From Mesorhizobium sp. 1M-11 (GTDB lineage: Bacteria; Pseudomonadota; Alphaproteobacteria; Rhizobiales; Rhizobiaceae), in NCBI RefSeq assembly GCF_001303895.1, contig NZ_LJSD01000011.1:1-64000 (forward strand): a stretch of DNA of 64,000 nt, written 5' to 3'. This document shows positions 1-64,000 of this stretch, piece after piece. The translations under genes were made by a program, and so were the position numbers. Each line of letters starts with the position of its first letter. Position 1 is the first letter of the stretch. The notes under the pieces are model-generated. The model was not told the origin of the DNA. It worked only from the letters and a program-made list of their open reading frames with translations, and did not search any database.

Positions 1-776
1 TCACGGGCCTCGAACAGCTTCGCTTCGGTGACGTAGGAATAGAGAAAAACCATCGCCGAATGGACGTAGCCGTAGCGGCCGCACAGGAAGTAGCGCTTGC
101 CGACATAGAATTTCAGGAAATTGATCCAGGGCGAGAAGACCAGCCGCGACATGCTGGGCTTGTCGCCCTGCTCGACCTGAGCTTCGACCTTGAGCGACGA
201 ATAGGAGTTCGTGCGCTTCAGATCCTCGGTCAGCGAGGTCGCGCGCCGGTGCAGCAGCATCCCCTTTTCGATCAGAGCGGTGCGGCCAGGCACTCTGAAG
301 GACTCGTGGACGCGTTGAGCAATGTCCATTGTCGCCTTGTCGCGGCGAAAGAAGCGGAAGATGCGATTGTGTGCCACCCAGCGGTGGGCGTAGCCGTAAC
401 CTTTCAGGTAGTCGCGACGGCGGACGAACCAACCATCGGTATTGTTTCTGCCCGAACTTGTAATTTCGATGATGGATTGCCTCAGCTCAGCGTCGGCGCG
501 CTCATCTGCCTCGATGCACAAGCACCAAGGCTGCGTGGCCTGTTGTAGCGCAAAAAGCCGCTGCCTGGCGAAGCCCGGCCAGTCGTTGTGGAACAGGCGG
601 ATCGGATAGCCTTTCGCGACGTAGTCCGCGATGCATTCCAGCGTGCCGTCGGTCGAACCAGAATCCACCACCACGATCTCGGCACAGAAGTCGACGCTCC
701 GCAGGCAGTCGGCAATCATGTCGACTTCGTTATTGCAGATGATCAGAGCAGAGACAGGAGTGTTGAACTGAGACAT
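1..776 (-). CDS. Family 2 glycosyltransferase, WaaE/LgtF-like (3' end off window)
   Basis: Probably transfers a sugar to the lipopolysaccharide core or another surface glycan at the inner face of the membrane. Reading the minus strand from the ATG at 776 gives 258 codons with no stop before the window edge, so the C-terminus is missing. The GT-A fold signals are present: an N-terminal strand SALIICNNEVDMI, then VVVDSGSTDGT (about residues 35-45), then CIEADERAD (88-95), which holds the DxD-like metal/sugar-nucleotide acidic cluster. The family usually runs 250-290 residues, so little is lost. No clear Shine-Dalgarno precedes the ATG. It belongs with the acyltransferase and the GT25-ligase fusion nearby, which suggests a surface-polysaccharide role. 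The donor and acceptor cannot be told from sequence. Confidence 0.85.
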   Translation of the reverse strand, partial: MSQFNTPVSALIICNNEVDMIADCLRSVDFCAEIVVVDSGSTDGTLECIADYVAKGYPIRLFHNDWPGFARQRLFALQQATQPWCLCIEADERADAELRQSIIEITSSGRNNTDGWFVRRRDYLKGYGYAHRWVAHNRIFRFFRRDKATMDIAQRVHESFRVPGRTALIEKGMLLHRRATSLTEDLKRTNSYSSLKVEAQVEQGDKPSMSRLVFSPWINFLKFYVGKRYFLCGRYGYVHSAMVFLYSYVTEAKLFEAR

Positions 777-953
777 GGGGAAAATTGAACGACCGATTGC
801 AGCTGCCACGGTAACTTGCACCACGCGTTTCGATATCTAAGTCTGGCATTGAATCGCCAGGAAGCACTTTGAACCAGGATCGATGGCCGAGTGGACACGC
901 AAGGAAATCCGAGTAATTTCGCACCCTGGTTCTTAGCTAGTTATAATTTCAAA

Positions 954-1775
954 CTAGAATGGCTTTTCCAGCAGCAATTTAACCGATCTACCTACGATGT
1001 TCCTGTATTCTTTCAATGTCTTTGTACACAACTCAGAGACATCGGAAGGATCAGTCTTAGCCTGCTCAGAAGTAAATCCTGCCTTATTATTGGCTATTTC
1101 CCATACCTGTTTCTCCAACGTCTCGTTATGAACTTTTGCTTCTAGATCCCTGGCGATGCTCTCAAGTTTCTGCAGATCCGCATCCGTGAAGAACAATTCT
1201 ACATTCTTGCATGATTTAACAGACATGTAATTTTCATAAACCGCCAAGAGACGGTCGTAGTCTTTTGCTTCTATACCGGCAGCAATGAACTCGCTTCGCT
1301 TGCTCGCCTCGTTAGCCAGAACTCGTACTTCCGATGACATTCCCTTCCCGAGGGAATGGAATTCAGTGGATTTCTTGCCGCCATTGTAGAGGAATACCAT
1401 AGCGCTAATCTGGTCATGTGAGCTATCGACAACACCGTACACGCCAATGCATCCCGGATCTAAAGCATTGATTGAAATGCCCTCCGACCCGTCGTCAAAC
1501 CTGCAGATTTCCCATTTGCCTTGCTGAGGATTTGTTTCAAGGGCCGATGGCAGAAGAACGTATCTACCATCCGCCCCCAGATATAAATCATCGAGAAGCC
1601 TGTCAGAGAGCAGTTTCTTAAGTCCCGTAACGATTTTTCCCAGATCAGTATTTGGCCAACGTATGTCCGTTTTTATTGGCGGATACGCTGACGCAAGGGA
1701 AAATTTCATAGCGAACCCCAGAGCTAGGATTACCACGCCAAAGCCCGCCAATAAGTTCCCCAAAAATCTGTTCAT
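954..1775 (-). CDS. Hypothetical membrane-anchored or exported protein
   Basis: I do not recognise this 273-residue protein. Residues 1-30 form one hydrophobic segment (GNLLAGFGVVILALGFAMKF) that could be a signal peptide or membrane anchor. The rest is soluble-looking, with four cysteines (in WEICRF, DPGCIG, VKSCKN and SELCTK) that could form disulfides if it is periplasmic. An AGGGAG Shine-Dalgarno about nine bases before the ATG at 1775 supports the start. Base composition is visibly AT-richer than the core genes, and codons are less GC-biased at third positions, which fits recent acquisition. It stands alone between a glycosyltransferase and an acyltransferase. No function is assigned. 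Confidence 0.7.
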   Translation of the reverse strand: MNRFLGNLLAGFGVVILALGFAMKFSLASAYPPIKTDIRWPNTDLGKIVTGLKKLLSDRLLDDLYLGADGRYVLLPSALETNPQQGKWEICRFDDGSEGISINALDPGCIGVYGVVDSSHDQISAMVFLYNGGKKSTEFHSLGKGMSSEVRVLANEASKRSEFIAAGIEAKDYDRLLAVYENYMSVKSCKNVELFFTDADLQKLESIARDLEAKVHNETLEKQVWEIANNKAGFTSEQAKTDPSDVSELCTKTLKEYRNIVGRSVKLLLEKPF

Positions 1776-2142
1776 TCGCTATTTCTCCCTATATGCACAC
1801 ATTTACAACATATTGTGCAACCGGAACACCGTCCTTTCTAAATCTTGACAATCCGGTGTTGGTCGCTGTGTATTTGATCCAAGAAAGGCTTTGCCCCCAC
1901 GATGACGGCGACTTTGGCGCGAGCCTATGAGCGACGGCCACAAGTTGCAGATTGCTGAACGGTTGAGTAACGGACTGGTGTTCATACGCATCCTCGTCAG
2001 TTCTAATTCTAAATAGACTCCTTATGCGCGGCGCGGGCACGGCAAGTTTGTGGGTAGGCTGCTGTGTGAATGAACACTGGCGCCGTCACGAATTTTGCGC
2101 CAAGAACGCTACTCACATAACTCTATTTCTTAGCGTGTGCCT
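1776..2142. other. 367-base AT-rich gap between divergent genes
   Basis: This stretch lies between the start of the unknown minus-strand gene and the start of the acyltransferase. Short open frames here (for example 1789-2040 on the minus strand) have no recognisable content or ribosome binding site. It presumably carries the promoters of both flanking genes. I see no RNA gene, repeat or clear operator. Confidence 0.4.
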
Positions 2143-3168
2143 ATGCAGGGTAAAATTAGATTCCAATCCATTCAGGCACTAAGGGGTATCGCCGTTTTGG
2201 CGGTGCTGATCTTTCATTCGCATTGGATCGTGTCTTGGAAAAGCGATGATATTCTGCACGTTCCGCTGCTCAGCGATTACGGCTACCTTGGTGTTAACTT
2301 CTTCTTTTGCATTTCCGGCTTCGTAATATGTCATGTTGTAATAAGAGACGCCAATTTCAGCATGAAAGATTTTGTCGTTCGGAGGATCGCTAAGATTTAC
2401 CCGATCTATTTCCTTACCAACCTCACAATCATTTTCATCTGGTTTTTCACGCCGATATTTGACAATGAGGTCTCTTCCCTCGGGTTTTGGGGAGTTATGG
2501 GAAGTTTCCTTATCTTCCCGATGGATCAATACCCCCTCTTGTCACCAGGCTGGTCCCTTGAGCACGAAGTTCTTTTTTACCTGATCTCCGGAGTGTTCGT
2601 GACGATAGCGAGCATAAGATTCCTTCCTGTCGTGTTGTTCTTGCTGTTTGTAGCTGGAATGCACCTTAGCGGATGGGATTTTCACATTTTTTCGCGTTAT
2701 CAGATATATTTTGCCACCGGAATTCTGTCTTACTATCTCACCAGATATCGACCGCGATACCTCCTGATTTCCTCTGCCGCCGCCATGTCGCTGGCTGCGC
2801 TGATCGGCTCAAATGTCATTGCGACCAACATGTATGTCTATGATGCGCTTCTTGCTCTCGGCTTTATGGCCCTCATTTCTGCGTGCGTCTCCCTGGAGAG
2901 CGCAGGTTTCCACTTCCCTGCCCTGCTGGTCCAAGTCGGAGAAGCGTCCTATTCTTTATATATCGTTCACGCCGTGATTTTCATATTCTTGTCCATAGTA
3001 GGGTATCGGTTAGGAGTCCCGGTTGAACTTTGGAGATGGGGGGGGGTTGCGTTCACCATGCTCCTAAGTTTCGTAGTCTATAAGAGGATAGAGGCGCCCC
3101 TCCATAGGGCCGCCTTCAAGGTACTTATGCCTGCTCAGAGCGTGGTACCTAGCCACGTACGGCCGTGA
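2143..3168 (+). CDS. Acyltransferase family 3 (OafA/YrhL-like) membrane protein
   Basis: Likely moves an acyl (often acetyl) group onto a surface carbohydrate across the inner membrane. The N-terminus carries the family signature: RFQSIQALRGIAVLAVL followed by FHSHW, whose histidine is the usual essential residue. Roughly ten hydrophobic segments follow over 342 residues, the normal family length. The C-terminus is polar. The start is uncertain: ATG at 2143 or an in-frame GTG at 2137, neither with a good Shine-Dalgarno. The gene is AT-rich compared with core genes. Placed beside glycosyltransferases, it could decorate LPS, exopolysaccharide or a Nod-factor-like glycan; the acceptor is unknown. 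Confidence 0.9.
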   Translation: MQGKIRFQSIQALRGIAVLAVLIFHSHWIVSWKSDDILHVPLLSDYGYLGVNFFFCISGFVICHVVIRDANFSMKDFVVRRIAKIYPIYFLTNLTIIFIWFFTPIFDNEVSSLGFWGVMGSFLIFPMDQYPLLSPGWSLEHEVLFYLISGVFVTIASIRFLPVVLFLLFVAGMHLSGWDFHIFSRYQIYFATGILSYYLTRYRPRYLLISSAAAMSLAALIGSNVIATNMYVYDALLALGFMALISACVSLESAGFHFPALLVQVGEASYSLYIVHAVIFIFLSIVGYRLGVPVELWRWGGVAFTMLLSFVVYKRIEAPLHRAAFKVLMPAQSVVPSHVRP

Positions 3169-3635
3169 TCGCTCGGCAGGTGAACATAGATGAACGAAAC
3201 ACCGACTGAATAGGCGCGTACCATTCGATGCGAAATTTATGACGAAGTTGCTCCGCAAGAGTGAAATGCGGGATAAGGTAACTAGAACACTATAGAAACC
3301 TACGCGCCTGCTGTTGGCATTACCTAGTCTCACTTTTGCAATGTACGACGCACCTATCCTCATGATCAGGGGCTAATCAACGGGCTTTTGAGCTCGGTGA
3401 CGAGTTCACCTTTCTTGTCCGGGAGGGCGTCCCGCGCAGCTTCCTGGCTGTCGGCTTAAATGCCACCGTCTCCCGATATTTTTTTACCCCTCCAACTCCT
3501 CGCTTTTCGCCGAAGTGCCGCCGAACTGAAACCACTCGACCGACCGAGCGATCGACTTGATGCGAAGCCGGACAAACAACTGCGATTCGCCGCAATCACA
3601 AGAGCGCCGCCCGGAAGTGATGCACTTGGTGCATA
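3169..3635. other. 467-base gap without recognisable genes
   Basis: Region between the acyltransferase and the recombinase remnant. Open frames on the minus strand (3064-3363 and 3377-3595) have no recognisable content and overlap each other or flanking genes. It may be worn-down island DNA. Nothing else seen. Confidence 0.4.
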
Positions 3636-3980
3636 GTGCGCCGGATGAATCGCCACGGTTTCAAACCTGGTGCTTCTAAACTTGGCCCGAAAGGTGGTCG
3701 CGGCCACACCCCAGCGCCCTACACGAGGGACCTGCGTTGCACCGTCTTCGGACCAGATGAAAAGCGCCGATTGATAGACATACGCCAATCTGGCGCCGTC
3801 GAGGCTAATGCCAGCGGAGGATCCGTTGAAGCGATCGCTGCGAAGATGGGCAACTCGATCGACCAGAACAATCTGCCAGCGGTTCGGGCAGCAGACGAAG
3901 CCCGCCGGAAAGGCCGGAAACTGCTCGGCAAGGAACAGAACGGCTACAAAAAGTTGAAACTGGCTGGAAAAGAAAGTTGA
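3636..3980 (+). pseudogene. Tyrosine recombinase (phage-type integrase) C-terminal remnant
   Basis: The 114-codon frame carries what looks like the end of an integrase catalytic domain. DIRQSGAVEANASGGSVEAI is close to the helix around the second catalytic Arg in rhizobial integrases. AAKMGNSIDQNN follows, then an Arg/Lys-rich tail (ARRKGRKLLGKEQNGYKK). The N-terminal arm-binding and core domains are absent. The segment that should bear the catalytic Tyr, just after NSIDQNN, is also missing, so it cannot be active. The frame before DIR (about residues 1-45) does not look like integrase and is probably out-of-register sequence. It ends 39 bases from the 3' end of tRNA-Asp, the usual attachment site for such elements. 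Family assignment comes from motif resemblance only. Confidence 0.55.
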
Positions 3981-3986
3981 AACTGG
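3950..3986 (+). repeat. 14-bp direct repeat near the integrase remnant end
   Basis: The 14-mer AAAGTTGAAACTGG occurs at 3950-3963 and again at 3973-3986, across the stop codon of the integrase remnant. It could be a slipped duplication or part of an arm-type site. The function is unknown. Confidence 0.6.
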
Positions 3987-4019
3987 TTTTGTGGGCACCA
4001 GCTAACCCATTGAAAAGTA

Positions 4020-4096
4020 TGGCGCGAGTGACGGGGCTCGAACCCGCGACCTCCGGCGTGACAGGCCGGCACTCTAACCGACTGAGCTACACCCGC
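4020..4096 (-). tRNA. tRNA-Asp (anticodon GUC)
   Basis: Minus-strand 77-nt cloverleaf. The acceptor GCGGGTG (4096-4090) pairs with CACTCGC (4030-4024) through one G-T pair. Discriminator G is followed by an encoded CCA (4022-4020). The D-arm begins TAGCTCAGTCGG, the anticodon loop is CTGTCAC (anticodon GTC, hence Asp), and the T-arm reads GCGGG-TTCGAGC-CCCGT. It is transcribed away from tRNA-Val. The TTGACA-type promoter at 4136-4164 lies about 40 bases upstream. Recombinase debris sits directly beyond its 3' end. Confidence 0.97.
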
Positions 4097-4135
4097 GCAC
4101 TGACGTCGCGGATCAGCCGTGACGTCGATGGCGGC

Positions 4136-4164
4136 TGGATAAGGGGTTCGCCGTCGAGTGTCAA
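4136..4164 (-). promoter_or_regulatory. Sigma-70-type promoter of tRNA-Asp
   Basis: On the minus strand, TTGACA (4164-4159) and TATCCA (4141-4136) are separated by exactly 17 bases. The -35 is a perfect consensus match. Predicted start is around 4129, about 33 bases before the mature tRNA-Asp 5' end, a normal leader for a tRNA gene. Confidence 0.7.
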
Positions 4165-4204
4165 GCGACCCACGAGCGCTAATTGCAGTTCATGCGAAGG
4201 TTTT

Positions 4205-4233
4205 TTGACACGCAGCGACAAACCCGTGAATGT
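4205..4233 (+). promoter_or_regulatory. Possible promoter of tRNA-Val
   Basis: A perfect TTGACA (4205-4210) lies on the plus strand, but the hexamer 17 bases on (GAATGT, 4228-4233) is a poor -10. A start near 4240 would give a leader of about 70 bases to tRNA-Val. Weak on the -10 side. Confidence 0.4.
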
Positions 4234-4310
4234 GCCTGCTAGCAGAGCACCTGGCTCTGCATTTGGCCTTGCGAAGCGTTCGCTAACTGCTTAAAGGTCC
4301 GCTCCTGAAA

Positions 4311-4386
<76 letters not shown>

Positions 4387-4396
4387 TGTTTTCTTG

Positions 4397-5305
4397 CAGT
4401 TCGTTCCAGGCACATAGCTTACGGTTTGTACCGGAGACATGGATAACACTTTCGGCCTGAAAGGTTTTGAAGTGGTTTCTGTCTGCATGTGTCATCATCT
4501 AAATAGCGTAGATCGTGGCCCATGAAGCTGGCCAGCCAGATCCGGACATCGACTTGCTTGATACCGACGGTTTGGCCGGCGAAAGACCTGACTGAGATTG
4601 TGATGTTCTTCCGATTGTAGCAGATGCGGCCGCAGGTGGTGGCAGTGATGGCCTTGTCGTGGAAAGGGTAGTCGAGTTGGTCAGTCCCTGATAGGGCGCT
4701 ACGACGGCTCGTAGCATTAAGCGGCGCGGGCCATATCGAGCGTCTAGTGCGGACAGCTAGGCTGATGTGTTCGATGGCGATGCCAAGCCTCAACCATCAC
4801 ACCGGCAGCCTGGAAAGATTGAACAGCGCATTAAGAGTGGTGAAGGCATAGGCCTCCTTGTGGTGCGCAGCGTTTCGCAGGCCAACACATAACGGCTGGC
4901 GAAGTCGCTGATCGTCAGCGGATAGCAATAGCGCCGATCCGCCAGCATGAACTCGCCCTTGTGATCGGCGCACCACAACTCAATGGACGTGGTGGCGTGG
5001 GATAGCGGAGTCTGTTGCGCCGCCGCTGACGGCGCTTGACCAGGCATGCACCGTCGAGGTCGCCGGACAATGAACATCTGGATAGAGCCATGCTAGCCGC
5101 TCCCTGATCTTCGGCGCGCTTCAATTCGGTAGCGTCTCGATTTGGAAAGGAAGTTGATTGGCGTGCCGGTAAGGCCTTGGCGAACGATCGGTCAATCCCT
5201 TCCGCTACTTGTAGCCGGTCTTGCGCGAAATGCCGCCCCCCGGCACAGCATCGCTATCTTCTCGCCGTCCAGGAGCCACGCAACGAATTTGAGACGCTCG
5301 TCCAT
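4397..5305 (-). pseudogene. Degenerate IS481-type transposase (rve integrase core)
   Basis: Three minus-strand frames together give a recognisable but broken DDE transposase. The N-terminus starts at ATG 5305 (MDERLKFVAWLLDGEKIA) and hits a stop after about 37 codons. The catalytic core follows in another frame around 4830-5060 (IELWCADHKGEFMLADRRYC, with the first catalytic Asp, then TISDFASRYVLACE). Past another stop, a third frame holds RLGIAIEHI and the C-terminal DYPFHDKAI, CGRICYNRKNITIS and IWLASFMGHDL blocks. Large parts of the core, including the second Asp and the catalytic Glu, are deleted or scrambled. The C-terminal MSPVQTV-YVPG segment runs up to the tRNA-Val 3' end. Family assignment is from memory of IS481 sequences. 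Element ends could not be set. Confidence 0.8.
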
Positions 5306-5499
5306 CAGGATTGCACTCCCGCCAAGGCACCTCTGCTCTCCTCGCAAAGGCAAAAGCGCGATCTAGCCCCTTGTCTTAGGTGCGTGGTGGCATTAGCGGT
5401 TCCCAAATCTTGAGGATGTCAATGTTAGCATCGCCACGCTGGCCAAGCGGGTGATTCTGCATGTACAGCTTGCTCCAATCGAAATGATAGAACGGCCGC

Positions 5500-7584
5500 A
5501 TGGACCTTCCCATCTTTGCCATCAATCTCGACAGCGAAGTCGATCGCTGGGAAGAGCTGGCGGGCAATGCCGGCGCCGCTGGACTTTCCTTGCGCCGTGT
5601 ATCGGCGATCGATGGCAGGGCGCTGTCGACTGAGAATTGGAGCGGTGTCGACTTCGCTACTGCCAAGACGCAGAATGGGCGGGAGATCCTTTCGACAGAG
5701 CATGCCTGCTACCAGAGCCATCTTACTGCGCTGCGGGCATTCCTGGACGAAGACAAGCCATACGGGCTGATCATCGAAGATGATGTTGCTTTCGATGAGA
5801 GCACAGTGCGCCGGATCGAAGCGATCATCGCTGCCGTATCGGATTTCGATGCCATCAAGCTCACTACCCACAGAACCGGGCTGTTCGTGCGGGCCGTCAC
5901 AACTACGTGCGGCGACGAGATCGGGCGGGCACTCCATGGTCCGCAAGGCTCCGCAGCCGCCTATCTCGTGACAAGGCGAGGCGCGCAAAGGCTGATTTCC
6001 AAGCTCGCGACGATGACCTTGCCATGGGACATCGCTCTGGAGCGGTTCTGGGATTCCGGCCTCGAAGTCTATTCCACCCGCCAGAACGTATTGAACTTCA
6101 CGTCTCGCAGTGCCGTCTCCAGCATCGCGGGCCCCTCCGGAAGCTACAAAGGGGCCAGATTCTCTTGGTGGAAACGGCTGGGGACAGCCTCCTTCCGCAC
6201 GAAGGATCAGTTTCGACGTTTGCATCATGTCTTTCTGCGCCCGCCCCTGTACGGCGAGGCTCCGAACTATCCAACCTCCAAACAGCATTTGCTGTGGCAG
6301 ATACTGACGACACTTCTCGTATTGGCATTCGTGTCACCGGTTTGGCGGGAAGCCGACACCTACCGCTATGCCGGGATCGTCCTTTTCATGGCGGGTATCG
6401 TCCGCTGGCTGGGCAAGGATCTATGGACATACGGCAAGCCGCTGATCGGCGGGGTCGGTTTCCTCTGCTTCGGATGGGCCATTTACGCCTTTGCACGCCT
6501 GGCGACGGTCTATTTTACGAGTGGTCAACTCGGTACGGCCGAGGGCGTCTATCTGTTCCCGGCATTCTACGCGACCACGGGGTTTGCATTTCTAGCCTAC
6601 GTCAAGCGGCCAGCAGTGGTAGCCGCATGCTTCATGGTGGCCAGTCTTGCGTTTCTCGCCGCAGATACCAGCTATATCCAAGTTCTTCAGGGTGAGTGGC
6701 CAAAACCCTGGCTATTCAACAATACTATTCACGCCGCAATCGCGGCCGGCTTCATCTTTCTGTCCGCCATCCAGTTTGCGATCTACACCGGTGAACGCAG
6801 CGACCTGAAAGCGGGAAATAGAGTTTTTTACTGGTTACTTTCAGCAGCCGTATTGGTGTTTGCCGTCGTCAACATTGTCGCGCTGCGCTCGAAGGGCGTC
6901 TGGCTTGCTCTTGCGGCAGCGCTTCTGTTGTTGGTCGTTTTGGCTTTGATACGCGGAAGCCGTCACCATATATTCGTAGGCATCGGCGTGCTGGTTCTGA
7001 TCCTCGTGGGTCTTTTCTTCTCCTACGGCATCCTGTCGTCGACCGCAGGGGATACTGTTGCTTTCATCGGAAGGTCGATTTCGGATGTGACAACCAACGG
7101 CGTCGGCAACGCCCTCGATCATGCCATCAAAAGCGAGCTCACTCCTACTTCAGCTAAAGAGCGCCTGATGCTCTGGTCCAACGCGCTAGAGATTTGGAGA
7201 CATCATCCGGTCTTCGGCGCTAGTTCCGCCTGGCTTACGGAATGGCAGAACAGGACCTATCAAACTCAGATCTACGACGTCTTCCACAACGGCTATCTTG
7301 AAATTGCCGTGCGCTACGGCATCGTTGGATTGGCGTTCTATGCATTCCTGTTCAGTTGGGCGGCAAGACAGGTGCAGCAGGCAGCCAGAACGAAGCTCAT
7401 CGAACCCGCTGCGTGGCACTGCTATATTTCCACGCTGGTTTTCTTCGCCATCACCCTGCTTAGCAATTCCAACAACCGGCTGGCAATCGGCGAGGCTTAC
7501 ATGTGGTTCGCCGCTGCGTTCGGCTTCTATTGTTACTATCTACGCCAGCATGCCAGACAGGTCGAACCAAGGACGTATTTTTAG
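5500..7584 (+). CDS. Fusion: GT25 glycosyltransferase and O-antigen ligase/Wzy-like membrane domain
   Basis: A single 694-codon frame carries two activities. Residues 1-210 match LPS-type glycosyltransferase family 25: an INLD...DRW start, then EHACYQSHLTALRAF, the acidic IEDD at 92-95, and GSAAAYLVTRRGAQRL near 150-165. After a linker (210-262) come about ten hydrophobic segments to residue 690. These include the Wzy_C/O-antigen-ligase hallmarks: RSKGVWLA (463-470), the long periplasmic loop with NALEIWRHHPVFG (561-573), and HNGYLEIAVRYGIVGL (596-611). One protein could thus add a cytoplasmic sugar and join or polymerise glycan on the periplasmic side. The start has only a weak ribosome binding site. 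Downstream hairpin 7624-7652 separates it from convergent hupB. Domain boundaries are by eye. Confidence 0.88.
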   Translation: MDLPIFAINLDSEVDRWEELAGNAGAAGLSLRRVSAIDGRALSTENWSGVDFATAKTQNGREILSTEHACYQSHLTALRAFLDEDKPYGLIIEDDVAFDESTVRRIEAIIAAVSDFDAIKLTTHRTGLFVRAVTTTCGDEIGRALHGPQGSAAAYLVTRRGAQRLISKLATMTLPWDIALERFWDSGLEVYSTRQNVLNFTSRSAVSSIAGPSGSYKGARFSWWKRLGTASFRTKDQFRRLHHVFLRPPLYGEAPNYPTSKQHLLWQILTTLLVLAFVSPVWREADTYRYAGIVLFMAGIVRWLGKDLWTYGKPLIGGVGFLCFGWAIYAFARLATVYFTSGQLGTAEGVYLFPAFYATTGFAFLAYVKRPAVVAACFMVASLAFLAADTSYIQVLQGEWPKPWLFNNTIHAAIAAGFIFLSAIQFAIYTGERSDLKAGNRVFYWLLSAAVLVFAVVNIVALRSKGVWLALAAALLLLVVLALIRGSRHHIFVGIGVLVLILVGLFFSYGILSSTAGDTVAFIGRSISDVTTNGVGNALDHAIKSELTPTSAKERLMLWSNALEIWRHHPVFGASSAWLTEWQNRTYQTQIYDVFHNGYLEIAVRYGIVGLAFYAFLFSWAARQVQQAARTKLIEPAAWHCYISTLVFFAITLLSNSNNRLAIGEAYMWFAAAFGFYCYYLRQHARQVEPRTYF

Positions 7585-7623
7585 CCCCTGGCTGAACGCT
7601 CCACCATCTGGGTAATTGCCAAC

Positions 7624-7652
7624 AAAAAAGCCGGGCTCAACACCCGGCTTTT
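7624..7652. terminator. Bidirectional terminator between the fusion gene and hupB
   Basis: A-run, stem AGCCGGG...CCCGGCT, T-run. It is symmetric enough to act on both strands and lies between two convergent genes. Confidence 0.85.
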
Positions 7653-7677
7653 CGCAGTTCTGAACAATCAGCGCGCC

Positions 7678-7950
7678 TTAGTTGACGGCGTCCTTCAGGC
7701 CCTTGCCGGCGGAGAACTTCGGCACGGTGCGGGCCGGGATCTTCACTTCGGCACCGGTCTGCGGATTGCGGCCGGTCGACGCAGCGCGCTTCGAAACCGA
7801 GAAATTGCCGAAGCCGACCAGACGGACATCGCCACCCTTCTTCAACTCGCCGGTGATAACGGCAAACACCGCATCCACCGCCGACTGCGCGTCACCCTTC
7901 GAGATCTTCGCGGCATCGGCGACAGCGGACACCAGTTCGTTCTTGTTCAT
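7678..7950 (-). CDS. hupB: HU-type DNA-binding protein
   Basis: A 90-residue histone-like protein that bends and compacts DNA as a dimer in the nucleoid. It starts MNKNELVSAVADAA and contains GDVRLVGFGNFSV, then the DNA-intercalating arm with RNPQTGAEVKIPA, whose proline is the intercalating residue. It ends KFSAGKGLKDAVN. Length is exactly that of the family. The start at 7950 was preferred to a longer upstream frame because it sets the canonical N-terminus and follows a GGAAGGG Shine-Dalgarno. It sits downstream of lon, separated by two tandem terminators, so it has its own promoter. Confidence 0.97.
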   Translation of the reverse strand: MNKNELVSAVADAAKISKGDAQSAVDAVFAVITGELKKGGDVRLVGFGNFSVSKRAASTGRNPQTGAEVKIPARTVPKFSAGKGLKDAVN

Positions 7951-8057
7951 CAAAAATCCCTTCCATGAGAAAACCGGAACTTGCGACTCATCCGGCAGGG
8001 ATTGGACTTTAGAAAGAAGTGTTCCCACAACCAAGCCAAAAGACCGACAAAAGAACG

Positions 8058-8084
8058 AAAAAAGCCCGGAAAACCGGGCTTTTT
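8058..8084 (-). terminator. Second hairpin of the lon terminator pair
   Basis: AAAAAAGCCCGG-AAAA-CCGGGCTTTTT: a strong GC stem flanked by A and T runs, so it can act on both strands. Leftmost of two tandem hairpins after lon. Confidence 0.85.
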
Positions 8085-8087
8085 CAC

Positions 8088-8116
8088 AAAAAAGCCGGAC
8101 CCAAGGCCCGGCTTTT
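8088..8116 (-). terminator. First hairpin of the lon terminator pair
   Basis: A-run, stem AGCCGG...CCGGCT, T-run, 28 bases beyond the lon stop. Together with 8058-8084 it forms a tandem pair between lon and hupB. Confidence 0.85.
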
Positions 8117-8144
8117 CGTTTGTGCGGTGCACTCTTCGTCGATG

Positions 8145-10553
8145 CTAGTGCGCAAGCGACTTTCCGGCATCGTCGACATCGGTTGCAGCCGGCGGGCTGA
8201 CCGGCTCGACCCACTCGATCGGCTCCGGCATCCGGACCAGCGCATGCCGCAGCACTTCGCCAATGCGCGAGACTGGAATGATCTCCATTCCATTCTTCAC
8301 ATTGTCCGGAATTTCGGCCAGATCCTTGGCGTTGTCTTCCGGGATCAGCACCTTCTTGATGCCACCACGCAGCGCAGCCAGCAGCTTCTCCTTCAGGCCG
8401 CCGATCGGCAGAATGCGGCCACGCAAGGTAATCTCACCGGTCATTGCCACATCGGCACGGACCGGAATACCGGTCAGGATCGACACGATGGCTGTGGCCA
8501 TTGCCGCACCCGCGGACGGACCGTCTTTCGGTGTGGCGCCTTCCGGCAGATGCACGTGGATGTCGCGCTTGTCGAAGAGCGGTGGCTCGACGCCGAAATC
8601 CAGCGCCCTGCTGCGGACATAGGAAGCCGCTGCCGAGATCGATTCCTTCATGACGTCGCGCAGGTTGCCGGTGACTGTCATCTTGCCCTTGCCGGGCATC
8701 ATGACCCCTTCGACCGTCAGCAATTCACCGCCGACCTCGGTCCAGGCCAAGCCGGTAACAACACCAACCTGGTCGTCGGACTCCGCGCGGCCGAAACGAT
8801 AGCGCTCGACACCGAGATAATCGGACAGATTGGAGGCGGTGATCTTCACCGACTTCTTCTTCGTCTTCAGGATCTCGGTCACCGCCTTGCGGCCGAGCTT
8901 CATCAGCTCGCGCTCAAGCGAACGCACGCCCGCCTCACGGGTATACGTCTGGATGACAGCGCGAATTGCATCCTCGGAAACCGAGAATTCCTTCGGCTGC
9001 AGAGCATGGTCCCGCACGACCTTCGGCAGCAGGTGCCGCTTGGCGATCTCGACCTTCTCGTCTTCGGTGTAGCCGGCGATACGGATGATCTCCATGCGGT
9101 CCATCAAGGGCGCAGGGATGTTCAGCGTATTGGCCGTCGTAACGAACATCACGCTCGAGAGATCGTATTCGACCTCCAGATAGTGATCCATGAACGTCGC
9201 ATTCTGTTCTGGATCGAGCACCTCGAGCAGCGCCGAAGACGGATCGCCACGGAAATCCTGGCCCATCTTGTCGATTTCATCGAGCAAGAAGAGCGGATTG
9301 GACTTCTTCGCCTTCTTCATCGACTGGATGACCTTGCCGGGCATCGAGCCGATATAGGTGCGGCGATGACCGCGGATCTCGGCCTCGTCACGCACGCCGC
9401 CGAGCGCCATGCGGATGAACTCGCGGCCGGTCGCCTTGGCGATCGACTTGCCGAGCGACGTCTTGCCAACGCCGGGAGGACCGACGAGGCACAGGATCGG
9501 CCCCTTCAGCTTCTTCTGACGGCTCTGCACGGCCAGGTATTCGACAATACGGTCCTTGACCTTGTCGAGGCCATAGTGATCGGTATCGAGTACGTCCTGC
9601 GCGAAATTCAGATCCTGCTTGACCTTGGAGTTCTTGCCCCACGGAATCGACAGGATCCAGTCCAGATAGTTGCGCACGACCGTGGCTTCCGCAGACATCG
9701 GCGACATGGTGCGCAGCTTCTTGAGCTCCGCCTCAGCCTTTTCCCGGGCTTCCTTGGTCAGCTTGGTCTTCTTGATGCGCGCTTCGATCTCGGCGGCCTC
9801 ATCGCGACCGTCCTCACCCTCGCCAAGCTCCTTCTGGATCGCCTTCATCTGCTCGTTGAGGTAGTACTCGCGCTGCGTCTTCTCCATCTGGCGCTTGACG
9901 CGCGAGCGGATGCGCTTCTCCACCTGCAGGACGGAGATCTCGGCCTCCATGAAGCCCATCGCCTTCTCGAGACGCTCCTTGACGGAGAGCGTGGCGAGCA
10001 TTTCCTGCTTCTCAGGAATCTTAATGGCAAGATGTGAGGCGACCGTGTCGGCGAGCTTGGAATAGTCGTCGATCTGGCTGGCCGCGCCAACCACCTCAGG
10101 TGAGATCTTCTTGTTCAGCTTGACGTAGTTCTCGAAGTCCGAAACCACGGAACGCGCCAGCGCCTCGACCTCGACCTCTTCTTCATCCGGCTCGGCCAGA
10201 ACGCTGGCCTTAGCCTCATGGTAGTCGGTACGATCAGTGAAGGTCACGATCTTAGCACGCGCCACACCCTCGACCAGCACCTTCACGGTGCCGTCGGGAA
10301 GCTTCAGCAACTGCAATACGTTGGCGAGCGTGCCGATGTCGTAGATTGCATCGGGCTCGGGATCGTCATCGGCGGCATTCATCTGGGTGGCAAGCAGGAT
10401 CTGCTTTTCCTGACCCATTACCTCCTCGAGCGCCTTGATCGATTTCTCACGCCCAACGAAGAGCGGAACGATCATATGCGGGAACACCACGATGTCGCGA
10501 AGCGGGAGAACCGCAAAGGCGCCGTCGCCGGTAGCCTTGGATATTTTGGCCAT
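8145..10553 (-). CDS. lon: ATP-dependent Lon protease
   Basis: An 802-residue cytoplasmic AAA+ serine protease that degrades misfolded and specific regulatory proteins as a hexamer. Domains in order are: N-terminal substrate-recognition domain ([20 protein letters not shown]), coiled-coil region, AAA+ module with Walker [10 protein letters not shown] near residue 350 and a sensor region, then the Lon protease domain. The catalytic Ser lies in [11 protein letters not shown] and the Lys in [10 protein letters not shown]. Length is normal for the alphaproteobacterial enzyme. clpX lies upstream in the same orientation, separated by its own terminator and a gap of about 270 bases that should hold the lon promoter. 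I looked for a heat-shock promoter there and did not find a convincing one. Confidence 0.98.
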
Positions 10554-10777
10554 TGTCCAACCTTTCCTTCGCGATCGCCCTTAGCCAATCGCGAATCTCA
10601 TATTAACGACCGCGGACCATTCCGCCTACCACCGATTGTGACGGGAGTTTTGCAGCACAGAATTGGCGCGCAGCCTTCGGTGGTTAAGTGGATAAGGTGC
10701 AGGCAAAGATCAAGGCCCTTTGGCACCTGCCTTTAGTGCTAGGGCCTATAGTCCGCCATCCCTCTATCCAGAAAAGG

Positions 10778-10802
10778 AAAACGGCGCCAAACGGCGCCGT
10801 TT
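10778..10802 (-). terminator. clpX terminator
   Basis: On the minus strand AAACGGCGCC-GTTT-GGCGCCGTTTT: a perfect GC-rich stem ending in a T-run, about 20 bases past the clpX stop. Confidence 0.85.
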
Positions 10803-10822
10803 CAAGCTTTAGAAAAGGCCCA

Positions 10823-12097
10823 TCAGGCGCTGACGTTGCCCTTCTTTTCCTTCTGCTCGGAATAGATGTAGAGCGGCCGGGCATTGCCCGAAACCACCTC
10901 TTCCGAGATCACAACTTCGCGGACGCCTTCGAGAGCCGGCAGCTCGAACATGGTGTCGAGCAATATGGCTTCCATGATCGAACGTAGACCACGTGCGCCG
11001 GTCTTGCGCTCGATGGCGCGTTTGGCGATCGCCGAGAGCGCGTTCTCGTGGAAGGTCAGATCCACGCTCTCCATCTCGAACAGGCGCTGATACTGCTTGA
11101 CCAGCGCATTCTTCGGCTCAGTCAGGATCTGGATCAGCGCCGGTTCGTCGAGATCCTCGAGCGTTGCCAGCACCGGCAAACGACCGACGAATTCCGGGAT
11201 CAGGCCGAACTTCAGCAAATCCTCAGGCTCGACCTGGCGGAACAGATCGCCCGTGCGGCGATCTTCCGGCGAGGCCACCGTCGCGCCGAAGCCGATCGAG
11301 GTCTTGCGGCCACGGTCGGAAATGATCTTGTCCAGCCCGGCAAACGCGCCACCGCAGATGAACAGGATGTTGGCGGTGTCGACCTGCAGGAATTCCTGCT
11401 GCGGATGCTTGCGGCCACCCTGCGGCGGCACCGAGGCAACCGTGCCTTCCATGATCTTCAGCAGCGCCTGCTGGACACCCTCGCCCGACACGTCGCGGGT
11501 GATCGAGGGGTTGTCCGACTTGCGGCTGATCTTGTCGATCTCGTCAATGTAGACGATGCCACGCTGGGCGCGCTCGACATTGTAGTCGGCCGACTGCAGC
11601 AGCTTCAGGATGATGTTCTCGACATCCTCGCCGACATACCCCGCCTCGGTCAGCGTCGTAGCATCGGCCATGGTGAAGGGAACGTCGATGATGCGGGCGA
11701 GGGTCTGGGCAAGCAACGTCTTGCCGCAACCGGTCGGGCCGATCAAAAGGATATTCGACTTCGCCAGCTCGACGTCGTTGTTCTTCCCGGCATGCGCGAG
11801 GCGCTTGTAGTGGTTGTGGACAGCCACCGACAGCACGCGCTTGGCGTAAGGCTGACCGATGACGTAGTCGTCCAGCACTTTCAGGATTTCCTGCGGTGTC
11901 GGCACGCCTTCGCGCGACTTCACCATCGAGGTCTTGTTCTCCTCGCGGATGATGTCCATGCACAATTCGACGCATTCGTCGCAGATGAACACCGTCGGCC
12001 CGGCAATCAGCTTGCGCACCTCGTGCTGGCTCTTGCCACAGAAGGAGCAATACAGGGTGTTCTTGGAGTCACCGCCGCTGTTGCTGACCTTACTCAT
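10823..12097 (-). CDS. clpX: ATP-dependent Clp protease ATPase subunit ClpX
   Basis: A 424-residue AAA+ unfoldase that feeds substrates into ClpP. An N-terminal C4 zinc-binding domain (Cys17, Cys20, Cys39, Cys42: CSFCGK and CDECVELC) is followed by the AAA+ core with Walker A GPTGCGKT (120-127), Walker [10 protein letters not shown], and a ClpP-contacting IGF-type loop (TSIGFGAT). I chose the ATG at 12097 ([10 protein letters not shown]) rather than the in-frame ATG at 12145. It gives the canonical N-terminus and length and has a GGAC/TGGGA-rich upstream region. clpP lies upstream on the same strand with about 300 bases between, so clpX may have its own promoter. In alphaproteobacteria ClpXP degrades cell-cycle regulators. 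Confidence 0.98.
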
Positions 12098-12400
12098 CGT
12101 CCCAGTCCTTTCATGGGCACCCGCCGATGGTTTGGCGTTTGGCACACTTACTTATCTATCGCGGGAATCCGCGCCGGCCAGTGGTCTGGCTCCTGCAACG
12201 CATTCCGTACGAAACACAAATCAGAAAACGTGGCAATGATTCCCGCAGCCCCACGGAAAGCTAAGCCGCCGAAAATCAACATAGCCTTAACGTAGGCAAT
12301 CGTCGCCGTCGAGGAAACAGCCAATTGTGGCTGAAATGCCGCAAACCACACCAAAAGCGTGGTCTGGCGCCGACAACTGACAATTTAGTTTGGCCCAATA
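12098..12400. other. 303-base intergenic gap between clpP and clpX
   Basis: No gene-like frame with recognisable content. The gap presumably contains clpX promoter sequences and the clpP end. I saw no strong hairpin with a T-run here. Confidence 0.4.
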
Positions 12401-13030
<630 letters not shown>

Positions 13031-13269
13031 AGATGGTCCCTTGCCTGGATGGGAGATCCGCGCCGGATGGGCGGAATCGATACTGACGGTCGTTTCCGTA
13101 GATAGGATGCCGGCTCACCCTAGCGCAAGACCGCAGCGCCTAGCCATCCGGTCAGCGCATTTTCCGACACATCCCCCGTTAACGAATTTTAAAGAATTCG
13201 CTTTTCCGGCCATCAGTGTCCGCTAGAGTTGAACCGAGCGGCGTCAGTTCGCGTAAAAAGGGGTGGCAT

Positions 13270-13860
13270 ATGTTGAAGAAGCAGCTTTCGCTGGCCGTGT
13301 CCGCGCTGATCATGCTCGGCACCGCTTCCGAAACAGTGGCGGGTGGCCGCGCGGTCGAATGCTACGAACCGTACCGGACCCGCCCGGTCTACGACACGAT
13401 CTATGGAGAAGAGCAGGTCAGCCCTGGCTACAGCCGGGTGGTGAGGACCCCTCCGATCTACGGCACGCGCCAGCGCGCCGTGCTGATCCGGCCGGAACGC
13501 GTCAGCTATGAAGTGATCCCGGCGGTGGTCGATACCAGATATCGGACCATACAGGTCTCAGATGGCGGCTACGGCTGGGAGTGGCGCTGGATCAACGGCC
13601 GCCGCGTGCTGTGCAAGATCAAATACAAGCCGCGCTACGAAAGGGTGGCCGAAACCGTCGTGATCCAGCCGGAATCCCGCCGCCGCGTCGTCATCCCTGC
13701 GGAATATGGGTACGAGACCGAGCAGGTCGTCATCCAGCCAGGATCCGAGCGCGTCCTGGAGGTACCGCCGAGCTATCGACAGGTCGCGCGCCGCGTGATG
13801 GTCTCTGAAGGTCAGACCGGCTGGCGCCGCGTGCACATTCCACGGCACTGCCAATACTGA
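13270..13860 (+). CDS. Secreted repeat protein of unknown function
   Basis: A 196-residue protein with a signal peptide (MLKKQLSLAVSALIMLGTAS, cleavage probably near TVAGG). The start at 13270 was chosen because it opens the signal peptide; a longer frame from 13216 would bury it. The mature part is made of imperfect units of about 20-25 residues built on P-x-Y...[QR]-x-V-[VL]-I-[QR]-P-E...V-I-P: for example PPIYGTRQRAVLIRPE, KPRYERVAETVVIQPE and YGYETEQVVIQPGSERV. Two unit blocks end in GWEWR/GWRRV. Three cysteines remain. I recognise no named domain. The alternation of beta-prone and Arg/Pro/Tyr-rich stretches suggests an extended beta surface or envelope-binding protein (inference). Confidence 0.85.
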   Translation: MLKKQLSLAVSALIMLGTASETVAGGRAVECYEPYRTRPVYDTIYGEEQVSPGYSRVVRTPPIYGTRQRAVLIRPERVSYEVIPAVVDTRYRTIQVSDGGYGWEWRWINGRRVLCKIKYKPRYERVAETVVIQPESRRRVVIPAEYGYETEQVVIQPGSERVLEVPPSYRQVARRVMVSEGQTGWRRVHIPRHCQY

Positions 13861-13926
13861 TAGGCAGCTTGCCGACAAGCTGGGGCATTTGCTCCGGCTT
13901 GTCGGCAGCCAAGTGAATGGCCGCGC

Positions 13927-14625
13927 TCAAACCAGCCAACGGAACGCGCGGCGCAGGAACGCCTGCCCGTCCCGCGTTATCGGGTCGCCATGAGCCATCA
14001 ACACGTTCTCCGCAGGCCAGGCCAGGATTTTCTGAATTGAGGCACGTGCCGCCCGCTTGTCCGTGAATGCGATCCGAAATTTGCGGGGCACGGACGCCTC
14101 GGCTCCGATCATCAGATCAAGCCCCGCCACGACTGCGCGCCAGCCAGAGAACCAGCCGGGTTTGAATTGCTGGATCAGATCGCAGAAGAGAGCGGTACGG
14201 CTCGCCAGGTGAAAAAACACGACTTCGGTTGTGATGAGATTTCCGCCAATGACGACTTGCTTCACATCCGTGTTCCAGACTGGCTGGCCGATGTCAGCGA
14301 GGTCACCGTCGAACAGGATATCAGGTCGTTTCTCGCGCAACCCAGGCGGGGCATAAGTCTTCGCTTGCGGAAAGGCGCGCTGCCAGTCACCAAGAGACAG
14401 GTGATGCAGCGAATTGGGTGGGATAAGATAACCTACCTCGCCCAATGCGCTGACCGAGGCATGCAATTCAGCGGTAAGGGCAATCGGCGACCAGATGAAC
14501 AGCTGGTTCCCGAACAGACGAATGACAGCTTGGCGCGTCGGATAGTGAAAACCGGCCGTGGCTGTTATCGTCGGGCCCTCGGCAAGCCAGATTTCAGGCC
14601 CGAACTGCGTCAGGATGGAAGCCAC
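13927..14625 (-). CDS. DUF4336 domain protein (metallo-beta-lactamase-fold-like)
   Basis: A 232-residue protein matching the DUF4336 pattern: opening with FGPEIWLAEGP, a FHYPTRQAVIRL strand, IAPTNS-type segment LIPPNSLHHLSLGDWQRAFP, then ADIGQPVWNTDVKQVV and the closing VLMAHGDPI. The family resembles a metallo-beta-lactamase fold with reduced metal ligands. HHLSLGDW and the final HGDP are the histidine-bearing spots still visible. The reaction is unknown. It is divergent from a TetR regulator with only 49 AT-rich bases between, an arrangement typical of a repressor controlling its neighbour. No signal peptide. Confidence 0.85.
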   Translation of the reverse strand: MASILTQFGPEIWLAEGPTITATAGFHYPTRQAVIRLFGNQLFIWSPIALTAELHASVSALGEVGYLIPPNSLHHLSLGDWQRAFPQAKTYAPPGLREKRPDILFDGDLADIGQPVWNTDVKQVVIGGNLITTEVVFFHLASRTALFCDLIQQFKPGWFSGWRAVVAGLDLMIGAEASVPRKFRIAFTDKRAARASIQKILAWPAENVLMAHGDPITRDGQAFLRRAFRWLV

Positions 14626-14638
14626 GACATCACCAATA

Positions 14639-14670
14639 TTTACAGATGAGTAAATTTACACATATGTATA
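14639..14670. promoter_or_regulatory. Putative TetR operator and overlapping divergent promoters
   Basis: Within the 49-base gap between the DUF4336 gene and the TetR gene lie a perfect 10-base palindrome GTAAATTTAC (14650-14659), a perfect 8-base palindrome ACATATGT (14659-14666), and TTTACA repeated 16 bases apart (14639 and 14655). Such a palindromic, AT-rich spot directly between regulator and target is the expected TetR site. Assignment is by position and symmetry only. Confidence 0.5.
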
Positions 14671-14674
14671 AAAA

Positions 14675-15250
14675 ATGCCAAGCTTGAAGCGCACGGAGCG
14701 ATCCAGAAATCTGATCCTCGACGCAGCCGACAGAGCGTTCCGGGAATTTGGGTTTGAAAACACCTCGGTCGAGGATATCGCCGGGCGCGCCGGTTTGACC
14801 CGCAAGACCGTCTACAATCTATTCGGCTCGAAGGAGGACATCGCCTTCAGCCTCATCGCTCGCGTAGAGGCCAACGATGCCGGCTACCGCGAGCTGATGA
14901 CGCGCAACATGAACGTCACCGAATTGCTGGAGCAGGTTCTGACGGACAGCGCGGACTGGTGCATGACCAATCCATCACTGGCACGCCTGGCGCTTGCGCC
15001 TTCCCTACGACCGTCCCTGGAGCCACCGTCCGAACGCCCCTCTTTTCAGGGGCTCGTCCGGGATATTCTTGCTCTTGGACAGCAGCAGGGCCTTGTCCGC
15101 AAGGACGAGGGAGCAAACTACATGGCGCTGGTCCTGCTTGGGATCTATGGCCAGGCGATGCTGAACTCCCTTGCGGGAGACGCGTTCGATCACAGTCAGG
15201 TGCGCCGACTTATCCGTATCGTCGTCGAGGGCATCGGCGAACAATCGTAG
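14675..15250 (+). CDS. TetR/AcrR family transcriptional regulator
   Basis: A 191-residue repressor-type protein. Residues 5-60 form the helix-turn-helix DNA-binding domain: ILDAADRAFREFGFENTSVE, IAGRAGLTRKTVYNLF (recognition helix) and GSKEDI. The remainder is the variable, helical ligand-binding and dimerisation domain; its inducer cannot be read from sequence. Length is normal. It is divergent from the DUF4336 gene across a palindromic gap, so it probably represses that gene and itself. Downstream, 295 bases separate it from an SDR gene on the same strand, which may or may not be part of its regulon. Confidence 0.93.
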   Translation: MPSLKRTERSRNLILDAADRAFREFGFENTSVEDIAGRAGLTRKTVYNLFGSKEDIAFSLIARVEANDAGYRELMTRNMNVTELLEQVLTDSADWCMTNPSLARLALAPSLRPSLEPPSERPSFQGLVRDILALGQQQGLVRKDEGANYMALVLLGIYGQAMLNSLAGDAFDHSQVRRLIRIVVEGIGEQS

Positions 15251-15545
15251 GCCCGCACCCGCGCTTGACGGTCAAGGACGGCTGCGGTAGCCGTCTACCT
15301 GCAGTCGCCTGTACAGCTCTGCCGTAGGCGTTACCGTCATCCAACGCGCCTTATCGAGAAGGTCCCGGCTGGGAGATCTCGATCACGAAGGCGCAACGGT
15401 ATGTCCATTTTTCCTGCTCAGCGGCTGCTGGTCCGCTCGACACACTGCCTTGGCAAGCGCGCTCTTGCCAGGATGCATGCTGTCCTGCCGCTCACAGCCA
15501 GGCCCCCGTCCGCCTTTCTCAACGAGCACCTGAAAGGCAAAACCC

Positions 15546-16301
15546 ATGAAAATGACTGGCAACACAATCCCCGTCACCGGCGGCACCAGCGGTATCGGCC
15601 GCGCGTTGGCCGAGGCTTTCCACACGCGCGGCAACCGCGTCATCATCACAGGGCGGCGGCAGTCGCTGCTTGATGAAATCACGGCAGGCCGGCCTGATTT
15701 GTTCGGCATGTCGCTCGATGTCACCGACCAAGCTTCGCTCTCTCGCCTCACCACTGACATCCGGGCCTATTTCCCCGACCTCAACATGCTCATCGCCAAT
15801 GCCGGCATTTCGCGTGCGGAAGATATGACCGCCGACAACTGGGATGCCTCAGATGCCGAGGCGATCATCGAGACCAACATCCTGGGCATCTTGCGTGTGA
15901 CAGCGGCGCTGCTGCCGACGTTGAAGGGGCAAACCAACGCGACGATCGTAGCTACCAGTTCGAACCTTGCCTTCGTGCCTCGGGCCGACTTCCCTGCCTA
16001 TTGTGCCAGCAAGGCATTCCTGCACTCCTGGTTGCAATCGCTGCGGCATCAGCTCCGCAATGTGCCTGTGGAAGTGCTCGAACTCGCGCCGCCCTATGTG
16101 CAAACGCAACTTACGGGCGCCCGGCAAGCAACCGATCCGCGCGCCACGCCCGTCGATGTCTATGTCTCGGAGGTGATGCATCTGCTGGAACAGGAGGAGC
16201 ATCCCAGAGGTGAAGTGCTGGTCGAACGCGACCGCGCGCGGCGGTGGGCCGAACGCGATGGCCTCTACGAAGCAACCTTCGCAGCCATGAATCCCACTTA
16301 A
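15546..16301 (+). CDS. Short-chain dehydrogenase/reductase (DltE-like)
   Basis: A 251-residue NAD(P)-dependent oxidoreductase. The cofactor loop TGGTSGIGRALA (residues 12-23), NAG motif (LIANAGIS), and catalytic Ser-Tyr-Lys (Ser in VATSSN, then YCASK) are all present, so it should be active. GRRQ after the second strand suggests NADP preference. The first motif reads PVTGGTSGIG, with Pro where most have a hydrophobic residue, a mild oddity. Start ATG at 15546; 15552 is also possible. The substrate is unknown. It is convergent with the FAD oxidase gene, with hairpin 16359-16399 between. Confidence 0.92.
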   Translation: MKMTGNTIPVTGGTSGIGRALAEAFHTRGNRVIITGRRQSLLDEITAGRPDLFGMSLDVTDQASLSRLTTDIRAYFPDLNMLIANAGISRAEDMTADNWDASDAEAIIETNILGILRVTAALLPTLKGQTNATIVATSSNLAFVPRADFPAYCASKAFLHSWLQSLRHQLRNVPVEVLELAPPYVQTQLTGARQATDPRATPVDVYVSEVMHLLEQEEHPRGEVLVERDRARRWAERDGLYEATFAAMNPT

Positions 16302-16358
16302 ACAGCGGGACGGTGCGAGGTACCTTCTCGCCTGACGCCAAGAGCGGGAAGAATGCTG

Positions 16359-16399
16359 ATCGACATACAGCCGGGCCGTTGGTCCGGCTTGTTGTCGAT
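16359..16399. terminator. Hairpin between convergent SDR and oxidase genes
   Basis: Long interrupted stem: ATCGACA...GCCGG loop CCGGC...TGTCGAT. It is placed between two converging stop codons. There is no long T-run, so it may be a weak or Rho-assisted terminator. Confidence 0.5.
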
Positions 16400-16478
16400 T
16401 ACCACTCGTGCGCCGCTGCGCCGACCAGCGCCCATCCAACGGTTGCAGGCGCGAGAAAGGCAGGCCGCAAAGTAATGT

Positions 16479-17582
16479 TCACATTTGTTCAGCTCTTAGC
16501 CAGCGCTTCAGCGCTCCGATGTCGCCATCGCCCACCGCACGGGCGACGCGCCGGCCAACTGCTGCACCGAACTTGTAGCCGTGACCGGAACAGGCCGAAA
16601 CAATCAGGCATTTGCCTTTTTCGCGCGCCAGGAATTTCTCGTCGGCGGTGAAGGTGTAGGCGCAGGTCACGACGTCGGTGACCCGGTATTCCTTGGTGCG
16701 GGCGATCGGCGGCGAAAACCGATCGCGGATCTGTTCGCCCTCCCCCGGTATCGGCACCCGGTTCCGGTCAGCATCGTCGGTCGGCACCTTGTGCAGACCC
16801 GAGCCGAACTTCATACCGGCACCGCGCGTCGGCGGAATCATGTAGCCGTCGGTCTTGCCGCCGACATCGAGGATGATGGGCGCGGCTTCCCAGGCAGCTC
16901 GAAGGTCGGCAGGCGGTTCCACATAAGCGAGCGCGGTGCGATAAGTCTTCAACTCATCGCCCAGTTCCGGAAACAGCTTCAGAACCCAGGCTCCGGCGGT
17001 GACGATCACGCGGTCTGCATGCAGGTTCTCGCCATTGGCGAGCGTCACCCGTCCGGCTTCGGCGTCCACCGCGACCACCTTGGAATTTTCGCACACATCA
17101 GCGCCGTGCGCACGCAGCCACTTCGCCAGCCCCGCCGCGATCTTGCGGCAATGCAGCGCGCCACCGTCCGGTGAAAAATAGGCATAACGAAAGGTGCCGG
17201 CTTTCAGGAAGGGCCAGCGCTCAACCGCAGCGTCGGGCGTCAGAAGTTCGATCGGCCAGCCGCCAGCCTCCATGCCTTCCCGATATTCTTCCGCCTCGTC
17301 GCCCGGTTCACGCGAGACACACAGGAAACCGCGATGATCGAGATGGTCTTCGCCGACGTCGCTCCACAATTCTTCCCAGGCGGCGTAGGCCTCGCTGATC
17401 AGTTGGCCATAACCTGTGTCCGCACGATAGGCGCGACGAATGATGCGATGATGATCTCCCGAAGCAGCCAACGGATTAGGAATAGGCCCTTGTTCCATAA
17501 GGATGACGCTGTGCCCGGCCTTGATCAGCGACCATGCTGTGGAGAGGCCGGCAATGCCGGCGCCGACGACGATGACGTTCAT
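16479..17582 (-). CDS. FAD-dependent oxidoreductase, monomeric sarcosine oxidase/DAO type
   Basis: A 367-residue flavoenzyme that should oxidise a secondary amine or N-methyl amino acid, passing electrons to oxygen. The N-terminal Rossmann dinucleotide fold VVGAGIAGLSTAWSL (residues 4-18) is followed by MEQ, and the GD-type segment near the C-terminus (SACSGHGYKFGAAVG) is the family's flavin-binding end. Cys307 in TCAYTFTADEKF aligns by motif with the cysteine that binds FAD covalently in monomeric sarcosine oxidase (known for that family), so covalent flavin is likely. Substrate specificity cannot be set. It diverges from the barstar-P450 pair. Confidence 0.9.
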   Translation of the reverse strand: MNVIVVGAGIAGLSTAWSLIKAGHSVILMEQGPIPNPLAASGDHHRIIRRAYRADTGYGQLISEAYAAWEELWSDVGEDHLDHRGFLCVSREPGDEAEEYREGMEAGGWPIELLTPDAAVERWPFLKAGTFRYAYFSPDGGALHCRKIAAGLAKWLRAHGADVCENSKVVAVDAEAGRVTLANGENLHADRVIVTAGAWVLKLFPELGDELKTYRTALAYVEPPADLRAAWEAAPIILDVGGKTDGYMIPPTRGAGMKFGSGLHKVPTDDADRNRVPIPGEGEQIRDRFSPPIARTKEYRVTDVVTCAYTFTADEKFLAREKGKCLIVSACSGHGYKFGAAVGRRVARAVGDGDIGALKRWLRAEQM

Positions 17583-17641
17583 ATTGGCAACAGTCCTCTC
17601 ATGCGGGAAGGTAATATCAGTTCACAACCCCGGGGCGTTTC

Positions 17642-17971
17642 TTGCAACATCGTCTTGTCCGCATCGACTGTTCCGAAATCACCGATTTGCACGGTCTTTT
17701 TGCCGAAACCTTTGGCTTCCCAGATTTTTACGGCCGCAACTGGGATGCCTGGATCGATTGCATGTCGCATCTGGACGAACCAGATGCTGGCCTTTCGACC
17801 ATCCATGTGGAAAAAGGCGGCATCGTCGTCATTCAGTTGGAGCAGGCTGAGGCGCTCAAACGCAGCCAACCGGATTTGCTCGTTGCCTTGTGCGAAAGCG
17901 CGGCCTTCGTGAACTGGCGACGCATTGAGGCCGGCGGTGATCCGATACTGTGCCTTTCCTTTGCAAGCTGA
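17642..17971 (+). CDS. Barstar-family (ribonuclease inhibitor-like) protein
   Basis: A 109-residue protein with the barstar core: first strand and helix RLVRIDCSEITDLHGLFAET, then FGFPDFYGRNWDAWIDCM, the segment that in barstar binds the barnase active site. The frame closes at a stop at 17612-17614 and contains no ATG or GTG before the domain begins, so TTG at 17642 must be the start. That is unusual. No barnase/RNase partner is encoded nearby. Such solitary barstar proteins are widespread and may inhibit exogenous or remote RNases (inference). The P450 gene begins nine bases after its stop, so the two are probably cotranscribed. Confidence 0.85.
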   Translation: MQHRLVRIDCSEITDLHGLFAETFGFPDFYGRNWDAWIDCMSHLDEPDAGLSTIHVEKGGIVVIQLEQAEALKRSQPDLLVALCESAAFVNWRRIEAGGDPILCLSFAS

Positions 17972-17980
17972 GACAGACTT

Positions 17981-19228
17981 ATGCCGACCAAGCCAGCCTA
18001 TCTCTCATTCGACCGGGCCAGCCGCCATGTCAGCCTCGACCCGCACGAGCCGGCGTTTGTACAGGATCCTTATGATGCCTATGCCTGGCTGCACGCCAAC
18101 AGCCCGGCCTTTTTCTGGAAGGAATTCGGCTTCTGGTGCGTAGGCGGCTACGACACGGTCAACGGCCTGCTGCGCGACCGCCGCTTCGGCCGTCAGAACC
18201 CTGCCGGCATTCCAGACAGCCGTGGCCTCGACCAGGATCGCAGCCATTTGACCGCCTTCGACACCATTGAAGCCAACTCCATGCTGGAGTTGGAGCCGCC
18301 AGTGCACACAAGGCTGCGCACGCTGGTCAACCGTGCCTTCGTCTCGCGCCAGGTGGAGCGGCTGCGGCCACGCGTGGAAGCGCTCGCGAACGAACTGATC
18401 GATCGTTTCGAGTCCGGCGAACCGGTGGACCTTTTGCCCTCCTATGCCGCGCCGCTGCCGATCACCATCATCGCCGAGATGCTCGGCGTGCCAGTGGAGA
18501 TGGGGCCGCAATTGCTCGCCTGGTCGCACCAGATGGTCGCCATGTACATGCACGGCCGCACCCGCGAGACCGAGGATACGGCCAACCGAGCGGCACGCGA
18601 ATTCGCCGATTTCTTGCGTGGCTACGTCGCCGAACGGCGCAAGCAGCCAGGCGACGATCTGCTGTCGCTGCTGATCTCTGCCCAGGAAGACGGCCAGAAA
18701 CTGACGGAAGACGAACTGATTTCCTCAACCATTCTGCTGCTCAATGCCGGCCATGAGGCAACCGTGCACCAGACCGGTAACGCCGTGCGCTCGATCCTGG
18801 TCCAGGGCGGTGATCCCCGCCGCTTCTTCACGTCGCCGGAGGCGACCGCTGCAACTGTCGAGGAATGCCTGCGCTACGACGCACCGCTGCACATGTTCAC
18901 CCGCTACGCCTATCAGGAGATCGAGGTTGTACCGGGAGTGATCATAAAGCCGAACGAGCAGATCGGCCTTTTGCTCGGCATGGCCAATCGCGACCCTGCC
19001 GCCTATGCGGGGCCCGGCGCCTTTGATCCACAGCGCGGCGACCAGAAGAATGTCTCCTTCGGTGCCGGCATCCATTTCTGCATCGGAGCGCCATTGGCCA
19101 GACTGGAACTGCAGGTCTCGTTGAAGACGCTGTTCGAGCGCCTGCCGATGCTGCGGTTCGCCGAGGAGCCACAATTTCGCGACACCTACCACTTCCACGG
19201 GTTGGAGAAACTCAGCGTTCGCACCTGA
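17981..19228 (+). CDS. Cytochrome P450
   Basis: A 415-residue soluble bacterial P450 that inserts one oxygen atom into an organic substrate. All hallmarks are present: I-helix AGHEATV (256-262, acid and Thr261 for oxygen activation), the ExxR pair Glu295-Arg298 in VEECLR, and the heme-binding loop FGAGIHFCIGAPLAR, with Cys367 as the axial ligand. No membrane anchor. Length is normal for CYP class I enzymes needing separate ferredoxin and reductase, neither of which is in the window. It follows the barstar gene by nine bases and precedes a methyltransferase by 120. Substrate unknown. Confidence 0.97.
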   Translation: MPTKPAYLSFDRASRHVSLDPHEPAFVQDPYDAYAWLHANSPAFFWKEFGFWCVGGYDTVNGLLRDRRFGRQNPAGIPDSRGLDQDRSHLTAFDTIEANSMLELEPPVHTRLRTLVNRAFVSRQVERLRPRVEALANELIDRFESGEPVDLLPSYAAPLPITIIAEMLGVPVEMGPQLLAWSHQMVAMYMHGRTRETEDTANRAAREFADFLRGYVAERRKQPGDDLLSLLISAQEDGQKLTEDELISSTILLLNAGHEATVHQTGNAVRSILVQGGDPRRFFTSPEATAATVEECLRYDAPLHMFTRYAYQEIEVVPGVIIKPNEQIGLLLGMANRDPAAYAGPGAFDPQRGDQKNVSFGAGIHFCIGAPLARLELQVSLKTLFERLPMLRFAEEPQFRDTYHFHGLEKLSVRT

Positions 19229-19348
19229 ACCCTCCTCGCATAGGCACTGTGTGAAGTTGCTCACGCCAGGGCTGCCGTTCCGTGCTATTCTGCGCTTTTA
19301 GCAGGCATTGTTTCGCATCGTACGTCTCGATGAGGGAGAGCGTGCACC

Positions 19349-20161
19349 ATGCGGCAGGACAAGTATCTGCTCGGCCGTGGTCCGGCAGAGCAAGCAAGGC
19401 TGAAGCGGCAGATCGCCAACCTGGCGCCGGATTCCGACGCGCATCTCGAACGCGTCGGCATCAAGCTAGGTGAGCGGGTGATCGATCTCGGCTGCGGCCC
19501 GGGTGGCGTGCTTCACCTCCTCGGCAAGCGGGTCGGTGTGACTGGTTCGGTACTCGGTCTCGAGCGCAGCCCGCATTTCGTCGATATGGCGCGCCGCTTC
19601 GTGGCCGATCATGCGCTCCCGCAAGTCGAAGTACGTGAGGGCAATGCCTACGACACGGGATTGGAACGCGGCTCGTTTGACGGCGCGCATATGCGACTGG
19701 TCCTGGTCAATGTGCCGGAGCCGCATCGCATCGTACGCGAGATGGTAGCGCTGGTGCGGCCGGGCGGCTGGATCGCCAGCTTCGAGGCGGATTTCGTCGC
19801 CCATTTCTGCGATCCGCCGCTACCAGCCTGGGAGCGGCTGCTGAATGCCTACATCGCTTATTCAGAAGCGCAAGGCATCGATCTGTTCATTGGTCGTCGC
19901 TCGCATCGCCTGTTCCGCGAAGCGGGCCTCACCAACATAGACGTCGATGCCGTCTACCATGTCTATCCGCCCGGACACGACCGCCGGCCAATGCTCCACG
20001 AATTCATCAACAACGTGCGCGACAAGATGATCGACCAAGGCTTCGTCGCACAGGATGACCTCGAAACAGACATGGCCGCGCTTGAGACCCATCTGGCGAA
20101 CCCCGACGTTCTGGTCACCTCGCACACTTTCTTCAGGCTGTCCGGCCGAGTGCCGGGATAG
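19349..20161 (+). CDS. Class I SAM-dependent methyltransferase
   Basis: A 270-residue methyltransferase. SAM-binding motif I is VIDLGCGPGGVLHLL (about residues 44-58), the acidic residue ending strand two is LGLERS, and motif III sits in the LVRPGG loop. The domain resembles the UbiE/Menaquinone C-methyltransferase group, but nothing nearby shows which substrate is methylated. It follows the P450 on the same strand, so an oxidation-then-methylation pair is possible (inference). The stop lies nine bases from the convergent cupin stop. Confidence 0.9.
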   Translation: MRQDKYLLGRGPAEQARLKRQIANLAPDSDAHLERVGIKLGERVIDLGCGPGGVLHLLGKRVGVTGSVLGLERSPHFVDMARRFVADHALPQVEVREGNAYDTGLERGSFDGAHMRLVLVNVPEPHRIVREMVALVRPGGWIASFEADFVAHFCDPPLPAWERLLNAYIAYSEAQGIDLFIGRRSHRLFREAGLTNIDVDAVYHVYPPGHDRRPMLHEFINNVRDKMIDQGFVAQDDLETDMAALETHLANPDVLVTSHTFFRLSGRVPG

Positions 20162-20170
20162 GTGATGGCG

Positions 20171-20521
20171 TCAGAGCTTGATGACGTATTCCTTGCGAGT
20201 CGTTTCAAGCACTTCCCAGCTTCCCTTGAAGCCGGGCCTGAGCACGAAACTGTCGCCGGCACGCACCGTGCGCGCCTCACCGCCCTCTTCCATGATCACG
20301 GAGACGCCAGCAAGGATGTGGCAGAACTCCCATTCGTCATAGGCGATGCGCCATTTGCCTGGCGTCGATTCCCAGATGCCCGCGTAGAGGATGCCGTCGC
20401 GTTCCTCGGCGTTCCAGGTGCGGAATTTCGGATCGCCCGAAACCAGACGATCCGGTGCCGGCGCGCCATGCTCCGGCTCCATGCCATCAAGGGAAACGGT
20501 GAGGAATTTCGGCTCGCTCAT
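20171..20521 (-). CDS. Cupin-fold protein (DUF861 type)
   Basis: A 116-residue single-domain cupin. The two half-barrel motifs are degenerate: the first half is around ISESTPGKWRI...EFCHILAG and the second around RAGDSFVLRPGFKGSWEVLE. Only one clear metal-type ligand (His in CHILAG) remains, as in the DUF861/ureidoglycolate-related group. Start at 20521 was chosen (MSEPKFLTV); a longer frame to 20599 runs through the metY terminator. Its Shine-Dalgarno GGAG lies seven bases before the ATG, inside the 3' arm of that terminator hairpin. It is directly downstream of metY on the same strand. Reaction unknown. Confidence 0.88.
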   Translation of the reverse strand: MSEPKFLTVSLDGMEPEHGAPAPDRLVSGDPKFRTWNAEERDGILYAGIWESTPGKWRIAYDEWEFCHILAGVSVIMEEGGEARTVRAGDSFVLRPGFKGSWEVLETTRKEYVIKL

Positions 20522-20524
20522 GAA

Positions 20525-20550
20525 AAGGCTCCGGTCTGATCCGGAGCCTT
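20525..20550 (-). terminator. metY terminator overlapping the cupin ribosome binding site
   Basis: On the minus strand AAGGCTCCGG-ATCAGA-CCGGAGCCTT is followed by TT and the cupin start. The perfect 10-bp stem and T-run make a canonical terminator 15 bases after the metY stop. The 3' arm supplies the GGAG of the cupin gene, so a read-through transcript would have that site paired. Confidence 0.8.
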
Positions 20551-20564
20551 CTGTGCCATGCCGA

Positions 20565-21848
20565 TCAGATTTTGGCGAGCGCCTGTTCGAGATCCGCAAC
20601 GATATCGTTGACGTCCTCGATGCCGACCGAGAGACGCACGGTGTCCGGCCCCGCCCCAGCCGCCACCTTCTGTTCGTCGGAAAGCTGGCGATGCGTCGTC
20701 GAAGCCGGATGGATGACCAGCGACTTGGTATCGCCGATGTTGGCGAGATGCGAAAACAGCTCCAGCGCCTCGACGAATTTCACGCCGGCGTCATAGCCGC
20801 CCTTGAGACCGAAGGTGAAAGCCGCTCCCGCGCCCAGCGGCGAGTACTTCTTGTGCAATGCATTGTTCTTGTCGGTCGGCAGGCCGGGATAGGACACCCA
20901 CGACACTTTCGGATGGTTCGCGAGCCAAGCAGCCACGGTCGCAGCATTGTCGCAGTGGCGCTGCATGCGCAGCGGCAGCGTCTCCAGACCGGTCAGGATC
21001 AGAAAGGCATTGAAAGGCGAGATCGCCGGACCGAAATCACGCAGGCCGAGCACCCGGGTTGCAATGGCAAAGGCGAAGTTGCCAAAGGTCTCGTGCAGCA
21101 CCATGCCGCCATATTCGGGGCGAGGCTCGGACAGCATCGGATATTTGCCGGATTTCGACCAGTCGAAGGTGCCGCCATCGACGATGACGCCGCCGATGGA
21201 GTTGCCGTGACCGCCGATGAACTTGGTCAATGAGTGTACGACGATGTCCGCGCCATGCTCGATCGGGCGCACCAGATAGGGTGTGGCCAGCGTGTTGTCG
21301 ACGACGAGCGGAATACCGTGCTTGCGGGCAATATCGCCCAGCTTTTCGATGTCGACGAATTCACCGTTCGGATTCGCCAGGCTCTCGGCGAAGATGAACT
21401 TGGTGTTTTCGTCGATCTGCTTCTCGAAGGTCGAGATATCGTTGGTGTCGCCCCAGCGTACCTCCCAGCCGAAGTTCTTGAAAGCATGGCCGAACTGATT
21501 GATCGAGCCGCCGTAGAGCCGGCGTGCGGCGACGAAGTTTTCGCCGGATTTCAGCAGCGTGTGCGCGACGAGAAGCTGCGCGGCATGGCCCGACGCCACG
21601 GCCAGCGCGGCCGTACCGCCCTCAAGTGCAGCGACGCGCTCTTCCAGCACCGCCTGGGTAGGGTTCATGATACGGGTGTAGATGTTGCCGAACGCCTTCA
21701 GGCCGAACAGCGAGGCAGCATGGTCGGCATCGTCGAAGACGTAGGACGTGGTTTGATAGATCGGCGTAGCGCGAGCGCCCGTGGCCGGATCGGGTTTGGC
21801 GCCGGCGTGAACCGCGAGCGTGTTGAAACCGGGTGCGCGCTGGCTCAT
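20565..21848 (-). CDS. metY: O-acetylhomoserine sulfhydrylase (aminocarboxypropyltransferase)
   Basis: A 427-residue PLP enzyme of the Cys/Met-metabolism family that makes homocysteine (or methionine) from O-acetylhomoserine and sulfide. PLP lysine is K209 in VVHSLTKFIGGHG. Upstream landmarks are YTRIMNPT (54-63) and the VVDNTLATPYL aspartate (182-192). Length and the extra loops fit the O-acetylhomoserine type rather than shorter cystathionine lyases. Start at 21848 was chosen: an AGGAGG Shine-Dalgarno lies just before it, and the longer frame to 21953 adds non-family residues. I looked for a SAM-II riboswitch upstream (21849-21990), which often controls such genes in alphaproteobacteria, and did not see one. 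Confidence 0.95.
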   Translation of the reverse strand: MSQRAPGFNTLAVHAGAKPDPATGARATPIYQTTSYVFDDADHAASLFGLKAFGNIYTRIMNPTQAVLEERVAALEGGTAALAVASGHAAQLLVAHTLLKSGENFVAARRLYGGSINQFGHAFKNFGWEVRWGDTNDISTFEKQIDENTKFIFAESLANPNGEFVDIEKLGDIARKHGIPLVVDNTLATPYLVRPIEHGADIVVHSLTKFIGGHGNSIGGVIVDGGTFDWSKSGKYPMLSEPRPEYGGMVLHETFGNFAFAIATRVLGLRDFGPAISPFNAFLILTGLETLPLRMQRHCDNAATVAAWLANHPKVSWVSYPGLPTDKNNALHKKYSPLGAGAAFTFGLKGGYDAGVKFVEALELFSHLANIGDTKSLVIHPASTTHRQLSDEQKVAAGAGPDTVRLSVGIEDVNDIVADLEQALAKI

Positions 21849-21992
21849 CGAAAACCTCCTCAAATCGTCCAAAAATCGCCGGGCATTCTTGGGCGAGCCG
21901 CGCGTCGAATGCAAAGAAGATTTTGCCTGCCGGGCGCAATTTTTCAAACCCACAGCCAGAGTTTCGGCAAAAACGTGGAAAATTGTTGCTCG

Positions 21993-22514
21993 CTACTTCT
22001 GGCGAACCCCAAAACTCTGGAAACCTTGGCGCATGATGGGTTTTTTGGAGGAAAGCACGCCGGAATTGACGCCGTTCCAGCCGATCTCACCGGAGAGACG
22101 GCCATATTCGATCTTGGGGCAGCGGTTCATCACCACCTTGATACCCGCGGCCTCCGCCTTCGCTGCCGCGTCGTCATGGCGCACGCCGAGCTGCATCCAG
22201 ATCACCTTGGGCAACGGATCGAGCGCCAAAGCCTCGTCGACGATGCCCGGCACAGCGGCCGGCGCGCGGAAGATGTCGACCATATCGATCGGCTCAGGAA
22301 TGTCGGCCAGCCTGGCATAGGTCATGCGGCCGAGAATTTCCTTGCCGGCCTGGCCCGGATTGATCGGAAACACCGAAAAGCCTTTGGCAAGCATGTATTT
22401 AAGCACGAACCAGCTCGGCCGGACGTCATTGGCGGAGGCACCAACGATGGCGATGGTCTTCACTGAATTCAGGATGCCGGCGATATAGGCATTGTCGTAG
22501 GCGTCGTGGTTCAT
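21993..22514 (-). CDS. CoA-binding domain protein (YccU-like)
   Basis: A 173-residue Rossmann-fold protein of the succinyl-CoA synthetase CoA-binding superfamily. VKTIAIVGASANDVRPSW (about 20-37) is the dinucleotide/CoA loop. Later come VFPINPGQAG, VDIFRAP, and NRCPKIEY, whose cysteine is typical. The biochemical role of the stand-alone family is not established. Start ATG at 22514 overlaps the stop of the upstream GNAT gene by four bases (ATGA), so the two are translationally coupled. A longer frame to 22652 would lie inside that gene and was rejected. Confidence 0.93.
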   Translation of the reverse strand: MNHDAYDNAYIAGILNSVKTIAIVGASANDVRPSWFVLKYMLAKGFSVFPINPGQAGKEILGRMTYARLADIPEPIDMVDIFRAPAAVPGIVDEALALDPLPKVIWMQLGVRHDDAAAKAEAAGIKVVMNRCPKIEYGRLSGEIGWNGVNSGVLSSKKPIMRQGFQSFGVRQK

Positions 22515-23275
22515 GCGGCATCCGGTGCGAAACGATAATGATAGCTGTAGAGCTCGGTGTTGAAGCCCAAAGCCCGGTAAACAGCAAGGGCTGGATGGTT
22601 GTCGGCCACAACCTGCAGGCAGGCCTTGTCGGCGCCTGCATCGCGCGCCCAATTCATCAGCGCTCCGACCGTGCGTCTGGCCAGCCCCTTGCCACGATGA
22701 TCCGGATGGGTAGCGACGGATTCCACCACCAGCATGCCGTGGCAGAGCACACCATAGGCGATCGAGGCTGTACGCCCGCCAGCGCGTAAGGAGGCAAAGG
22801 CCTTGGGCATGCCGATCGCGGCCACCATGTCTCGGAAGATCAACGGATCCTTCGCCAGACGGTCGCGCAGGTCGAACCAGTTCTCGGTTGGTTCGGTCGT
22901 CACGACAGTGCCTTCGGAATAAAGGGGCGGTCGGGCCGCCAACAAAGCCAGCAACGTCAGCGTATTTGCCTGTGTGGTGTAGCCGCGCCGGTCAAGTTCG
23001 GCCGAAATCTCGCGTGTGAAATCGGTGAGACGGAAGACCGGCACCTGGCGGAAATCGCGATAGAACGTTTCGATCCTGTCGATGAGAGCTGCATTGCAAT
23101 GGCGCTCTCCTGCCAGCGGATTGGCAGAATTGGTCCGGCGGATGCCACCGCCGGACCGGCGCAGCAACCAGCCGTCGGCGACTTGTTCCACCGCCGCGGG
23201 CCAAGCCTGACGACAGGCCTCCTCGACGTGCCAGACGGTGTTGGGCTGTATGTCGAGAACGAGGCCCTGGCTCAT
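22511..23275 (-). CDS. GNAT-family N-acetyltransferase
   Basis: A 254-residue protein with a C-terminal GNAT domain. Motif A is VESVATHPDHRGKGLARRT (about 193-211), containing the Q/R-x-x-G-x-G/A acetyl-CoA loop as HRGKGLA. Motif B is around DNHPALAVYRALGFN. The N-terminal half (1-120) is a second, more divergent GNAT-like segment or acceptor domain (WHVEEACRQAWPA...GWLLRRSGG). It forms an ATGA-overlapping pair with the CoA-binding gene. Acceptor unknown. Confidence 0.9.
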   Translation of the reverse strand: MSQGLVLDIQPNTVWHVEEACRQAWPAAVEQVADGWLLRRSGGGIRRTNSANPLAGERHCNAALIDRIETFYRDFRQVPVFRLTDFTREISAELDRRGYTTQANTLTLLALLAARPPLYSEGTVVTTEPTENWFDLRDRLAKDPLIFRDMVAAIGMPKAFASLRAGGRTASIAYGVLCHGMLVVESVATHPDHRGKGLARRTVGALMNWARDAGADKACLQVVADNHPALAVYRALGFNTELYSYHYRFAPDAA

Positions 23276-23327
23276 ACGCTAAAAATGCCCGGAGTTTCGA
23301 TGTAAGCGACATGGCCAAATGGCCGCA

Positions 23328-24146
23328 TCACTCGCCTTTCCATTCCGGCTGCCGCTTGCCGATGAAGGCGCCGATGCCTTCCTCGGCGTCGCGCGCCAGC
23401 ATGTTCTCCACCATCACACGCCCAGCGTAGTCATAGGCATCAGAAAGCCCCATTTCAGCCTGCGCGTAGAAGGCCTCCTTACCGGTTCGGATCGTCAAAG
23501 GCGATTTGGAAGCAATGGTTTGCGCGTATTTGGTCACGACCTGATTCAGGTATTCGCGCGGCACGATGCGGTTGATCAGGCCGAATTCCTTGGCAGTCGC
23601 GGCATCGATGGTCTCGCCGGTCAAAAGCATTTCCATGGCCTGCTTGCGCGAGACATTGCGCGACAGCGCCACCATCGGTGTCGAGCAGAACAGGCCGATG
23701 TTGACGCCCGGCGTGCAGAATGTCGCCTCGTGCGAAGCGATCGCCAGGTCACAGCTAGCGACAAGTTGCAGGCCCGCGGCTGTCGCGAGCCCGTCAACCA
23801 CCGCGATCACGGGCTTGGGATGCCGTACAATGGCCTGCATAAGAGCGGAGCACGCGGCGAAGGTCTTTTCGAAAAAGGCCCTGCCCCGGTCGCCCTCATT
23901 GCGATGCGCGGTGAGTTCCTTGAGGTCGTGTCCGGCGCAGAACACCTTGCCAGATGCGGCAAGCACTATGACGCGCACTGAGCGGTCTTCGCGCAGCCGG
24001 TCGAATTCAGCCTGCAAGGCTGCCATGACCGCCAGCGACAGGGCATTGGCAGGCGGGCTGGCGAGCGTGATGCGGGCAATGCCGTTGGCCTGTTCGGCCA
24101 GCACCGGTCCGACGGGTTCGGTCTTGATGGCGAGGATTTCGGCCAC
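23328..24146 (-). CDS. Crotonase-fold protein, ECHDC3 type, lacking both catalytic glutamates
   Basis: A 272-residue member of the enoyl-CoA hydratase/isomerase superfamily. The oxyanion-hole segments are clear: GKVFCAGHDLKE and DGLATAAGLQLVASCDLAIA. In classical hydratases the latter reads GGGCEL, with the first catalytic Glu; here that position is Gln (GLQL). The second Glu (GQPE) is Gly here (CTPGVNIGLF). The pattern CTPGVNIGLFCSTP is that of the ECHDC3 group. It should still bind an acyl-CoA but not hydrate it by the usual mechanism, so annotation as a plain hydratase would mislead. It stands between the GNAT gene (same strand) and a divergent thioesterase. Confidence 0.88.
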   Translation of the reverse strand: MAEILAIKTEPVGPVLAEQANGIARITLASPPANALSLAVMAALQAEFDRLREDRSVRVIVLAASGKVFCAGHDLKELTAHRNEGDRGRAFFEKTFAACSALMQAIVRHPKPVIAVVDGLATAAGLQLVASCDLAIASHEATFCTPGVNIGLFCSTPMVALSRNVSRKQAMEMLLTGETIDAATAKEFGLINRIVPREYLNQVVTKYAQTIASKSPLTIRTGKEAFYAQAEMGLSDAYDYAGRVMVENMLARDAEEGIGAFIGKRQPEWKGE

Positions 24147-24317
24147 GTTTTGATCTCCGCTGCCCGACGATCCAGCCGTCGGGTTCGTTCTCTATGGAAC
24201 AAAAGAACTAGCACGCTGCCGATTGAAGGAAAGGCTACGAGCATGCTTTCTGACCTACGGGACCATAACAGGCGCAAGGCGAAAGCCGAAGCACCACGAC
24301 AGCGAACGGACCATGCC

Positions 24318-24764
24318 ATGCCGATGCAGGACGATCTCGAGCCGGTGCTGACAGCCGACGAAGCCAACGTACTGTTGAGATCCGTCTACCCACAGCTCAA
24401 CAACGATTATCTGGCCTATGAAGCCATCGACATTTTTCCCGGTGGCTGCATAGTTCGCCTCAATGCGGACGAGAGGCACCTACGCCCCGGCGGTACGATA
24501 TCCGGCCCTTGCCTGTTCACGCTGGCCGACATCGGCGGCTATGTGTGCGTGCTTTCTCATGCCGGACCGGATGCGCTATCCGTCACCACCAATCTCAACA
24601 TCAATTTCATGCGCAAGGCCGAAGCAGGCCCAATTCTCGGCCACTGCCGCATTTTGAAACTGGGCAAAAGCCTGATGGTCTACGACATCGATATCATCGC
24701 CGGCGCGACGGGCCACACCGTCGCGCAGGCAACCGGCACTTATTCGATCCCGCCCAGGCGCTGA
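24318..24764 (+). CDS. PaaI-type hotdog-fold thioesterase
   Basis: A hotdog domain of about 148 residues expected to hydrolyse acyl-CoA thioesters. HLRPGGTISGPCLFTLADIG carries the HGG/D-type active-site pattern, with Asp in the central helix (LADIGGY). SVTTNLNINFMRKAEAGP and HTVAQATGTYSI are the later strands. Possible starts are 24318 (chosen), 24324 and 24243; the domain begins soon after 24318 and upstream residues are low-complexity basic. It is divergent from the ECHDC3-type gene and convergent with the ECF sigma gene, six bases from its stop. Pairing with a CoA-binding crotonase suggests shared acyl-CoA metabolism (inference). Confidence 0.87.
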   Translation: MPMQDDLEPVLTADEANVLLRSVYPQLNNDYLAYEAIDIFPGGCIVRLNADERHLRPGGTISGPCLFTLADIGGYVCVLSHAGPDALSVTTNLNINFMRKAEAGPILGHCRILKLGKSLMVYDIDIIAGATGHTVAQATGTYSIPPRR

Positions 24765-24770
24765 TCGCGG

Positions 24771-25646
24771 TCAGTCGAGAACCGCCACTTTCAAATCGGC
24801 GAGGCTTTCGCGATCTGCCACGGCTTCGATGCCAATGATACGATCGCCCTTCAGCGTCACACGCAGAACCAGCAGCGTCTTGCCGCCAGCTTCCACCAGG
24901 ACACCGAGGGCGCCGTCGAGCGTAGCCGGTTTCGCGCCGTGCGCACGGCCCTTGAAGTGGCCTGCAACCGCCTCCGGCCCACGCAGTTCTGCCTCCGAAC
25001 CCAGCCGCATCGCCGCTTCATCGGCCCGGAACACGACGTCGGGATCGAGGATGGAAAGCAGCGCTTCGAAATTGCCATCGCGCGAAGCCGCAATGAAGGC
25101 TTCGACCACCCTACGCTGGCGGGCCCGATCTGCCTCCGGAGAGACAGGGGTACCCTGCACACGCTGGCGTGCACGGCTCGCAAGCTTGCGCGTTGCATCG
25201 GTCGTGCGTCCGACGATTGGCGCAATGTCGTCGAAGGGCAGATCGAACATGTCGTGCAACACGAACGCGACCCGCTCGGCAGGGCCAAGTGTCTCCAGGA
25301 CGACCAACATCGCCAGTCCGACGGAATCTGCCATGGCGATCTGATATTCCGGATCATAGGAGACGGTTTCGGCGTCGGACGGCAGGCCGGGCTCGACATC
25401 CCCCATAGGTTCTTCACGACGCAATTTGCGCGAGCGCAGCATGTCCAGGCAGATACGCGCCACCACCGTTCTCAGCCAACCGCCGAGGTTCTCGACATCA
25501 CCAACGTCGGTCCGGTTCAGTCGCAGCCATGCTTCCTGAACGGCGTCCTCGGCCTCCGATCGGGAACCGAGCATGCGGAAGGCGACGGCGCTCAGGTGAC
25601 CGCGGTTCGCCTCGAACTGGCCTGCCAGAATCTTTTTTTCGTCCAT
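24771..25646 (-). CDS. ECF sigma factor with C-terminal SnoaL-like domain (ECF41/SigJ-like)
   Basis: A 291-residue alternative sigma factor. Region 2 spans about 10-75 (AFRMLGSRSEAEDAVQEAWL, then GWLRTVVARICLDMLRSRK) and region 4 about 110-165 (LGPAERVAFVLHDMFDLPFD, with a DATRKLASRARQ recognition helix). Residues 170-290 form a SnoaL/NTF2-like domain instead of a partner anti-sigma. In the ECF41 group such a fused domain controls activity (known). The WLPEP-type linker motif I associate with ECF41 is not visible here, so it may be a sister group. It is divergent from a carboxymuconolactone-decarboxylase-type gene. Its own putative promoter lies at 25683-25709. Confidence 0.9.
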   Translation of the reverse strand: MDEKKILAGQFEANRGHLSAVAFRMLGSRSEAEDAVQEAWLRLNRTDVGDVENLGGWLRTVVARICLDMLRSRKLRREEPMGDVEPGLPSDAETVSYDPEYQIAMADSVGLAMLVVLETLGPAERVAFVLHDMFDLPFDDIAPIVGRTTDATRKLASRARQRVQGTPVSPEADRARQRRVVEAFIAASRDGNFEALLSILDPDVVFRADEAAMRLGSEAELRGPEAVAGHFKGRAHGAKPATLDGALGVLVEAGGKTLLVLRVTLKGDRIIGIEAVADRESLADLKVAVLD

Positions 25647-25647
25647 C

Positions 25648-25674
25648 GGTCACATTCCCTGTCTGCCGTGCGTC
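25648..25674 (+). promoter_or_regulatory. Putative ECF promoter for the carboxymuconolactone-decarboxylase-type gene
   Basis: Plus strand: GGTCACA (25648-25654), 16 bases, CGTC (25671-25674). This is one base off the ECF41 consensus as I recall it (TGTCACA and CGTC). Predicted start is near 25680, about 80 bases before the gene. The -35 begins two bases from the sigma gene's start codon. Confidence 0.7.
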
Positions 25675-25682
25675 AAGCCGAT

Positions 25683-25709
25683 GACGAACGAAATCCGGCC
25701 GATGTGACC
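25683..25709 (-). promoter_or_regulatory. Putative ECF promoter for autoregulation of the sigma gene
   Basis: Minus strand: GGTCACA (25709-25703), 16 bases, CGTC (25686-25683). The two boxes and the spacer length match the opposing promoter at 25648-25674 exactly. Predicted start is near 25676, about 30 bases before the sigma ATG. The two -10 boxes are only eight bases apart, so the two initiation complexes would interfere. Confidence 0.7.
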
Positions 25710-25759
25710 AACAGGCGCCGGAATCGTCGTGAACCCGATCTAACACGGAGATGAAAGCC

Positions 25760-26218
25760 ATGCAGGCGAGAATGAAAAACCCCGTCTTTGTTATTCCGGA
25801 GGCAATGCAGGCGCTGACCGCGCTCAACAAGGCCACGGAAAAGAGCGGCCTTTCCGAGGTCACCACCAAGCTGGTCCATCTGCGTGCCAGCCAGATCAAC
25901 GGCTGCAGCGTTTGCGTGGACATGCATGCGCAGGAATTGAAGAAGGCTGGCGAGACCGACCGCCGCATCTTCGCGGTTGCGGCCTGGCGCGACACGCCGT
26001 TCTTCAACGACGCCGAGCGAGCAGCACTCGCTTTGACCGAGGCCGTTACGCGCATTGCCGATCGTTCGGACGCTGTGCCGGATAATGTCTGGAACGAAGC
26101 CGCCAAATACTACGACGAAAAGGCCATATCCGGGCTGCTCCTGCAGATCGCGCAGATCAATGTGTGGAACCGGCTGAACGCCAGCGTGCGTCAGGTGGCG
26201 GGCGCTGCCTGGAATTGA
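25760..26218 (+). CDS. Carboxymuconolactone decarboxylase/AhpD-family protein
   Basis: A protein of about 152 residues of the AhpD-like helical fold. The thiol active-site pattern is CSVCVDMHAQELKKAG: CxxC three residues before a conserved His, as in peroxide- or oxidoreductase-type members. The flanking helices LVHLRASQINGC and ALALTEAVTRI are typical. The GGAG at 25747-25750 abuts the ATG at 25751 but sits nine bases from the ATG at 25760, so 25760 is preferred. Genes of this family are the usual targets of ECF41 sigma factors (known), and a matching promoter lies upstream. Likely role: disposal of a reactive or organic peroxide-type compound (inference). Confidence 0.93.
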   Translation: MQARMKNPVFVIPEAMQALTALNKATEKSGLSEVTTKLVHLRASQINGCSVCVDMHAQELKKAGETDRRIFAVAAWRDTPFFNDAERAALALTEAVTRIADRSDAVPDNVWNEAAKYYDEKAISGLLLQIAQINVWNRLNASVRQVAGAAWN

Positions 26219-26634
26219 GTGAGACACGCATTTGAAGGCCGGGCAAAAATGCTCCGGCCTTCAAAGCCGCTATTTGTTACGCTGCCTGGACATAGGCCAA
26301 TATCCAAGTGGTGATTGCGGTCAAGAACACGCCAATCGCGGAGGCTTCGCGCAGAGAACCTGGTGACCCCAAATGGCGCAAAATGCCGCTGATCCAGTCC
26401 ACAGGAATGTGGTAAAATAATACCTTTTGCATAAGCTATTGTTTTTTAATGAATTTTCACGGAGAACTCCACCTTTCATCGCTTGACGACATCCATCCTC
26501 TCTCCTATAAGCCCACGCAAAGCAGCGGCCCGCAAAGGCCGCCGTTTTGTTATTGGCGGCGGGCCGAGGCCGGCCGGCAATGAAAGCAACAAGAAACGCC
26601 TTCTTCTGAAGGTCCGAAACGAAAGCATGTAACC
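26219..26634. other. 416-base gap upstream of rplM with hairpins
   Basis: It contains a 12-bp stem hairpin at 26231-26265 (TTTGAAGGCCGG/CCGGCCTTCAAA, no T-run), a small minus-strand frame (26277-26432), an AT-rich patch around 26410-26455, and a GC hairpin followed by TTTT at 26524-26548 (GCGGCC/GGCCGC). The last lies in the probable rplM leader and could be an attenuator or autoregulatory element for L13. No named RNA recognised. Confidence 0.5.
26277..26432 (-). CDS. Possible small membrane protein, 51 residues
   Basis: An ATG-to-stop frame too short for most gene callers. It starts MQKVLFYHIPVDWISGI and ends with one hydrophobic segment (SAIGVFLTAITTWILAYVQ) fit for a single membrane span. 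No Shine-Dalgarno is visible before the ATG, and nothing resembles a named family, so chance cannot be ruled out. Confidence 0.3.
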   Translation of the reverse strand: MQKVLFYHIPVDWISGILRHLGSPGSLREASAIGVFLTAITTWILAYVQAA

Positions 26635-27096
26635 ATGGCAACCTTTTCGCAGAAGCCTGCGGACGTGGTGAAGAAGTGGGTGCTGATCGACGCCGAGGGT
26701 CTCGTCGTCGGCCGTCTGGCATCGCTCGTCGCCAACATCCTCCGCGGCAAGAACAAGCCCACCTTCACGCCCCATGTCGACGACGGTGACAATGTCATCA
26801 TCATTAATGCCGACAAGGTCGTTCTCACCGGCAAGAAGTACACCGACAAGGTCTACTACTGGCACACCGGTCACCCCGGCGGCATCAAGGAGCGCACTGC
26901 GCGCCAGCTGCTCGAAGGCCGCTTTCCCGAGCGCGTCCTCGAGAAGGCCGTTGAACGCATGATCCCGCGCGGTCCGCTCGGCCGTCGCCAGATGAAGAAT
27001 CTCCGCGTCTATGCAGGCGCCGAGCATCCGCACACCGCCCAGCAGCCTGTGACGCTCGACGTCGGCGCGCTGAACGCCAAGAACAAGAGGGCTTGA
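26635..27096 (+). CDS. rplM: 50S ribosomal protein L13
   Basis: A 153-residue large-subunit protein that nucleates early 50S assembly by binding 23S rRNA. It begins [19 protein letters not shown], followed by [15 protein letters not shown], the typical [13 protein letters not shown] segment, [10 protein letters not shown], and the basic [18 protein letters not shown] block. Length matches alphaproteobacterial L13. Its stop is three bases before the rpsI start, so the standard rplM-rpsI operon is intact. The long upstream leader (26433-26634) carries hairpins that could serve feedback control. Confidence 0.98.
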
Positions 27097-27098
27097 TT

Positions 27099-27575
27099 AT
27101 GGCTGAGCTTTCCTCGCTCGCAGAACTCGGTTCGGTCGCGCAGACCGCGCAGCCGGCCGCTCCGGTCCATGTCCAGAAACTCGACAAGTCGGGCCGCGCC
27201 TATGCCACCGGCAAGCGCAAGGACGCAATCGCCCGCGTCTGGGTGAAGCCCGGCTCCGGCAAGATCACCGTCAACGACAAGGAATTCGGCGCTTACTTCG
27301 CGCGTCCGGTCCTGCAGATGATCCTCAACCAGCCGATCATCGCGGCCAACCGCGCCGGCCAGTACGACATCGTCGCCACGGTTACCGGCGGTGGTCTCTC
27401 CGGCCAGGCCGGTGCGGTGCGTCACGGCATTTCGAAGGCACTTACCTACTACGAGCCGGCGCTGCGCTCCGTGCTCAAGAAGGGTGGCTTCCTGACCCGC
27501 GACAGCCGTACCGTCGAGCGCAAGAAGTACGGCAAGGCCAAGGCCCGCCGCAGCTTCCAATTCTCGAAGCGCTAA
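27099..27575 (+). CDS. rpsI: 30S ribosomal protein S9
   Basis: A 158-residue small-subunit protein whose C-terminal tail (SFQFSKR) reaches the P-site tRNA. The conserved core begins at [20 protein letters not shown] and includes the [19 protein letters not shown] loop. The first 30 residues are an Ala/Pro-rich extension common in rhizobial S9. Start is ATG 27099; a TTG six bases earlier overlaps the rplM stop and is less likely. Terminator 27598-27624 ends the operon. Confidence 0.98.
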
Positions 27576-27597
27576 GCGTTTCGCGGGATCGAAATCG

Positions 27598-27624
27598 AAA
27601 GGCCGCCTCCGGGCGGCCTTTTTT
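27598..27624 (+). terminator. rplM-rpsI operon terminator
   Basis: AAAGGCCGCC-TCC-GGGCGGCCTTTTTT: strong GC stem with T-run, about 20 bases after the rpsI stop. Confidence 0.92.
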
Positions 27625-27673
27625 GCTTTTGTCGACAATAACCGGAGCAGTGCCGCCTCGTGGACCTAACTGG

Positions 27674-28726
27674 TCAATTGATGCTGGCCGTCGTTGTCGG
27701 CACTTCGGGCCGCCTTTCGCCGTAAGGTACGCGATAACCCTTGGCAGCCAGCCACTCGATCGCGGCGCGGGGCTCGTCGGTCTGGATGATGGTGGCGCCG
27801 CGTTCGGCCCAGAAGCCCCAGCTTTCAGCGGGCATGCCAGCAGCAACGGCCAGTTCATCGCCACGGCCGCCGGCGAGGAACCCACCCGGCTTGTTGAGGA
27901 TGGCATAGGTGTTCGCCCACAGATGCCAGCCGCCGCGCACGGCGGCTGCGCGCATGCGGGTCGAAAACAGCGCGCCGCCAGTTTCGGTCAGCGTTTCAGC
28001 GCCATTGCGCCAATTGATCAGTTCCATCGCATGGGAATTGAAGGTACGGGCAACCTTCTCGACGAAAGCCGCATCGCGGACAGCATCGTCGGCGATAATC
28101 GGCATGAACTGAAAGCCTCTGCCCGCCGCCTTCAGCGCGGCTCCCACTTCTGTGATGCGGGCGTCGTTCCAGATGTTCTCCTTCACCACAACCTGCTCGG
28201 CCATGCCAAGCGCCTTCGCCTCGGCGATGATCCCCGGCAGCGCCTCGGTGCCAAGCTTGTTGTCGACATTGACCAGGATGCGGCCGCGGGTGACAGCGAG
28301 CAATTCGGCGAGCGTCGAGACGGTTTCACTTGTTTGGATGCGACCAGCCTCGACCACCAGCCGACAGCTTCTGAGTTCCACCAACGTGCGCTCGGCAGCC
28401 TCGCCTTTGCAAGTTGTGGTTCGGTCGAGCCAGCTATCATGCATGACGATGAGGGCGCCATCCTTGGAACGGCGCACATCGGCCTCGATCATCTCCGCGC
28501 CGGCCGCAATCGCATCCTCGACCGCAGCAAGCGAATTCTCCGGGAAGCGAGATTTGGCGCCTTGCAGGCCACCGGCGCGATGGGCGACGACCATGACATG
28601 ATCGCGCCATTGATTGGCGTGCTGCAGACGGTCGAGGATGAGTGCCGTACGATCTTGCGCCGCGGCAACACCGAGCGTCATCGTCAGCATCGCGGCCAGT
28701 GCCGCGCCGAGCCGTGCCATCCGCAT
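27674..28726 (-). CDS. Exported glycerophosphodiester phosphodiesterase
   Basis: A 350-residue periplasmic enzyme that splits glycerophosphodiesters into glycerol-3-phosphate and an alcohol. A signal peptide (RLGAALAAMLTMTLGVAAAQ) is followed by the GDPD TIM barrel: MVVAHRAGG (catalytic His-Arg), FPENSLAAVEDAIAAGAEMI, EADVRRSKDG (metal-binding Glu/Asp) and VMHDSWLDRTT (second catalytic His). Late strands include the GATIIQTDEP terminus. All key residues are present. It stands alone, convergent with rpsI, and its upstream gap carries a dispersed repeat. Confidence 0.94.
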   Translation of the reverse strand: MRMARLGAALAAMLTMTLGVAAAQDRTALILDRLQHANQWRDHVMVVAHRAGGLQGAKSRFPENSLAAVEDAIAAGAEMIEADVRRSKDGALIVMHDSWLDRTTTCKGEAAERTLVELRSCRLVVEAGRIQTSETVSTLAELLAVTRGRILVNVDNKLGTEALPGIIAEAKALGMAEQVVVKENIWNDARITEVGAALKAAGRGFQFMPIIADDAVRDAAFVEKVARTFNSHAMELINWRNGAETLTETGGALFSTRMRAAAVRGGWHLWANTYAILNKPGGFLAGGRGDELAVAAGMPAESWGFWAERGATIIQTDEPRAAIEWLAAKGYRVPYGERRPEVPTTTASIN

Positions 28727-28820
28727 TGAGAATCGCTCCGTGCCGGATCAGTCGGCGCCGCTCATAGCGGTCCGGCATGACGGCGGCGTGAACGAAGCCG
28801 GCTTGCAAAGGACAACGATC

Positions 28821-28923
28821 AGAGCGCCGCGCGGCCCTTCGGACGCGCAAAGGACGCTCTAACACTTTGAATCCACGCATCGTGCTTTCCGAAATCGATT
28901 CCGATTTTCAGGCCGATGCGCTA
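28821..28923 (+). repeat. Dispersed intergenic repeat, copy A
   Basis: Begins AGAGCGCCGCGC, contains GGACGCGCAAAGGACGCTCT and GCTTTCCGAAATCGATTCCG, and ends GGCCGATGCGCTAG. It matches copies B (54773-54877) and C (60814-60919, inverted) along its whole length. Its terminal CTA supplies the TAG stop of the minus-strand gene at 28921. It resembles Mesorhizobium intergenic repeats as I recall them. Confidence 0.85.
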
Positions 28924-29310
28924 GGGCGTGATGAGACGCTCTCGACCACCGGGTTCCACCATCCTGAGTCTGGTTTCAGCCCCGTCCGCGTCAAGGATGA
29001 CGTAACTTTGGTCGTCGCCGCCGACAAAGCTCAGTCCGGCACCGGTCAGGGACGCACCCATCTTCACCGCAGGCTGGCCGTTGGGCTGCATCAACCGCAG
29101 CAAGGCCGTCTCGGTCACACCGTCGCCTGGAGGCTGGATGGTGATGGTAGCGCGCAACCGCCCTTCACCATCCACGATCTCCAGTCCGCTGCCTCGCAAG
29201 ATGCGCGGCTCGCCTTGCGCAACCGCCGGCAGCACCCGGCCGAGCACGAGCCCGGCCAGCAAAAGGAGATTGGTCATAGTCAAGGCCGTCAGAACCATTT
29301 CGCGCTTCAT
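28921..29310 (-). CDS. Hypothetical exported protein
   Basis: A protein of about 129 residues with an N-terminal signal or anchor segment (LTALTMTNLLLLAGLVLGRV). The rest is predicted beta-rich, with short repeats such as LRATITIQPPGDG and SYVILDADGAETRLRMVEPG. I recognise no domain. The start at 29310 (MKREMVL) was preferred to 29331 because it opens the signal segment. Its stop codon lies inside dispersed repeat A, so the last few residues may have been fixed by the repeat's insertion. Confidence 0.65.
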   Translation of the reverse strand: MKREMVLTALTMTNLLLLAGLVLGRVLPAVAQGEPRILRGSGLEIVDGEGRLRATITIQPPGDGVTETALLRLMQPNGQPAVKMGASLTGAGLSFVGGDDQSYVILDADGAETRLRMVEPGGRERLITP

Positions 29311-29411
29311 TGCTGTTCCTCCCATCGCCATGGCCGGGTGAGAATAAGCGCTCTTCGTGGCCGAGCGATGAGGAATGAACGCTACCTCGCATGGTGATCA
29401 TCCTGCCCAAT

Positions 29412-29440
29412 AAAAAACCCCGGCCTGAGCCGGGGTTCTT
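29412..29440 (-). terminator. Terminator of the ialB-like gene
   Basis: Minus strand: GAACCCCGG-CTCAGG-CCGGGGTTTTTTATT, about 40 bases past the stop at 29480. Strong stem with T-run. Confidence 0.88.
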
Positions 29441-29479
29441 CGAATGCATCATGCCAAGTCCGCCAAGCGGATGAGGCAA

Positions 29480-30103
29480 TTACTGCGCCGTCTTGGCCTT
29501 CTCCTGCTCTTCCTTGAGCTTCTTGGAGAAGTCCTGATTGTTCTTGTTGACGAACTCCTGCAGCTTCTTCTGGCGATCCTCCAGATCCGACTGCTGCATG
29601 GCCGGGCCGTCGAAAGCGGTGCCGAAGCCAGTCAGCGGAATCTTGATCGGGTTCGGCTGGTTCTGGAAGTTGATCGAGGTCAGCGTGATCTGCTGGCCCT
29701 TCTTGAAGGAGGTGACGAGCTGATCGGTCAGCGGCACCTCGGCAACGCAGCGGTCAGGGAAGCAGATGACATAGTCGAGCTTCTGCGGCTTGCCGTTGTC
29801 GACCTGCAGGCCAATGCCGGGAGGAACCAGGCGGCCGGTCGGCACTGTGACCTGGAAGACCTTGCGGTTCACCTTGCCGCGCAGGTCGATCAGGCTGACG
29901 CCGGTGAGCAACTGGCCGTTGCCTGCGGTCTGGATGTTCTGCACGTTGCAGATGTCGACGTCTTCCTGCTTGGTGCAGGCCTTGAACCAACCCTGCGGGA
30001 TCTGCTGCTGAGCAGAAGCAGCCGGAACGCCTGCACCCAGGATGCCGACAACGCCAGCGGCCATGAGCGAAAGACGATGAGCTATGCTGTTCAGGCTCTT
30101 CAT
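29480..30103 (-). CDS. Invasion-associated locus B (IalB) family protein
   Basis: A 207-residue periplasmic protein. A signal peptide (RLSLMAAGVVGILGAGVPAA) ends near ASAQ. The domain includes GWFKACTKQEDVDICNVQNI, with paired cysteines, then the second cysteine pair in YVICFPDRCVAEVPL, matching the four-Cys pattern of the IalB fold. The last 35 residues form a charged Lys/Glu/Gln coiled-coil tail (DRQKKLQEFVNKNNQDFSKK), an extension longer than in minimal IalB proteins. Named for a Bartonella factor, but the family is common in free-living rhizobia with no proven role. Own terminator at 29412-29440. Confidence 0.92.
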   Translation of the reverse strand: MKSLNSIAHRLSLMAAGVVGILGAGVPAASAQQQIPQGWFKACTKQEDVDICNVQNIQTAGNGQLLTGVSLIDLRGKVNRKVFQVTVPTGRLVPPGIGLQVDNGKPQKLDYVICFPDRCVAEVPLTDQLVTSFKKGQQITLTSINFQNQPNPIKIPLTGFGTAFDGPAMQQSDLEDRQKKLQEFVNKNNQDFSKKLKEEQEKAKTAQ

Positions 30104-30322
30104 ATGATGAACTTCCTCTACCTTGATCCCCGTAGCGGCCTTCAGACCTTGGCGTGCTACCTCTTGCCCAAATGAGGCAACAGAATGACTTCGCCCGGCG
30201 TGTTACACTGGCATTGTTCCTGAATCCAGTCCAATCGCGGCATTTCTTGACTATGGCCACGGTACGGCCACAGCTCATGCTAGGTTGCGTCTCGAATCAC
30301 ACATTCCGTTCGAGGATACGGC

Positions 30323-32137
30323 ATGAGCCGCTCGTTTTACTGGCTGACCGCCGCGCTTCTCCTGGCTAGCAGCCCATCGGCCTTGGCTGAGCCTAAGCAC
30401 GGCATCGCCATGCAGGACGAGCCGAAATTGCCAGCCGGCTTCACGCATTTTCCCTACGCGAACCCTGACGCCCCGAAGGGTGGAAACATAACCTATTGTG
30501 TGGTCGGGTCCTTCGATAATCTCAACCCGTTCATCATCAAGAGTTTGCGCACGACGGCGCGCGGAATGATCGACACTATCTACGGCAACCTCGTCTTCGA
30601 ACCGCTGATGCAGCGCAATTTTGACGAGCCCTTCGGTCTTTATGGCCTGCTTGCCGACAGCGTCGACATGGACCCGGAGCGCAAATGGATCGAGTTTCAC
30701 ATCGACCCCAAGGCCAAATGGTCGGACGGGCAGCCAGTAACTCCGGAAGACGTGCTGTTCACCTATGACGTCTTCACCGAAAAGGGTCGTCCGCCCTATT
30801 CGGATCGCATGAAGCGGGTGGAGAAGCTTGAAAAGACCGGCGAGCGCAGCGTTCGCTTCACCTTCAACGAGCTGTCGGACCGCGAATTCCCGCTGATCAT
30901 CGCGATGACGCCGATCATCCCGAAACATGCCTTCGACAAGGACACGTTCGACAGGACGACCTTGAAGCCGTTGATCGGTTCGGGCCCGTATACGGTCGAC
31001 AAGGTGGTTCCCGGCCAACGCATCATCTTCAAGCGCAATCCGGATTATTGGGGCAAGGATACCCCCTCCAAACGGGGCTTCGACAATTTCGATCGCATCA
31101 CGATCGAATATTTCCTCAATTCCAACGCCCAGCTTGAAGCGTTCAAAAAGGGAATCTGCGCCGTCAATATGGAGACCGACCCAGTCAAACGCGAGCGCGA
31201 CATGGATTTTCCCGCCTTCAAGCGGGGCGAAGTCGTGGCAGAAACGTTCAAGAGCGGCATTCCACCGGTTGTCACTGGCTTCCTGTTCAACACCCGCCTG
31301 CCGAAATTCGCGAATGTCGAGGTGCGCCACGCCCTCGGCATGCTCTACGACTTCGAATGGGCCAACAAGAACCTTTTCAACAACCGCTACGCACGCCTGA
31401 AGAGCTTCTGGCAGGATTCGGAACTTTCGGCGCTCGGCCATCCCGCTGGCGACAAGGAAAAGGAGCTTTTGGCACCTTATCCCGGTCGTGTGCCTGCCGA
31501 TGTCATGGACGGCACCTGGCTGCCACCGGTCACGGACGGCAGCGGCCAAGACCGCAAGGTGCTCAAGACGGCGTTCGAGATCTTGAAGGGCCAAGGCTAC
31601 CATATTGAAAATGGTCAGATGCTCGACCCGCAAGGTGAACCTTTCGCTTTCGAAATCCTCACCTCTTCTCAGGACGAAGAACGCCTCGCTTCGCTCTACC
31701 AGCGCACGCTGGGCAAGATCGGCATCGCCGTCTCGATCCGTTCGCTCGACGGCGACCAGATCCAGTCACGCAAGCAACGCTACGATTTCGACGTCCTGAT
31801 CGGCGCCAGCGGCTTCAACAATTCTCTGTCGCCCGGCATCGAACAGCGGTTCCGCTGGGGATCGGAAGCGGCGAAGGTCGACGGCTCGTTCAATCTGGCC
31901 GGCGTCGCCGAACCCGCGGTGGATTCCGCGATCAATGCGATGCTCAACGCGCGCACCAAGGAAGATTTCGTTGCCGCGGTGCGCGTGCTCGACAGGCTGC
32001 TGATCTCGGGCAACTATATGGTGCCGATGCAGTACAACCCCGATCAGTGGGTCGCCTACTGGAAATATCTGGAGCATCCCAAGGTAACGCCGCTGTTCGG
32101 CTACCAGTTGCCGGTATGGTGGCGCAAACCGAACTGA
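30323..32137 (+). CDS. Extracellular solute-binding protein, family 5 (oligopeptide/YejA-like)
   Basis: A 604-residue periplasmic binding protein for an ABC importer of peptides or similar compounds. A signal peptide (SFYWLTAALLLASSPSALA) precedes the mature start EPKHGIAM. The SBP family 5 signature is spread over FPYANPDAPKGGNITYCVVG, SFDNLNPFI, FEPLMQRNFDEP, and the WSDGQPVTPEDVLFTYDVF block. The large size and PDAPKGG opening resemble YejA rather than OppA. No permease or ATPase genes adjoin it in this window, so the transporter partners lie elsewhere (or it is an orphan). Inverted repeat 32142-32182 follows. Confidence 0.93.
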   Translation: MSRSFYWLTAALLLASSPSALAEPKHGIAMQDEPKLPAGFTHFPYANPDAPKGGNITYCVVGSFDNLNPFIIKSLRTTARGMIDTIYGNLVFEPLMQRNFDEPFGLYGLLADSVDMDPERKWIEFHIDPKAKWSDGQPVTPEDVLFTYDVFTEKGRPPYSDRMKRVEKLEKTGERSVRFTFNELSDREFPLIIAMTPIIPKHAFDKDTFDRTTLKPLIGSGPYTVDKVVPGQRIIFKRNPDYWGKDTPSKRGFDNFDRITIEYFLNSNAQLEAFKKGICAVNMETDPVKRERDMDFPAFKRGEVVAETFKSGIPPVVTGFLFNTRLPKFANVEVRHALGMLYDFEWANKNLFNNRYARLKSFWQDSELSALGHPAGDKEKELLAPYPGRVPADVMDGTWLPPVTDGSGQDRKVLKTAFEILKGQGYHIENGQMLDPQGEPFAFEILTSSQDEERLASLYQRTLGKIGIAVSIRSLDGDQIQSRKQRYDFDVLIGASGFNNSLSPGIEQRFRWGSEAAKVDGSFNLAGVAEPAVDSAINAMLNARTKEDFVAAVRVLDRLLISGNYMVPMQYNPDQWVAYWKYLEHPKVTPLFGYQLPVWWRKPN

Positions 32138-32141
32138 CCCT

Positions 32142-32182
32142 GGAGCGTTTCCAATTTTCTCGGAAACGAGGAAACGCTCTAG
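32142..32182. repeat. Inverted repeat after the solute-binding protein gene
   Basis: GGAGCGTTTCC (32142-32152) and its inverse GGAAACGCTCT (32170-32180) flank AATTTTCTCGGAAACGA. This resembles the short palindromic units scattered in Mesorhizobium (recollection). It may double as a transcript-end hairpin. Confidence 0.65.
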
Positions 32183-32259
32183 TTCTTTGTTACGCAATCC
32201 CGGACAGAAAACCGAAACGCACTTTTCCTGGAATTTCTATACCGCGAAAGGATGAAGCG

Positions 32260-32934
32260 ATGAGCGATACCCTGAGCATCGACGTGGTGTCGGATGTCGT
32301 CTGCCCTTGGTGCTTCCTTGGCCAGAAGCGGTTGCAGCATGCGATCGAAAGCCTGAAGGATGTGAGCGTCGAGGTGCGCTGGCGGCCGTTTCAGCTCGAC
32401 CCGACCATCCCGCCGGAAGGCAAGGACCGCAAGGCCTACATGCAGGCCAAGTTCGGCGACGGCGACCGCTTGAAGCAGATCCATGCCAACCTGGTCTCGC
32501 TGGGCGCGGTGGAAGGCATTTCCTTCGACTTTGACGCCATCAAAGTGGCGCCCAATACGCTGAACGCGCACCGCGTCATCCGCTGGGCGGGAACGGCCGG
32601 CGTCGCCGTCCAGAATAAGTTGGTCGAGCGATTGTTCGGCGCCTACTTCGAGCGTGGCGAGAACACAGGGGATCCAGATGTGTTGATCGAGGCAGCGCGC
32701 GAAGCTGGCATGGACATCGCCATCGTCGAAACACTGCTGCCGACCGATGCGGACGCCGAAGCGGTGCGCGCCGAGATCGCGACTGCCTCGCGCATGGGCA
32801 TCACCGGTGTGCCGTGCTTCCTGATCGAAGGGCGTTATGCGGTAATGGGCGCGCAGGATACGGAAACGCTCGCCGATGCGATCCGCCAGATTGCCGAAGC
32901 CAAGGCACGCGGTGAACTGGAAAAGGTGGTTTAG
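32260..32934 (+). CDS. DsbA-family oxidoreductase, FrnE-like
   Basis: A 224-residue cytoplasmic thioredoxin-fold protein. The active-site CPWC is at Cys15-Cys18 (SDVVCPWCFLG). The helical insertion follows (RWRPFQLDPTIPPEGKDRKA), and the cis-Pro loop is GITGVPCFLIEGRYAVMGAQ. No signal peptide, which separates FrnE-type proteins from periplasmic DsbA. Family members have been tied to oxidative-stress handling and 2-hydroxychromene-2-carboxylate isomerase-like folds. The start at 32260 was chosen because upstream in-frame sequence is non-coding-like and contains repeat 32142-32182. Convergent with mfd, only eight bases between stops. Confidence 0.94.
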   Translation: MSDTLSIDVVSDVVCPWCFLGQKRLQHAIESLKDVSVEVRWRPFQLDPTIPPEGKDRKAYMQAKFGDGDRLKQIHANLVSLGAVEGISFDFDAIKVAPNTLNAHRVIRWAGTAGVAVQNKLVERLFGAYFERGENTGDPDVLIEAAREAGMDIAIVETLLPTDADAEAVRAEIATASRMGITGVPCFLIEGRYAVMGAQDTETLADAIRQIAEAKARGELEKVV

Positions 32935-32942
32935 CTTCGAAG

Positions 32943-35900
32943 CTACGCCACCAATTTCGCAAGCTGCGTTATGACAACTGCCGCTCCCGCCAAGCGCTTC
33001 TCTGCAGTCGGCCAGTCGCGGATAAAGACCACGCTTTGATCCGGCCTGATCTTGGCCAACGAGCCCTGCTCGCCGATGAACTTGACCAGCCCCACGGGAT
33101 TGGCGAATTCCTTCTTGCGGAACTGGATGACGACACCCTTCGGACCGGCGTCGAGCTTCTCGACATTGGCCTTGCGACACAGCGCCTTGATGAAGACGAT
33201 TTTCAACAGGTGCTTCACCTCTTCCGGCAGCGGGCCGAAGCGATCGATCAATTCGGCGCCGAAGGCGTCGATCTCCTCGGTCGTCTCCAGATCGCCAAGG
33301 CGCCTATAAAGAGCGAGCCTGAGCTGCAGGTCCGGTACGTAGCCTTCGGGGATCATGACGGCAGTGCCGACAGTGATCTGTGGCGACCAGCCGGTATCGG
33401 CCACCTCGCCGGAGTCCTTCACTTCCGCAACCGCCTCCTCCAACATCTGCTGGTAGAGTTCGAAACCGACTTCCTTGATGTGGCCTGACTGCTCCTCGCC
33501 AAGCAGATTGCCGGCGCCTCGGATGTCGAGGTCGTGGCTGGCGAGCTGGAATCCTGCCCCCAACGTATCGAGCGACTGCAGCACCTTGAGGCGACGGTCG
33601 GCCGTGTCGGTGAGCTTCTTGTTCGCCGGCAGCGAAAACAGCGCATAGGCGCGCACCTTAGAACGGCCGACGCGGCCACGCAGCTGATAGAGCTGGGCGA
33701 GACCGAACATGTCGGCGCGGTGCACGATCAACGTGTTGGCAGTCGGAATATCGAGACCGGACTCCACGATCGTGGTGGAGAGCAGCACGTCGTACTGGCC
33801 GTCATAGAAGGCGTTCATGATATCGTCGAGTTCGCCCGGCGGCATCTGGCCATGAGCCACGGCCACTTTGAGCTCCGGTACCTCGGCCTTGAGGAAATCG
33901 TGGATCTCGGAGAGATCCGAGATACGCGGCACGACATAGAATGAATGGCCGCCACGATAACGCTCACGCAGCAGTGTCTCGCGGATGACCAGCGGATCGA
34001 ACGGTGAAATGAAAGTGCGCACAGCCATGCGGTCCACCGGCGGCGTGGCTATCAGCGACAGCTCGCGCACGCCCGTCAGAGCCAGTTGCAACGTGCGCGG
34101 GATCGGCGTCGCCGACAGCGTCAGCACATGCACGTCGCTCTTCAGTTCCTTCAGCCGCTCCTTGTGCTTGACGCCGAAATGCTGCTCCTCGTCGATGATT
34201 AACAGACCAAGGCTCTTGAAGGAGATGGAGGAACCCAGCAGCGCATGGGTACCGACGACGATGTCGACCGTACCGTCGGCGACACCCTTCTTGGTTTCGG
34301 CCAGCTCCTTGGCGCCGACAAGCCGGGAGGCCTGACGCACGCGGATCGGCAGACCTGAGAAGCGCTGTGAGAAAGTCTTGAAATGCTGGCGCGACAGAAG
34401 TGTGGTCGGCACCACCACAGCCACCTGGAAACCTTCCATGGCTGCGATGAAGGCGGCACGCAGTGCCACTTCGGTCTTGCCGAAGCCGACGTCGCCACAG
34501 ATCAGGCGGTCCATCGGCCGGCCGGCGGAAAGATCGTCAGTGACCGCGTCGATCGCCGACTGCTGGTCGTCGGTCTCCTCGTAGGGGAAACGCGCGGCGA
34601 ATTCGCCATAGAGCCCGTCTGCCGGCACCATGCTCGGCGCGGCCCGCATCTGGCGCTCGGCGGCGATGCGGATCAACTGGCCGGCCATGTCGAGCAGGCG
34701 GCGCTTCAGCCGCGCCTTACGCGCCTGCCAGGCTCCGCCGCCCAGCTTGTCGAGCGTGGCTTCCGCCGAATCCGAACCGTAGCGGGACAAAAGCTCGATG
34801 TTTTCGACAGGCAGGAAGAGCCGGTCGTCGCCAGCATAGCGAATTTCCAGGCAATCGTGCGGTGCGCCTGCGGCCTCGATGGTTTTCAGGCCGACGAAGC
34901 GGCCGATGCCGTGATCGGCATGGACGACGATGTCGCCATGCGACAGCGAGGCGGCCTCGGCAATGAAATCGGCGGCCCGCTTCTTGCGCTTGGAGCGGCG
35001 CACCAGCCGGTCACCCAGAATGTCCTGTTCGGCGACGACAACCAGAGTGTCGGTCTCGAAGCCGGTTTCCAAGGGTAGCACAGCAAGACCAGCCTCGCCC
35101 GGCGACAGCTTTTCCGCCTCTGCCAGCGACGCGACTTGCTTGATGTTGCCGAGATGGTGTTCAGCCAGAATCTGACCGAGCCGATCGAGCGAGCCTTCGG
35201 TCCAACCGGCAACGATGACGCGGCGCTTGGCGGCACGCTCCTCGGCGATGTGTTTCACCGCCACGTCAAAAACATTGGCATTGGGGTCGGCGCGTTCTTC
35301 GGCGAAGGAGCGGCCGGCGCGTGAGCCGGCGTGAAAAACCTTGCGGCCGCCGGCGTCCGGCGCATCAAAGGGCGTGAGTTCGATCTGCTCACGCGCTCCA
35401 GTTGCCGCCTTCACATCGTCGGGCGTCAAATACATCAGTGCTGGAGCCACCGGCTTGTAAGGCACTGCATCCTTGAGTGCGGCATCGGCTTGTTTGCGCC
35501 GCGCCTCGTAGTGATCGAGGATGAGATCGTGCCGTTCGGTCAGCGCCTCATGCGCAAGGTGATCGAACACCACCGGCGCGTCCGGCAGATAATCGAACAC
35601 CGTTTCCAGCCGCTCGTAGAAGAATGGCAGCCAGTGTTCCATACCGGCAAAGCGGCGCCCTTCGGAGACTGCCGCATAAAGCCCATCGTCTCGCGACGGC
35701 GCGCCGAAAGCCTCGATATAGGAGCGGCGGAACCGGCTGATGGCTTCGGCAGTCAATGCCACTTCGCTCATCGCCTGCAGCGTCATCGACTTGCGCTGGC
35801 CGGTGGTGCGCTGGCTGGCGACATCGAAGCTGCGTATCGATTCTAGCGTATCGCCGAAGAAGTCGAGGCGCAGGCCCTCGCTCCAGCCGGGAGCATAGAG

Positions 35901-36431
35901 ATCGAGGATGCCACCGCGTACGGCGAATTCACCGACATCGCGCACCGTCGGCACGCGCTCGAAGGCGGAATTCTCGAGCCGCGAAATCAGCTTGTTCATG
36001 TCGACCTGGTTGCCGGGTCTGGCATGGAAAGTCTGACCTTCCAGCAATTCAGCAGGCGGCATGCGCTGCAACAGCGCATTGACGGTGGTCAGCACGATGG
36101 CGCGGTGCGGCTTCCTGGCCAGGGCGATCATCGCCGCCAGCGCATCCAATCGCCGGGCGGCTGCATCGGAGCCCGGCGAAACGCGGTCATAGGGCAAGCA
36201 GTCCCAGGCTGGCAGCTCCAACACGGGCAAGCCAGGCGCGGCAAAGGCAAGCGCCTCGACGATGGCCGGCAGGCGTTGGCCGTCCCGAGCGACGAACAGC
36301 AACGGTCCATCCGCCGCGATTTCACTTGCCGCCCGCACCAACGCGAAGGCTTCGAAGCCGTCGGCAACGCCATCGACGATATAGGAGGCGACGCGGCCCT
36401 TGGGCAGGCCGATTTTGGGAATCAGACTCAT
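32943..36431 (-). CDS. mfd: Transcription-repair coupling factor
   Basis: A 1162-residue DNA translocase that removes stalled RNA polymerase and recruits UvrA. It has an N-terminal UvrB-homology region, a CarD-like RNA polymerase-interacting domain (GDIVVHADHGIGRFVGLKTI), then the two RecA-like translocase lobes, with Walker A GDVGFGKTEVALRAAF, DEEQHFGVKHKERLKEL and QLRGRVGRSKVRAYAL. A C-terminal TRCF domain follows. Start MSLIPKIGLPKG at 36431 was chosen; the longer frame to 36518 runs into sdhE. It lies seven bases after the sdhE stop, so both are one operon divergent from recG. Confidence 0.98.
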   Translation of the reverse strand: MSLIPKIGLPKGRVASYIVDGVADGFEAFALVRAASEIAADGPLLFVARDGQRLPAIVEALAFAAPGLPVLELPAWDCLPYDRVSPGSDAAARRLDALAAMIALARKPHRAIVLTTVNALLQRMPPAELLEGQTFHARPGNQVDMNKLISRLENSAFERVPTVRDVGEFAVRGGILDLYAPGWSEGLRLDFFGDTLESIRSFDVASQRTTGQRKSMTLQAMSEVALTAEAISRFRRSYIEAFGAPSRDDGLYAAVSEGRRFAGMEHWLPFFYERLETVFDYLPDAPVVFDHLAHEALTERHDLILDHYEARRKQADAALKDAVPYKPVAPALMYLTPDDVKAATGAREQIELTPFDAPDAGGRKVFHAGSRAGRSFAEERADPNANVFDVAVKHIAEERAAKRRVIVAGWTEGSLDRLGQILAEHHLGNIKQVASLAEAEKLSPGEAGLAVLPLETGFETDTLVVVAEQDILGDRLVRRSKRKKRAADFIAEAASLSHGDIVVHADHGIGRFVGLKTIEAAGAPHDCLEIRYAGDDRLFLPVENIELLSRYGSDSAEATLDKLGGGAWQARKARLKRRLLDMAGQLIRIAAERQMRAAPSMVPADGLYGEFAARFPYEETDDQQSAIDAVTDDLSAGRPMDRLICGDVGFGKTEVALRAAFIAAMEGFQVAVVVPTTLLSRQHFKTFSQRFSGLPIRVRQASRLVGAKELAETKKGVADGTVDIVVGTHALLGSSISFKSLGLLIIDEEQHFGVKHKERLKELKSDVHVLTLSATPIPRTLQLALTGVRELSLIATPPVDRMAVRTFISPFDPLVIRETLLRERYRGGHSFYVVPRISDLSEIHDFLKAEVPELKVAVAHGQMPPGELDDIMNAFYDGQYDVLLSTTIVESGLDIPTANTLIVHRADMFGLAQLYQLRGRVGRSKVRAYALFSLPANKKLTDTADRRLKVLQSLDTLGAGFQLASHDLDIRGAGNLLGEEQSGHIKEVGFELYQQMLEEAVAEVKDSGEVADTGWSPQITVGTAVMIPEGYVPDLQLRLALYRRLGDLETTEEIDAFGAELIDRFGPLPEEVKHLLKIVFIKALCRKANVEKLDAGPKGVVIQFRKKEFANPVGLVKFIGEQGSLAKIRPDQSVVFIRDWPTAEKRLAGAAVVITQLAKLVA

Positions 36432-36438
36432 TGTCGTT

Positions 36439-36756
36439 TCAGAATTCGAGCGTTTGGCGCGACGCCAGGATTTTTTGCAGGATCGGCAAGCCGATGTCAC
36501 CGGGAACCGGCTCGCCACCGGTCAGCCAGGGCATCAGCACCGTGTCGGGGATTTCGAGGAGCCTTTCATATTGGTCGATCTCGTCGGCGGTCAAGCCGCC
36601 GATCTCGCGCTCCGCGAAGTTGCCAAGAATGAGATCCATCTCGCGCATGCCACGATGCCAGGAGCGGAACAGGAGTTTCTTGCGGTGCGGATCCAGCTCA
36701 TTGTTCGCCAATCTTGCGTTCGCCAGCCTTGCGTTCGATTGTGTCGTTACGGTCAT
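36439..36756 (-). CDS. sdhE: FAD assembly factor SdhE (DUF339)
   Basis: A 105-residue cytoplasmic protein that helps insert covalent FAD into succinate dehydrogenase. It carries the signature RGMREMDLILGNFAERE (the RGxxE motif that binds the flavoprotein) and QYERLLEIPDTVLMPWLTG. The N-terminal extension contains a tandem duplicated ARLAN (residues 9-19), from a 15-bp repeat at about 36708-36737. Start ATG at 36756 was chosen to open this extension; the core begins about residue 20. It lies head-to-head with recG and just upstream of mfd. Confidence 0.95.
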   Translation of the reverse strand: MTVTTQSNARLANARLANNELDPHRKKLLFRSWHRGMREMDLILGNFAEREIGGLTADEIDQYERLLEIPDTVLMPWLTGGEPVPGDIGLPILQKILASRQTLEF

Positions 36757-36849
36757 GGCGGCGGCATCCCTCACTTGCAGGGCGCATATAGCGTGGATAG
36801 CCGGCGGTGTCAGCCTTGCAACAGTCTGATCAGGCCATAAGCTGACAGG

Positions 36850-38958
36850 ATGCGCCCTTCCCTGCTCGATCCGCTGTTCTCGCCCATCACCACGCTCGCC
36901 GGCGTCGGATCGAAAGTCGCTGCGCTGATCGAGCGGGTGTTGCCGGTCGATCTCGGCGACCGGGAAGCGCGCGTCGGCGATCTTCTGTTCGTATTGCCCA
37001 ATTCGGTTATCGATCGGCGCAACCGGCCAGGCATCGCTTATGCGGCGGAAGGTGCGATCGTTACGCTGGAGGTGCGCATCGACCGTCACCAGCCACCGCC
37101 ACGCGGCAACAGATCGGTGCCTTACCGGGTCTACGCCCATGACGATACCGGTGAAATCACACTGACTTTCTTCCATGCTCACGCCAGCTATCTTGAAAAA
37201 GCAATGCCCGAAGGCGAGCAGGTGGTGGTGTCCGGCCGCATGGAATGGTTCAACGGCCGGCCGAGCATGGTGCACCCCGACCATATCGCGCTGGCAAGTG
37301 AAGCAGGCAACCTTCCGCTGGTCGAGCCGGTCTATCCTCTCACCGCCGGCCTGTCCTCGAAAGTGCTGCGCCGTGCCATCGGCCAGGCACTGGGGCGTGT
37401 GCCCGCACTCTTGGAATGGCAGGACGCCACGTTCATGCGGCGTCATACCTTCCCATCCTTCGCGGCGGCGCTCGGCAGGGTGCACAATCCGGAAAGCCCG
37501 CTCGACGCCCAACCCGAAAATGCTTCCTGGCGCAGGCTCGCCTATGATGAATTCCTTGCTGGCCAGGTGTCGCTCGCGCTCGTGCGAGCGCGCATCCGCA
37601 AGCTGTCGGGCCGACCGCTGAGCGGCGACGGCGCAATCATCGAGCGGTTGCGAGCGGCGCTGCCGTATTCGCTGACAGGTTCGCAGGAAACCGCGCTCGC
37701 CGAAATCCTCGCCGATCTCGAAATACCGGAGCGCATGCTGCGGCTGCTGCAGGGCGATGTCGGCTCCGGCAAAACGGTGGTGGCACTGCTGGCCATGGCG
37801 CGCGCGGTCGAGGCAGGCGGCCAGGCAGCGCTGATGGCGCCAACCGAAATCCTGGCGCGCCAGCATCTTGCCACGATTGCGCCGCTTGCCGAGAAAGCGG
37901 GGCTCACAACCGCTATCCTAACTGGCCGCGAAAAGGGTCGCGAGCGAGCGGATACGCTGGCCGGACTGGCCGACGGTTCGATCGACATCGTCGTGGGCAC
38001 ACATGCGCTGTTCCAGGAAACCGTGTCGTTCAAGAACCTGGTCTTCGCAGTGATCGACGAACAGCATCGTTTCGGCGTGCACCAACGGCTCGCCATCACC
38101 GCCAAGGGTGACGCACCCGATATGCTGGTGATGACGGCGACGCCGATCCCGCGCACGCTGGTGCTGACCGCCTTCGGCGACATGGACGTGTCGAAGCTCA
38201 CCGAAAAGCCGGCAGGACGGCAGCCGATCCGCACCGTTACCTTGCCGCTGGAACGACTGGAGGAACTGGTCGGCCGTATCCGCGACGCAGTGGCGGAAGG
38301 CCAGAAGATCTACTGGATATGCCCGCTGGTGGAAGAATCGGAAGAGATCAAGCTGATGTCGGCGGAGGATCGTTTTGCCTCGCTCAAACCGGTGTTCGGC
38401 GACCGGATCGGGCTGGTGCATGGCCGCATGAAAGGCGTCGAGAAAGACGAGGCCATGCGTGCCTTCAAGGATGGCGAGACACGTGTGCTGATTGCCACCA
38501 CGGTCATCGAGGTGGGTGTCGACGTGCCGGACGCCACCATCATCGTGATCGAGCATGCCGAACGCTTCGGCCTCGCCCAGTTGCACCAGTTGCGCGGCCG
38601 CGTCGGGCGCGGCTCGAAACCGTCGAGCTGCGTGCTGCTCTACAAGGATCCGCTCGGCGAGACGGCGAAGCGCAGGCTTTCGGTGATGCGCGAGACGGAG
38701 GATGGCTTCGTCATCGCCGAAGAGGATTTGAAGCTGCGCGGCGAAGGCGAGCTTCTCGGCACGCGTCAGTCAGGCACGCCGGGTTTCCAGGTGGCGCGCA
38801 TCGACGCTCATGCCGATCTGCTGGAGGCCGCGCGCGACGATGCCAGACTGATCCTTTCGCGCGATCCGGAACTGCAGGGCGAACGTGGCGAGGCGCTGAG
38901 GCTGCTGCTTTATTTGTTTGGGCGTGACGAGGCGGTACGGCTCTTGCGAGCCGGCTGA
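36850..38958 (+). CDS. recG: ATP-dependent DNA helicase RecG
   Basis: A 702-residue helicase that reverses stalled replication forks and migrates branched DNA. The N-terminal wedge/OB domain (DPLFSPITTLAGVGSKVAAL; DDTGEITLTFFHAHASYLEK) recognises the junction. The motor carries Walker A GDVGSGKTVVALLAMA, DEQHRFGVHQRL, TATPIPRTL, and the QLRGRVGRGSKPS motif. Length is normal. Its 3' end overlaps the convergent DUF502 gene by 49 bases. Divergent sdhE-mfd shares its 93-base promoter gap. Confidence 0.98.
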   Translation: MRPSLLDPLFSPITTLAGVGSKVAALIERVLPVDLGDREARVGDLLFVLPNSVIDRRNRPGIAYAAEGAIVTLEVRIDRHQPPPRGNRSVPYRVYAHDDTGEITLTFFHAHASYLEKAMPEGEQVVVSGRMEWFNGRPSMVHPDHIALASEAGNLPLVEPVYPLTAGLSSKVLRRAIGQALGRVPALLEWQDATFMRRHTFPSFAAALGRVHNPESPLDAQPENASWRRLAYDEFLAGQVSLALVRARIRKLSGRPLSGDGAIIERLRAALPYSLTGSQETALAEILADLEIPERMLRLLQGDVGSGKTVVALLAMARAVEAGGQAALMAPTEILARQHLATIAPLAEKAGLTTAILTGREKGRERADTLAGLADGSIDIVVGTHALFQETVSFKNLVFAVIDEQHRFGVHQRLAITAKGDAPDMLVMTATPIPRTLVLTAFGDMDVSKLTEKPAGRQPIRTVTLPLERLEELVGRIRDAVAEGQKIYWICPLVEESEEIKLMSAEDRFASLKPVFGDRIGLVHGRMKGVEKDEAMRAFKDGETRVLIATTVIEVGVDVPDATIIVIEHAERFGLAQLHQLRGRVGRGSKPSSCVLLYKDPLGETAKRRLSVMRETEDGFVIAEEDLKLRGEGELLGTRQSGTPGFQVARIDAHADLLEAARDDARLILSRDPELQGERGEALRLLLYLFGRDEAVRLLRAG

Positions 38959-39662
38959 GGCAAGGTACCGGCAGGCGGATTGCCGAGATCGATAAGCCCG
39001 CCATCCGGTCCCTTGACCTTTTTCCTGGGATCTGGCGCGACAAGGCCGGCCGAGACGATGAGACGGGCGCCCTCCTCGATGGTCATATCCAGCATGACGA
39101 TCTCGGATTTGCGGACATACATCAGAAAGCCGGTGGTCGGGTTCGGCGTACACGGCATGAACACGCCCATCAGCGGATCGCCCTCGACATCGAGCTTCTC
39201 GTTGATTTCGGTGTGCTTTTCGCCGGCGACGAAGACCAGCGACCAGACATCCTTGCGCGGATATTCGACCAACCCCACCTGCCGGAACATCTCGCTCTTG
39301 TTCGAAAGAACGGTCTCGAAGATCTGCTTCAGCGAACCGTAGATGCCGCGCACCAGCGGCATACGCCCGAGCAGGCGTTCGCCAAAGGTGACGATGGCGC
39401 GACCGACGATGTTGGCGGCAAGGAAGCCGATCAACGTGATCAGCACCAGCGCCACGATGAGACCAAAACCGGGAACCGGAAACGGTAGATAGGTGTCGGG
39501 ATTGTAGCGCCACGGAATATAAGGTTTGACCCAGGAATCGACCCAGCCGATGAAAGACCAAGCAATATAAGCGGTGATCGCCAAAGGTGCGCAGACGACA
39601 AAACCGGCGAGGAAATAGTTCCTCAGCCGGGTTATCGCTGACGTTTTGGGTGTATCCGACAT
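38910..39662 (-). CDS. DUF502 membrane protein
   Basis: A protein of about 250 residues with two membrane segments: AGFVVCAPLAITAYIAWSFI (about 22-41) and FGLIVALVLITLIGFLAANI (66-85). Then comes the DUF502 core, with IPLVRGIYGSLKQIFET-type RGIYGSLKQIFE, the VEYPRKDVWSLVFVAG strand, and FMPCTPNPTTGFLMYVRKSE, followed by MTIEEGARLIVSAGLV. Family function is unknown. Start MSDTPKTSA at 39662 was chosen. Its stop lies 49 bases inside recG, a convergent overlap. Same-strand glmS lies upstream, with repeat 39738-39786 between. Confidence 0.94.
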   Translation of the reverse strand: MSDTPKTSAITRLRNYFLAGFVVCAPLAITAYIAWSFIGWVDSWVKPYIPWRYNPDTYLPFPVPGFGLIVALVLITLIGFLAANIVGRAIVTFGERLLGRMPLVRGIYGSLKQIFETVLSNKSEMFRQVGLVEYPRKDVWSLVFVAGEKHTEINEKLDVEGDPLMGVFMPCTPNPTTGFLMYVRKSEIVMLDMTIEEGARLIVSAGLVAPDPRKKVKGPDGGLIDLGNPPAGTLPQPARKSRTASSRPNK

Positions 39663-39737
39663 TCCAAGCCCTAAGATTGTGCGCCGCACCTACCTTAGAG
39701 CATCAACACGAATGGGCGACAATCTGACTTTCGATTG

Positions 39738-39786
39738 GAGCATGATCTTTTCCGAAAACCGGTTCCCACTTTTTGGGATCATGCTC
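39738..39786. repeat. Palindromic intergenic repeat between DUF502 and glmS
   Basis: GAGCATGATC (39738-39747) and its inverse GATCATGCTC (39777-39786) frame TTTTCCGAAAACCGGTTCCC and ACTTTTTGG. It shares the CTTTCCGAAAACCG core with repeats A-C. Probably a shorter member of the same Mesorhizobium-type repeat family (recollection). It could also terminate glmS transcripts. Confidence 0.8.
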
Positions 39787-39805
39787 TATCGCGACAGTCC
39801 GCCTG

Positions 39806-41629
39806 TCACTCCACCGTGACAGATTTGGCCAGGTTGCGCGGCTGGTCAACGTCGGTGCCCATGAACACGGCCGTGAAATAGGCCAGCATCTGGACGGGCA
39901 GCGCGTAGAGGATCGGCGCAATGATCTCCGGAACGTCCGGCAGCACGATGGTATCGATGGTCTTCACGGTAGACTTCTCGGCACCTTTCTTGTCGGTGAT
40001 CAAGATGATCTTGCCACCTCGTGCGGCCACTTCCTGCATGTTCGAGACGGTCTTCTCGAAGATACGGTCGTGCGGCGCGATGACGACGACAGGCATGTTT
40101 TCGTCGATCAGTGCGATCGGCCCATGCTTGAGCTCGCCAGCCGCATAACCTTCGGCGTGGATGTAGGACAATTCCTTGAGCTTCAGCGCACCCTCGAGCG
40201 CCAGTGGGAAATTGGTGTCCCGACCGAGATAAAGTACGTCACGGTGATGGGCGAGATCGCGCGAGACCTTCTCGATCTGCTCCTCCAGCTTGATGACCTG
40301 GCTGGCCAGACGCGGTGCCTCGGCAAGCTGCTTGACCAGTCTCGCCTCGTCATCGGGCGAGATATGGCCACGAGCAACGCCGGCGCGCACGGCAAGTGCG
40401 GCCATCACGGAAAGCTGGCAGGTGAAAGCCTTGGTCGAGGCGACACCGATCTCCGGTCCCGCCAGGATCGGCAGCACGACATCGGCTTCGCGCGCCATGG
40501 TCGATTCACGCACATTGACGACGACGCCGATCGGCACGCCTTCCTTGCGGCAGTAGCGCAGCGAGGCCAGCGTGTCGGCGGTCTCGCCCGATTGGGAAAT
40601 GAAGAGTGCGGCGCTGTTCTTTGACAGCGGCATTTCGCGGTAGCGGAATTCCGAGGCAATATCGATGTCCACCGGCAAGCGCGCGAGACGCTCGAACCAG
40701 TATTTGCCGACCAGACCCGCGAGATAGGCGGTGCCGCAGGCCGAGATCGCGATACGATCGATCTTGGCGAAATCCCAAGGCAACTCCAGCGTCTTGGCCT
40801 TGCCGTTGGTGAAATCGATATAGTTTCCGAGCGTGTGGGAGATGACTTCCGGCTGCTCGTGGATTTCCTTATGCATGAAGTGGCGGTGATTGCCCTTGTC
40901 GACCAGGAACGAGGTGCCGATCGACTGCTGGCGTTTGCGCTCTACCTTCTTGCCATCCATGTCGAAGATGGTGATCTCGTTGCGACGCACCACCGCCCAA
41001 TCGCCATCTTCGAGATAGGTGATGGAATTGGTGAACGGAGCCAGCGCGATGGCATCCGAACCCAGATACATCTCGCCCTCGCCATGGCCGACGGCGAGCG
41101 GCGGGCCGTTGCGGGCGCCGACGATCAGGTCTTCGTCACCCTTGAACATGATGGCGAGTGCGAAAGCGCCCTCAAGGCGCTTCAGTGCGTTGTGAGCGGC
41201 CTCCACCGGCTTGGCGCCGCGCGCCATTTCGCGCGAAACCAGATGAGCGACCACCTCGGTGTCGGTCTGCGAGGAGAACTCATAGCCGTCAGCCGAAAGC
41301 TCGGTGCGCAGCTCGGCAAAATTCTCGATGATGCCGTTGTGGACGATCGCGACGCCATTGGAGAAATGCGGATGCGCGTTGGTTTCGTTGGGGACGCCGT
41401 GCGTAGCCCAGCGGGTGTGGCCGATGCCGATTGTGCCATCGAGCGGCTCTGCCTGCAGCCGGCGCTCCAGATTGACCAGCTTGCCCTCGGCGCGGCGGCG
41501 CGACAGCTCGCCATGTTCGATCGTGGCGACGCCCGCTGAATCGTAGCCGCGGTATTCCAGCCGCTTCAGCGCATCGACGATCAGCGGCGCAACCGGCGAA
41601 TGGCCGACAATTCCAACAATTCCGCACAT
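39806..41629 (-). CDS. glmS: Glutamine-fructose-6-phosphate aminotransferase (isomerizing)
   Basis: A 607-residue cytoplasmic enzyme giving glucosamine-6-phosphate, the first step to UDP-GlcNAc for peptidoglycan and LPS. The N-terminal nucleophile is Cys2 (MCGIVGIVGHS, Cys exposed after Met removal). The glutaminase half includes HTRWATHGVPNETNAHP and NGIIENF. Two SIS sugar-isomerase domains follow (ISACGTAYLAGLVGKYW; SQSGETADTLASL), and the C-terminus is DQPRNLAKSVTVE. Same strand and 157 bases after glmU, its pathway partner. I saw no glmS ribozyme in the gap, as expected for this phylum. Confidence 0.98.
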   Translation of the reverse strand: MCGIVGIVGHSPVAPLIVDALKRLEYRGYDSAGVATIEHGELSRRRAEGKLVNLERRLQAEPLDGTIGIGHTRWATHGVPNETNAHPHFSNGVAIVHNGIIENFAELRTELSADGYEFSSQTDTEVVAHLVSREMARGAKPVEAAHNALKRLEGAFALAIMFKGDEDLIVGARNGPPLAVGHGEGEMYLGSDAIALAPFTNSITYLEDGDWAVVRRNEITIFDMDGKKVERKRQQSIGTSFLVDKGNHRHFMHKEIHEQPEVISHTLGNYIDFTNGKAKTLELPWDFAKIDRIAISACGTAYLAGLVGKYWFERLARLPVDIDIASEFRYREMPLSKNSAALFISQSGETADTLASLRYCRKEGVPIGVVVNVRESTMAREADVVLPILAGPEIGVASTKAFTCQLSVMAALAVRAGVARGHISPDDEARLVKQLAEAPRLASQVIKLEEQIEKVSRDLAHHRDVLYLGRDTNFPLALEGALKLKELSYIHAEGYAAGELKHGPIALIDENMPVVVIAPHDRIFEKTVSNMQEVAARGGKIILITDKKGAEKSTVKTIDTIVLPDVPEIIAPILYALPVQMLAYFTAVFMGTDVDQPRNLAKSVTVE

Positions 41630-41786
41630 AAAAGCAGCCCCGATTCCTCTTGGCGATCACCCGGCCGCTGTTTAGTCGACCGCTGCCACCCACGACAATC
41701 ACATTGCGTTTCGTCCAGTCTTTTGACTTAGACCCGTCCGGCGCCTCGTATGACAGGCTTTCCATCAAGTCCAGTAGAAGAACTTT

Positions 41787-43136
41787 CTATTTCTTGGCAG
41801 CAGAAGCGCGCCGCTCGCGCAGTTCCTTGCCTTTTCCAGGCAAGGTTTTCTGGCGTGCACGACCGAAAGCCAAAGCATCTTCCGGGACATCTTCGGTGAT
41901 GACACTTCCCGAAGCGATGTAGGCGCCATCGCCAAGCTTGATCGGCGCCACCAGCGACGAGTTGGAGCCTACGAAAGCACCTGCGCCGATATCGGTGAAG
42001 AATTTCGAGTAGCCGTCATAATTGCAGGTGATGGTACCAGCACCGATGTTGGCGCCAGCGCCGATGCGCGCGTCGCCGATATAGGTCAGATGGTTGACCT
42101 TGGCACCGGCCTCGATCCTGGCGTTCTTGACCTCGACGAAGTTGCCGACCTTGGCCTTGGCCGCGAGGTCGGAGCCTGGCCTTAGACGAGCATAAGGGCC
42201 GATATCGGCATTGGCTGCAATGGTAGCGCCTTCCAGGTGGCTGAAGGCGTGGATTTTTACGCCATCGGCGATCTTCACACCGGGACCGAAGAAGACATTG
42301 GGTTCGACCACCGTATCTTGGCCGACTTCAGTGTCATACGAGAAATAGACTGTCTCCGGTGCGATCAGCGTAACGCCGGAAAGCATGGCCTCACGGCGCC
42401 GGCGCTTCTGCCAGATGGCCTCGGCCTCGGCGAGCTCGGCGCGGTTGTTGATGCCGAGCGCGTTCTCGTACCCTGCCTCGGTTGCGACAACCTCCAGCCC
42501 CCTGGCGTTTGCGATCTCGACGATATCGGTCAGATAGTACTCTCCCTTGGCATTGGCGTTTCCGACACCGTCCAGCAGATCAAGCGCATACTTGCCGGAG
42601 ACTGCCATCATGCCGGCATTGCAGAAACCGATCTTGCGCTCCTCGTCGGTGCAATCCTTTTCCTCGCGGATCGCGGTGAGCTTGCCGCCCTTTTCGATGA
42701 GCCGGCCATAGCCTGCCGGGCTAGGCGGGCGGAAGCCGATGACCACGACGGCGGCTCCCTCCGCAAGCTTGGCTCGCGCCGCGCCGAGAGCAGCGGCGTC
42801 GATCAGCGGCGTATCGCCAAACATGACGAGGATGTCGTCATACCCCTTGGCCATGGCATCGCGTGCAGCCAGCACGGCATGCGCCGTGCCCAGGCGCTGC
42901 TCCTGCACGAACGTTCCGGCGTGCGGTGCGAACTTTTCGGCCGCCTTGCGCATCTCGTCGGCGCCATGGCCGATGACCAAGGCAACATCCGTCGCACCAG
43001 CGATTTCGGCAGCCTTCACCACATGCGCCACCATCGGCAGACCGGCAATCCGATGCAGGACTTTCGGCAGCGCGCTTTTCATGCGCGTGCCTTCGCCGGC
43101 GGCGAGGATGATGGACAGACAGGTTCTGGATGTCAT
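41787..43136 (-). CDS. glmU: Bifunctional UDP-GlcNAc pyrophosphorylase / glucosamine-1-P acetyltransferase
   Basis: A 449-residue enzyme that acetylates glucosamine-1-phosphate and couples it to UMP, finishing UDP-GlcNAc. The N-terminal pyrophosphorylase domain has [18 protein letters not shown] (residues 11-28). The C-terminal left-handed beta helix is visible as hexapeptide repeats ([27 protein letters not shown] and [20 protein letters not shown]). The catalytic His lies within [11 protein letters not shown]. Length is normal. Neighbour glmS supplies its substrate pathway. Confidence 0.98.
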
Positions 43137-43217
43137 GAGCAGCTACCGATGCGGGAAAGACGAAGGCGTTCTAGCATCGGCGCGTTATGGTACCAATATG
43201 GTTAAATTCCGGGCTTG

Positions 43218-43964
43218 TTATCCAAGTCGTCCGAGCGCAGGGAAATTTTCGAGCAGCCAATAGGCCATGACCTGCACGCCACCTGTCAGGAAAAAGACAC
43301 CGGCAACAACCAACAGCGCACCGATCACCTTCTCGACGCGGCCGAGATGAACGCGGAATTTGCTCAAGAAGCGCATGAAAGCGCCGGAGAAAAGAGCCGC
43401 GATCAGGAACGGAATGCCAAGGCCGAGCGAATAAGCAGCAAGCAGCAAGGCGCCCTCGCTCACAGTCTCGCGCCCGCCTGCCAACGTCAGGATCGGCCCG
43501 AGCACCGGGCCGATGCAGGGCGTCCAGCCAAAGGCGAAGGCCAGGCCCATGACGTAGGCGGCAAGCGCGCTGGCGGGCTTACCTTGCGACTGGAAACGCG
43601 CCTCCCGCGACAGAAGCGGGATGCGCAGGATACCCAGGAAATTCAGCCCCATCAGGATGATGAGCGCGCCGGCGATCATCGCCAGCGGTTCCTGGTAGAC
43701 GCGCAGCAGCCGGCCGATGGTCGAAGCGCCGGCACCCAATGCAACAAAGACGGTAGAGAAGCCAAGAACGAAGGCAATGGAGGCCGCGATCAAAGCTCCG
43801 CGCGCGCCCGCCTTGGCGGCAACACTCGCATTGCCACGGAAATCCTCAACGGAAACGCCGGCCATGTAGCACAGATAGGGTGGCACGAGCGGAAGCACGC
43901 ATGGCGACAGGAAGGAAATAGCCCCTGCCCCGATCGCGCTGACATAGCCGACATCCAATGCCAT
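43218..43964 (-). CDS. ccdA: CcdA-type cytochrome c biogenesis / thiol-disulfide membrane protein
   Basis: A 248-residue inner-membrane protein that passes reducing power from cytoplasmic thioredoxin to periplasmic thiols. Six or so membrane segments are readable. The redox cysteines sit next to prolines in SFLSPCVLPLVPPYLCYMAG (about residues 17-36) and in AFGWTPCIGPVLGP (about 145-158), the family's reactive pair. Length fits the short CcdA form rather than full DsbD. Start MALDVGYVSAIG at 43964 was chosen; an upstream frame to 44030 adds a non-family stretch. A 504-base gap follows upstream before topA. Confidence 0.92.
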   Translation of the reverse strand: MALDVGYVSAIGAGAISFLSPCVLPLVPPYLCYMAGVSVEDFRGNASVAAKAGARGALIAASIAFVLGFSTVFVALGAGASTIGRLLRVYQEPLAMIAGALIILMGLNFLGILRIPLLSREARFQSQGKPASALAAYVMGLAFAFGWTPCIGPVLGPILTLAGGRETVSEGALLLAAYSLGLGIPFLIAALFSGAFMRFLSKFRVHLGRVEKVIGALLVVAGVFFLTGGVQVMAYWLLENFPALGRLG

Positions 43965-44468
43965 TTTTTGATGCTCCGTCCGTTGCGCTGCAGGATATAG
44001 CCTTGGCGAGGCACGGTCTCCAATCACCATTATGTGGCAAGTCAGCGCAGAACGGCTTGGTCGCCGGTGACGAAATTGTGAGGCGGGGAATTTCGGAGAG
44101 GACGGATTCCGGGCGTCCCATACGATGTCCTGGTCCTGTCCGGCGCTGAAGCTGCAACCCTTTTCGGCGGGATCGGACCACGGGCTTCGAAATAGACAAC
44201 AGTTCCTGTTGCAGTTCTTGTTCTCGCGGCACCAGGCTTCTTCCAGGTCTGCGATGGCATGACCAAAATCATGCGCCTACAGCACCGTACCACAAACACC
44301 TCACGCCGTAGAATATCGTCTTCAAATGCATGAGTTGCGCCCGGCTTAAGGCATCCAATTTGCGGCAACCTCTTGACCGGGCTGAAAAGCACGGCCATTT
44401 GACGGGCGGATTTTTCAGCTTCCGGCGCCCCGCTTTCTGGTTGGCGCCGCACGGGAACGCAGCCGCTC
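43965..44468. other. 504-base gap between ccdA and topA
   Basis: This divergent gap holds the topA promoter region. The minus-strand frame of ccdA stays open back to about 44272, reading a Cys-rich stretch (EEAWCRENKNCNRNCCLF) with no ATG, GTG or TTG start. It may be a broken gene remnant. A second minus-strand frame (44042-44518) overlaps the topA start. In rhizobia I recall dprA just upstream of topA; no such gene is here. Confidence 0.4.
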
Positions 44469-47030
44469 ATGGACATCGTCGTCGTCGAGTCGCCGAACAA
44501 GGTTAAAAGTATCAACAAATATCTCGGTCGGAACTACAAGGTTCTGGCCTCCTTCGGCCATGTCCGCGATCTGCCGGCCAAGGACGGCTCGGTGAAGCCC
44601 GACGAGGATTTTTCCATGTCCTGGTCGGTCGACACGTCTTCAGCCAAGCGGCTGACCGACATCGCCAAGGCCGTGAAGGACGCAGACGGACTGATTCTCG
44701 CAACCGACCCGGATCGCGAAGGCGAAGCCATCGCCTGGCACGTGCTGGAAGTGCTGAAGCAGAAGAAGGTGCTGAAGGACAAGCCGGTCAAGCGCGTCGC
44801 CTTCAACTCCATCACCAAACAGGCGGTGCTCGATGCCATCGCCAACCCACGCGAGATCGATCCGCCGCTGGTGGATGCCTATCTGGCGCGCCGTGCTCTG
44901 GACTACCTGGTCGGCTTCACCTTGTCGCCGGTGCTGTGGCGCAAACTGCCGGGTGCTCGCTCGGCCGGTCGCGTGCAGTCGGTGGCGCTGCGTTTCGTCT
45001 GCGACCGCGAGGCCGAGATCGAGCGCTTCGTGCGCGAGGAATACTGGCAGATCGCAGCCATCCTCGGCACGCCGCGCAGCGAGAGCTTCGAGGCGAGGCT
45101 GACGGCCTATGACGGCAAGAAGCTGCAGAAACTCGACATTTCCTCGCAAGGCATGGCCGACGACATCAAGGCGATGCTGGAGGGCGCGTCCTTCCGGGCG
45201 TTGTCGGTGGAAGCCAAGCCGACCAAGCGCAATCCCGGACCGCCGTTTACCACGTCGACACTGCAGCAGGCCGCGTCGTCGCGCCTCGGCTTCTCGGCCC
45301 AGCGCACGATGCAGGTTGCCCAACGCCTCTACGAAGGCATGGACATCGGCGGCGAGACCGCCGGCCTCATCACCTACATGCGTACCGATGGCGTGCAGAT
45401 GGCGCCCGAGGCGATTTCGGCGGCCCGCGACGCCATCGTCAAGGAATTCGGCGCCAAGTATCTGCCGGAAAAACCCCGCCACTACACGACCAAGGCCAAG
45501 AATGCGCAGGAAGCGCACGAGGCCATCCGTCCGACCGACTTCAACCGCACGCCGGCCGAGATGCGTAAATATCTCGATGCCGACCAGGCGCGGCTTTACG
45601 AGGTCATCTGGAAGCGGGCGATCGCGAGTCAGATGCAGCCGGCCGAGATCGAGCGCACCACGGTGGAGATCGAAGCCCGCAATGGCTCGAAGATCGCCGG
45701 CCTGCGTGCCGTCGGCTCCGTTACCCGCTTCGATGGCTTCATCGCTGCCTACACTGACCAGAAGGACGAGGATTCGGAGGACGAGGAAAACCGCCGCCTG
45801 CCCGAAATCCGCGCCGAGGAGACGCTGAAGCGCGAACAGATCAACGCCACGCAGCACACGACCGAGCCGCCTCCGCGCTACTCCGAAGCCTCGTTCATCA
45901 AGAAGATGGAAGAGCTCGGCATCGGCCGGCCCTCGACCTATGTCGCGACGCTGAAGACGCTGGAAGATCGAGACTACATCAAGATCGAGAACCGCAAGCT
46001 GATGCCGCAATCCAAGGGGCGGTTGGTCACCGCCTTCATGGAAGGCTTCTTCGAGCATTATGTGGAGTATGACTTCACCGCGTCGCTCGAGGAGAAGCTG
46101 GACGAAATTTCCGACGGCAAGCTCGCCTGGAAGGACGTGCTGCGCGACTTCTGGAAGGATTTCTCCGGTGCTGTCGACGGCATCAAGGAGCTGCGCGTCA
46201 CCGATGTGCTCGACGCACTCAACGAAGAACTGGCGCCGCTGGTCTTCCCCGAGCGCGAGGACGGCTCCAATCCGCGCATCTGTCCGAAGTGCGGTAGCGG
46301 CAACCTGTCGCTGAAGCTCGGCAAGTTCGGCGCCTTCGTCGGTTGCTCGAATTATCCCGAGTGCGGCTACACGCGTCAGCTCGACGGCCAGAACGGCAAT
46401 GGCGAAAACGGTGGGGTCGAGGATGGCACCAAGCTGCTCGGCAAGGATCCGTATACGGCAGAGGAGATTACGCTACGCTCCGGGCGTTTCGGCCCCTATG
46501 TGCAGCGCGGCGAAGGCAAAGAGGCCAAGCGTTCCAGCCTGCCCAAGGGTTGGACCGCGGCAACGATCGACCATGAGAAGGCGCTGGCGCTGTTGTCGTT
46601 GCCGCGCGATGTCGGCCAGCATCCGGAAACCGGCAAGATGATTTCGGCCGGCCTTGGCCGCTACGGTCCGTTCGTACTGCACGACGGCACCTACGCCAAT
46701 GTCGAAAGCATCGAGGACGTATTCACGATCGGCCTCAACCGCGCCGTCTCGGTGCTGGCGGAAAAACAGTCGAAGGGTCCAGGCGGTCGCAATGGCGGAA
46801 CGCCGGCGGCGCTCAAGGATCTCGGTGAGCATCCCGCCGGCGGCGGCAAGATCACCGTTCGCGACGGCCGCTACGGCGCCTATGTCAATTTCGGCAAGAT
46901 CAACGCGACCCTGCCCAAGGGCAAGGATCCGCAGACGGTGACGCTGGACGAGGCGGTCGCGCTGATCGCCGAGAAGGAAGCCAAGGGCGGAGGCGGCAAG
47001 AAGCCGTTCCGCGGCAAGAAGAAGGGATAG
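44469..47030 (+). CDS. topA: DNA topoisomerase I
   Basis: An 853-residue type IA topoisomerase that relaxes negative supercoils. The N-terminal TOPRIM domain has MDIVVVESPNKVKSINKYLG and LATDPDREGEAIAWH. The active-site Tyr is in GLITYMRTDGVQ (about residues 297-308). C-terminal zinc-type repeats follow (CPKCGSGNLSLKLGKFG...CSNYPEC), then three or more topoisomerase C-terminal repeat blocks with RFGPYVQRGEG and RYGPFVLHDG, ending in a Lys/Gly tail (KPFRGKKKG). Length is normal. rnr begins four bases after its stop, so topA-rnr-DUF983 is an operon. Confidence 0.98.
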   Translation: MDIVVVESPNKVKSINKYLGRNYKVLASFGHVRDLPAKDGSVKPDEDFSMSWSVDTSSAKRLTDIAKAVKDADGLILATDPDREGEAIAWHVLEVLKQKKVLKDKPVKRVAFNSITKQAVLDAIANPREIDPPLVDAYLARRALDYLVGFTLSPVLWRKLPGARSAGRVQSVALRFVCDREAEIERFVREEYWQIAAILGTPRSESFEARLTAYDGKKLQKLDISSQGMADDIKAMLEGASFRALSVEAKPTKRNPGPPFTTSTLQQAASSRLGFSAQRTMQVAQRLYEGMDIGGETAGLITYMRTDGVQMAPEAISAARDAIVKEFGAKYLPEKPRHYTTKAKNAQEAHEAIRPTDFNRTPAEMRKYLDADQARLYEVIWKRAIASQMQPAEIERTTVEIEARNGSKIAGLRAVGSVTRFDGFIAAYTDQKDEDSEDEENRRLPEIRAEETLKREQINATQHTTEPPPRYSEASFIKKMEELGIGRPSTYVATLKTLEDRDYIKIENRKLMPQSKGRLVTAFMEGFFEHYVEYDFTASLEEKLDEISDGKLAWKDVLRDFWKDFSGAVDGIKELRVTDVLDALNEELAPLVFPEREDGSNPRICPKCGSGNLSLKLGKFGAFVGCSNYPECGYTRQLDGQNGNGENGGVEDGTKLLGKDPYTAEEITLRSGRFGPYVQRGEGKEAKRSSLPKGWTAATIDHEKALALLSLPRDVGQHPETGKMISAGLGRYGPFVLHDGTYANVESIEDVFTIGLNRAVSVLAEKQSKGPGGRNGGTPAALKDLGEHPAGGGKITVRDGRYGAYVNFGKINATLPKGKDPQTVTLDEAVALIAEKEAKGGGGKKPFRGKKKG

Positions 47031-47034
47031 GGCA

Positions 47035-49335
47035 TTGGCGCGCAGGATCTCCGGACGAAGCCATGGCGATCCCCGCGCTGCCGATACCCGCCGGGGAACA
47101 CGCGACCAGTATCGCCCCTCGCGCGACGAAATCCTGCGCTACATCGCCGAAAATCCCGATCGCTCAGGCAAGCGCGAGATCGCCAAGGCTTTTGCCTTGC
47201 GCGGCGATGACCGTGCTTGGCTGAAGGACCTGCTGCGCGACCTCCAGGATGAAGGCTTGCTGGAAAAGTCGCGCAAGCGCCACATTCGCCCGGGCGCTCT
47301 GCCCCATGTCACCGTGCTCGACGTGATCGGACGCGACGACGAAGGCGGTCTTCTCGGCCGGCCCGCCGAGCAGCAGGGCAATGGTGAGCCGCCGCTGGTT
47401 TCGATCCGCGTCTCACGCGGCGGCCCCGTGGCCGGCATTGGCGACCGGGTGCTTGCCAAGACTTTCCCGACCGACGATCCAACCGGCCCGGCCTATACGG
47501 CGCGGATCATGAAGGTGTTCGAGAAACGCAAGGATGCAGTGCTCGGCGTCTTCCGTGTCATGAAGGACGGCACCTTCCGCATCGAGCCGGTGGAGCGGCG
47601 GCAGCCGGAGCTCATCGTCGACAAGGAATTCCAGAATGGCGCGAAGAACGGCGACTTGGTGGAAGTCGAGCCTTCGCGCTCCGGCCGCTATGGCCTGCCA
47701 CGCGCCAAGGTGCTGGCGGTATTGGGCTCGCTGACCAGCGAAAAGGCGGTCTCCATGATCGCCATCCACGCGCATGACATCCCGCATATCTTCCCTTCCG
47801 ACGTTCTGGCCGAAGCGGAGGCCTTGAAGCCGGTGGCGCTGCAGGGGCGCGAAGATTGGCGCGACCTGCCGTTGCTGACCATCGACCCGGCTGACGCCAA
47901 GGATCATGACGACGCGGTCTATGCGGTGCCGGACCCTGACGAGGCCAATCCCGGCGGCGTGGTGGTGACGGTGGCCATCGCCGATGTCGCCGCTTATGTG
48001 CGGCCGAATTCCGCGCTCGACCGCGAGGCTCTGAAACGCGGCAATTCGGTCTATTTCCCGGACCGGGTCGTGCCGATGCTGCCCGAACGCATCTCGAACA
48101 ATCTCTGTTCGCTGCGCGAAGGCGAGGATCGTCCTGCTATCGCGACACGCATGACCTTTTCCGCGGAAGGACGGAAGATCCGGCACAGCTTTCACCGTGT
48201 GATGATGAAGTCGGCCGCCAAGCTCGCCTATCCGCAGGCGCAGGCCGCCATCGACGGTGTGCCGGACGACAAGACCGGCCCCCTCCTCGACAGCGTGCTG
48301 AAACCGCTATGGGATGCTTATGCCGTGCTGAAGCGCGGCCGCGATGCCCGCCAGCCGCTGGAACTCGACCTGCCGGAGCGCAAGATCCTGCTGAAAGAGG
48401 ACGGCACGGTCGACCGTGTCATCGTTCCGGAACGGCTCGACGCGCACAAGCTGATCGAAGAATTCATGATCCAGGCGAACGTCGCTGCTGCCGAAACGCT
48501 CGAAGCGAAGAAGCAGCCGTTGATTTATCGCATCCACGATGGCCCGACGCTTGCCAAGCAGGAATCTCTGCGCGAGTTCCTGCAGACGCTTGGCCTGTCA
48601 CTGACGCGTGGCGCGCAGATGCGCCCGAGCCAGTTCAACTCCATCCTCGAACGCGTGCGCGGCGCCGACAACGAAGCGCTGGTCAATGAGGTGGTGCTGC
48701 GCTCACAGAGCCAGGCCGAATACAATCCCGACAATATCGGCCATTTCGGGTTGAACCTGCGCCGTTATGCGCATTTCACCTCCCCCATCCGCCGTTATGC
48801 CGACCTGATCGTGCATCGTGGGTTGATTGCGGCGCTCGCCCTGGGATCGGACCGATTGACACGTGGCGAGGAAGAACGGCTGGCTGAAACCGGCGCACTG
48901 ATTTCGACGGCAGAGCGCCGCGCCATGGCCGCTGAACGCGAGACTGTCGACCGCCTCATCGCCGCCTATCTGGCCGAGCGTGTCGACGACCGATTCGACG
49001 CGCGCATCTCCGGTGTCACCAAGGCAGGACTTTTTGTCCAATTGCCACAATTTGGCGCAGATGGCTTTATCCCGGTGTCATCCTTGGGTGACGATTATTA
49101 TATATTCGATGAAACGGCGCGTTCGCTTTTCGGAGAACGCAGCGGCAAGGGCTATCAGCTTGCGGATCGTGTCGAAGTCCGCCTTGTCGAAGTGGCGCCG
49201 CTGGCCGGCGCGATGCGCTTCGAAATGCTGAGCGCACCGAAACCGCTGCCCGGCTCGAAACGGTCGTTTCACAAGGCAAAGGGCCGCGCCCGAGCCTCGC
49301 AATCGCGTTCTGGACCGCGCGGCAGGAGACGATGA
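47035..49335 (+). CDS. rnr: Ribonuclease R
   Basis: A 766-residue 3'-to-5' exoribonuclease that degrades structured RNA. The N-terminal helix-turn-helix (RDEILRYIAENPDRSGKREI) and cold-shock-like region are followed by the RNB catalytic domain, whose acidic cluster is in TIDPADAKDHDDAVYA. A C-terminal S1 domain (DDRFDARISGVTKAGLFVQL) and a basic tail end it. The TTG at 47035 is the first start after the topA stop and gives a normal length, so an uncommon start codon is likely. Its stop overlaps the next ATG (ATGA). Confidence 0.97.
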   Translation: MARRISGRSHGDPRAADTRRGTRDQYRPSRDEILRYIAENPDRSGKREIAKAFALRGDDRAWLKDLLRDLQDEGLLEKSRKRHIRPGALPHVTVLDVIGRDDEGGLLGRPAEQQGNGEPPLVSIRVSRGGPVAGIGDRVLAKTFPTDDPTGPAYTARIMKVFEKRKDAVLGVFRVMKDGTFRIEPVERRQPELIVDKEFQNGAKNGDLVEVEPSRSGRYGLPRAKVLAVLGSLTSEKAVSMIAIHAHDIPHIFPSDVLAEAEALKPVALQGREDWRDLPLLTIDPADAKDHDDAVYAVPDPDEANPGGVVVTVAIADVAAYVRPNSALDREALKRGNSVYFPDRVVPMLPERISNNLCSLREGEDRPAIATRMTFSAEGRKIRHSFHRVMMKSAAKLAYPQAQAAIDGVPDDKTGPLLDSVLKPLWDAYAVLKRGRDARQPLELDLPERKILLKEDGTVDRVIVPERLDAHKLIEEFMIQANVAAAETLEAKKQPLIYRIHDGPTLAKQESLREFLQTLGLSLTRGAQMRPSQFNSILERVRGADNEALVNEVVLRSQSQAEYNPDNIGHFGLNLRRYAHFTSPIRRYADLIVHRGLIAALALGSDRLTRGEEERLAETGALISTAERRAMAAERETVDRLIAAYLAERVDDRFDARISGVTKAGLFVQLPQFGADGFIPVSSLGDDYYIFDETARSLFGERSGKGYQLADRVEVRLVEVAPLAGAMRFEMLSAPKPLPGSKRSFHKAKGRARASQSRSGPRGRRR

Positions 49336-49772
49336 TGCAACAGCAGGTTTTCGGCGGCGAGCAGCAGTCGTCCAGCAGGGCAACCCGCCCGCTGTGGCCG
49401 GCAATGAAGCGGGGCTTCCTGTGCCGCTGCCCGAACTGCGGAGAAGGCAAGCTGTTCCGCGCCTTCACCAAGACCTTCGACCATTGCGAGGCCTGCGGCG
49501 AGGAATTCCACCATCACCGCGCCGACGACCTGCCGGCCTATCTGGTGATCGTCATCGTCGGCCACGTCATCCTCGGCGGTTTCATGGGCGTGGAGGCGAC
49601 CTCAACGCTTTCCATGTGGCAGCATCTGGCGATCTGGGCGCCGCTCACCATCATCATGTCGCTGGCGCTTTTGCAGCCGATCAAAGGCGCCGTGATCGGC
49701 CTGCAATGGGCCTACTACATGCATGGTTTCGGCGGCGAGGTCGACCACATCGAAGGTCATCCCGAGATTTGA
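49332..49772 (+). CDS. DUF983 membrane protein
   Basis: A 146-residue protein with an N-terminal zinc-ribbon-like Cys4 (RCPNCGEGKLF and CEACGEEFHHH) and two membrane helices (LPAYLVIVIVGHVILGGFMG; LAIWAPLTIIMSLALLQPIK). That is the DUF983 layout. Function is unknown; the family often sits with rnr or respiratory-oxidase genes. ATG at 49332 overlaps the rnr stop, so it is the third gene of the topA operon. Confidence 0.93.
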   Translation: MMQQQVFGGEQQSSSRATRPLWPAMKRGFLCRCPNCGEGKLFRAFTKTFDHCEACGEEFHHHRADDLPAYLVIVIVGHVILGGFMGVEATSTLSMWQHLAIWAPLTIIMSLALLQPIKGAVIGLQWAYYMHGFGGEVDHIEGHPEI

Positions 49773-49845
49773 CCTTTCGGCTGGTGCAACGCACCAGCCC
49801 AGACCACCTCTTTAATTTGACATGAGTTTCCGCTAGGTCGGTCAC

Positions 49846-50583
49846 ATGCAAGGGATGACCAAGGCGGAAGTCGACAAGGCCGAGCGCAACGAGGTTACAC
49901 TCGGCGACGGGCCGAAACGTCCGCGCGATGCGGCGACACTCATTCTGCTCGACCGCAAAGGCGGCGATTTTCGTGTGCTGATGGGCCGCCGCCATGCGGC
50001 CCACGCTTTCATGCCCGGCAAGTTCGTCTTCCCCGGCGGCCGCACCGATCCTGCCGACAGCCGTGTTCCAGTCGCGACCGGTCTTCACCCCGAGGACGAG
50101 GCTAAACTGACGGCTCGAGCCGGGCGCACCGGCCCGACCCGGGCTCGCGCCATTGCTCTGTCGGCCATCCGTGAAACCTATGAGGAAGCTGGCCTGCTGA
50201 TCGGCCACAAGGGTCCCCTCGTCACCGGCAAGCGCGACTGGCAGGGGTTCGTAGAACATGACGTGCAGCCCTCACTGGAAGCCGTGCGTTTCATTGCCCG
50301 CGCGATCACTCCACCCGGACGTGTGCGTCGATTCGATACCCGGTTCCTCGCCGCCTGGCGCGACGATGTAGCGGTCGCGCTGCCGAATGGTCCGACCAAC
50401 GAGCTCGAAGAACTGGTCTGGCTGCCGCTGGCCGAGGCCAGGAAGGCCGACATTCCAACAATTACACGAACGATCCTGGACGAACTGGAAAAGCGGCTCA
50501 GCGACGATCCCCTGCTACGGCCCGGCGGAGCGGTCCCGTTCTATCGGATGCTTCACAACCGCTTCGTGCGCGACGTTCTTTAA
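49846..50583 (+). CDS. Nudix hydrolase
   Basis: A 245-residue Nudix protein cleaving a nucleoside-diphosphate-linked substrate. The Nudix box is split by an insertion: the opening GG lies in FVFPGGRTDP, and the helix RETYEEAGLLIG follows about 55 residues later. The insertion resembles the eukaryotic NUDT7/NUDT19 CoA-pyrophosphatase type. Key Glu residues (RETYEE) are intact. The C-terminal LEELVWLPLAEA strand is also typical. Substrate cannot be set. Confidence 0.92.
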   Translation: MQGMTKAEVDKAERNEVTLGDGPKRPRDAATLILLDRKGGDFRVLMGRRHAAHAFMPGKFVFPGGRTDPADSRVPVATGLHPEDEAKLTARAGRTGPTRARAIALSAIRETYEEAGLLIGHKGPLVTGKRDWQGFVEHDVQPSLEAVRFIARAITPPGRVRRFDTRFLAAWRDDVAVALPNGPTNELEELVWLPLAEARKADIPTITRTILDELEKRLSDDPLLRPGGAVPFYRMLHNRFVRDVL

Positions 50584-50609
50584 GACGAAATCCATAAAAA
50601 CAGGTTGGC

Positions 50610-51794
50610 ATGACGGACGAAACCATGGCGCAGGACGAGGAGCGCGTACATTGGCTGCCCATGATCGCGGCCGTTTCCTCGATCAGCGTCGTGGGCATCG
50701 CCATCGGCCTCGGCATGCCGCTGCTCAGCGTCATCCTGGAATCGCGTGGCCATTCAGCCTCGATGATCGGCCTGAACACGGCGGTTGCCGGCCTCGCTTC
50801 GATCGCAGGCGCACCTTTGGCGACGCCGATCGCCACGCGGCTAGGGGTCGCCTGGGCGATGCTGATCATGATCGCGGCCGGAGCGTTGGCCTTTGTCGGT
50901 TTCCACTTCGCACCTTCCTTCTGGATGTGGTTTCCGTTGCGTATCGTGCTTCATATCGCGTTGACGGTGCTTTTCATCCTGTCCGAATTCTGGATCAGCA
51001 CCTCGGCACCGCCACACCGGCGTGGTCTGGTGCTCGGCATCTATGCTACCGTGCTTTCGCTGGGTTTCGCCGCCGGGCCATGGCTGTTTTCGCGGATAGG
51101 CAGCGCCGGATTCCTGCCCTTCGGCGTCATCATCGTGCTGGTTGCGGTGGCGGCCATACCGGTTCTTGCCGCCCGCAAGGAAAGCCCGCCTATCCGTCCC
51201 GAAGGCGAGGAAACCAGCGGCTTCCTGCGCTACATCTGGCTCGTGCCGACCGCGACTGCCGCGGTGCTGGTATTCGGCGCAGTGGAGACCGGTGGCTTCG
51301 CGCTGTTCCCAGTCTACGGCAGCCGTATCGGTTACTCGGAGGCGGACGCTGCGTTGCTGCTCACCATGATCGGCCTTGGCAACGTGCTGTTGCAGATCCC
51401 GATCGGCATGGTCAGCGACCGCGTCGGTGACCGTCGCTATCTGCTGCTCGCCTGCGCCACGGTTGGGTTGATCGGCACGCTGGTCATGCCCCACCTGGCC
51501 TCGAACTGGCACCTCATGGCAGGGCTTCTGTTCGTATGGGGCGGTGTGGTGGCGGCACTCTATACGGTTGGCCTCGCACACCTTGGCTCGCAGCTTTCAG
51601 GACATGAGCTTGCTTCCGCCAATGCCGCGTTCGTGCTGTGCTACGGCGTCGGGATGGTGCTCGGACCGCAGGCCATAGGCCTGGGCATGGATGCCTTCGG
51701 CCCATGGGGATTCGGCGGCGCGCTTTCGCTGTTCTTCGGCGCCTATATCCTGCTTGCGATCGGGCGCCTCGTCCTGAAATCAGGCCGAGGCTGA
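50610..51794 (+). CDS. MFS transporter
   Basis: A 394-residue major-facilitator permease with about twelve membrane segments (for example AAVSSISVVGIAIGLGMPLL at the N-terminus). Characteristic loops include LESRGHSASMIGLNTAVAGL and, between helices 8 and 9, GMVSDRVGDRRYLLL, which is the second-half DRxGRR-type motif A. Family placement within MFS is not clear. Substrate and direction are unknown. It is probably cotranscribed with the Nudix gene (27 bases away). Confidence 0.93.
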   Translation: MTDETMAQDEERVHWLPMIAAVSSISVVGIAIGLGMPLLSVILESRGHSASMIGLNTAVAGLASIAGAPLATPIATRLGVAWAMLIMIAAGALAFVGFHFAPSFWMWFPLRIVLHIALTVLFILSEFWISTSAPPHRRGLVLGIYATVLSLGFAAGPWLFSRIGSAGFLPFGVIIVLVAVAAIPVLAARKESPPIRPEGEETSGFLRYIWLVPTATAAVLVFGAVETGGFALFPVYGSRIGYSEADAALLLTMIGLGNVLLQIPIGMVSDRVGDRRYLLLACATVGLIGTLVMPHLASNWHLMAGLLFVWGGVVAALYTVGLAHLGSQLSGHELASANAAFVLCYGVGMVLGPQAIGLGMDAFGPWGFGGALSLFFGAYILLAIGRLVLKSGRG

Positions 51795-51800
51795 TGCGTC

Positions 51801-52532
51801 TTAGCCGGCCAGCGGTCGCGCCTTCAGCCACAGGAACAATGGAATACGGTCCCAGTCGCGCAAGGCAGCCCATTGCGGCCCGGCATCAGGCGCAGGTTCC
51901 ACAAGCGACGTGACTGCCAGCCCGCCCCTTTCGAGCGCCGCCATATAATTCTGCAGCGGCTGCGACCAGCCGGCAAAGCGCATGCGCAAGCCGTCCCGTT
52001 CCTCCGCGCCTTCGAAATGCTCGCGGCCGAAATAAGTGCCATCGACCACGAAAGGCGTATCCGGGCGCTCGCGGTCGAAACGGCCGCGATCGGCAAACGG
52101 GTGCACGATCGAGACAAACAGCGTGCCGGATGGACGCAGCACGCGCCGCATTTCCTTCACCGCCGCAGGCACATCGTCGACATCCATCAGCATGTTGTAG
52201 GCCATGACGAAATCGAAGCTGGCTGGCTCGAACGGCAGAGCCGTGGCAGGTGCGACCTCGTAGCGGTCAGCTGAATCGGCCTCCCTTGCGGCAGCGACAA
52301 AAGCTTCGACTGTATCCGTCGCAGTCACACGATACCCGCATTCCCTGAGCAATCGCGAAACGCGTCCCTCGCCGCAGCCGACCTCCAGCGCGTCGCCAGC
52401 GCCTTTGCCGATGAATTCGCGCAAGGCCGGCCGGTAGGCCCAGAACGCGTCATGGTTGGGCGCGCGGGCCCATTCGATCCACTCGGAGGCGACATCGGAC
52501 CAATGGTCGTGATCTTTCCTGGGGCTGGTCAT
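51801..52532 (-). CDS. Class I SAM-dependent methyltransferase
   Basis: A 243-residue methyltransferase with DALEVGCGEGRVSRLL as motif I, ATDTVEAF closing strand two, and FVMAYNMLMDVDDVP plus the VLRPSGTLFVSIVHPF motif III. Residues 140-190 form a lid with HFEGAEERDGLRMR. The substrate is unknown; nothing nearby suggests it. GGAG seven bases before the ATG at 52532 decides this start over one at 52544. Convergent with the MFS gene, six bases between stops. Confidence 0.92.
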   Translation of the reverse strand: MTSPRKDHDHWSDVASEWIEWARAPNHDAFWAYRPALREFIGKGAGDALEVGCGEGRVSRLLRECGYRVTATDTVEAFVAAAREADSADRYEVAPATALPFEPASFDFVMAYNMLMDVDDVPAAVKEMRRVLRPSGTLFVSIVHPFADRGRFDRERPDTPFVVDGTYFGREHFEGAEERDGLRMRFAGWSQPLQNYMAALERGGLAVTSLVEPAPDAGPQWAALRDWDRIPLFLWLKARPLAG

Positions 52533-52690
52533 GAGGGGCTCCATGTTTCGAGGCGAAACGGCCCTGGTGGCTCATTCGTATAGCCCGTACAACGTCCAAC
52601 TTCGGCTCGCCGCTATTCCAGCAGTCGCGCATCGCCATTTGGCAAGGCTGCCTCGCCCGCTCCCGCCAAGCACAGCCCAGTAGCTGCTCG

Positions 52691-52918
52691 TCAGTCGCCG
52701 GGTTTCTTCTTGCCGGTCAACAGGGCATAGACGGCCATGGAGTGGCCATGACCGAGATCATAGTCCGTCTTCAGCCATTCGATGATCTGTCCCGCCTTGA
52801 CGCCAGGCTTGAGCTTTCCGCCTTCCGAAAAGCCCTTGGCATCGGCCAGACGCATCAGGTCGTCCGACCCTTGGTCCGTCTTGTTCTTGATCGTATCGAG
52901 ATAGGCCTGGAAAGACAT
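52691..52918 (-). CDS. DUF4287 domain protein
   Basis: A 75-residue protein that is essentially the DUF4287 domain alone: SFQAYLDTIKNKTDQGSDDL, then GVKAGQIIEWLKTDYDLGHG and HSMAVYALLTGKKKPGD. The family is small and helical with no assigned reaction; longer relatives are sometimes found with DUF5655. It stands alone before the rpsF leader region. Confidence 0.88.
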   Translation of the reverse strand: MSFQAYLDTIKNKTDQGSDDLMRLADAKGFSEGGKLKPGVKAGQIIEWLKTDYDLGHGHSMAVYALLTGKKKPGD

Positions 52919-53050
52919 GATCGTCTCCGGTTATTGGGACGGCGGAATATGAGGTGCCAAGACGCGGGTCGCAATGATCATGATCTTGGATCTTCCAATT
53001 CCCAAGAGGGGTGATTTCGGTGACGGATTGCCGCTGCCCAGCCTGTCAGG

Positions 53051-53078
53051 GTTGTGTTCCAGCCAAATTCCTGTATAG
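53051..53078 (+). promoter_or_regulatory. Probable rpsF operon promoter
   Basis: TTGTGT (53051-53056), 16 bases, TATAGA (53073-53078), giving a leader of about 205 bases before rpsF. The rest of the 373-base gap (52919-53291) holds no gene. The long leader could carry an S6:S18 feedback element, but I cannot draw one with confidence. Confidence 0.5.
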
Positions 53079-53291
53079 ACGCGCGCAATCTGCCGGTCCC
53101 AGCTGGGGGCTGAACGGAGGGCCGGAGGTTTCTTGTGGAACCGCCGTGTGGAGCGAGAACGCTTCCGCCTCCCGTGTCTCCGCTCTCGACCGTCTCGTCA
53201 TGCTCCTTTCTTCTCCGCTTTGCGGATCTAGAGAAGTTGCAGAGGCTTTAGCCGCCGGGAACCGACAGAGAAACGAAGAAAGGCAAGACAA

Positions 53292-53738
53292 ATGGCTCTT
53301 TACGAACATGTGTTCCTTGCCCGGCAGGATCTGTCGCAGCAGCAGGTCGATGAGCTCATTGAACGTTTCAAGGGCGTCATCTCCGCTGGCGGCGGCTCGG
53401 TTGGCCGGGTCGAGAACTGGGGACTGAAGTCCCTCACCTACCGGGTCAAGAAGAACCGGAAGGCATACTACACGCTTATGGACCTGACCTGCCCGCCGGC
53501 AGCGCTCAGCGAAATGGAGCGCCAGATGGGTCTGTCGGAAGACGTCCTTCGCTTCCTGACCATCAAGGTCGAGAAGCACGAGGAAGGCGCTTCGGCAATG
53601 ATGCAGAAGCGCGAAGAGCGTTCCGAGCGTGGTGGCTTCGGCGACCGTGACCGCGGCGATCGTGGTCCGCGTTCGTTCGGCGACCGCGGCGATCGTGGCC
53701 CGCGTCCGCAGCGCAGCTTTGAAGGGGGTGCAGAATAA
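53292..53738 (+). CDS. rpsF: 30S ribosomal protein S6
   Basis: A 148-residue small-subunit protein that pairs with S18 in the platform. Core: [20 protein letters not shown], then [20 protein letters not shown] and [19 protein letters not shown]. Residues 115-148 form a charged Arg/Asp/Gly tail with [20 protein letters not shown], several GDRGPR units long, an extension beyond E. coli S6 but common in rhizobia. Its stop (TAATG) overlaps rpsR by one base. Confidence 0.98.
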
Positions 53739-53986
53739 TGGTCGACATCAACCAGATCCCGACCCGGCGCCCGTTCCATCGTCGCCGCAAGACCTGCCCG
53801 TTCTCCGGCGCCAACGCCCCGAAGATCGACTACAAGGACGTGCGTCTGCTGCAGCGCTACATTTCCGAGCGCGGCAAGATCGTGCCGTCGCGCATCACCG
53901 CCGTCAGCCAGAAGAAGCAGCGCGAACTCGCCCAGGCGATCAAGCGCGCCCGCTTCCTCGGCCTGCTGCCCTACGTGGTCCGCTAA
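53738..53986 (+). CDS. rpsR: 30S ribosomal protein S18
   Basis: An 82-residue small-subunit protein bound to S6 in the platform. [20 protein letters not shown], then [20 protein letters not shown] and [20 protein letters not shown] are diagnostic. Normal length. Its start overlaps the rpsF stop. Hairpin 53995-54022 follows before rplI. Confidence 0.98.
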
Positions 53987-53994
53987 ACAGCTTT

Positions 53995-54022
53995 CCCGCG
54001 GGCGGCAACGCCTGCGGGTTTT
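53995..54022 (+). terminator. Attenuator-like hairpin between rpsR and rplI
   Basis: CCCGCGGGCG...CGCCTGCGGGTTTT: GC stem with a short T-run directly after rpsR. Placed inside the operon, it may lower rplI transcription rather than end it completely. Confidence 0.55.
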
Positions 54023-54182
54023 CCCCGGCAGTGATGGGCACAGCCGGGGGCTCTAAAATCCCGAGTTGGGCCAACAAGCCCTAACTGCCTCGACAGGCAG
54101 GACAGCGAAACCGGTGCTGGGCACCCTTCTCTTCCTGACTGTCTCCCGAACGGCGTCGATTGCGACGCAGATGGAGAAAACA

Positions 54183-54767
54183 ATGGAAGTCATTCTTCTC
54201 GAACGCATTTCCCGCCTCGGCCAGATGGGTGATACCGTCAAGGTCAAGGACGGCTTCGCCCGTAACTTCCTGCTGCCGCAGGGCAAGGCGCTGCGCGCCA
54301 ACGAAGCCAACAAGAAGAAGTTCGAAGGTCAGCGCGCCCAGTTGGAAGCCCGCAACCTCGAGCGCAAGTCCGAAGCCCAGCAGGTCGCCGACAAGCTCGA
54401 CGGCAAGAGCTTCATCATCGTGCGTTCGGCTGGCGAAACCGGTCAGCTTTACGGTTCGGTCTCGACCCGCGATATCGCTGATCTGCTGACCGCTGAAGGC
54501 TTCACCGTTGGCCGCAACCAGGTTGAGCTGAACCACCCGATCAAGACCATCGGTCTGACCAATGTGGCGATCGCATTGCACCCGGAAGTCGAAGTCACCG
54601 TGACGCTCAACATCGCGCGTTCGTCCGAAGAAGCCGAGCGTCAGTCCAAGGGCGAGACGCTCACCACCGCCGAAGCCATCTATGGCGACGACATCAATGA
54701 GAACGCCCGTCCGGACAGCTTCTTCGATCCGAATGCGGAGTTCGAAGGCGACGAAGAAAACGCCTGA
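54183..54767 (+). CDS. rplI: 50S ribosomal protein L9
   Basis: A 194-residue large-subunit protein with two domains joined by a long helix. The N-terminal domain begins [20 protein letters not shown] and has the rRNA-binding [20 protein letters not shown]. The C-terminal domain contains [14 protein letters not shown]. An acidic tail of about 25 residues ends it. Start at 54183 was chosen; the frame open to 54066 lies in the leader. About 196 bases separate it from rpsR, with a hairpin between. Terminator 54912-54941 ends the operon. Confidence 0.98.
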
Positions 54768-54772
54768 TCATT

Positions 54773-54877
54773 GGAGCGTCGCGCATCCATTCGGACGCGC
54801 ACAGGACATTCCAACACTTTTTGAACCGCACGCATCGGTCCGAGCAATCGATTACGATCTTTGGGCCGATGCATTAG
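54773..54877 (+). repeat. Dispersed intergenic repeat, copy B
   Basis: Same order of blocks as copies A and C: GGAGCG, TTCGGACGCGCACAGGACA, CGCATCGGTCC, GGGCCGATGCATTAG. It is more diverged than the other two. It sits six bases after the rplI stop and before that operon's terminator. Confidence 0.8.
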
Positions 54878-54911
54878 CGATCTGTCATAAAGCCAGCCTC
54901 GTCGCTGGATC

Positions 54912-54941
54912 AAAAAACCGGGCCTGGTGCCCGGTTTTTTT
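54912..54941 (+). terminator. rpsF-rpsR-rplI operon terminator
   Basis: AAAAAACCGGGC-CTGGT-GCCCGGTTTTTTT: strong stem with flanking A- and T-runs. Confidence 0.92.
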
Positions 54942-55026
54942 ATGCCAATCGGAACTTTTCGACGCGTCCGCCTTTTTTGAAGGATTGGACAGCAGTGCTG
55001 TCACTATCGTTCTTTGAGGGCACATC

Positions 55027-56304
55027 ATGAATGTTATTCTGGAACGCATTGCCGAACGCGTTGTCCGCAGAGGCAATCTGGCCATCACCGGGCCCAATGG
55101 GGCAACCCGGACCTTTGGCGACGGCACCGGCCCAAAAGTGCATATGGTCATCCATACGCGCCACGCCGAACGCGCCATCACACTGCATCCTTCCTTGGCC
55201 ATTCCCGAAGCCTTCATGGAAGAGGAACTCGACTTCGTTGAAGGCGACGTGCTGTCCTTCCTGCACCTTGTCTACCAGAACACCGGAATTTCCTGGATCG
55301 AATCGACCTGGGGCAAGTTGCTCAATTCAGCAAGGCTGACCGTCCGCCCGCTGCAGCAGCTCAACAACGCCCGACAGTCGCGTCGGAACGTCGCGCACCA
55401 CTACGACCTGTCGGGTGATCTCTACAAACTCTTCCTCGACGAGGACATGCAGTATTCGTGCGCCTATTTCGAGCGGCCAGACATGACACTGGAAGAAGCG
55501 CAGCTTGCCAAGAAACGGCACATCGCCGCCAAACTGAAGGTGCGGCCGGGACAGACCGTGCTCGACATCGGTTCCGGATGGGGCGGGCTCGGCCTCTACA
55601 TTGCCGAGGCCTTCGAAGCGGATGTGCTCGGTGTGACGCTTTCCACCGAGCAGCATCAGGTTTCAACAGATCGAGCCCATGCCCAGGGCCTCGACCGGCA
55701 TGTCCATTTCGAGCTGCGCGACTATCGTGACCTGTCCGAGCGCTTCGACCGCATCGTGTCGGTCGGCATGTTCGAACATGTCGGTATCAACCACTACAAG
55801 ACCTTCTTCGACAAGACTGCGAAACTGCTCAAGCCGGACGGCGTGATGCTCCTGCACACGATTGGCCGGACCGGCCCCGCCACCACCACCAACGCCTTCA
55901 TCCGCAAGCATATCTTCCCGGGCGGCTATATCCCCGCACTTTCGGAGGTCATGCCGCACATCGAGCGCTCAGGCCTGGCTGTCACCGACGTCGAGATTCT
56001 GAGGCTGCACTATGCCGACACGTTGAAGCATTGGCGCGAGCGCTTCCTCGCCAACCGCGACAAGGTCAAGGCGATCTATGACGAGCGATTCTGCCGCATG
56101 TGGGAGTTCTACCTGTCCGGCTCCGAAGCTTCCTTCCGCTGGCAGGATCTCGTGGTGTTCCAGATCCAGCTCGCGCACAAGAACGACGTGCTGCCGGTGA
56201 CGCGCGACTACATCGGCAAATGCGAAAAAGCACTCGAAGTGCGCGATGCACCGCAGAAGCCGCTGTTCGCCAAGCCGCCACGGCGCCGCAAGGTGAAGGA
56301 ATAG
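55027..56304 (+). CDS. cfa: Cyclopropane-fatty-acyl-phospholipid synthase
   Basis: A 425-residue membrane-associated methyltransferase that adds a methylene bridge from SAM to unsaturated phospholipid acyl chains. It has an N-terminal domain of about 100 residues, then the catalytic part: HHYDLSGDLYKLFLDEDMQY, with the conserved SCAYF cysteine, then VLDIGSGWGGLGLYIAEAF as SAM motif I, and FPGGYIPALSEVMPHIERSG. Basic tail KPPRRRKVKE. Rhizobia often carry two cfa genes; this seems the single one here. Start has a GAGGGCAC upstream region. Confidence 0.94.
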   Translation: MNVILERIAERVVRRGNLAITGPNGATRTFGDGTGPKVHMVIHTRHAERAITLHPSLAIPEAFMEEELDFVEGDVLSFLHLVYQNTGISWIESTWGKLLNSARLTVRPLQQLNNARQSRRNVAHHYDLSGDLYKLFLDEDMQYSCAYFERPDMTLEEAQLAKKRHIAAKLKVRPGQTVLDIGSGWGGLGLYIAEAFEADVLGVTLSTEQHQVSTDRAHAQGLDRHVHFELRDYRDLSERFDRIVSVGMFEHVGINHYKTFFDKTAKLLKPDGVMLLHTIGRTGPATTTNAFIRKHIFPGGYIPALSEVMPHIERSGLAVTDVEILRLHYADTLKHWRERFLANRDKVKAIYDERFCRMWEFYLSGSEASFRWQDLVVFQIQLAHKNDVLPVTRDYIGKCEKALEVRDAPQKPLFAKPPRRRKVKE

Positions 56305-56376
56305 GCGCAAGCATTTCCCTGCCTGGCATCTTACCGGGCTGATGCCACGGCTATCGAGATGGACTAAGAGAGGAGG

Positions 56377-56700
56377 ATGAACATCCTCCTCTTTGTCGTT
56401 GCGGCTGTGGCCGAAATTGCCGGCTGTTTTTCGTTCTGGGCCTGGTGGCGACTAGAGAAATCGCCGCTGTGGCTGCTGCCCGGCCTTGCCTCGTTGATCG
56501 CCTTCGCCTGGCTGCTGGCGCTGGCGCCCACCGATGCCGCCGGACGCGCCTATGCGGCCTATGGCGGCATCTACATTGCCGCATCCCTGCTCTGGCTGTG
56601 GCTGGCCGAAGGCGTTCGACCTGACCGATGGGATATCGTTGGCGCCGCCATCTGCGTGGCGGGAGCATCGGTCATCCTGTTCGCGCCGAGGAGCGTCTGA
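56377..56700 (+). CDS. YnfA-family membrane protein
   Basis: A 107-residue inner-membrane protein with four membrane segments and the YnfA/UPF0060 signature: [20 protein letters not shown], then [20 protein letters not shown] and [17 protein letters not shown]. The family resembles small multidrug resistance pumps, but a transport role is not shown for this group. Its stop is two bases before the next start, so the next gene is cotranscribed. Confidence 0.94.
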
Positions 56701-56702
56701 GC

Positions 56703-57683
56703 ATGGAACTGCCCGCAGAACTGCGACAAGCCGTCGAGCAATTGCTGGACAAGTTGCCGCTGGCAACCTTGAAACAGGCCTCCCGGACGCTTTCCGACCG
56801 CTATCGCGCGGAGGTGCGCGACGGACGTCTGCATATGGGCGACGACATCGCCGCCAGGGCCTATCTCGCCACCCGGCTGCCCGCTACCTATGCCGCGGTC
56901 CGTACCAGCCTTGGGGTACTCGCCGACACGCAGCCGGATTTCGCCCCAAGGACGATGCTCGACATCGGCGCAGGCCCGGGAACGGTGCTATGGGCCGCGG
57001 CCGATCTGTGGCCATCAATCGATTCTGCGACGTTGCTGGAAGCCAGCAATGCGGCTCGAAAGGTGGGACAGACGCTTGCAGCCAACATGAACACGCCGCC
57101 GCAAATCCGCTGGCAGGCAGGCGACGTCAACATCGACCTGGCCGACATGCCGGCTGCCGACCTCGTCACCATGGCCTATGTCATGGACGAAATCGCGCCG
57201 ACATCATTGTCCCGGCTGATCGAGCGCCTCTGGCAACTTACCGCCGACACGCTGCTCGTCGTCGAACCGGGCACGCCTGCTGGCTGGCGGCGCATTCTCG
57301 ATGCAAGAGCAAAGCTGATCGCCCTCGGCGGCTTTGTCGCCGCTCCCTGCCCACATCATGCGCCCTGCCCGCTGGTCTCTCCGGACTGGTGCCATTTTTC
57401 ACGGCGTGTCGCCCGCTCGCGCCTGCACCGGCTGGCCAAGGAGGCGGATGTGCCTTGGGAAGACGAGAAATTCATCTATCTGGCAGCGTCGCGCACGCCG
57501 CAAACCGCGCGTCATGCGCGTGTGCTGGCGCCGCCGAAAGCCGGCTCGGGCAAAGTCGCGCTGAAATTGTGCCAGCCCGACGGCGTGGCGAGCGAGAGGC
57601 TTCTCACGAAGCGCGACGGCGAAGCCTTCAAAGTGGCGCGCCGCCTGGACTGGGGCGATGCTCTCGACCTCGAATCTGCCTGA
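56703..57683 (+). CDS. Rsm22-family putative ribosomal small-subunit methyltransferase
   Basis: A 326-residue protein of the Rsm22 family, known from mitochondria as a mitoribosome assembly factor. The SAM pocket is MLDIGAGPGTVLWAA (about 82-96). The Cys-rich element CPHHAPCPLVSPDWCHFSRR matches the iron-sulfur/zinc-binding region characteristic of the family. Then come GKVALKLC and the C-terminal VARRLDWGDAL. Start MELPAELRQAV at 56703 directly follows the YnfA stop. The frame could run back to 56628 inside ynfA, rejected. Substrate not proven. Confidence 0.92.
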   Translation: MELPAELRQAVEQLLDKLPLATLKQASRTLSDRYRAEVRDGRLHMGDDIAARAYLATRLPATYAAVRTSLGVLADTQPDFAPRTMLDIGAGPGTVLWAAADLWPSIDSATLLEASNAARKVGQTLAANMNTPPQIRWQAGDVNIDLADMPAADLVTMAYVMDEIAPTSLSRLIERLWQLTADTLLVVEPGTPAGWRRILDARAKLIALGGFVAAPCPHHAPCPLVSPDWCHFSRRVARSRLHRLAKEADVPWEDEKFIYLAASRTPQTARHARVLAPPKAGSGKVALKLCQPDGVASERLLTKRDGEAFKVARRLDWGDALDLESA

Positions 57684-57890
57684 CCACACCGAGGGTTCTT
57701 GATATGTTCCTGTTGTTCGGTTAGGCTTTATACCCCATCGAGTCAATCGGATTCGGGGCGCTGGAATATCGTCCTGTGGACGATGAAGCCGTTCTGTGAA
57801 TCACGGGCATGTTTGGTCGTTCTGGGCATCTGGACGAACCGCGGCCGCGATCCTTCTGCTAACGACACGACGGAATAAGTTGGGGATACC

Positions 57891-59378
57891 ATGGCAGAGG
57901 CAGCTCTCAAGTTCGGCACGGCGGAAACACCGCTCTATCGCGAAGCCCCAAACAACATCGAGGCCGAACAGGCTCTGCTTGGCGCCATCCTCGTCAATAA
58001 CGACGCCTTCTACCGCGTCTCCGATTTCCTCAAATCCGCGCATTTCTACGAGCCGCTGCATCGCAAGATCTTCGAGGTGTCGGCGGAGTTGATCCGCATG
58101 GGCAAGATGGCCACTCCGGTGACTGTCAAGACCTTCCTGCCGGCGGACGAAAAAGTCGGCGACATGACCGTGGCGCAATATCTCGCCAGACTCGCCGCCG
58201 AAGCCGTAACCGTCATCAACGCCTCCGACTACGGCCGTGCCATCTATGATCTGGCCACCCGCCGCGCGCTGATCACCGTCGGCGAGGACATGGTCAACAT
58301 CGCCTATGACGCGCCCGTCGACATGTCTCCGGCCGAGCAGATCGAGGACGCCGAGCGGCGCCTGTTCGAGCTGGCCGAGACCGGCCGCTACGATGGTGGC
58401 TTCGAGGCCTTTACCGATGCCGTCAAAACTGCGGTCGACATGGCCAATGCCGCCTATATGCGCGACGGCCATTTGTCCGGCATCTCCACCGGCCTGCGCG
58501 ACGTCGACCGCAAACTCGGCGGCCTGCAGCCCTCCGACCTGATCATCCTTGCCGGCCGCCCAGCCATGGGCAAGACCTCGCTGGTCACCAACATCGCCTT
58601 CAACATCGCCGAGGCCTACCAGCCGGCGCAGCAGGCCGACGGGTCGTACAAGGCCGCCAATGGCGGGGTGGTCGGCTTCTTCTCGCTGGAAATGTCGTCG
58701 GAACAGCTGGCGACCCGTATCATCTCGGAGCAGACCGAAATCTCGTCGTCGAAGATCCGCCGCGGCGAGATCACCGAGTCCGACTTCGAAAAGCTGGTCG
58801 CCTGCGCACAGACCATGCAGAAGATCCCGCTCTTCATCGACGCCACCGGCGGCATCTCGATCGCCCAGCTTGCCGCGCGTGCGCGACGCCTGAAACGTCA
58901 GCGCGGCCTGGAAGTCATCGTCATCGACTACGTGCAGCTGATGCAGGGCAGTGCCAAGTCATCGCAGAACCGCGTGCAGGAAATCACCGAAATCACCACC
59001 GGCCTGAAGGCGCTGGCCAAGGAACTCAACGTTCCCATCATCGCACTGTCGCAGTTGTCGCGTCAGGTCGAAAGCCGCGACGACAAACGCCCGCAGCTGT
59101 CGGACCTTCGCGAATCGGGCTCGATCGAGCAGGACGCGGACGTGGTGCTTTTCGTCTATCGCGACGAATATTACCTGCAGAACAAGCAGCCCGAGGAAGG
59201 CACGCCGGAATATGAGGACTGGCGGATCAAATTCGACAAGGTGAAAGGCAAGGCAGAACTCATCATCGCCAAGCAGCGTCACGGCCCCACCGGCACGGTC
59301 GAGCTTGCATTCGAGGGCCAATACACCCGCTTCTCCGACCTCGCGGAGGAGCATCAGCTGCCCGAGAGGTTCGAGTAA
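57891..59378 (+). CDS. dnaB: Replicative DNA helicase
   Basis: A 495-residue hexameric helicase that drives the replication fork. The N-terminal DnaG-binding domain (NNIEAEQALLGAILVNNDAF) is followed by the RecA-like motor with Walker A GRPAMGKTSLV (about 222-232), Walker B VIVIDYVQLM, and the DNA-binding loop QLSRQVESRDDKRPQLSDLR. No intein in the Walker region. Same strand and 38 bases before radA. In many relatives alr lies between dnaB and radA; it is absent here. Confidence 0.98.
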   Translation: MAEAALKFGTAETPLYREAPNNIEAEQALLGAILVNNDAFYRVSDFLKSAHFYEPLHRKIFEVSAELIRMGKMATPVTVKTFLPADEKVGDMTVAQYLARLAAEAVTVINASDYGRAIYDLATRRALITVGEDMVNIAYDAPVDMSPAEQIEDAERRLFELAETGRYDGGFEAFTDAVKTAVDMANAAYMRDGHLSGISTGLRDVDRKLGGLQPSDLIILAGRPAMGKTSLVTNIAFNIAEAYQPAQQADGSYKAANGGVVGFFSLEMSSEQLATRIISEQTEISSSKIRRGEITESDFEKLVACAQTMQKIPLFIDATGGISIAQLAARARRLKRQRGLEVIVIDYVQLMQGSAKSSQNRVQEITEITTGLKALAKELNVPIIALSQLSRQVESRDDKRPQLSDLRESGSIEQDADVVLFVYRDEYYLQNKQPEEGTPEYEDWRIKFDKVKGKAELIIAKQRHGPTGTVELAFEGQYTRFSDLAEEHQLPERFE

Positions 59379-59416
59379 CCTCTTGATCCGCGTCTCGGCA
59401 TCCCTGTTCAATATTC

Positions 59417-60817
59417 ATGGCTAAATCGCGCGTTCAGTTCATCTGCCAGAACTGCGGTACCGTGCACCAGCGCTGGGCGGGCAAATGCGATGCCTGCGGC
59501 GAATGGAACACGTTGATCGAGGAAGGCACCGCCGGCGGCATCGGCTCGGGACCTGCATCGCTGAAGAGCGCCCGCAAGGGCCGCGCCGTGGTGCTGACGA
59601 CGTTGTCGGGCGACATCGAGGATGCGCCGCGCATTGCCTCCGGCATCGGTGAGCTGGACCGTGCTACCGGCGGCGGCTTCGTGCGCGGCTCGGCGCTGCT
59701 GGTCGGAGGCGATCCGGGCATTGGCAAATCGACGCTCCTTACCCAGGCGGCGGCAGCGCTCGCCCGCCAGGGCCATCGCATCGTCTATGTGTCGGGCGAA
59801 GAAGCCGTCGCGCAGATCCGGCTGCGCGCGCAGCGGCTGGGTGCCGCCTCGGCACCGGTGGAACTCGCCGCCGAGACCAATGTCGAGGATATCCTGGCCA
59901 CCATCGCCGACGGCAAACGGCCCGATCTCGTCATCATCGATTCGATCCAGACCTTGTGGACGGACTTGGCCGATTCGGCACCGGGAACCGTCACGCAGGT
60001 GCGTGCCGCCGCCCAGGCGATGATCCGCTATGCGAAATCCACAGGTGCTGCGGTGGTGCTCGTCGGGCACGTCACCAAGGAAGGCCAGATCGCAGGACCG
60101 CGTGTCGTCGAGCACATGGTCGACGCCGTTCTCTATTTCGAAGGCGAAGGCGGCCACCACTTCCGCATCCTGCGCACGGTGAAGAATCGCTTCGGTCCAA
60201 CCGACGAGATCGGCGTGTTCGAAATGTCGGACAAGGGGTTGCGGGAAGTCGCCAACCCTTCCGAACTTTTCCTCGGCGAAAGGCACGCAAAGTCGCCCGG
60301 CGCCGCGGTTTTCGCTGGAATGGAAGGCACTCGACCCGTGCTGGTCGAAATCCAGGCTCTCGTCGCGCCCTCTTCTCTCGGCACGCCGCGCCGTGCCGTC
60401 GTCGGCTGGGACGGCGCGCGGCTGTCGATGATCCTGGCCGTTCTGGAAGCGCATTGCGGCGTCCGTTTCGGTCAGCACGATGTCTACCTGAACGTCGCCG
60501 GCGGCTACCGCATTTCGGAGCCAGCCGCAGACCTCGCGGTGGCCGCGGCGCTCGTGTCCTCGCTCACCGGTCTTGCCCTTCCCGCCGATTGCGTCTATTT
60601 CGGCGAAATCAGCCTTTCTGGCGCCGTGAGGCCGGTTGCACATGCGCAACAGCGTCTCAAGGAAGCTGAAAAGCTGGGCTTCGGAAGCGCAGTCCTGCCT
60701 GTGGGCAGCGAGGAAATTGCCGGGGGAATAGGCGCCGGCGCTTTCCAGCCTACCGAGCTCGCAGATCTCGTGGCGCGCATTGCCGGCACCCGCCGCAGCC
60801 GCGCCGCCGAGGACTAG
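59417..60817 (+). CDS. radA: DNA repair protein RadA
   Basis: A 466-residue helicase/recombination-mediator protein that processes recombination intermediates. The N-terminal C4 zinc finger (CQNCGTVHQRWAGKCDACGEW) is followed by a RecA-like core with Walker A GGDPGIGKSTLL, the RadA-specific KNRFGPTDE motif, and the C-terminal Lon-like domain. Its TAG stop lies inside dispersed repeat C. A 133-base gap leads to cvpA. Confidence 0.98.
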   Translation: MAKSRVQFICQNCGTVHQRWAGKCDACGEWNTLIEEGTAGGIGSGPASLKSARKGRAVVLTTLSGDIEDAPRIASGIGELDRATGGGFVRGSALLVGGDPGIGKSTLLTQAAAALARQGHRIVYVSGEEAVAQIRLRAQRLGAASAPVELAAETNVEDILATIADGKRPDLVIIDSIQTLWTDLADSAPGTVTQVRAAAQAMIRYAKSTGAAVVLVGHVTKEGQIAGPRVVEHMVDAVLYFEGEGGHHFRILRTVKNRFGPTDEIGVFEMSDKGLREVANPSELFLGERHAKSPGAAVFAGMEGTRPVLVEIQALVAPSSLGTPRRAVVGWDGARLSMILAVLEAHCGVRFGQHDVYLNVAGGYRISEPAADLAVAAALVSSLTGLALPADCVYFGEISLSGAVRPVAHAQQRLKEAEKLGFGSAVLPVGSEEIAGGIGAGAFQPTELADLVARIAGTRRSRAAED

Positions 60818-60919
60818 CGCATCGGCCCGAAAATCAGTTTCGGTTTTCGGAAAGCATGATGCGTAGCTTAGAAGAGTTAGAGCGTCCTTTGCGCATTCAT
60901 TCGGACGCGCGGCGCTCTA
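60814..60919 (-). repeat. Dispersed intergenic repeat, copy C
   Basis: Inverted relative to A and B. Read on the minus strand it runs TTAGAGCGCCGCGC, GCGCAAAGGACGCTCTAACT, ATGCTTTCCGAAAACCGA, GGGCCGATGCGCTAG. The CTAG end supplies the radA stop codon (60815-60817), as copy A does for its neighbour. Closest to copy A. Confidence 0.88.
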
Positions 60920-60949
60920 ATGACAGGGCATATGGAGTAGGCGCAGGAC

Positions 60950-61636
60950 ATGCCGATTACGCTTCTGGACGGGATTCTCGCCGGCTTCACCCTAATTTCC
61001 GCAATGCTCGCCATGGTGCGAGGCTTCTCTCGCGAGGTGCTGTCGATCGCATCTTGGGCGGCAGCGGCGGTTGCAGCCTATCTGTTCTACAAGCCGGTCA
61101 TTCCCTACGTTCAGCCCTATATCGACAATGAAAAGATCGCGATGGGCGCTGCCGCCGGCATCGTCTTCATCATCGCGCTGATCATCGTGTCGATCATAAC
61201 CATGAAGATCGCCGACTGGATCATCGATTCCAGGGTCGGCGCGCTCGATCGCACGCTGGGCTTCCTCTACGGTGCCGCACGCGGCATTCTGGTCGTTGCG
61301 GTTGGCCTAATGTTCTTCAACTGGTTGGCTGGCGACAAGGCGCCGAACTGGGTTGCCGAATCGAAGTCGCGTCCATTACTGGAATCGATCGGCAAGTACA
61401 TTGAAAGCGTGCTGCCGGAAGATCCGGAAAAGACGATCCTCAAGCAACTCAACAAGAGTGGCGTAGCGCCTGAAGGTGGCACTGCAACGCCGCCCGCAGC
61501 CGGCGAAGCGCCCGGCACGCAGGCTCCGGCCCCTGAAGGCACGGCGCCTGAAAACAACGAAGCGCCAGCACCGGACGACGAGGCCCCGGCCGACCAGCCG
61601 CCCGCCGGTGGCAATGCGCCGGCTACGAACAACTGA
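60950..61636 (+). CDS. cvpA: CvpA-family membrane protein
   Basis: A 228-residue inner-membrane protein with four helices: LLDGILAGFTLISAMLAMVR, IASWAAAAVAAYLF, IVFIIALIIVSIITMKIADW and GFLYGAARGILVVAVGLMFF. The signature GFSREVLSI follows helix one. CvpA affects colicin V export in E. coli and sits next to purF there too, as here. A Pro/Ala/Glu-rich tail (residues 170-228), disordered and acidic, is longer than in E. coli. Start at 60950 has a weak GCAGGAC upstream site. Confidence 0.93.
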   Translation: MPITLLDGILAGFTLISAMLAMVRGFSREVLSIASWAAAAVAAYLFYKPVIPYVQPYIDNEKIAMGAAAGIVFIIALIIVSIITMKIADWIIDSRVGALDRTLGFLYGAARGILVVAVGLMFFNWLAGDKAPNWVAESKSRPLLESIGKYIESVLPEDPEKTILKQLNKSGVAPEGGTATPPAAGEAPGTQAPAPEGTAPENNEAPAPDDEAPADQPPAGGNAPATNN

Positions 61637-61722
61637 CGATCGTGTGAAACGCCGCGTGAGCACATTGCTTTCGCGGCGTCATGGCCTTATATCGCGGTTT
61701 TAGCGGGCAAGAGGCTTCCGGC

Positions 61723-63192
61723 ATGGCAGACGCAAACGACGTGCTTTGCGCCGAGGCAGATGACCACTTCCACGACGAATGTGGTGTCTTCGGTATTTTT
61801 GGCCGCCAGGATGCGGCCGCCATCGTCACACTTGGACTTCATGCCCTGCAGCATCGCGGCCAGGAGGCTGCAGGCATCGTCTCCTATGATGGCAGTCAGT
61901 TCCATGTCGAACGGCATGTCGGCCTGATTGGCGACACCTTCACCAAACAGTCTGTGATCGACCGGCTGCAGGGCAATCGCGCCATTGGCCACACGCGCTA
62001 TGCCACCACCGGCGGCGCTGGTTTGCGTAATGTGCAGCCCTTCTTCGCCGAACTTTCCACCGGCGGCCTTGCCATCGCCCACAACGGCAACATCACCAAC
62101 GCGCTGACCGTGCAGCGCACCTTGCAGAAGCAGGGTTCGATCTTTTCCTCGACCTCCGATACCGAGACGATCCTGCATCTCGTCGCCACTTCCAAGGAAC
62201 GCGACATCAATTCGCGCTTCATCGAGGCCATCCGCCAACTGGAGGGCGCCTTCTCGCTGGTGGCGCTGACTTCGAAGAAGTTGATCGGCGTGCGCGACCC
62301 GCTGGGCATCCGCCCGCTGGTGTTGGGCGATCTCGACGGTGCCTGGATCCTGGCTTCCGAGACCTGCGCCCTCGACATCATCGGCGCCCGCTTCGTCCGC
62401 GATATCAAGCCCGGCGAGATGGTCGTGATCACCACCAAGGGGATCGAGAGCCATTTCCCGTTCGAGCCGCAGAAGACCCGCTTCTGCATCTTCGAATATG
62501 TCTATTTTGCCCGCCCGGACTCCTCGGTCGAAGGCCGCAATGTCTATGATGTGAGAAAACGTATCGGCGCCGAGCTTGCCCGGGAAAATCCAGTAGGAGC
62601 CGACATCGTCGTGCCGGTGCCGGATTCCGGGACGCCAGCAGCGATCGGCTTTTCCCAGGAAGCCGGTATTCCGTTCGAACTTGGCATCATCCGCAATCAT
62701 TATGTCGGCCGCACCTTCATTTCGCCGGGCGATTCCATTCGCCACATGGGCGTCAAGCTGAAGCACAACGCCAACCGCCGCATGATCGAGGGCAAGCGCG
62801 TGGTGCTGGTCGACGATTCGATCGTACGCGGTACCACTTCGCAGAAGATCGTGCAGATGGTGCGGGATGCCGGCGCCAAGGAAGTGCACATGCGCATCGC
62901 TTCGCCACCGACGCGTGCGTCCTGTTTCTACGGCGTCGATACCCCGGAAAAGTCGAAGCTGCTCGCTTCCCGCATGTCGGTCGAGGAGATGGCGGAATTC
63001 ATCCGCGTCGACACGCTCGGCTTCCTCACCATCGAGGGACTCTACCGCGCCGTCGGCGAGGCCACCCGCAATGACGAGCAGCCGCAGTTCTGCGATGCCT
63101 GTTTCACCGGGCAATATCCGACACGCCTGCTCGACCATGAAGGCGCCGACAATGTGCGCACGTTGTCGCTGCTGGCGAGCGGCGGACAGTAA
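61723..63192 (+). CDS. purF: Amidophosphoribosyltransferase
   Basis: A 489-residue enzyme committing PRPP to purine synthesis. The glutaminase domain starts after a short propeptide at Cys in DECGVFGIFG (nucleophile, removed propeptide known in the family), with GHTRYATTGGAG and the NGNITNAL loop. The phosphoribosyltransferase domain has VVPVPDSGTPAAIGFSQEAG and the PRPP-binding VVLVDDSIVRGTTSQKIVQM. Two starts are possible, 61681 and 61723; 61723 gives the usual length, has an AAGAGG site and is preferred. It follows cvpA by 86 bases. Confidence 0.97.
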   Translation: MADANDVLCAEADDHFHDECGVFGIFGRQDAAAIVTLGLHALQHRGQEAAGIVSYDGSQFHVERHVGLIGDTFTKQSVIDRLQGNRAIGHTRYATTGGAGLRNVQPFFAELSTGGLAIAHNGNITNALTVQRTLQKQGSIFSSTSDTETILHLVATSKERDINSRFIEAIRQLEGAFSLVALTSKKLIGVRDPLGIRPLVLGDLDGAWILASETCALDIIGARFVRDIKPGEMVVITTKGIESHFPFEPQKTRFCIFEYVYFARPDSSVEGRNVYDVRKRIGAELARENPVGADIVVPVPDSGTPAAIGFSQEAGIPFELGIIRNHYVGRTFISPGDSIRHMGVKLKHNANRRMIEGKRVVLVDDSIVRGTTSQKIVQMVRDAGAKEVHMRIASPPTRASCFYGVDTPEKSKLLASRMSVEEMAEFIRVDTLGFLTIEGLYRAVGEATRNDEQPQFCDACFTGQYPTRLLDHEGADNVRTLSLLASGGQ

Positions 63193-63213
63193 ACCGGACA
63201 CCCTGCTTCCGCG

Positions 63214-63636
63214 TCAGCCCGCGGAAGCAATCCGATCTTTCCACAAAAGCCCAACCTGCGCTGCCAATCGCTCGCCCGGTCCATGGACCGCGGCGAACAG
63301 AAGCCCGGCGAAGAAGGTGAAATGGTCGACGAAGAAGCCGAACTCGGCTTGGTTGGCCTGCCAGCGCGACGGGCCATGGAAAGAGATGGCCAGGAAGATC
63401 ACGTAGGCAGCCGCCAGCAGGGCTGCCTCGGAAAAGAAGGCGCCGGTCAGAAAGGCCAGCACCAGGCCGACTTCGAAGATAGCGGCCAACCAGGCCAGAA
63501 GCAGTGGAACCGGAAAACCCGCGGCCGCGATATAAGCAGCCGTATCGGCCATTCCCGCAAACTTGAAGGTTGCAGCCATGGCAAAGGCACCGGCGAAGAT
63601 CAGTCTTGCGACGAGAATTGCGACAGTTCGACCCAT
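63214..63636 (-). CDS. DoxX-family membrane protein
   Basis: A 140-residue inner-membrane protein with four hydrophobic segments (VARLIFAGAFAMAATFKFAG, LLLAWLAAIFEVGLVLAFL, ALLAAAYVIFLAIS and FFAGLLFAAVHG). The DoxX hallmark is FKFAG...FEVG, with a Glu in helix two. Role uncertain; the family touches thiol/quinone redox balance. Convergent with purF, 21 bases between stops. Confidence 0.9.
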   Translation of the reverse strand: MGRTVAILVARLIFAGAFAMAATFKFAGMADTAAYIAAAGFPVPLLLAWLAAIFEVGLVLAFLTGAFFSEAALLAAAYVIFLAISFHGPSRWQANQAEFGFFVDHFTFFAGLLFAAVHGPGERLAAQVGLLWKDRIASAG

Positions 63637-63823
63637 TGTTCCCTCCTTTGGATCCGGGTTTCATTCCCAAGGACGGTAGAGCAACGGCTTTCCCGACATC
63701 GTCATCCAAAACTCCTGCGACCATTCGTCGAAGCGACCGCCCGCAACGGCCTGCGGGGTTTCGTTCGCGCGGATTTCGTCCTATCTGGTCGCGCTGACCG
63801 TTTTCGTCATATTGGATGACCGC

Positions 63824-64000
63824 ATGACCGCTACTCCAGACCTCACCGGCCGCCTCGCAGTCGTCACCGGCGCTTCGCGCGGCATCGGCTATTTCATCGC
63901 CAAGCAGATGGCGGCTGCTGGTGCCCATGTCATCGCCGTGGCGCGCACCGTTGGCGGACTTGAGGAACTGGATGACGAGATCAAGGCGGAGCACACCAGG
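63824..64000 (+). CDS. SDR-family oxidoreductase (3' end off window)
   Basis: Only the first 59 residues are in the window: MTATPDLTGRLAVVTGASRG then IGYFIAKQMAAAGAHVIAVART. VTGASRGIGY is the nucleotide-binding loop of a classical short-chain dehydrogenase, with Arg in VARTVG suggesting NADP. An SDR directly after purF is the order I recall in rhizobia. It is divergent from the DoxX gene. The catalytic residues lie past the end. Confidence 0.92.
   Translation, partial: MTATPDLTGRLAVVTGASRGIGYFIAKQMAAAGAHVIAVARTVGGLEELDDEIKAEHTR

Follow-up and report, generated by a model that had tools for sequence, protein, structure and literature searches.

A 62-bp region in Mesorhizobium sp. 1M-11 carries the sequence GGTCACA-N16-CGTC on both strands, at 25648–25674 (+) and 25709–25683 (−), with the two copies facing each other and their CGTC boxes separated by exactly 8 bp (25675–25682). 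Positions are those of the window, the whole 64,000-nt stretch of DNA that was analyzed. These 62 bp probably form an autoregulatory bidirectional promoter, read by the ECF sigma factor encoded alongside, in which both directions share one bubble and initiation in one excludes the other. Such pairs occur beside related sigma genes in Pseudomonadota, Actinomycetota, Chloroflexota, Acidobacteriota, Myxococcota, and Dormibacterota, which makes this a recurrent design rather than a one-genome curiosity. The boxes, their spacing and recurrence, the match to start sites, and the covariation with residue 68 of the sigma factor can all be read from the sequences compared. The original prediction for this DNA missed two points: the recurrence of a nearly fixed geometry across phyla, and the apparent use of each −10 box as the start site of the opposing promoter.

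That prediction described GGTCACA-16-CGTC occurring twice on opposite strands, face to face, with identical spacing and −10 boxes 8 bp apart, between a SnoaL-extended ECF sigma gene and a carboxymuconolactone decarboxylase (CMD)-type gene; the coordinates and the flanking genes bear this out (Table 1). The + motif faces the CMD gene and the − motif the sigma gene, so that the transcripts diverge. The motif is present twice in the 64 kb, with 0.08 copies expected, and two or more were obtained in 1 of 100 shuffles of the window with spacers of 14–18 permitted. In the whole 6.69-Mb genome, GTCACA-16-CGTC is found 11 times vs. seven for the pattern read backwards, so a single copy carries little meaning; the genome scan proposed with the original prediction thus finds single motifs at about chance level, and the paired arrangement alone stands out. 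Over the 62 bp, a contig of a Mesorhizobium sp. (L110) and a locus from a genome in the window's genus (L135) are identical to each other. At 25648–25660, the −35 box of the target promoter occupies the whole interval between the Shine-Dalgarno sequence and the ATG of the sigma gene, and the Shine-Dalgarno position is purine-rich in 57 dereplicated relatives as well.

Table 1. Features of the promoter pair and its flanking genes in the window.
Feature	Position	Strand	Remarks
ECF sigma gene, SnoaL_2-like C-terminal extension, 291 aa	24771..25646	−	Asp68 in CLDMLR, sigma region 2
−35 box GGTCACA, target promoter	25648..25654	+	between ribosome-binding site and ATG of sigma gene
Shine-Dalgarno-like AGGGAA, sigma gene	25655..25660	−	8 nt 5' of ATG
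−10 box CGTCA, target promoter	25671..25675	+	complement TGACG is the predicted start region of the sigma promoter
Putative shared melted region CGTC-N8-GACG	25671..25686	both	−12 to +4 of either promoter
Predicted +1 (G), sigma transcript	25674	−	leader 28 nt
−10 box CGTCA, sigma promoter	25682..25686	−	complement TGACG is the predicted start region of the target promoter
Predicted +1 (G), target transcript	25683	+	9th base after CGTC; first base of opposing GACG
−35 box GGTCACA, sigma promoter	25703..25709	−	
Carboxymuconolactone decarboxylase/AhpD-type gene, CxxC (CSVC)	25751 or 25760 to 26218	+	PF02627, E 5e-21

The sigma factor scores over the cut-off for PF04542 and PF08281 and just under it for PF12680 (SnoaL_2; E 2e-5, 25.5 bits, cut-off 27 bits), and its best NCBIfam match is to the SigJ subfamily (230 bits, under the cut-off of 271). 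It has the architecture of the ECF41 group, with sigma regions 2 and 4 and a SnoaL/NTF2-like C-terminal extension of about 100 aa. The promoter sequence upstream of the COE gene, GGTCACA-16-CGTC, differs from the ECF41 one (TGTCACA) in its first base, and a CMD gene with a CxxC motif adjoins. Neither of the ECF41 signature motifs was found in the window sigma: WLPEP is absent from the linker between sigma2 and sigma4 even in the loosened form W[LM]P[EDTG]P, as is NPDKL near the C-terminus in the form NP[DEA][KR][LF], where ADRESL is present instead. A classical ECF41 assignment was therefore rejected. Both motifs are likewise absent in 150 of 154 face-to-face loci, while 61 of the 62 lower-scoring relatives carry one or both. 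By its sequence, the clade of the window sigma is ECF41-like and lies outside classical ECF41; newer classifications include other SnoaL-type groups, ECF294, ECF295, ECF205, and ECF56 (PMC8999054, PMC7730460).

The locus is sporadic: a match of at least 250 bits to the window sigma was found in just seven of the 146 genomes searched within the genus, a distribution suggestive of loss or lateral transfer. Elsewhere in the same genome (C8:25500-28200, L317) is a second operon, of classical ECF41 type, in which a CMD gene is followed by an overlapping sigma gene with WLPDP and NPDKL. One motif lies 531 nt before that sigma gene and another about 990 nt after its start, preceding an ORF that by eye looks like a glyoxalase/VOC gene. 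A third relative, at C1:508884, has a motif 962 nt upstream; three sigma factors in this genome thus have one promoter motif in common. As for the CMD gene of the window, its true start may be the ATG at 25760, since GGAG is found 9 nt ahead of it. Directly after the gene, an inverted repeat spotted by eye (TTTGAAGGCCGG ... CCGGCCTTCAAA, 26231–26265) is a possible terminator without a T run.

Recurrence of the pair was examined in two ways. In the first, a collection described as covering 84,980 species with a single genome each was scanned for face-to-face pairs with exact boxes and a gap of 0–30 bp, so that the resulting histogram is unconstrained for gap and constrained for boxes. The matches listed include at least 119 loci holding 120 pairs, and in 103 of these pairs the gap is exactly 8 bp; the other gaps listed are 11 (five pairs), 9 (four), and, once each, 10, 23, 30, 21, 20, 5, 6, and 24. 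An ECF sigma ORF adjoins 99 of the 103 gap-8 pairs listed. On the partner side of these 99 there is a CMD ORF in 60, another ORF in 35, and none within the stretch in four; where the partner was not CMD, the longest ORF was taken, and the Pfam list of partners may include wrong ones. The remaining four gap-8 pairs listed comprise two CMD loci cut at the end, one with CMD and another ORF, and one (L041) with neither. The 99 sigma-adjoining loci listed come from 36 genera and six named phyla (Pseudomonadota 44, Actinomycetota 42, Chloroflexota 5, Acidobacteriota 4, Myxococcota 2, Dormibacterota 1, unassigned 1). Among 57 dereplicated gap-8 loci, in which the boxes are fixed by the search, 25 of the 32 spacer positions hold less than 0.7 bit.

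A few of the scan loci depart from this pattern. In the pairs with gaps of 23 and 24 (L045:5243-5317 and L123:6556-6631), a GACG is still found exactly 8 bp after the left CGTC, and they look as if an insertion had displaced the opposing promoter. A Clostridia MAG (L029) has the face-to-face pattern twice, at 4114-4175 and 6991-7051, with gap 11 and no adjoining ECF ORF; this is probably an unrelated dispersed palindrome.

The second sample is independent of the motif, the sigma loci having been located by protein. It was drawn from a single-protein search of 146 genomes of the genus and from searches with a profile (A1) of 397 genomes of the phylum, 396 of the phylum of a Streptomyces, and 397 of the order, with paralogs and further hits added. 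At most six first-look candidates per genome were scored in the profile searches; all listed matches of the Streptomyces-phylum search were taken, and the lower-scoring matches of the phylum search were only sampled. Of 197 loci located in this way, 34 were dropped (30 best matches in genomes chosen by motif and four paralogs that are also scan loci), leaving 163, four of them also in the scan: 121 core loci at or above 270 bits and 42 below, a cut that leans toward relatives of the gap-8 loci from which the profile was built. When up to one mismatch per promoter is tolerated, a face-to-face pair is present in 47 of the 121 core loci, with gaps of 8 (26), 9 (10), 11 (10), and 4 (1). The others have a back-to-back pair (10), a sigma promoter only (18), a target promoter only (10), or none (36); in this search the reversed motif gave seven hits vs. 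148 for the true one.

With the relaxed motif GTCACN-NGTC, both promoters are found in 60 core loci, face to face in 50 and back to back in 10, and no face-to-face pair was found in the other 71 of the 121. The arrangement is therefore common, not obligatory. Gaps in the 50 pairs are 8 (25), 9 (12), 11 (11), 16 (1), and 4 (1); thus, 8, 9, and 11 account for 48 of 50, vs. three of 31 if gaps of 0–30 were evenly spread, and in 47 of the 50 both promoter spacers are 16. The 10 back-to-back pairs are from 2 to 136 bp apart. No face-to-face pair was seen in 62 lower-scoring relatives, of which 50 have at least one relaxed promoter somewhere in the stretch. The interlocked geometry is nearly invariant where it occurs, and recurs across phyla. 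The gap-11 loci (L198, L204, L205, L208, L214, L217, L249, L250, L253, L261, and L297) have a near-constant center (ACTACTACAAT and close variants) and rather similar spacers, and close kinship may be all that unites them.

An alternative is that these are two ordinary overlapping promoters of the same sigma factor, their spacing either a frozen accident or held only by the fit of the target −35 box into a short sigma leader. The leader of the window, 28 nt, is the commonest value among the gap-8 scan loci listed (46 of 99), placing the target −35 box between the ribosome-binding site and the ATG; 22 of the 25 protein-found gap-8 pairs keep the usual distance to the sigma start within 2 nt; and many loci may stem from few transferred copies. 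Among the gap-8 scan loci listed, the start site is 37–197 nt from the gene on the CMD side (63 loci) and 3–155 nt from it on the sigma side (99 loci); having been picked for gap 8, these loci show that leaders vary and not that the gap is constant. Leader and gap were therefore compared over all gaps, in the 109 scan loci listed with a sigma flank. Gap 8 is found in 66 of 73 with sigma leaders of 26–31 nt, and still in 23 of 26 with leaders of 36 nt or more (the other gaps being 10, 21, and 24), so the spacing is independent of the pair sitting at the sigma start codon. Spacing forced by the sigma leader alone was rejected on these grounds, yet most of the protein-found pairs do keep that leader. 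A FastTree phylogeny of 216 sigma factors requires a minimum of 14 changes of gap class among 8, 9, and 11, and a quick IQ-TREE of 80 rows requires 10, with other values rarely reached; both trees have weak support and long-branch warnings, so these numbers are rough. Repeated changes that nearly always end at the same three values point to selection on spacing in these sequences, rather than to a single frozen ancestor, and the back-to-back pairs have no such fixed spacing. Two merely overlapping promoters are thus an unlikely account of the arrangement, if one with some weight.

The bidirectional promoter with a shared bubble is also favored by the probable positions of the start sites. The mapped start of the SMb20029-rpoE9 operon in S. 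meliloti is 9 nt downstream of the motif (PMC3616915; promoter sequence in PMC6180224). For ECF41, the start is given as a G and then 22/23 nt, while Table 5 of the same paper lists 31/32 for the same genes (PMC3426412); by the reading made here, the difference of nine fits a +1 at the ninth base after the box. Among operon-type promoters of the lower-scoring relatives (30 from 62 loci, 23 after dereplication), 15 of a set of 16 have a pyrimidine-purine step at bases 8–9 after CGTC, base 9 being G in 12 and A in four; across all 23 the agreement is less strict, with 20 having a purine at base 9 and 19 a pyrimidine at base 8.

With a start 9 nt past the −10 box, each CGTCA at gap 8 coincides with the start of the other promoter, which it supplies as its complement TGACG. 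In agreement with this, the step at bases 8–9 is present in 49 of 50 promoters of the gap-8 pairs, where the opposing TGACG provides it as its T-G. The step is shifted by one base in gap-9 pairs (bases 9–10, 18 of 24) and still falls on the opposing box. In gap-11 pairs it is at bases 8–9 (21 of 22) but inside the gap itself, so that the opposing box is not used as a start, and among back-to-back promoters just 13 of 20 have it. The A following CGTC is conserved in 88% of gap-8 loci vs. 70% of partnerless promoters; recognition of the −10 element by ECF sigma factors spans −12 to −7, including −8, with melting from −12 (PMC6372665). Among core promoters without a face-to-face partner, TGA is found at bases 8–10 after CGTC in 16 of 44; no other offset between 1 and 19 has it in more than two. 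These promoters may include some decayed pairs; the lower-scoring relatives have no such peak (one of 28). For the window, the predicted +1 positions are 25683 (+) and 25674 (−), each with TGA spanning −1 to +2.

The two −10 boxes also vary together, and with the sigma factor. In the protein-found loci their first bases are identical in 39 of 50 pairs, vs. 25.8 expected by shuffling (p = 5e-5). When all sigma columns were screened against a non-C first base in the sigma-side −10 box, residue 68 (the D of CLDMLR) gave p = 8e-21 and the next column 2e-7. In the 60 protein-found loci with two promoters, Asn68 goes with a change in both boxes in 17 of 17, and Asp68 with C in both in 41 of 43, the remaining two (L196 and L288) being changed on the sigma side only. 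Addition of the scan loci brings the latter figure to 137 of 139, but those loci in the resulting 156-locus table have C in both boxes by construction, from which the 60-locus table is free. Among single-promoter loci, all 20 with Asp have C, and four of the five with Asn have another base; the exception to the rule is L238, with Asn68, an intact CGTC, and a sigma-side promoter only. Asp/Asn switches number eight on the FastTree phylogeny and nine on the quick IQ-TREE. Only two independent pairs for comparison of residue and box lie on well-supported branches; both agree (sign test p = 0.5), and all branches of the best trees yield eight to nine such pairs. In an ECF open complex there is a pocket for base −12 (PMC6372665), and residue 68 may form this pocket in the window sigma.

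Residue and gap are distributed unevenly with respect to each other: among protein-found loci, Asn68 is found in nine of 12 with gap 9, four of 11 with gap 11, and none of 25 with gap 8. The Asn68 loci with a longer gap are L208, L210, L213, L215–L217, L220, L230, L249, L251, L253, L256, and L299. A corresponding code between the −35 box and sigma residues was rejected as weak, the lowest uncorrected p across all columns and residues being 5e-4. The last bases of the two −35 boxes show marginal agreement (permutation p = 0.05 in face-to-face loci, 0.002 with back-to-back pairs added), and no agreement of their first bases was found in face-to-face loci (p = 0.22; 0.012 with back-to-back pairs).

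The original prediction that one promoter drives the sigma gene and the other its neighbor, and hence that the sigma factor is autoregulated, is supported both by the motif, which is that of related ECF41 sigma factors (PMC3426412), and by the covariation of residue 68 with the first bases of both −10 boxes. If instead just one of the two matches were functional, most likely the target promoter, the other would be a relic or a chance match. Single-promoter loci do exist, in the numbers given above for the one-mismatch search (18 sigma-side and 10 target-side among 121), but the joint change of both boxes with residue 68 and the rarity of two matches in shuffled windows make this very doubtful. 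The dyad CGTCA-N6-TGACG, a near-perfect palindrome at the center, could in principle be the operator of a dimeric repressor or activator and not a promoter pair, a reading rejected as barely credible in view of the 16-bp promoter spacing kept by the outer boxes, the occurrence of the same half alone as a mapped promoter of related sigma factors, and a residue in the DNA-reading region of the sigma factor that tracks the boxes.

Under the preferred reading, a bidirectional promoter with a shared bubble, RNA polymerase with the neighbor-encoded sigma factor would bind the dyad-symmetric 62 bp in either of two orientations. Leftward initiation would produce the sigma factor itself, as positive autoregulation, and rightward initiation the CMD/AhpD-type target. 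Each −10 box (CGTCA, −12 to −8) would serve as −1 to +4 of the other promoter, giving it a pyrimidine-G start. Since CGTC-N8-GACG covers −12 to +4 and the bubble at ECF promoters extends to −12, nearly the same 12–14 bp would be melted in either open complex, and the two would be mutually exclusive, with one polymerase engaged at a time; the regulator would then probably make itself or its target at any moment, not both together. The mutual interference originally predicted is therefore likely, the melted regions being nearly the same DNA. The collision of initiating polymerases that went with it was rejected: from the predicted start sites polymerases would leave in opposite directions, each crossing the other's −35 box, and the conflict would be one of site occupancy and of running over that box. 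Exclusive occupancy would fix the sigma:target ratio and cap positive feedback. By analogy with the bidirectional promoters of E. coli, both genes would be made independently at low sigma levels and compete at high ones. The start sites in this genome, mutual exclusion, and any effect on feedback are in this sense predictions from sequence.

A broader proposal can be offered tentatively, as a possibility that falls short of being likely: that the clade, lying outside classical ECF41, relies on one interlocked promoter to act as a built-in limiter, standing in for a missing anti-sigma factor and for the WLPEP/NPDKL latch. Positive autoregulation could then not run away, the ratio of the two products would be set by DNA alone, and the 62 bp plus sigma factor could travel between phyla and become attached to different targets. 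This would suggest a means for an ECF sigma factor without an obvious anti-sigma neighbor to restrain its own positive feedback. Promoter competition as a control principle becomes testable here with one protein and 62 bp of DNA, and the relatives form a natural series in which sigma residue 68 varies along with gap and start site.

Among known systems, the EcfG-dependent phyR and nepR-ecfG divergent units of Alphaproteobacteria are similar in that a sigma operon and a divergent unit both have EcfG promoters, resulting in amplification (PMC8103513); in the window, too, the sigma gene and divergent unit both appear to be under promoters of that sigma factor. Compared by description only, they differ in that EcfG controls a general stress regulon, and no overlapping or interlocked geometry is given in the available text. 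Closer in geometry are the bidirectional promoters described in E. coli and other prokaryotes by Warman, Grainger and co-workers (PMC12825309), where polymerase binds pseudo-symmetric DNA in two exclusive orientations and the divergent starts are typically separated by 18 bp, in other cases by 10 or 23, next to or inside a shared −10 element. The window pair resembles them in symmetry and geometry, with predicted starts 9 bp apart and in the opposing −10 box. Competition at those tested in E. coli was seen only once activity was high, and constraint by interference lowers expression noise (PMC12825309). In contrast to these, one dedicated ECF sigma factor appears to read the window pair both ways, there are two full sets of −35 and −10 boxes, and the sigma factor would make itself in one direction; a fixed geometry spread over phyla is not reported for bidirectional promoters in the available text of PMC12825309.

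The closest relatives are the SnoaL-extended ECF41 sigma factors, which use TGTCACA-N16-CGTC (Wecke et al., 2012; PMC3426412). They share with the window the SnoaL-type extension, a CMD, oxidoreductase, or epimerase neighbor, the −35 and −10 boxes, and the spacer; the clade of the window differs in lacking WLPEP and NPDKL and in having the face-to-face pairs that are absent from the 62 lower-scoring relatives. In 55 divergent ECF41 sigma/COE pairs, the motif was present before sigma in 36 and before COE in 41 (PMC3426412). In the two organisms tested, the targets were limited to the COE gene or its operon (PMC3426412), which counts against a self-reading bidirectional model, though both of those sigma factors are classical ECF41. 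How the two promoters lie with respect to each other is not stated in the ECF41 text available (PMC3426412), and no published description of the interlocked geometry was found in the accessible parts of the literature searched on ECF41 and bidirectional promoters. Overall, that the ECF41 motif often precedes both divergent genes is known (PMC3426412); the recurrent interlocked geometry, and its covariation with the sigma factor, are new here.
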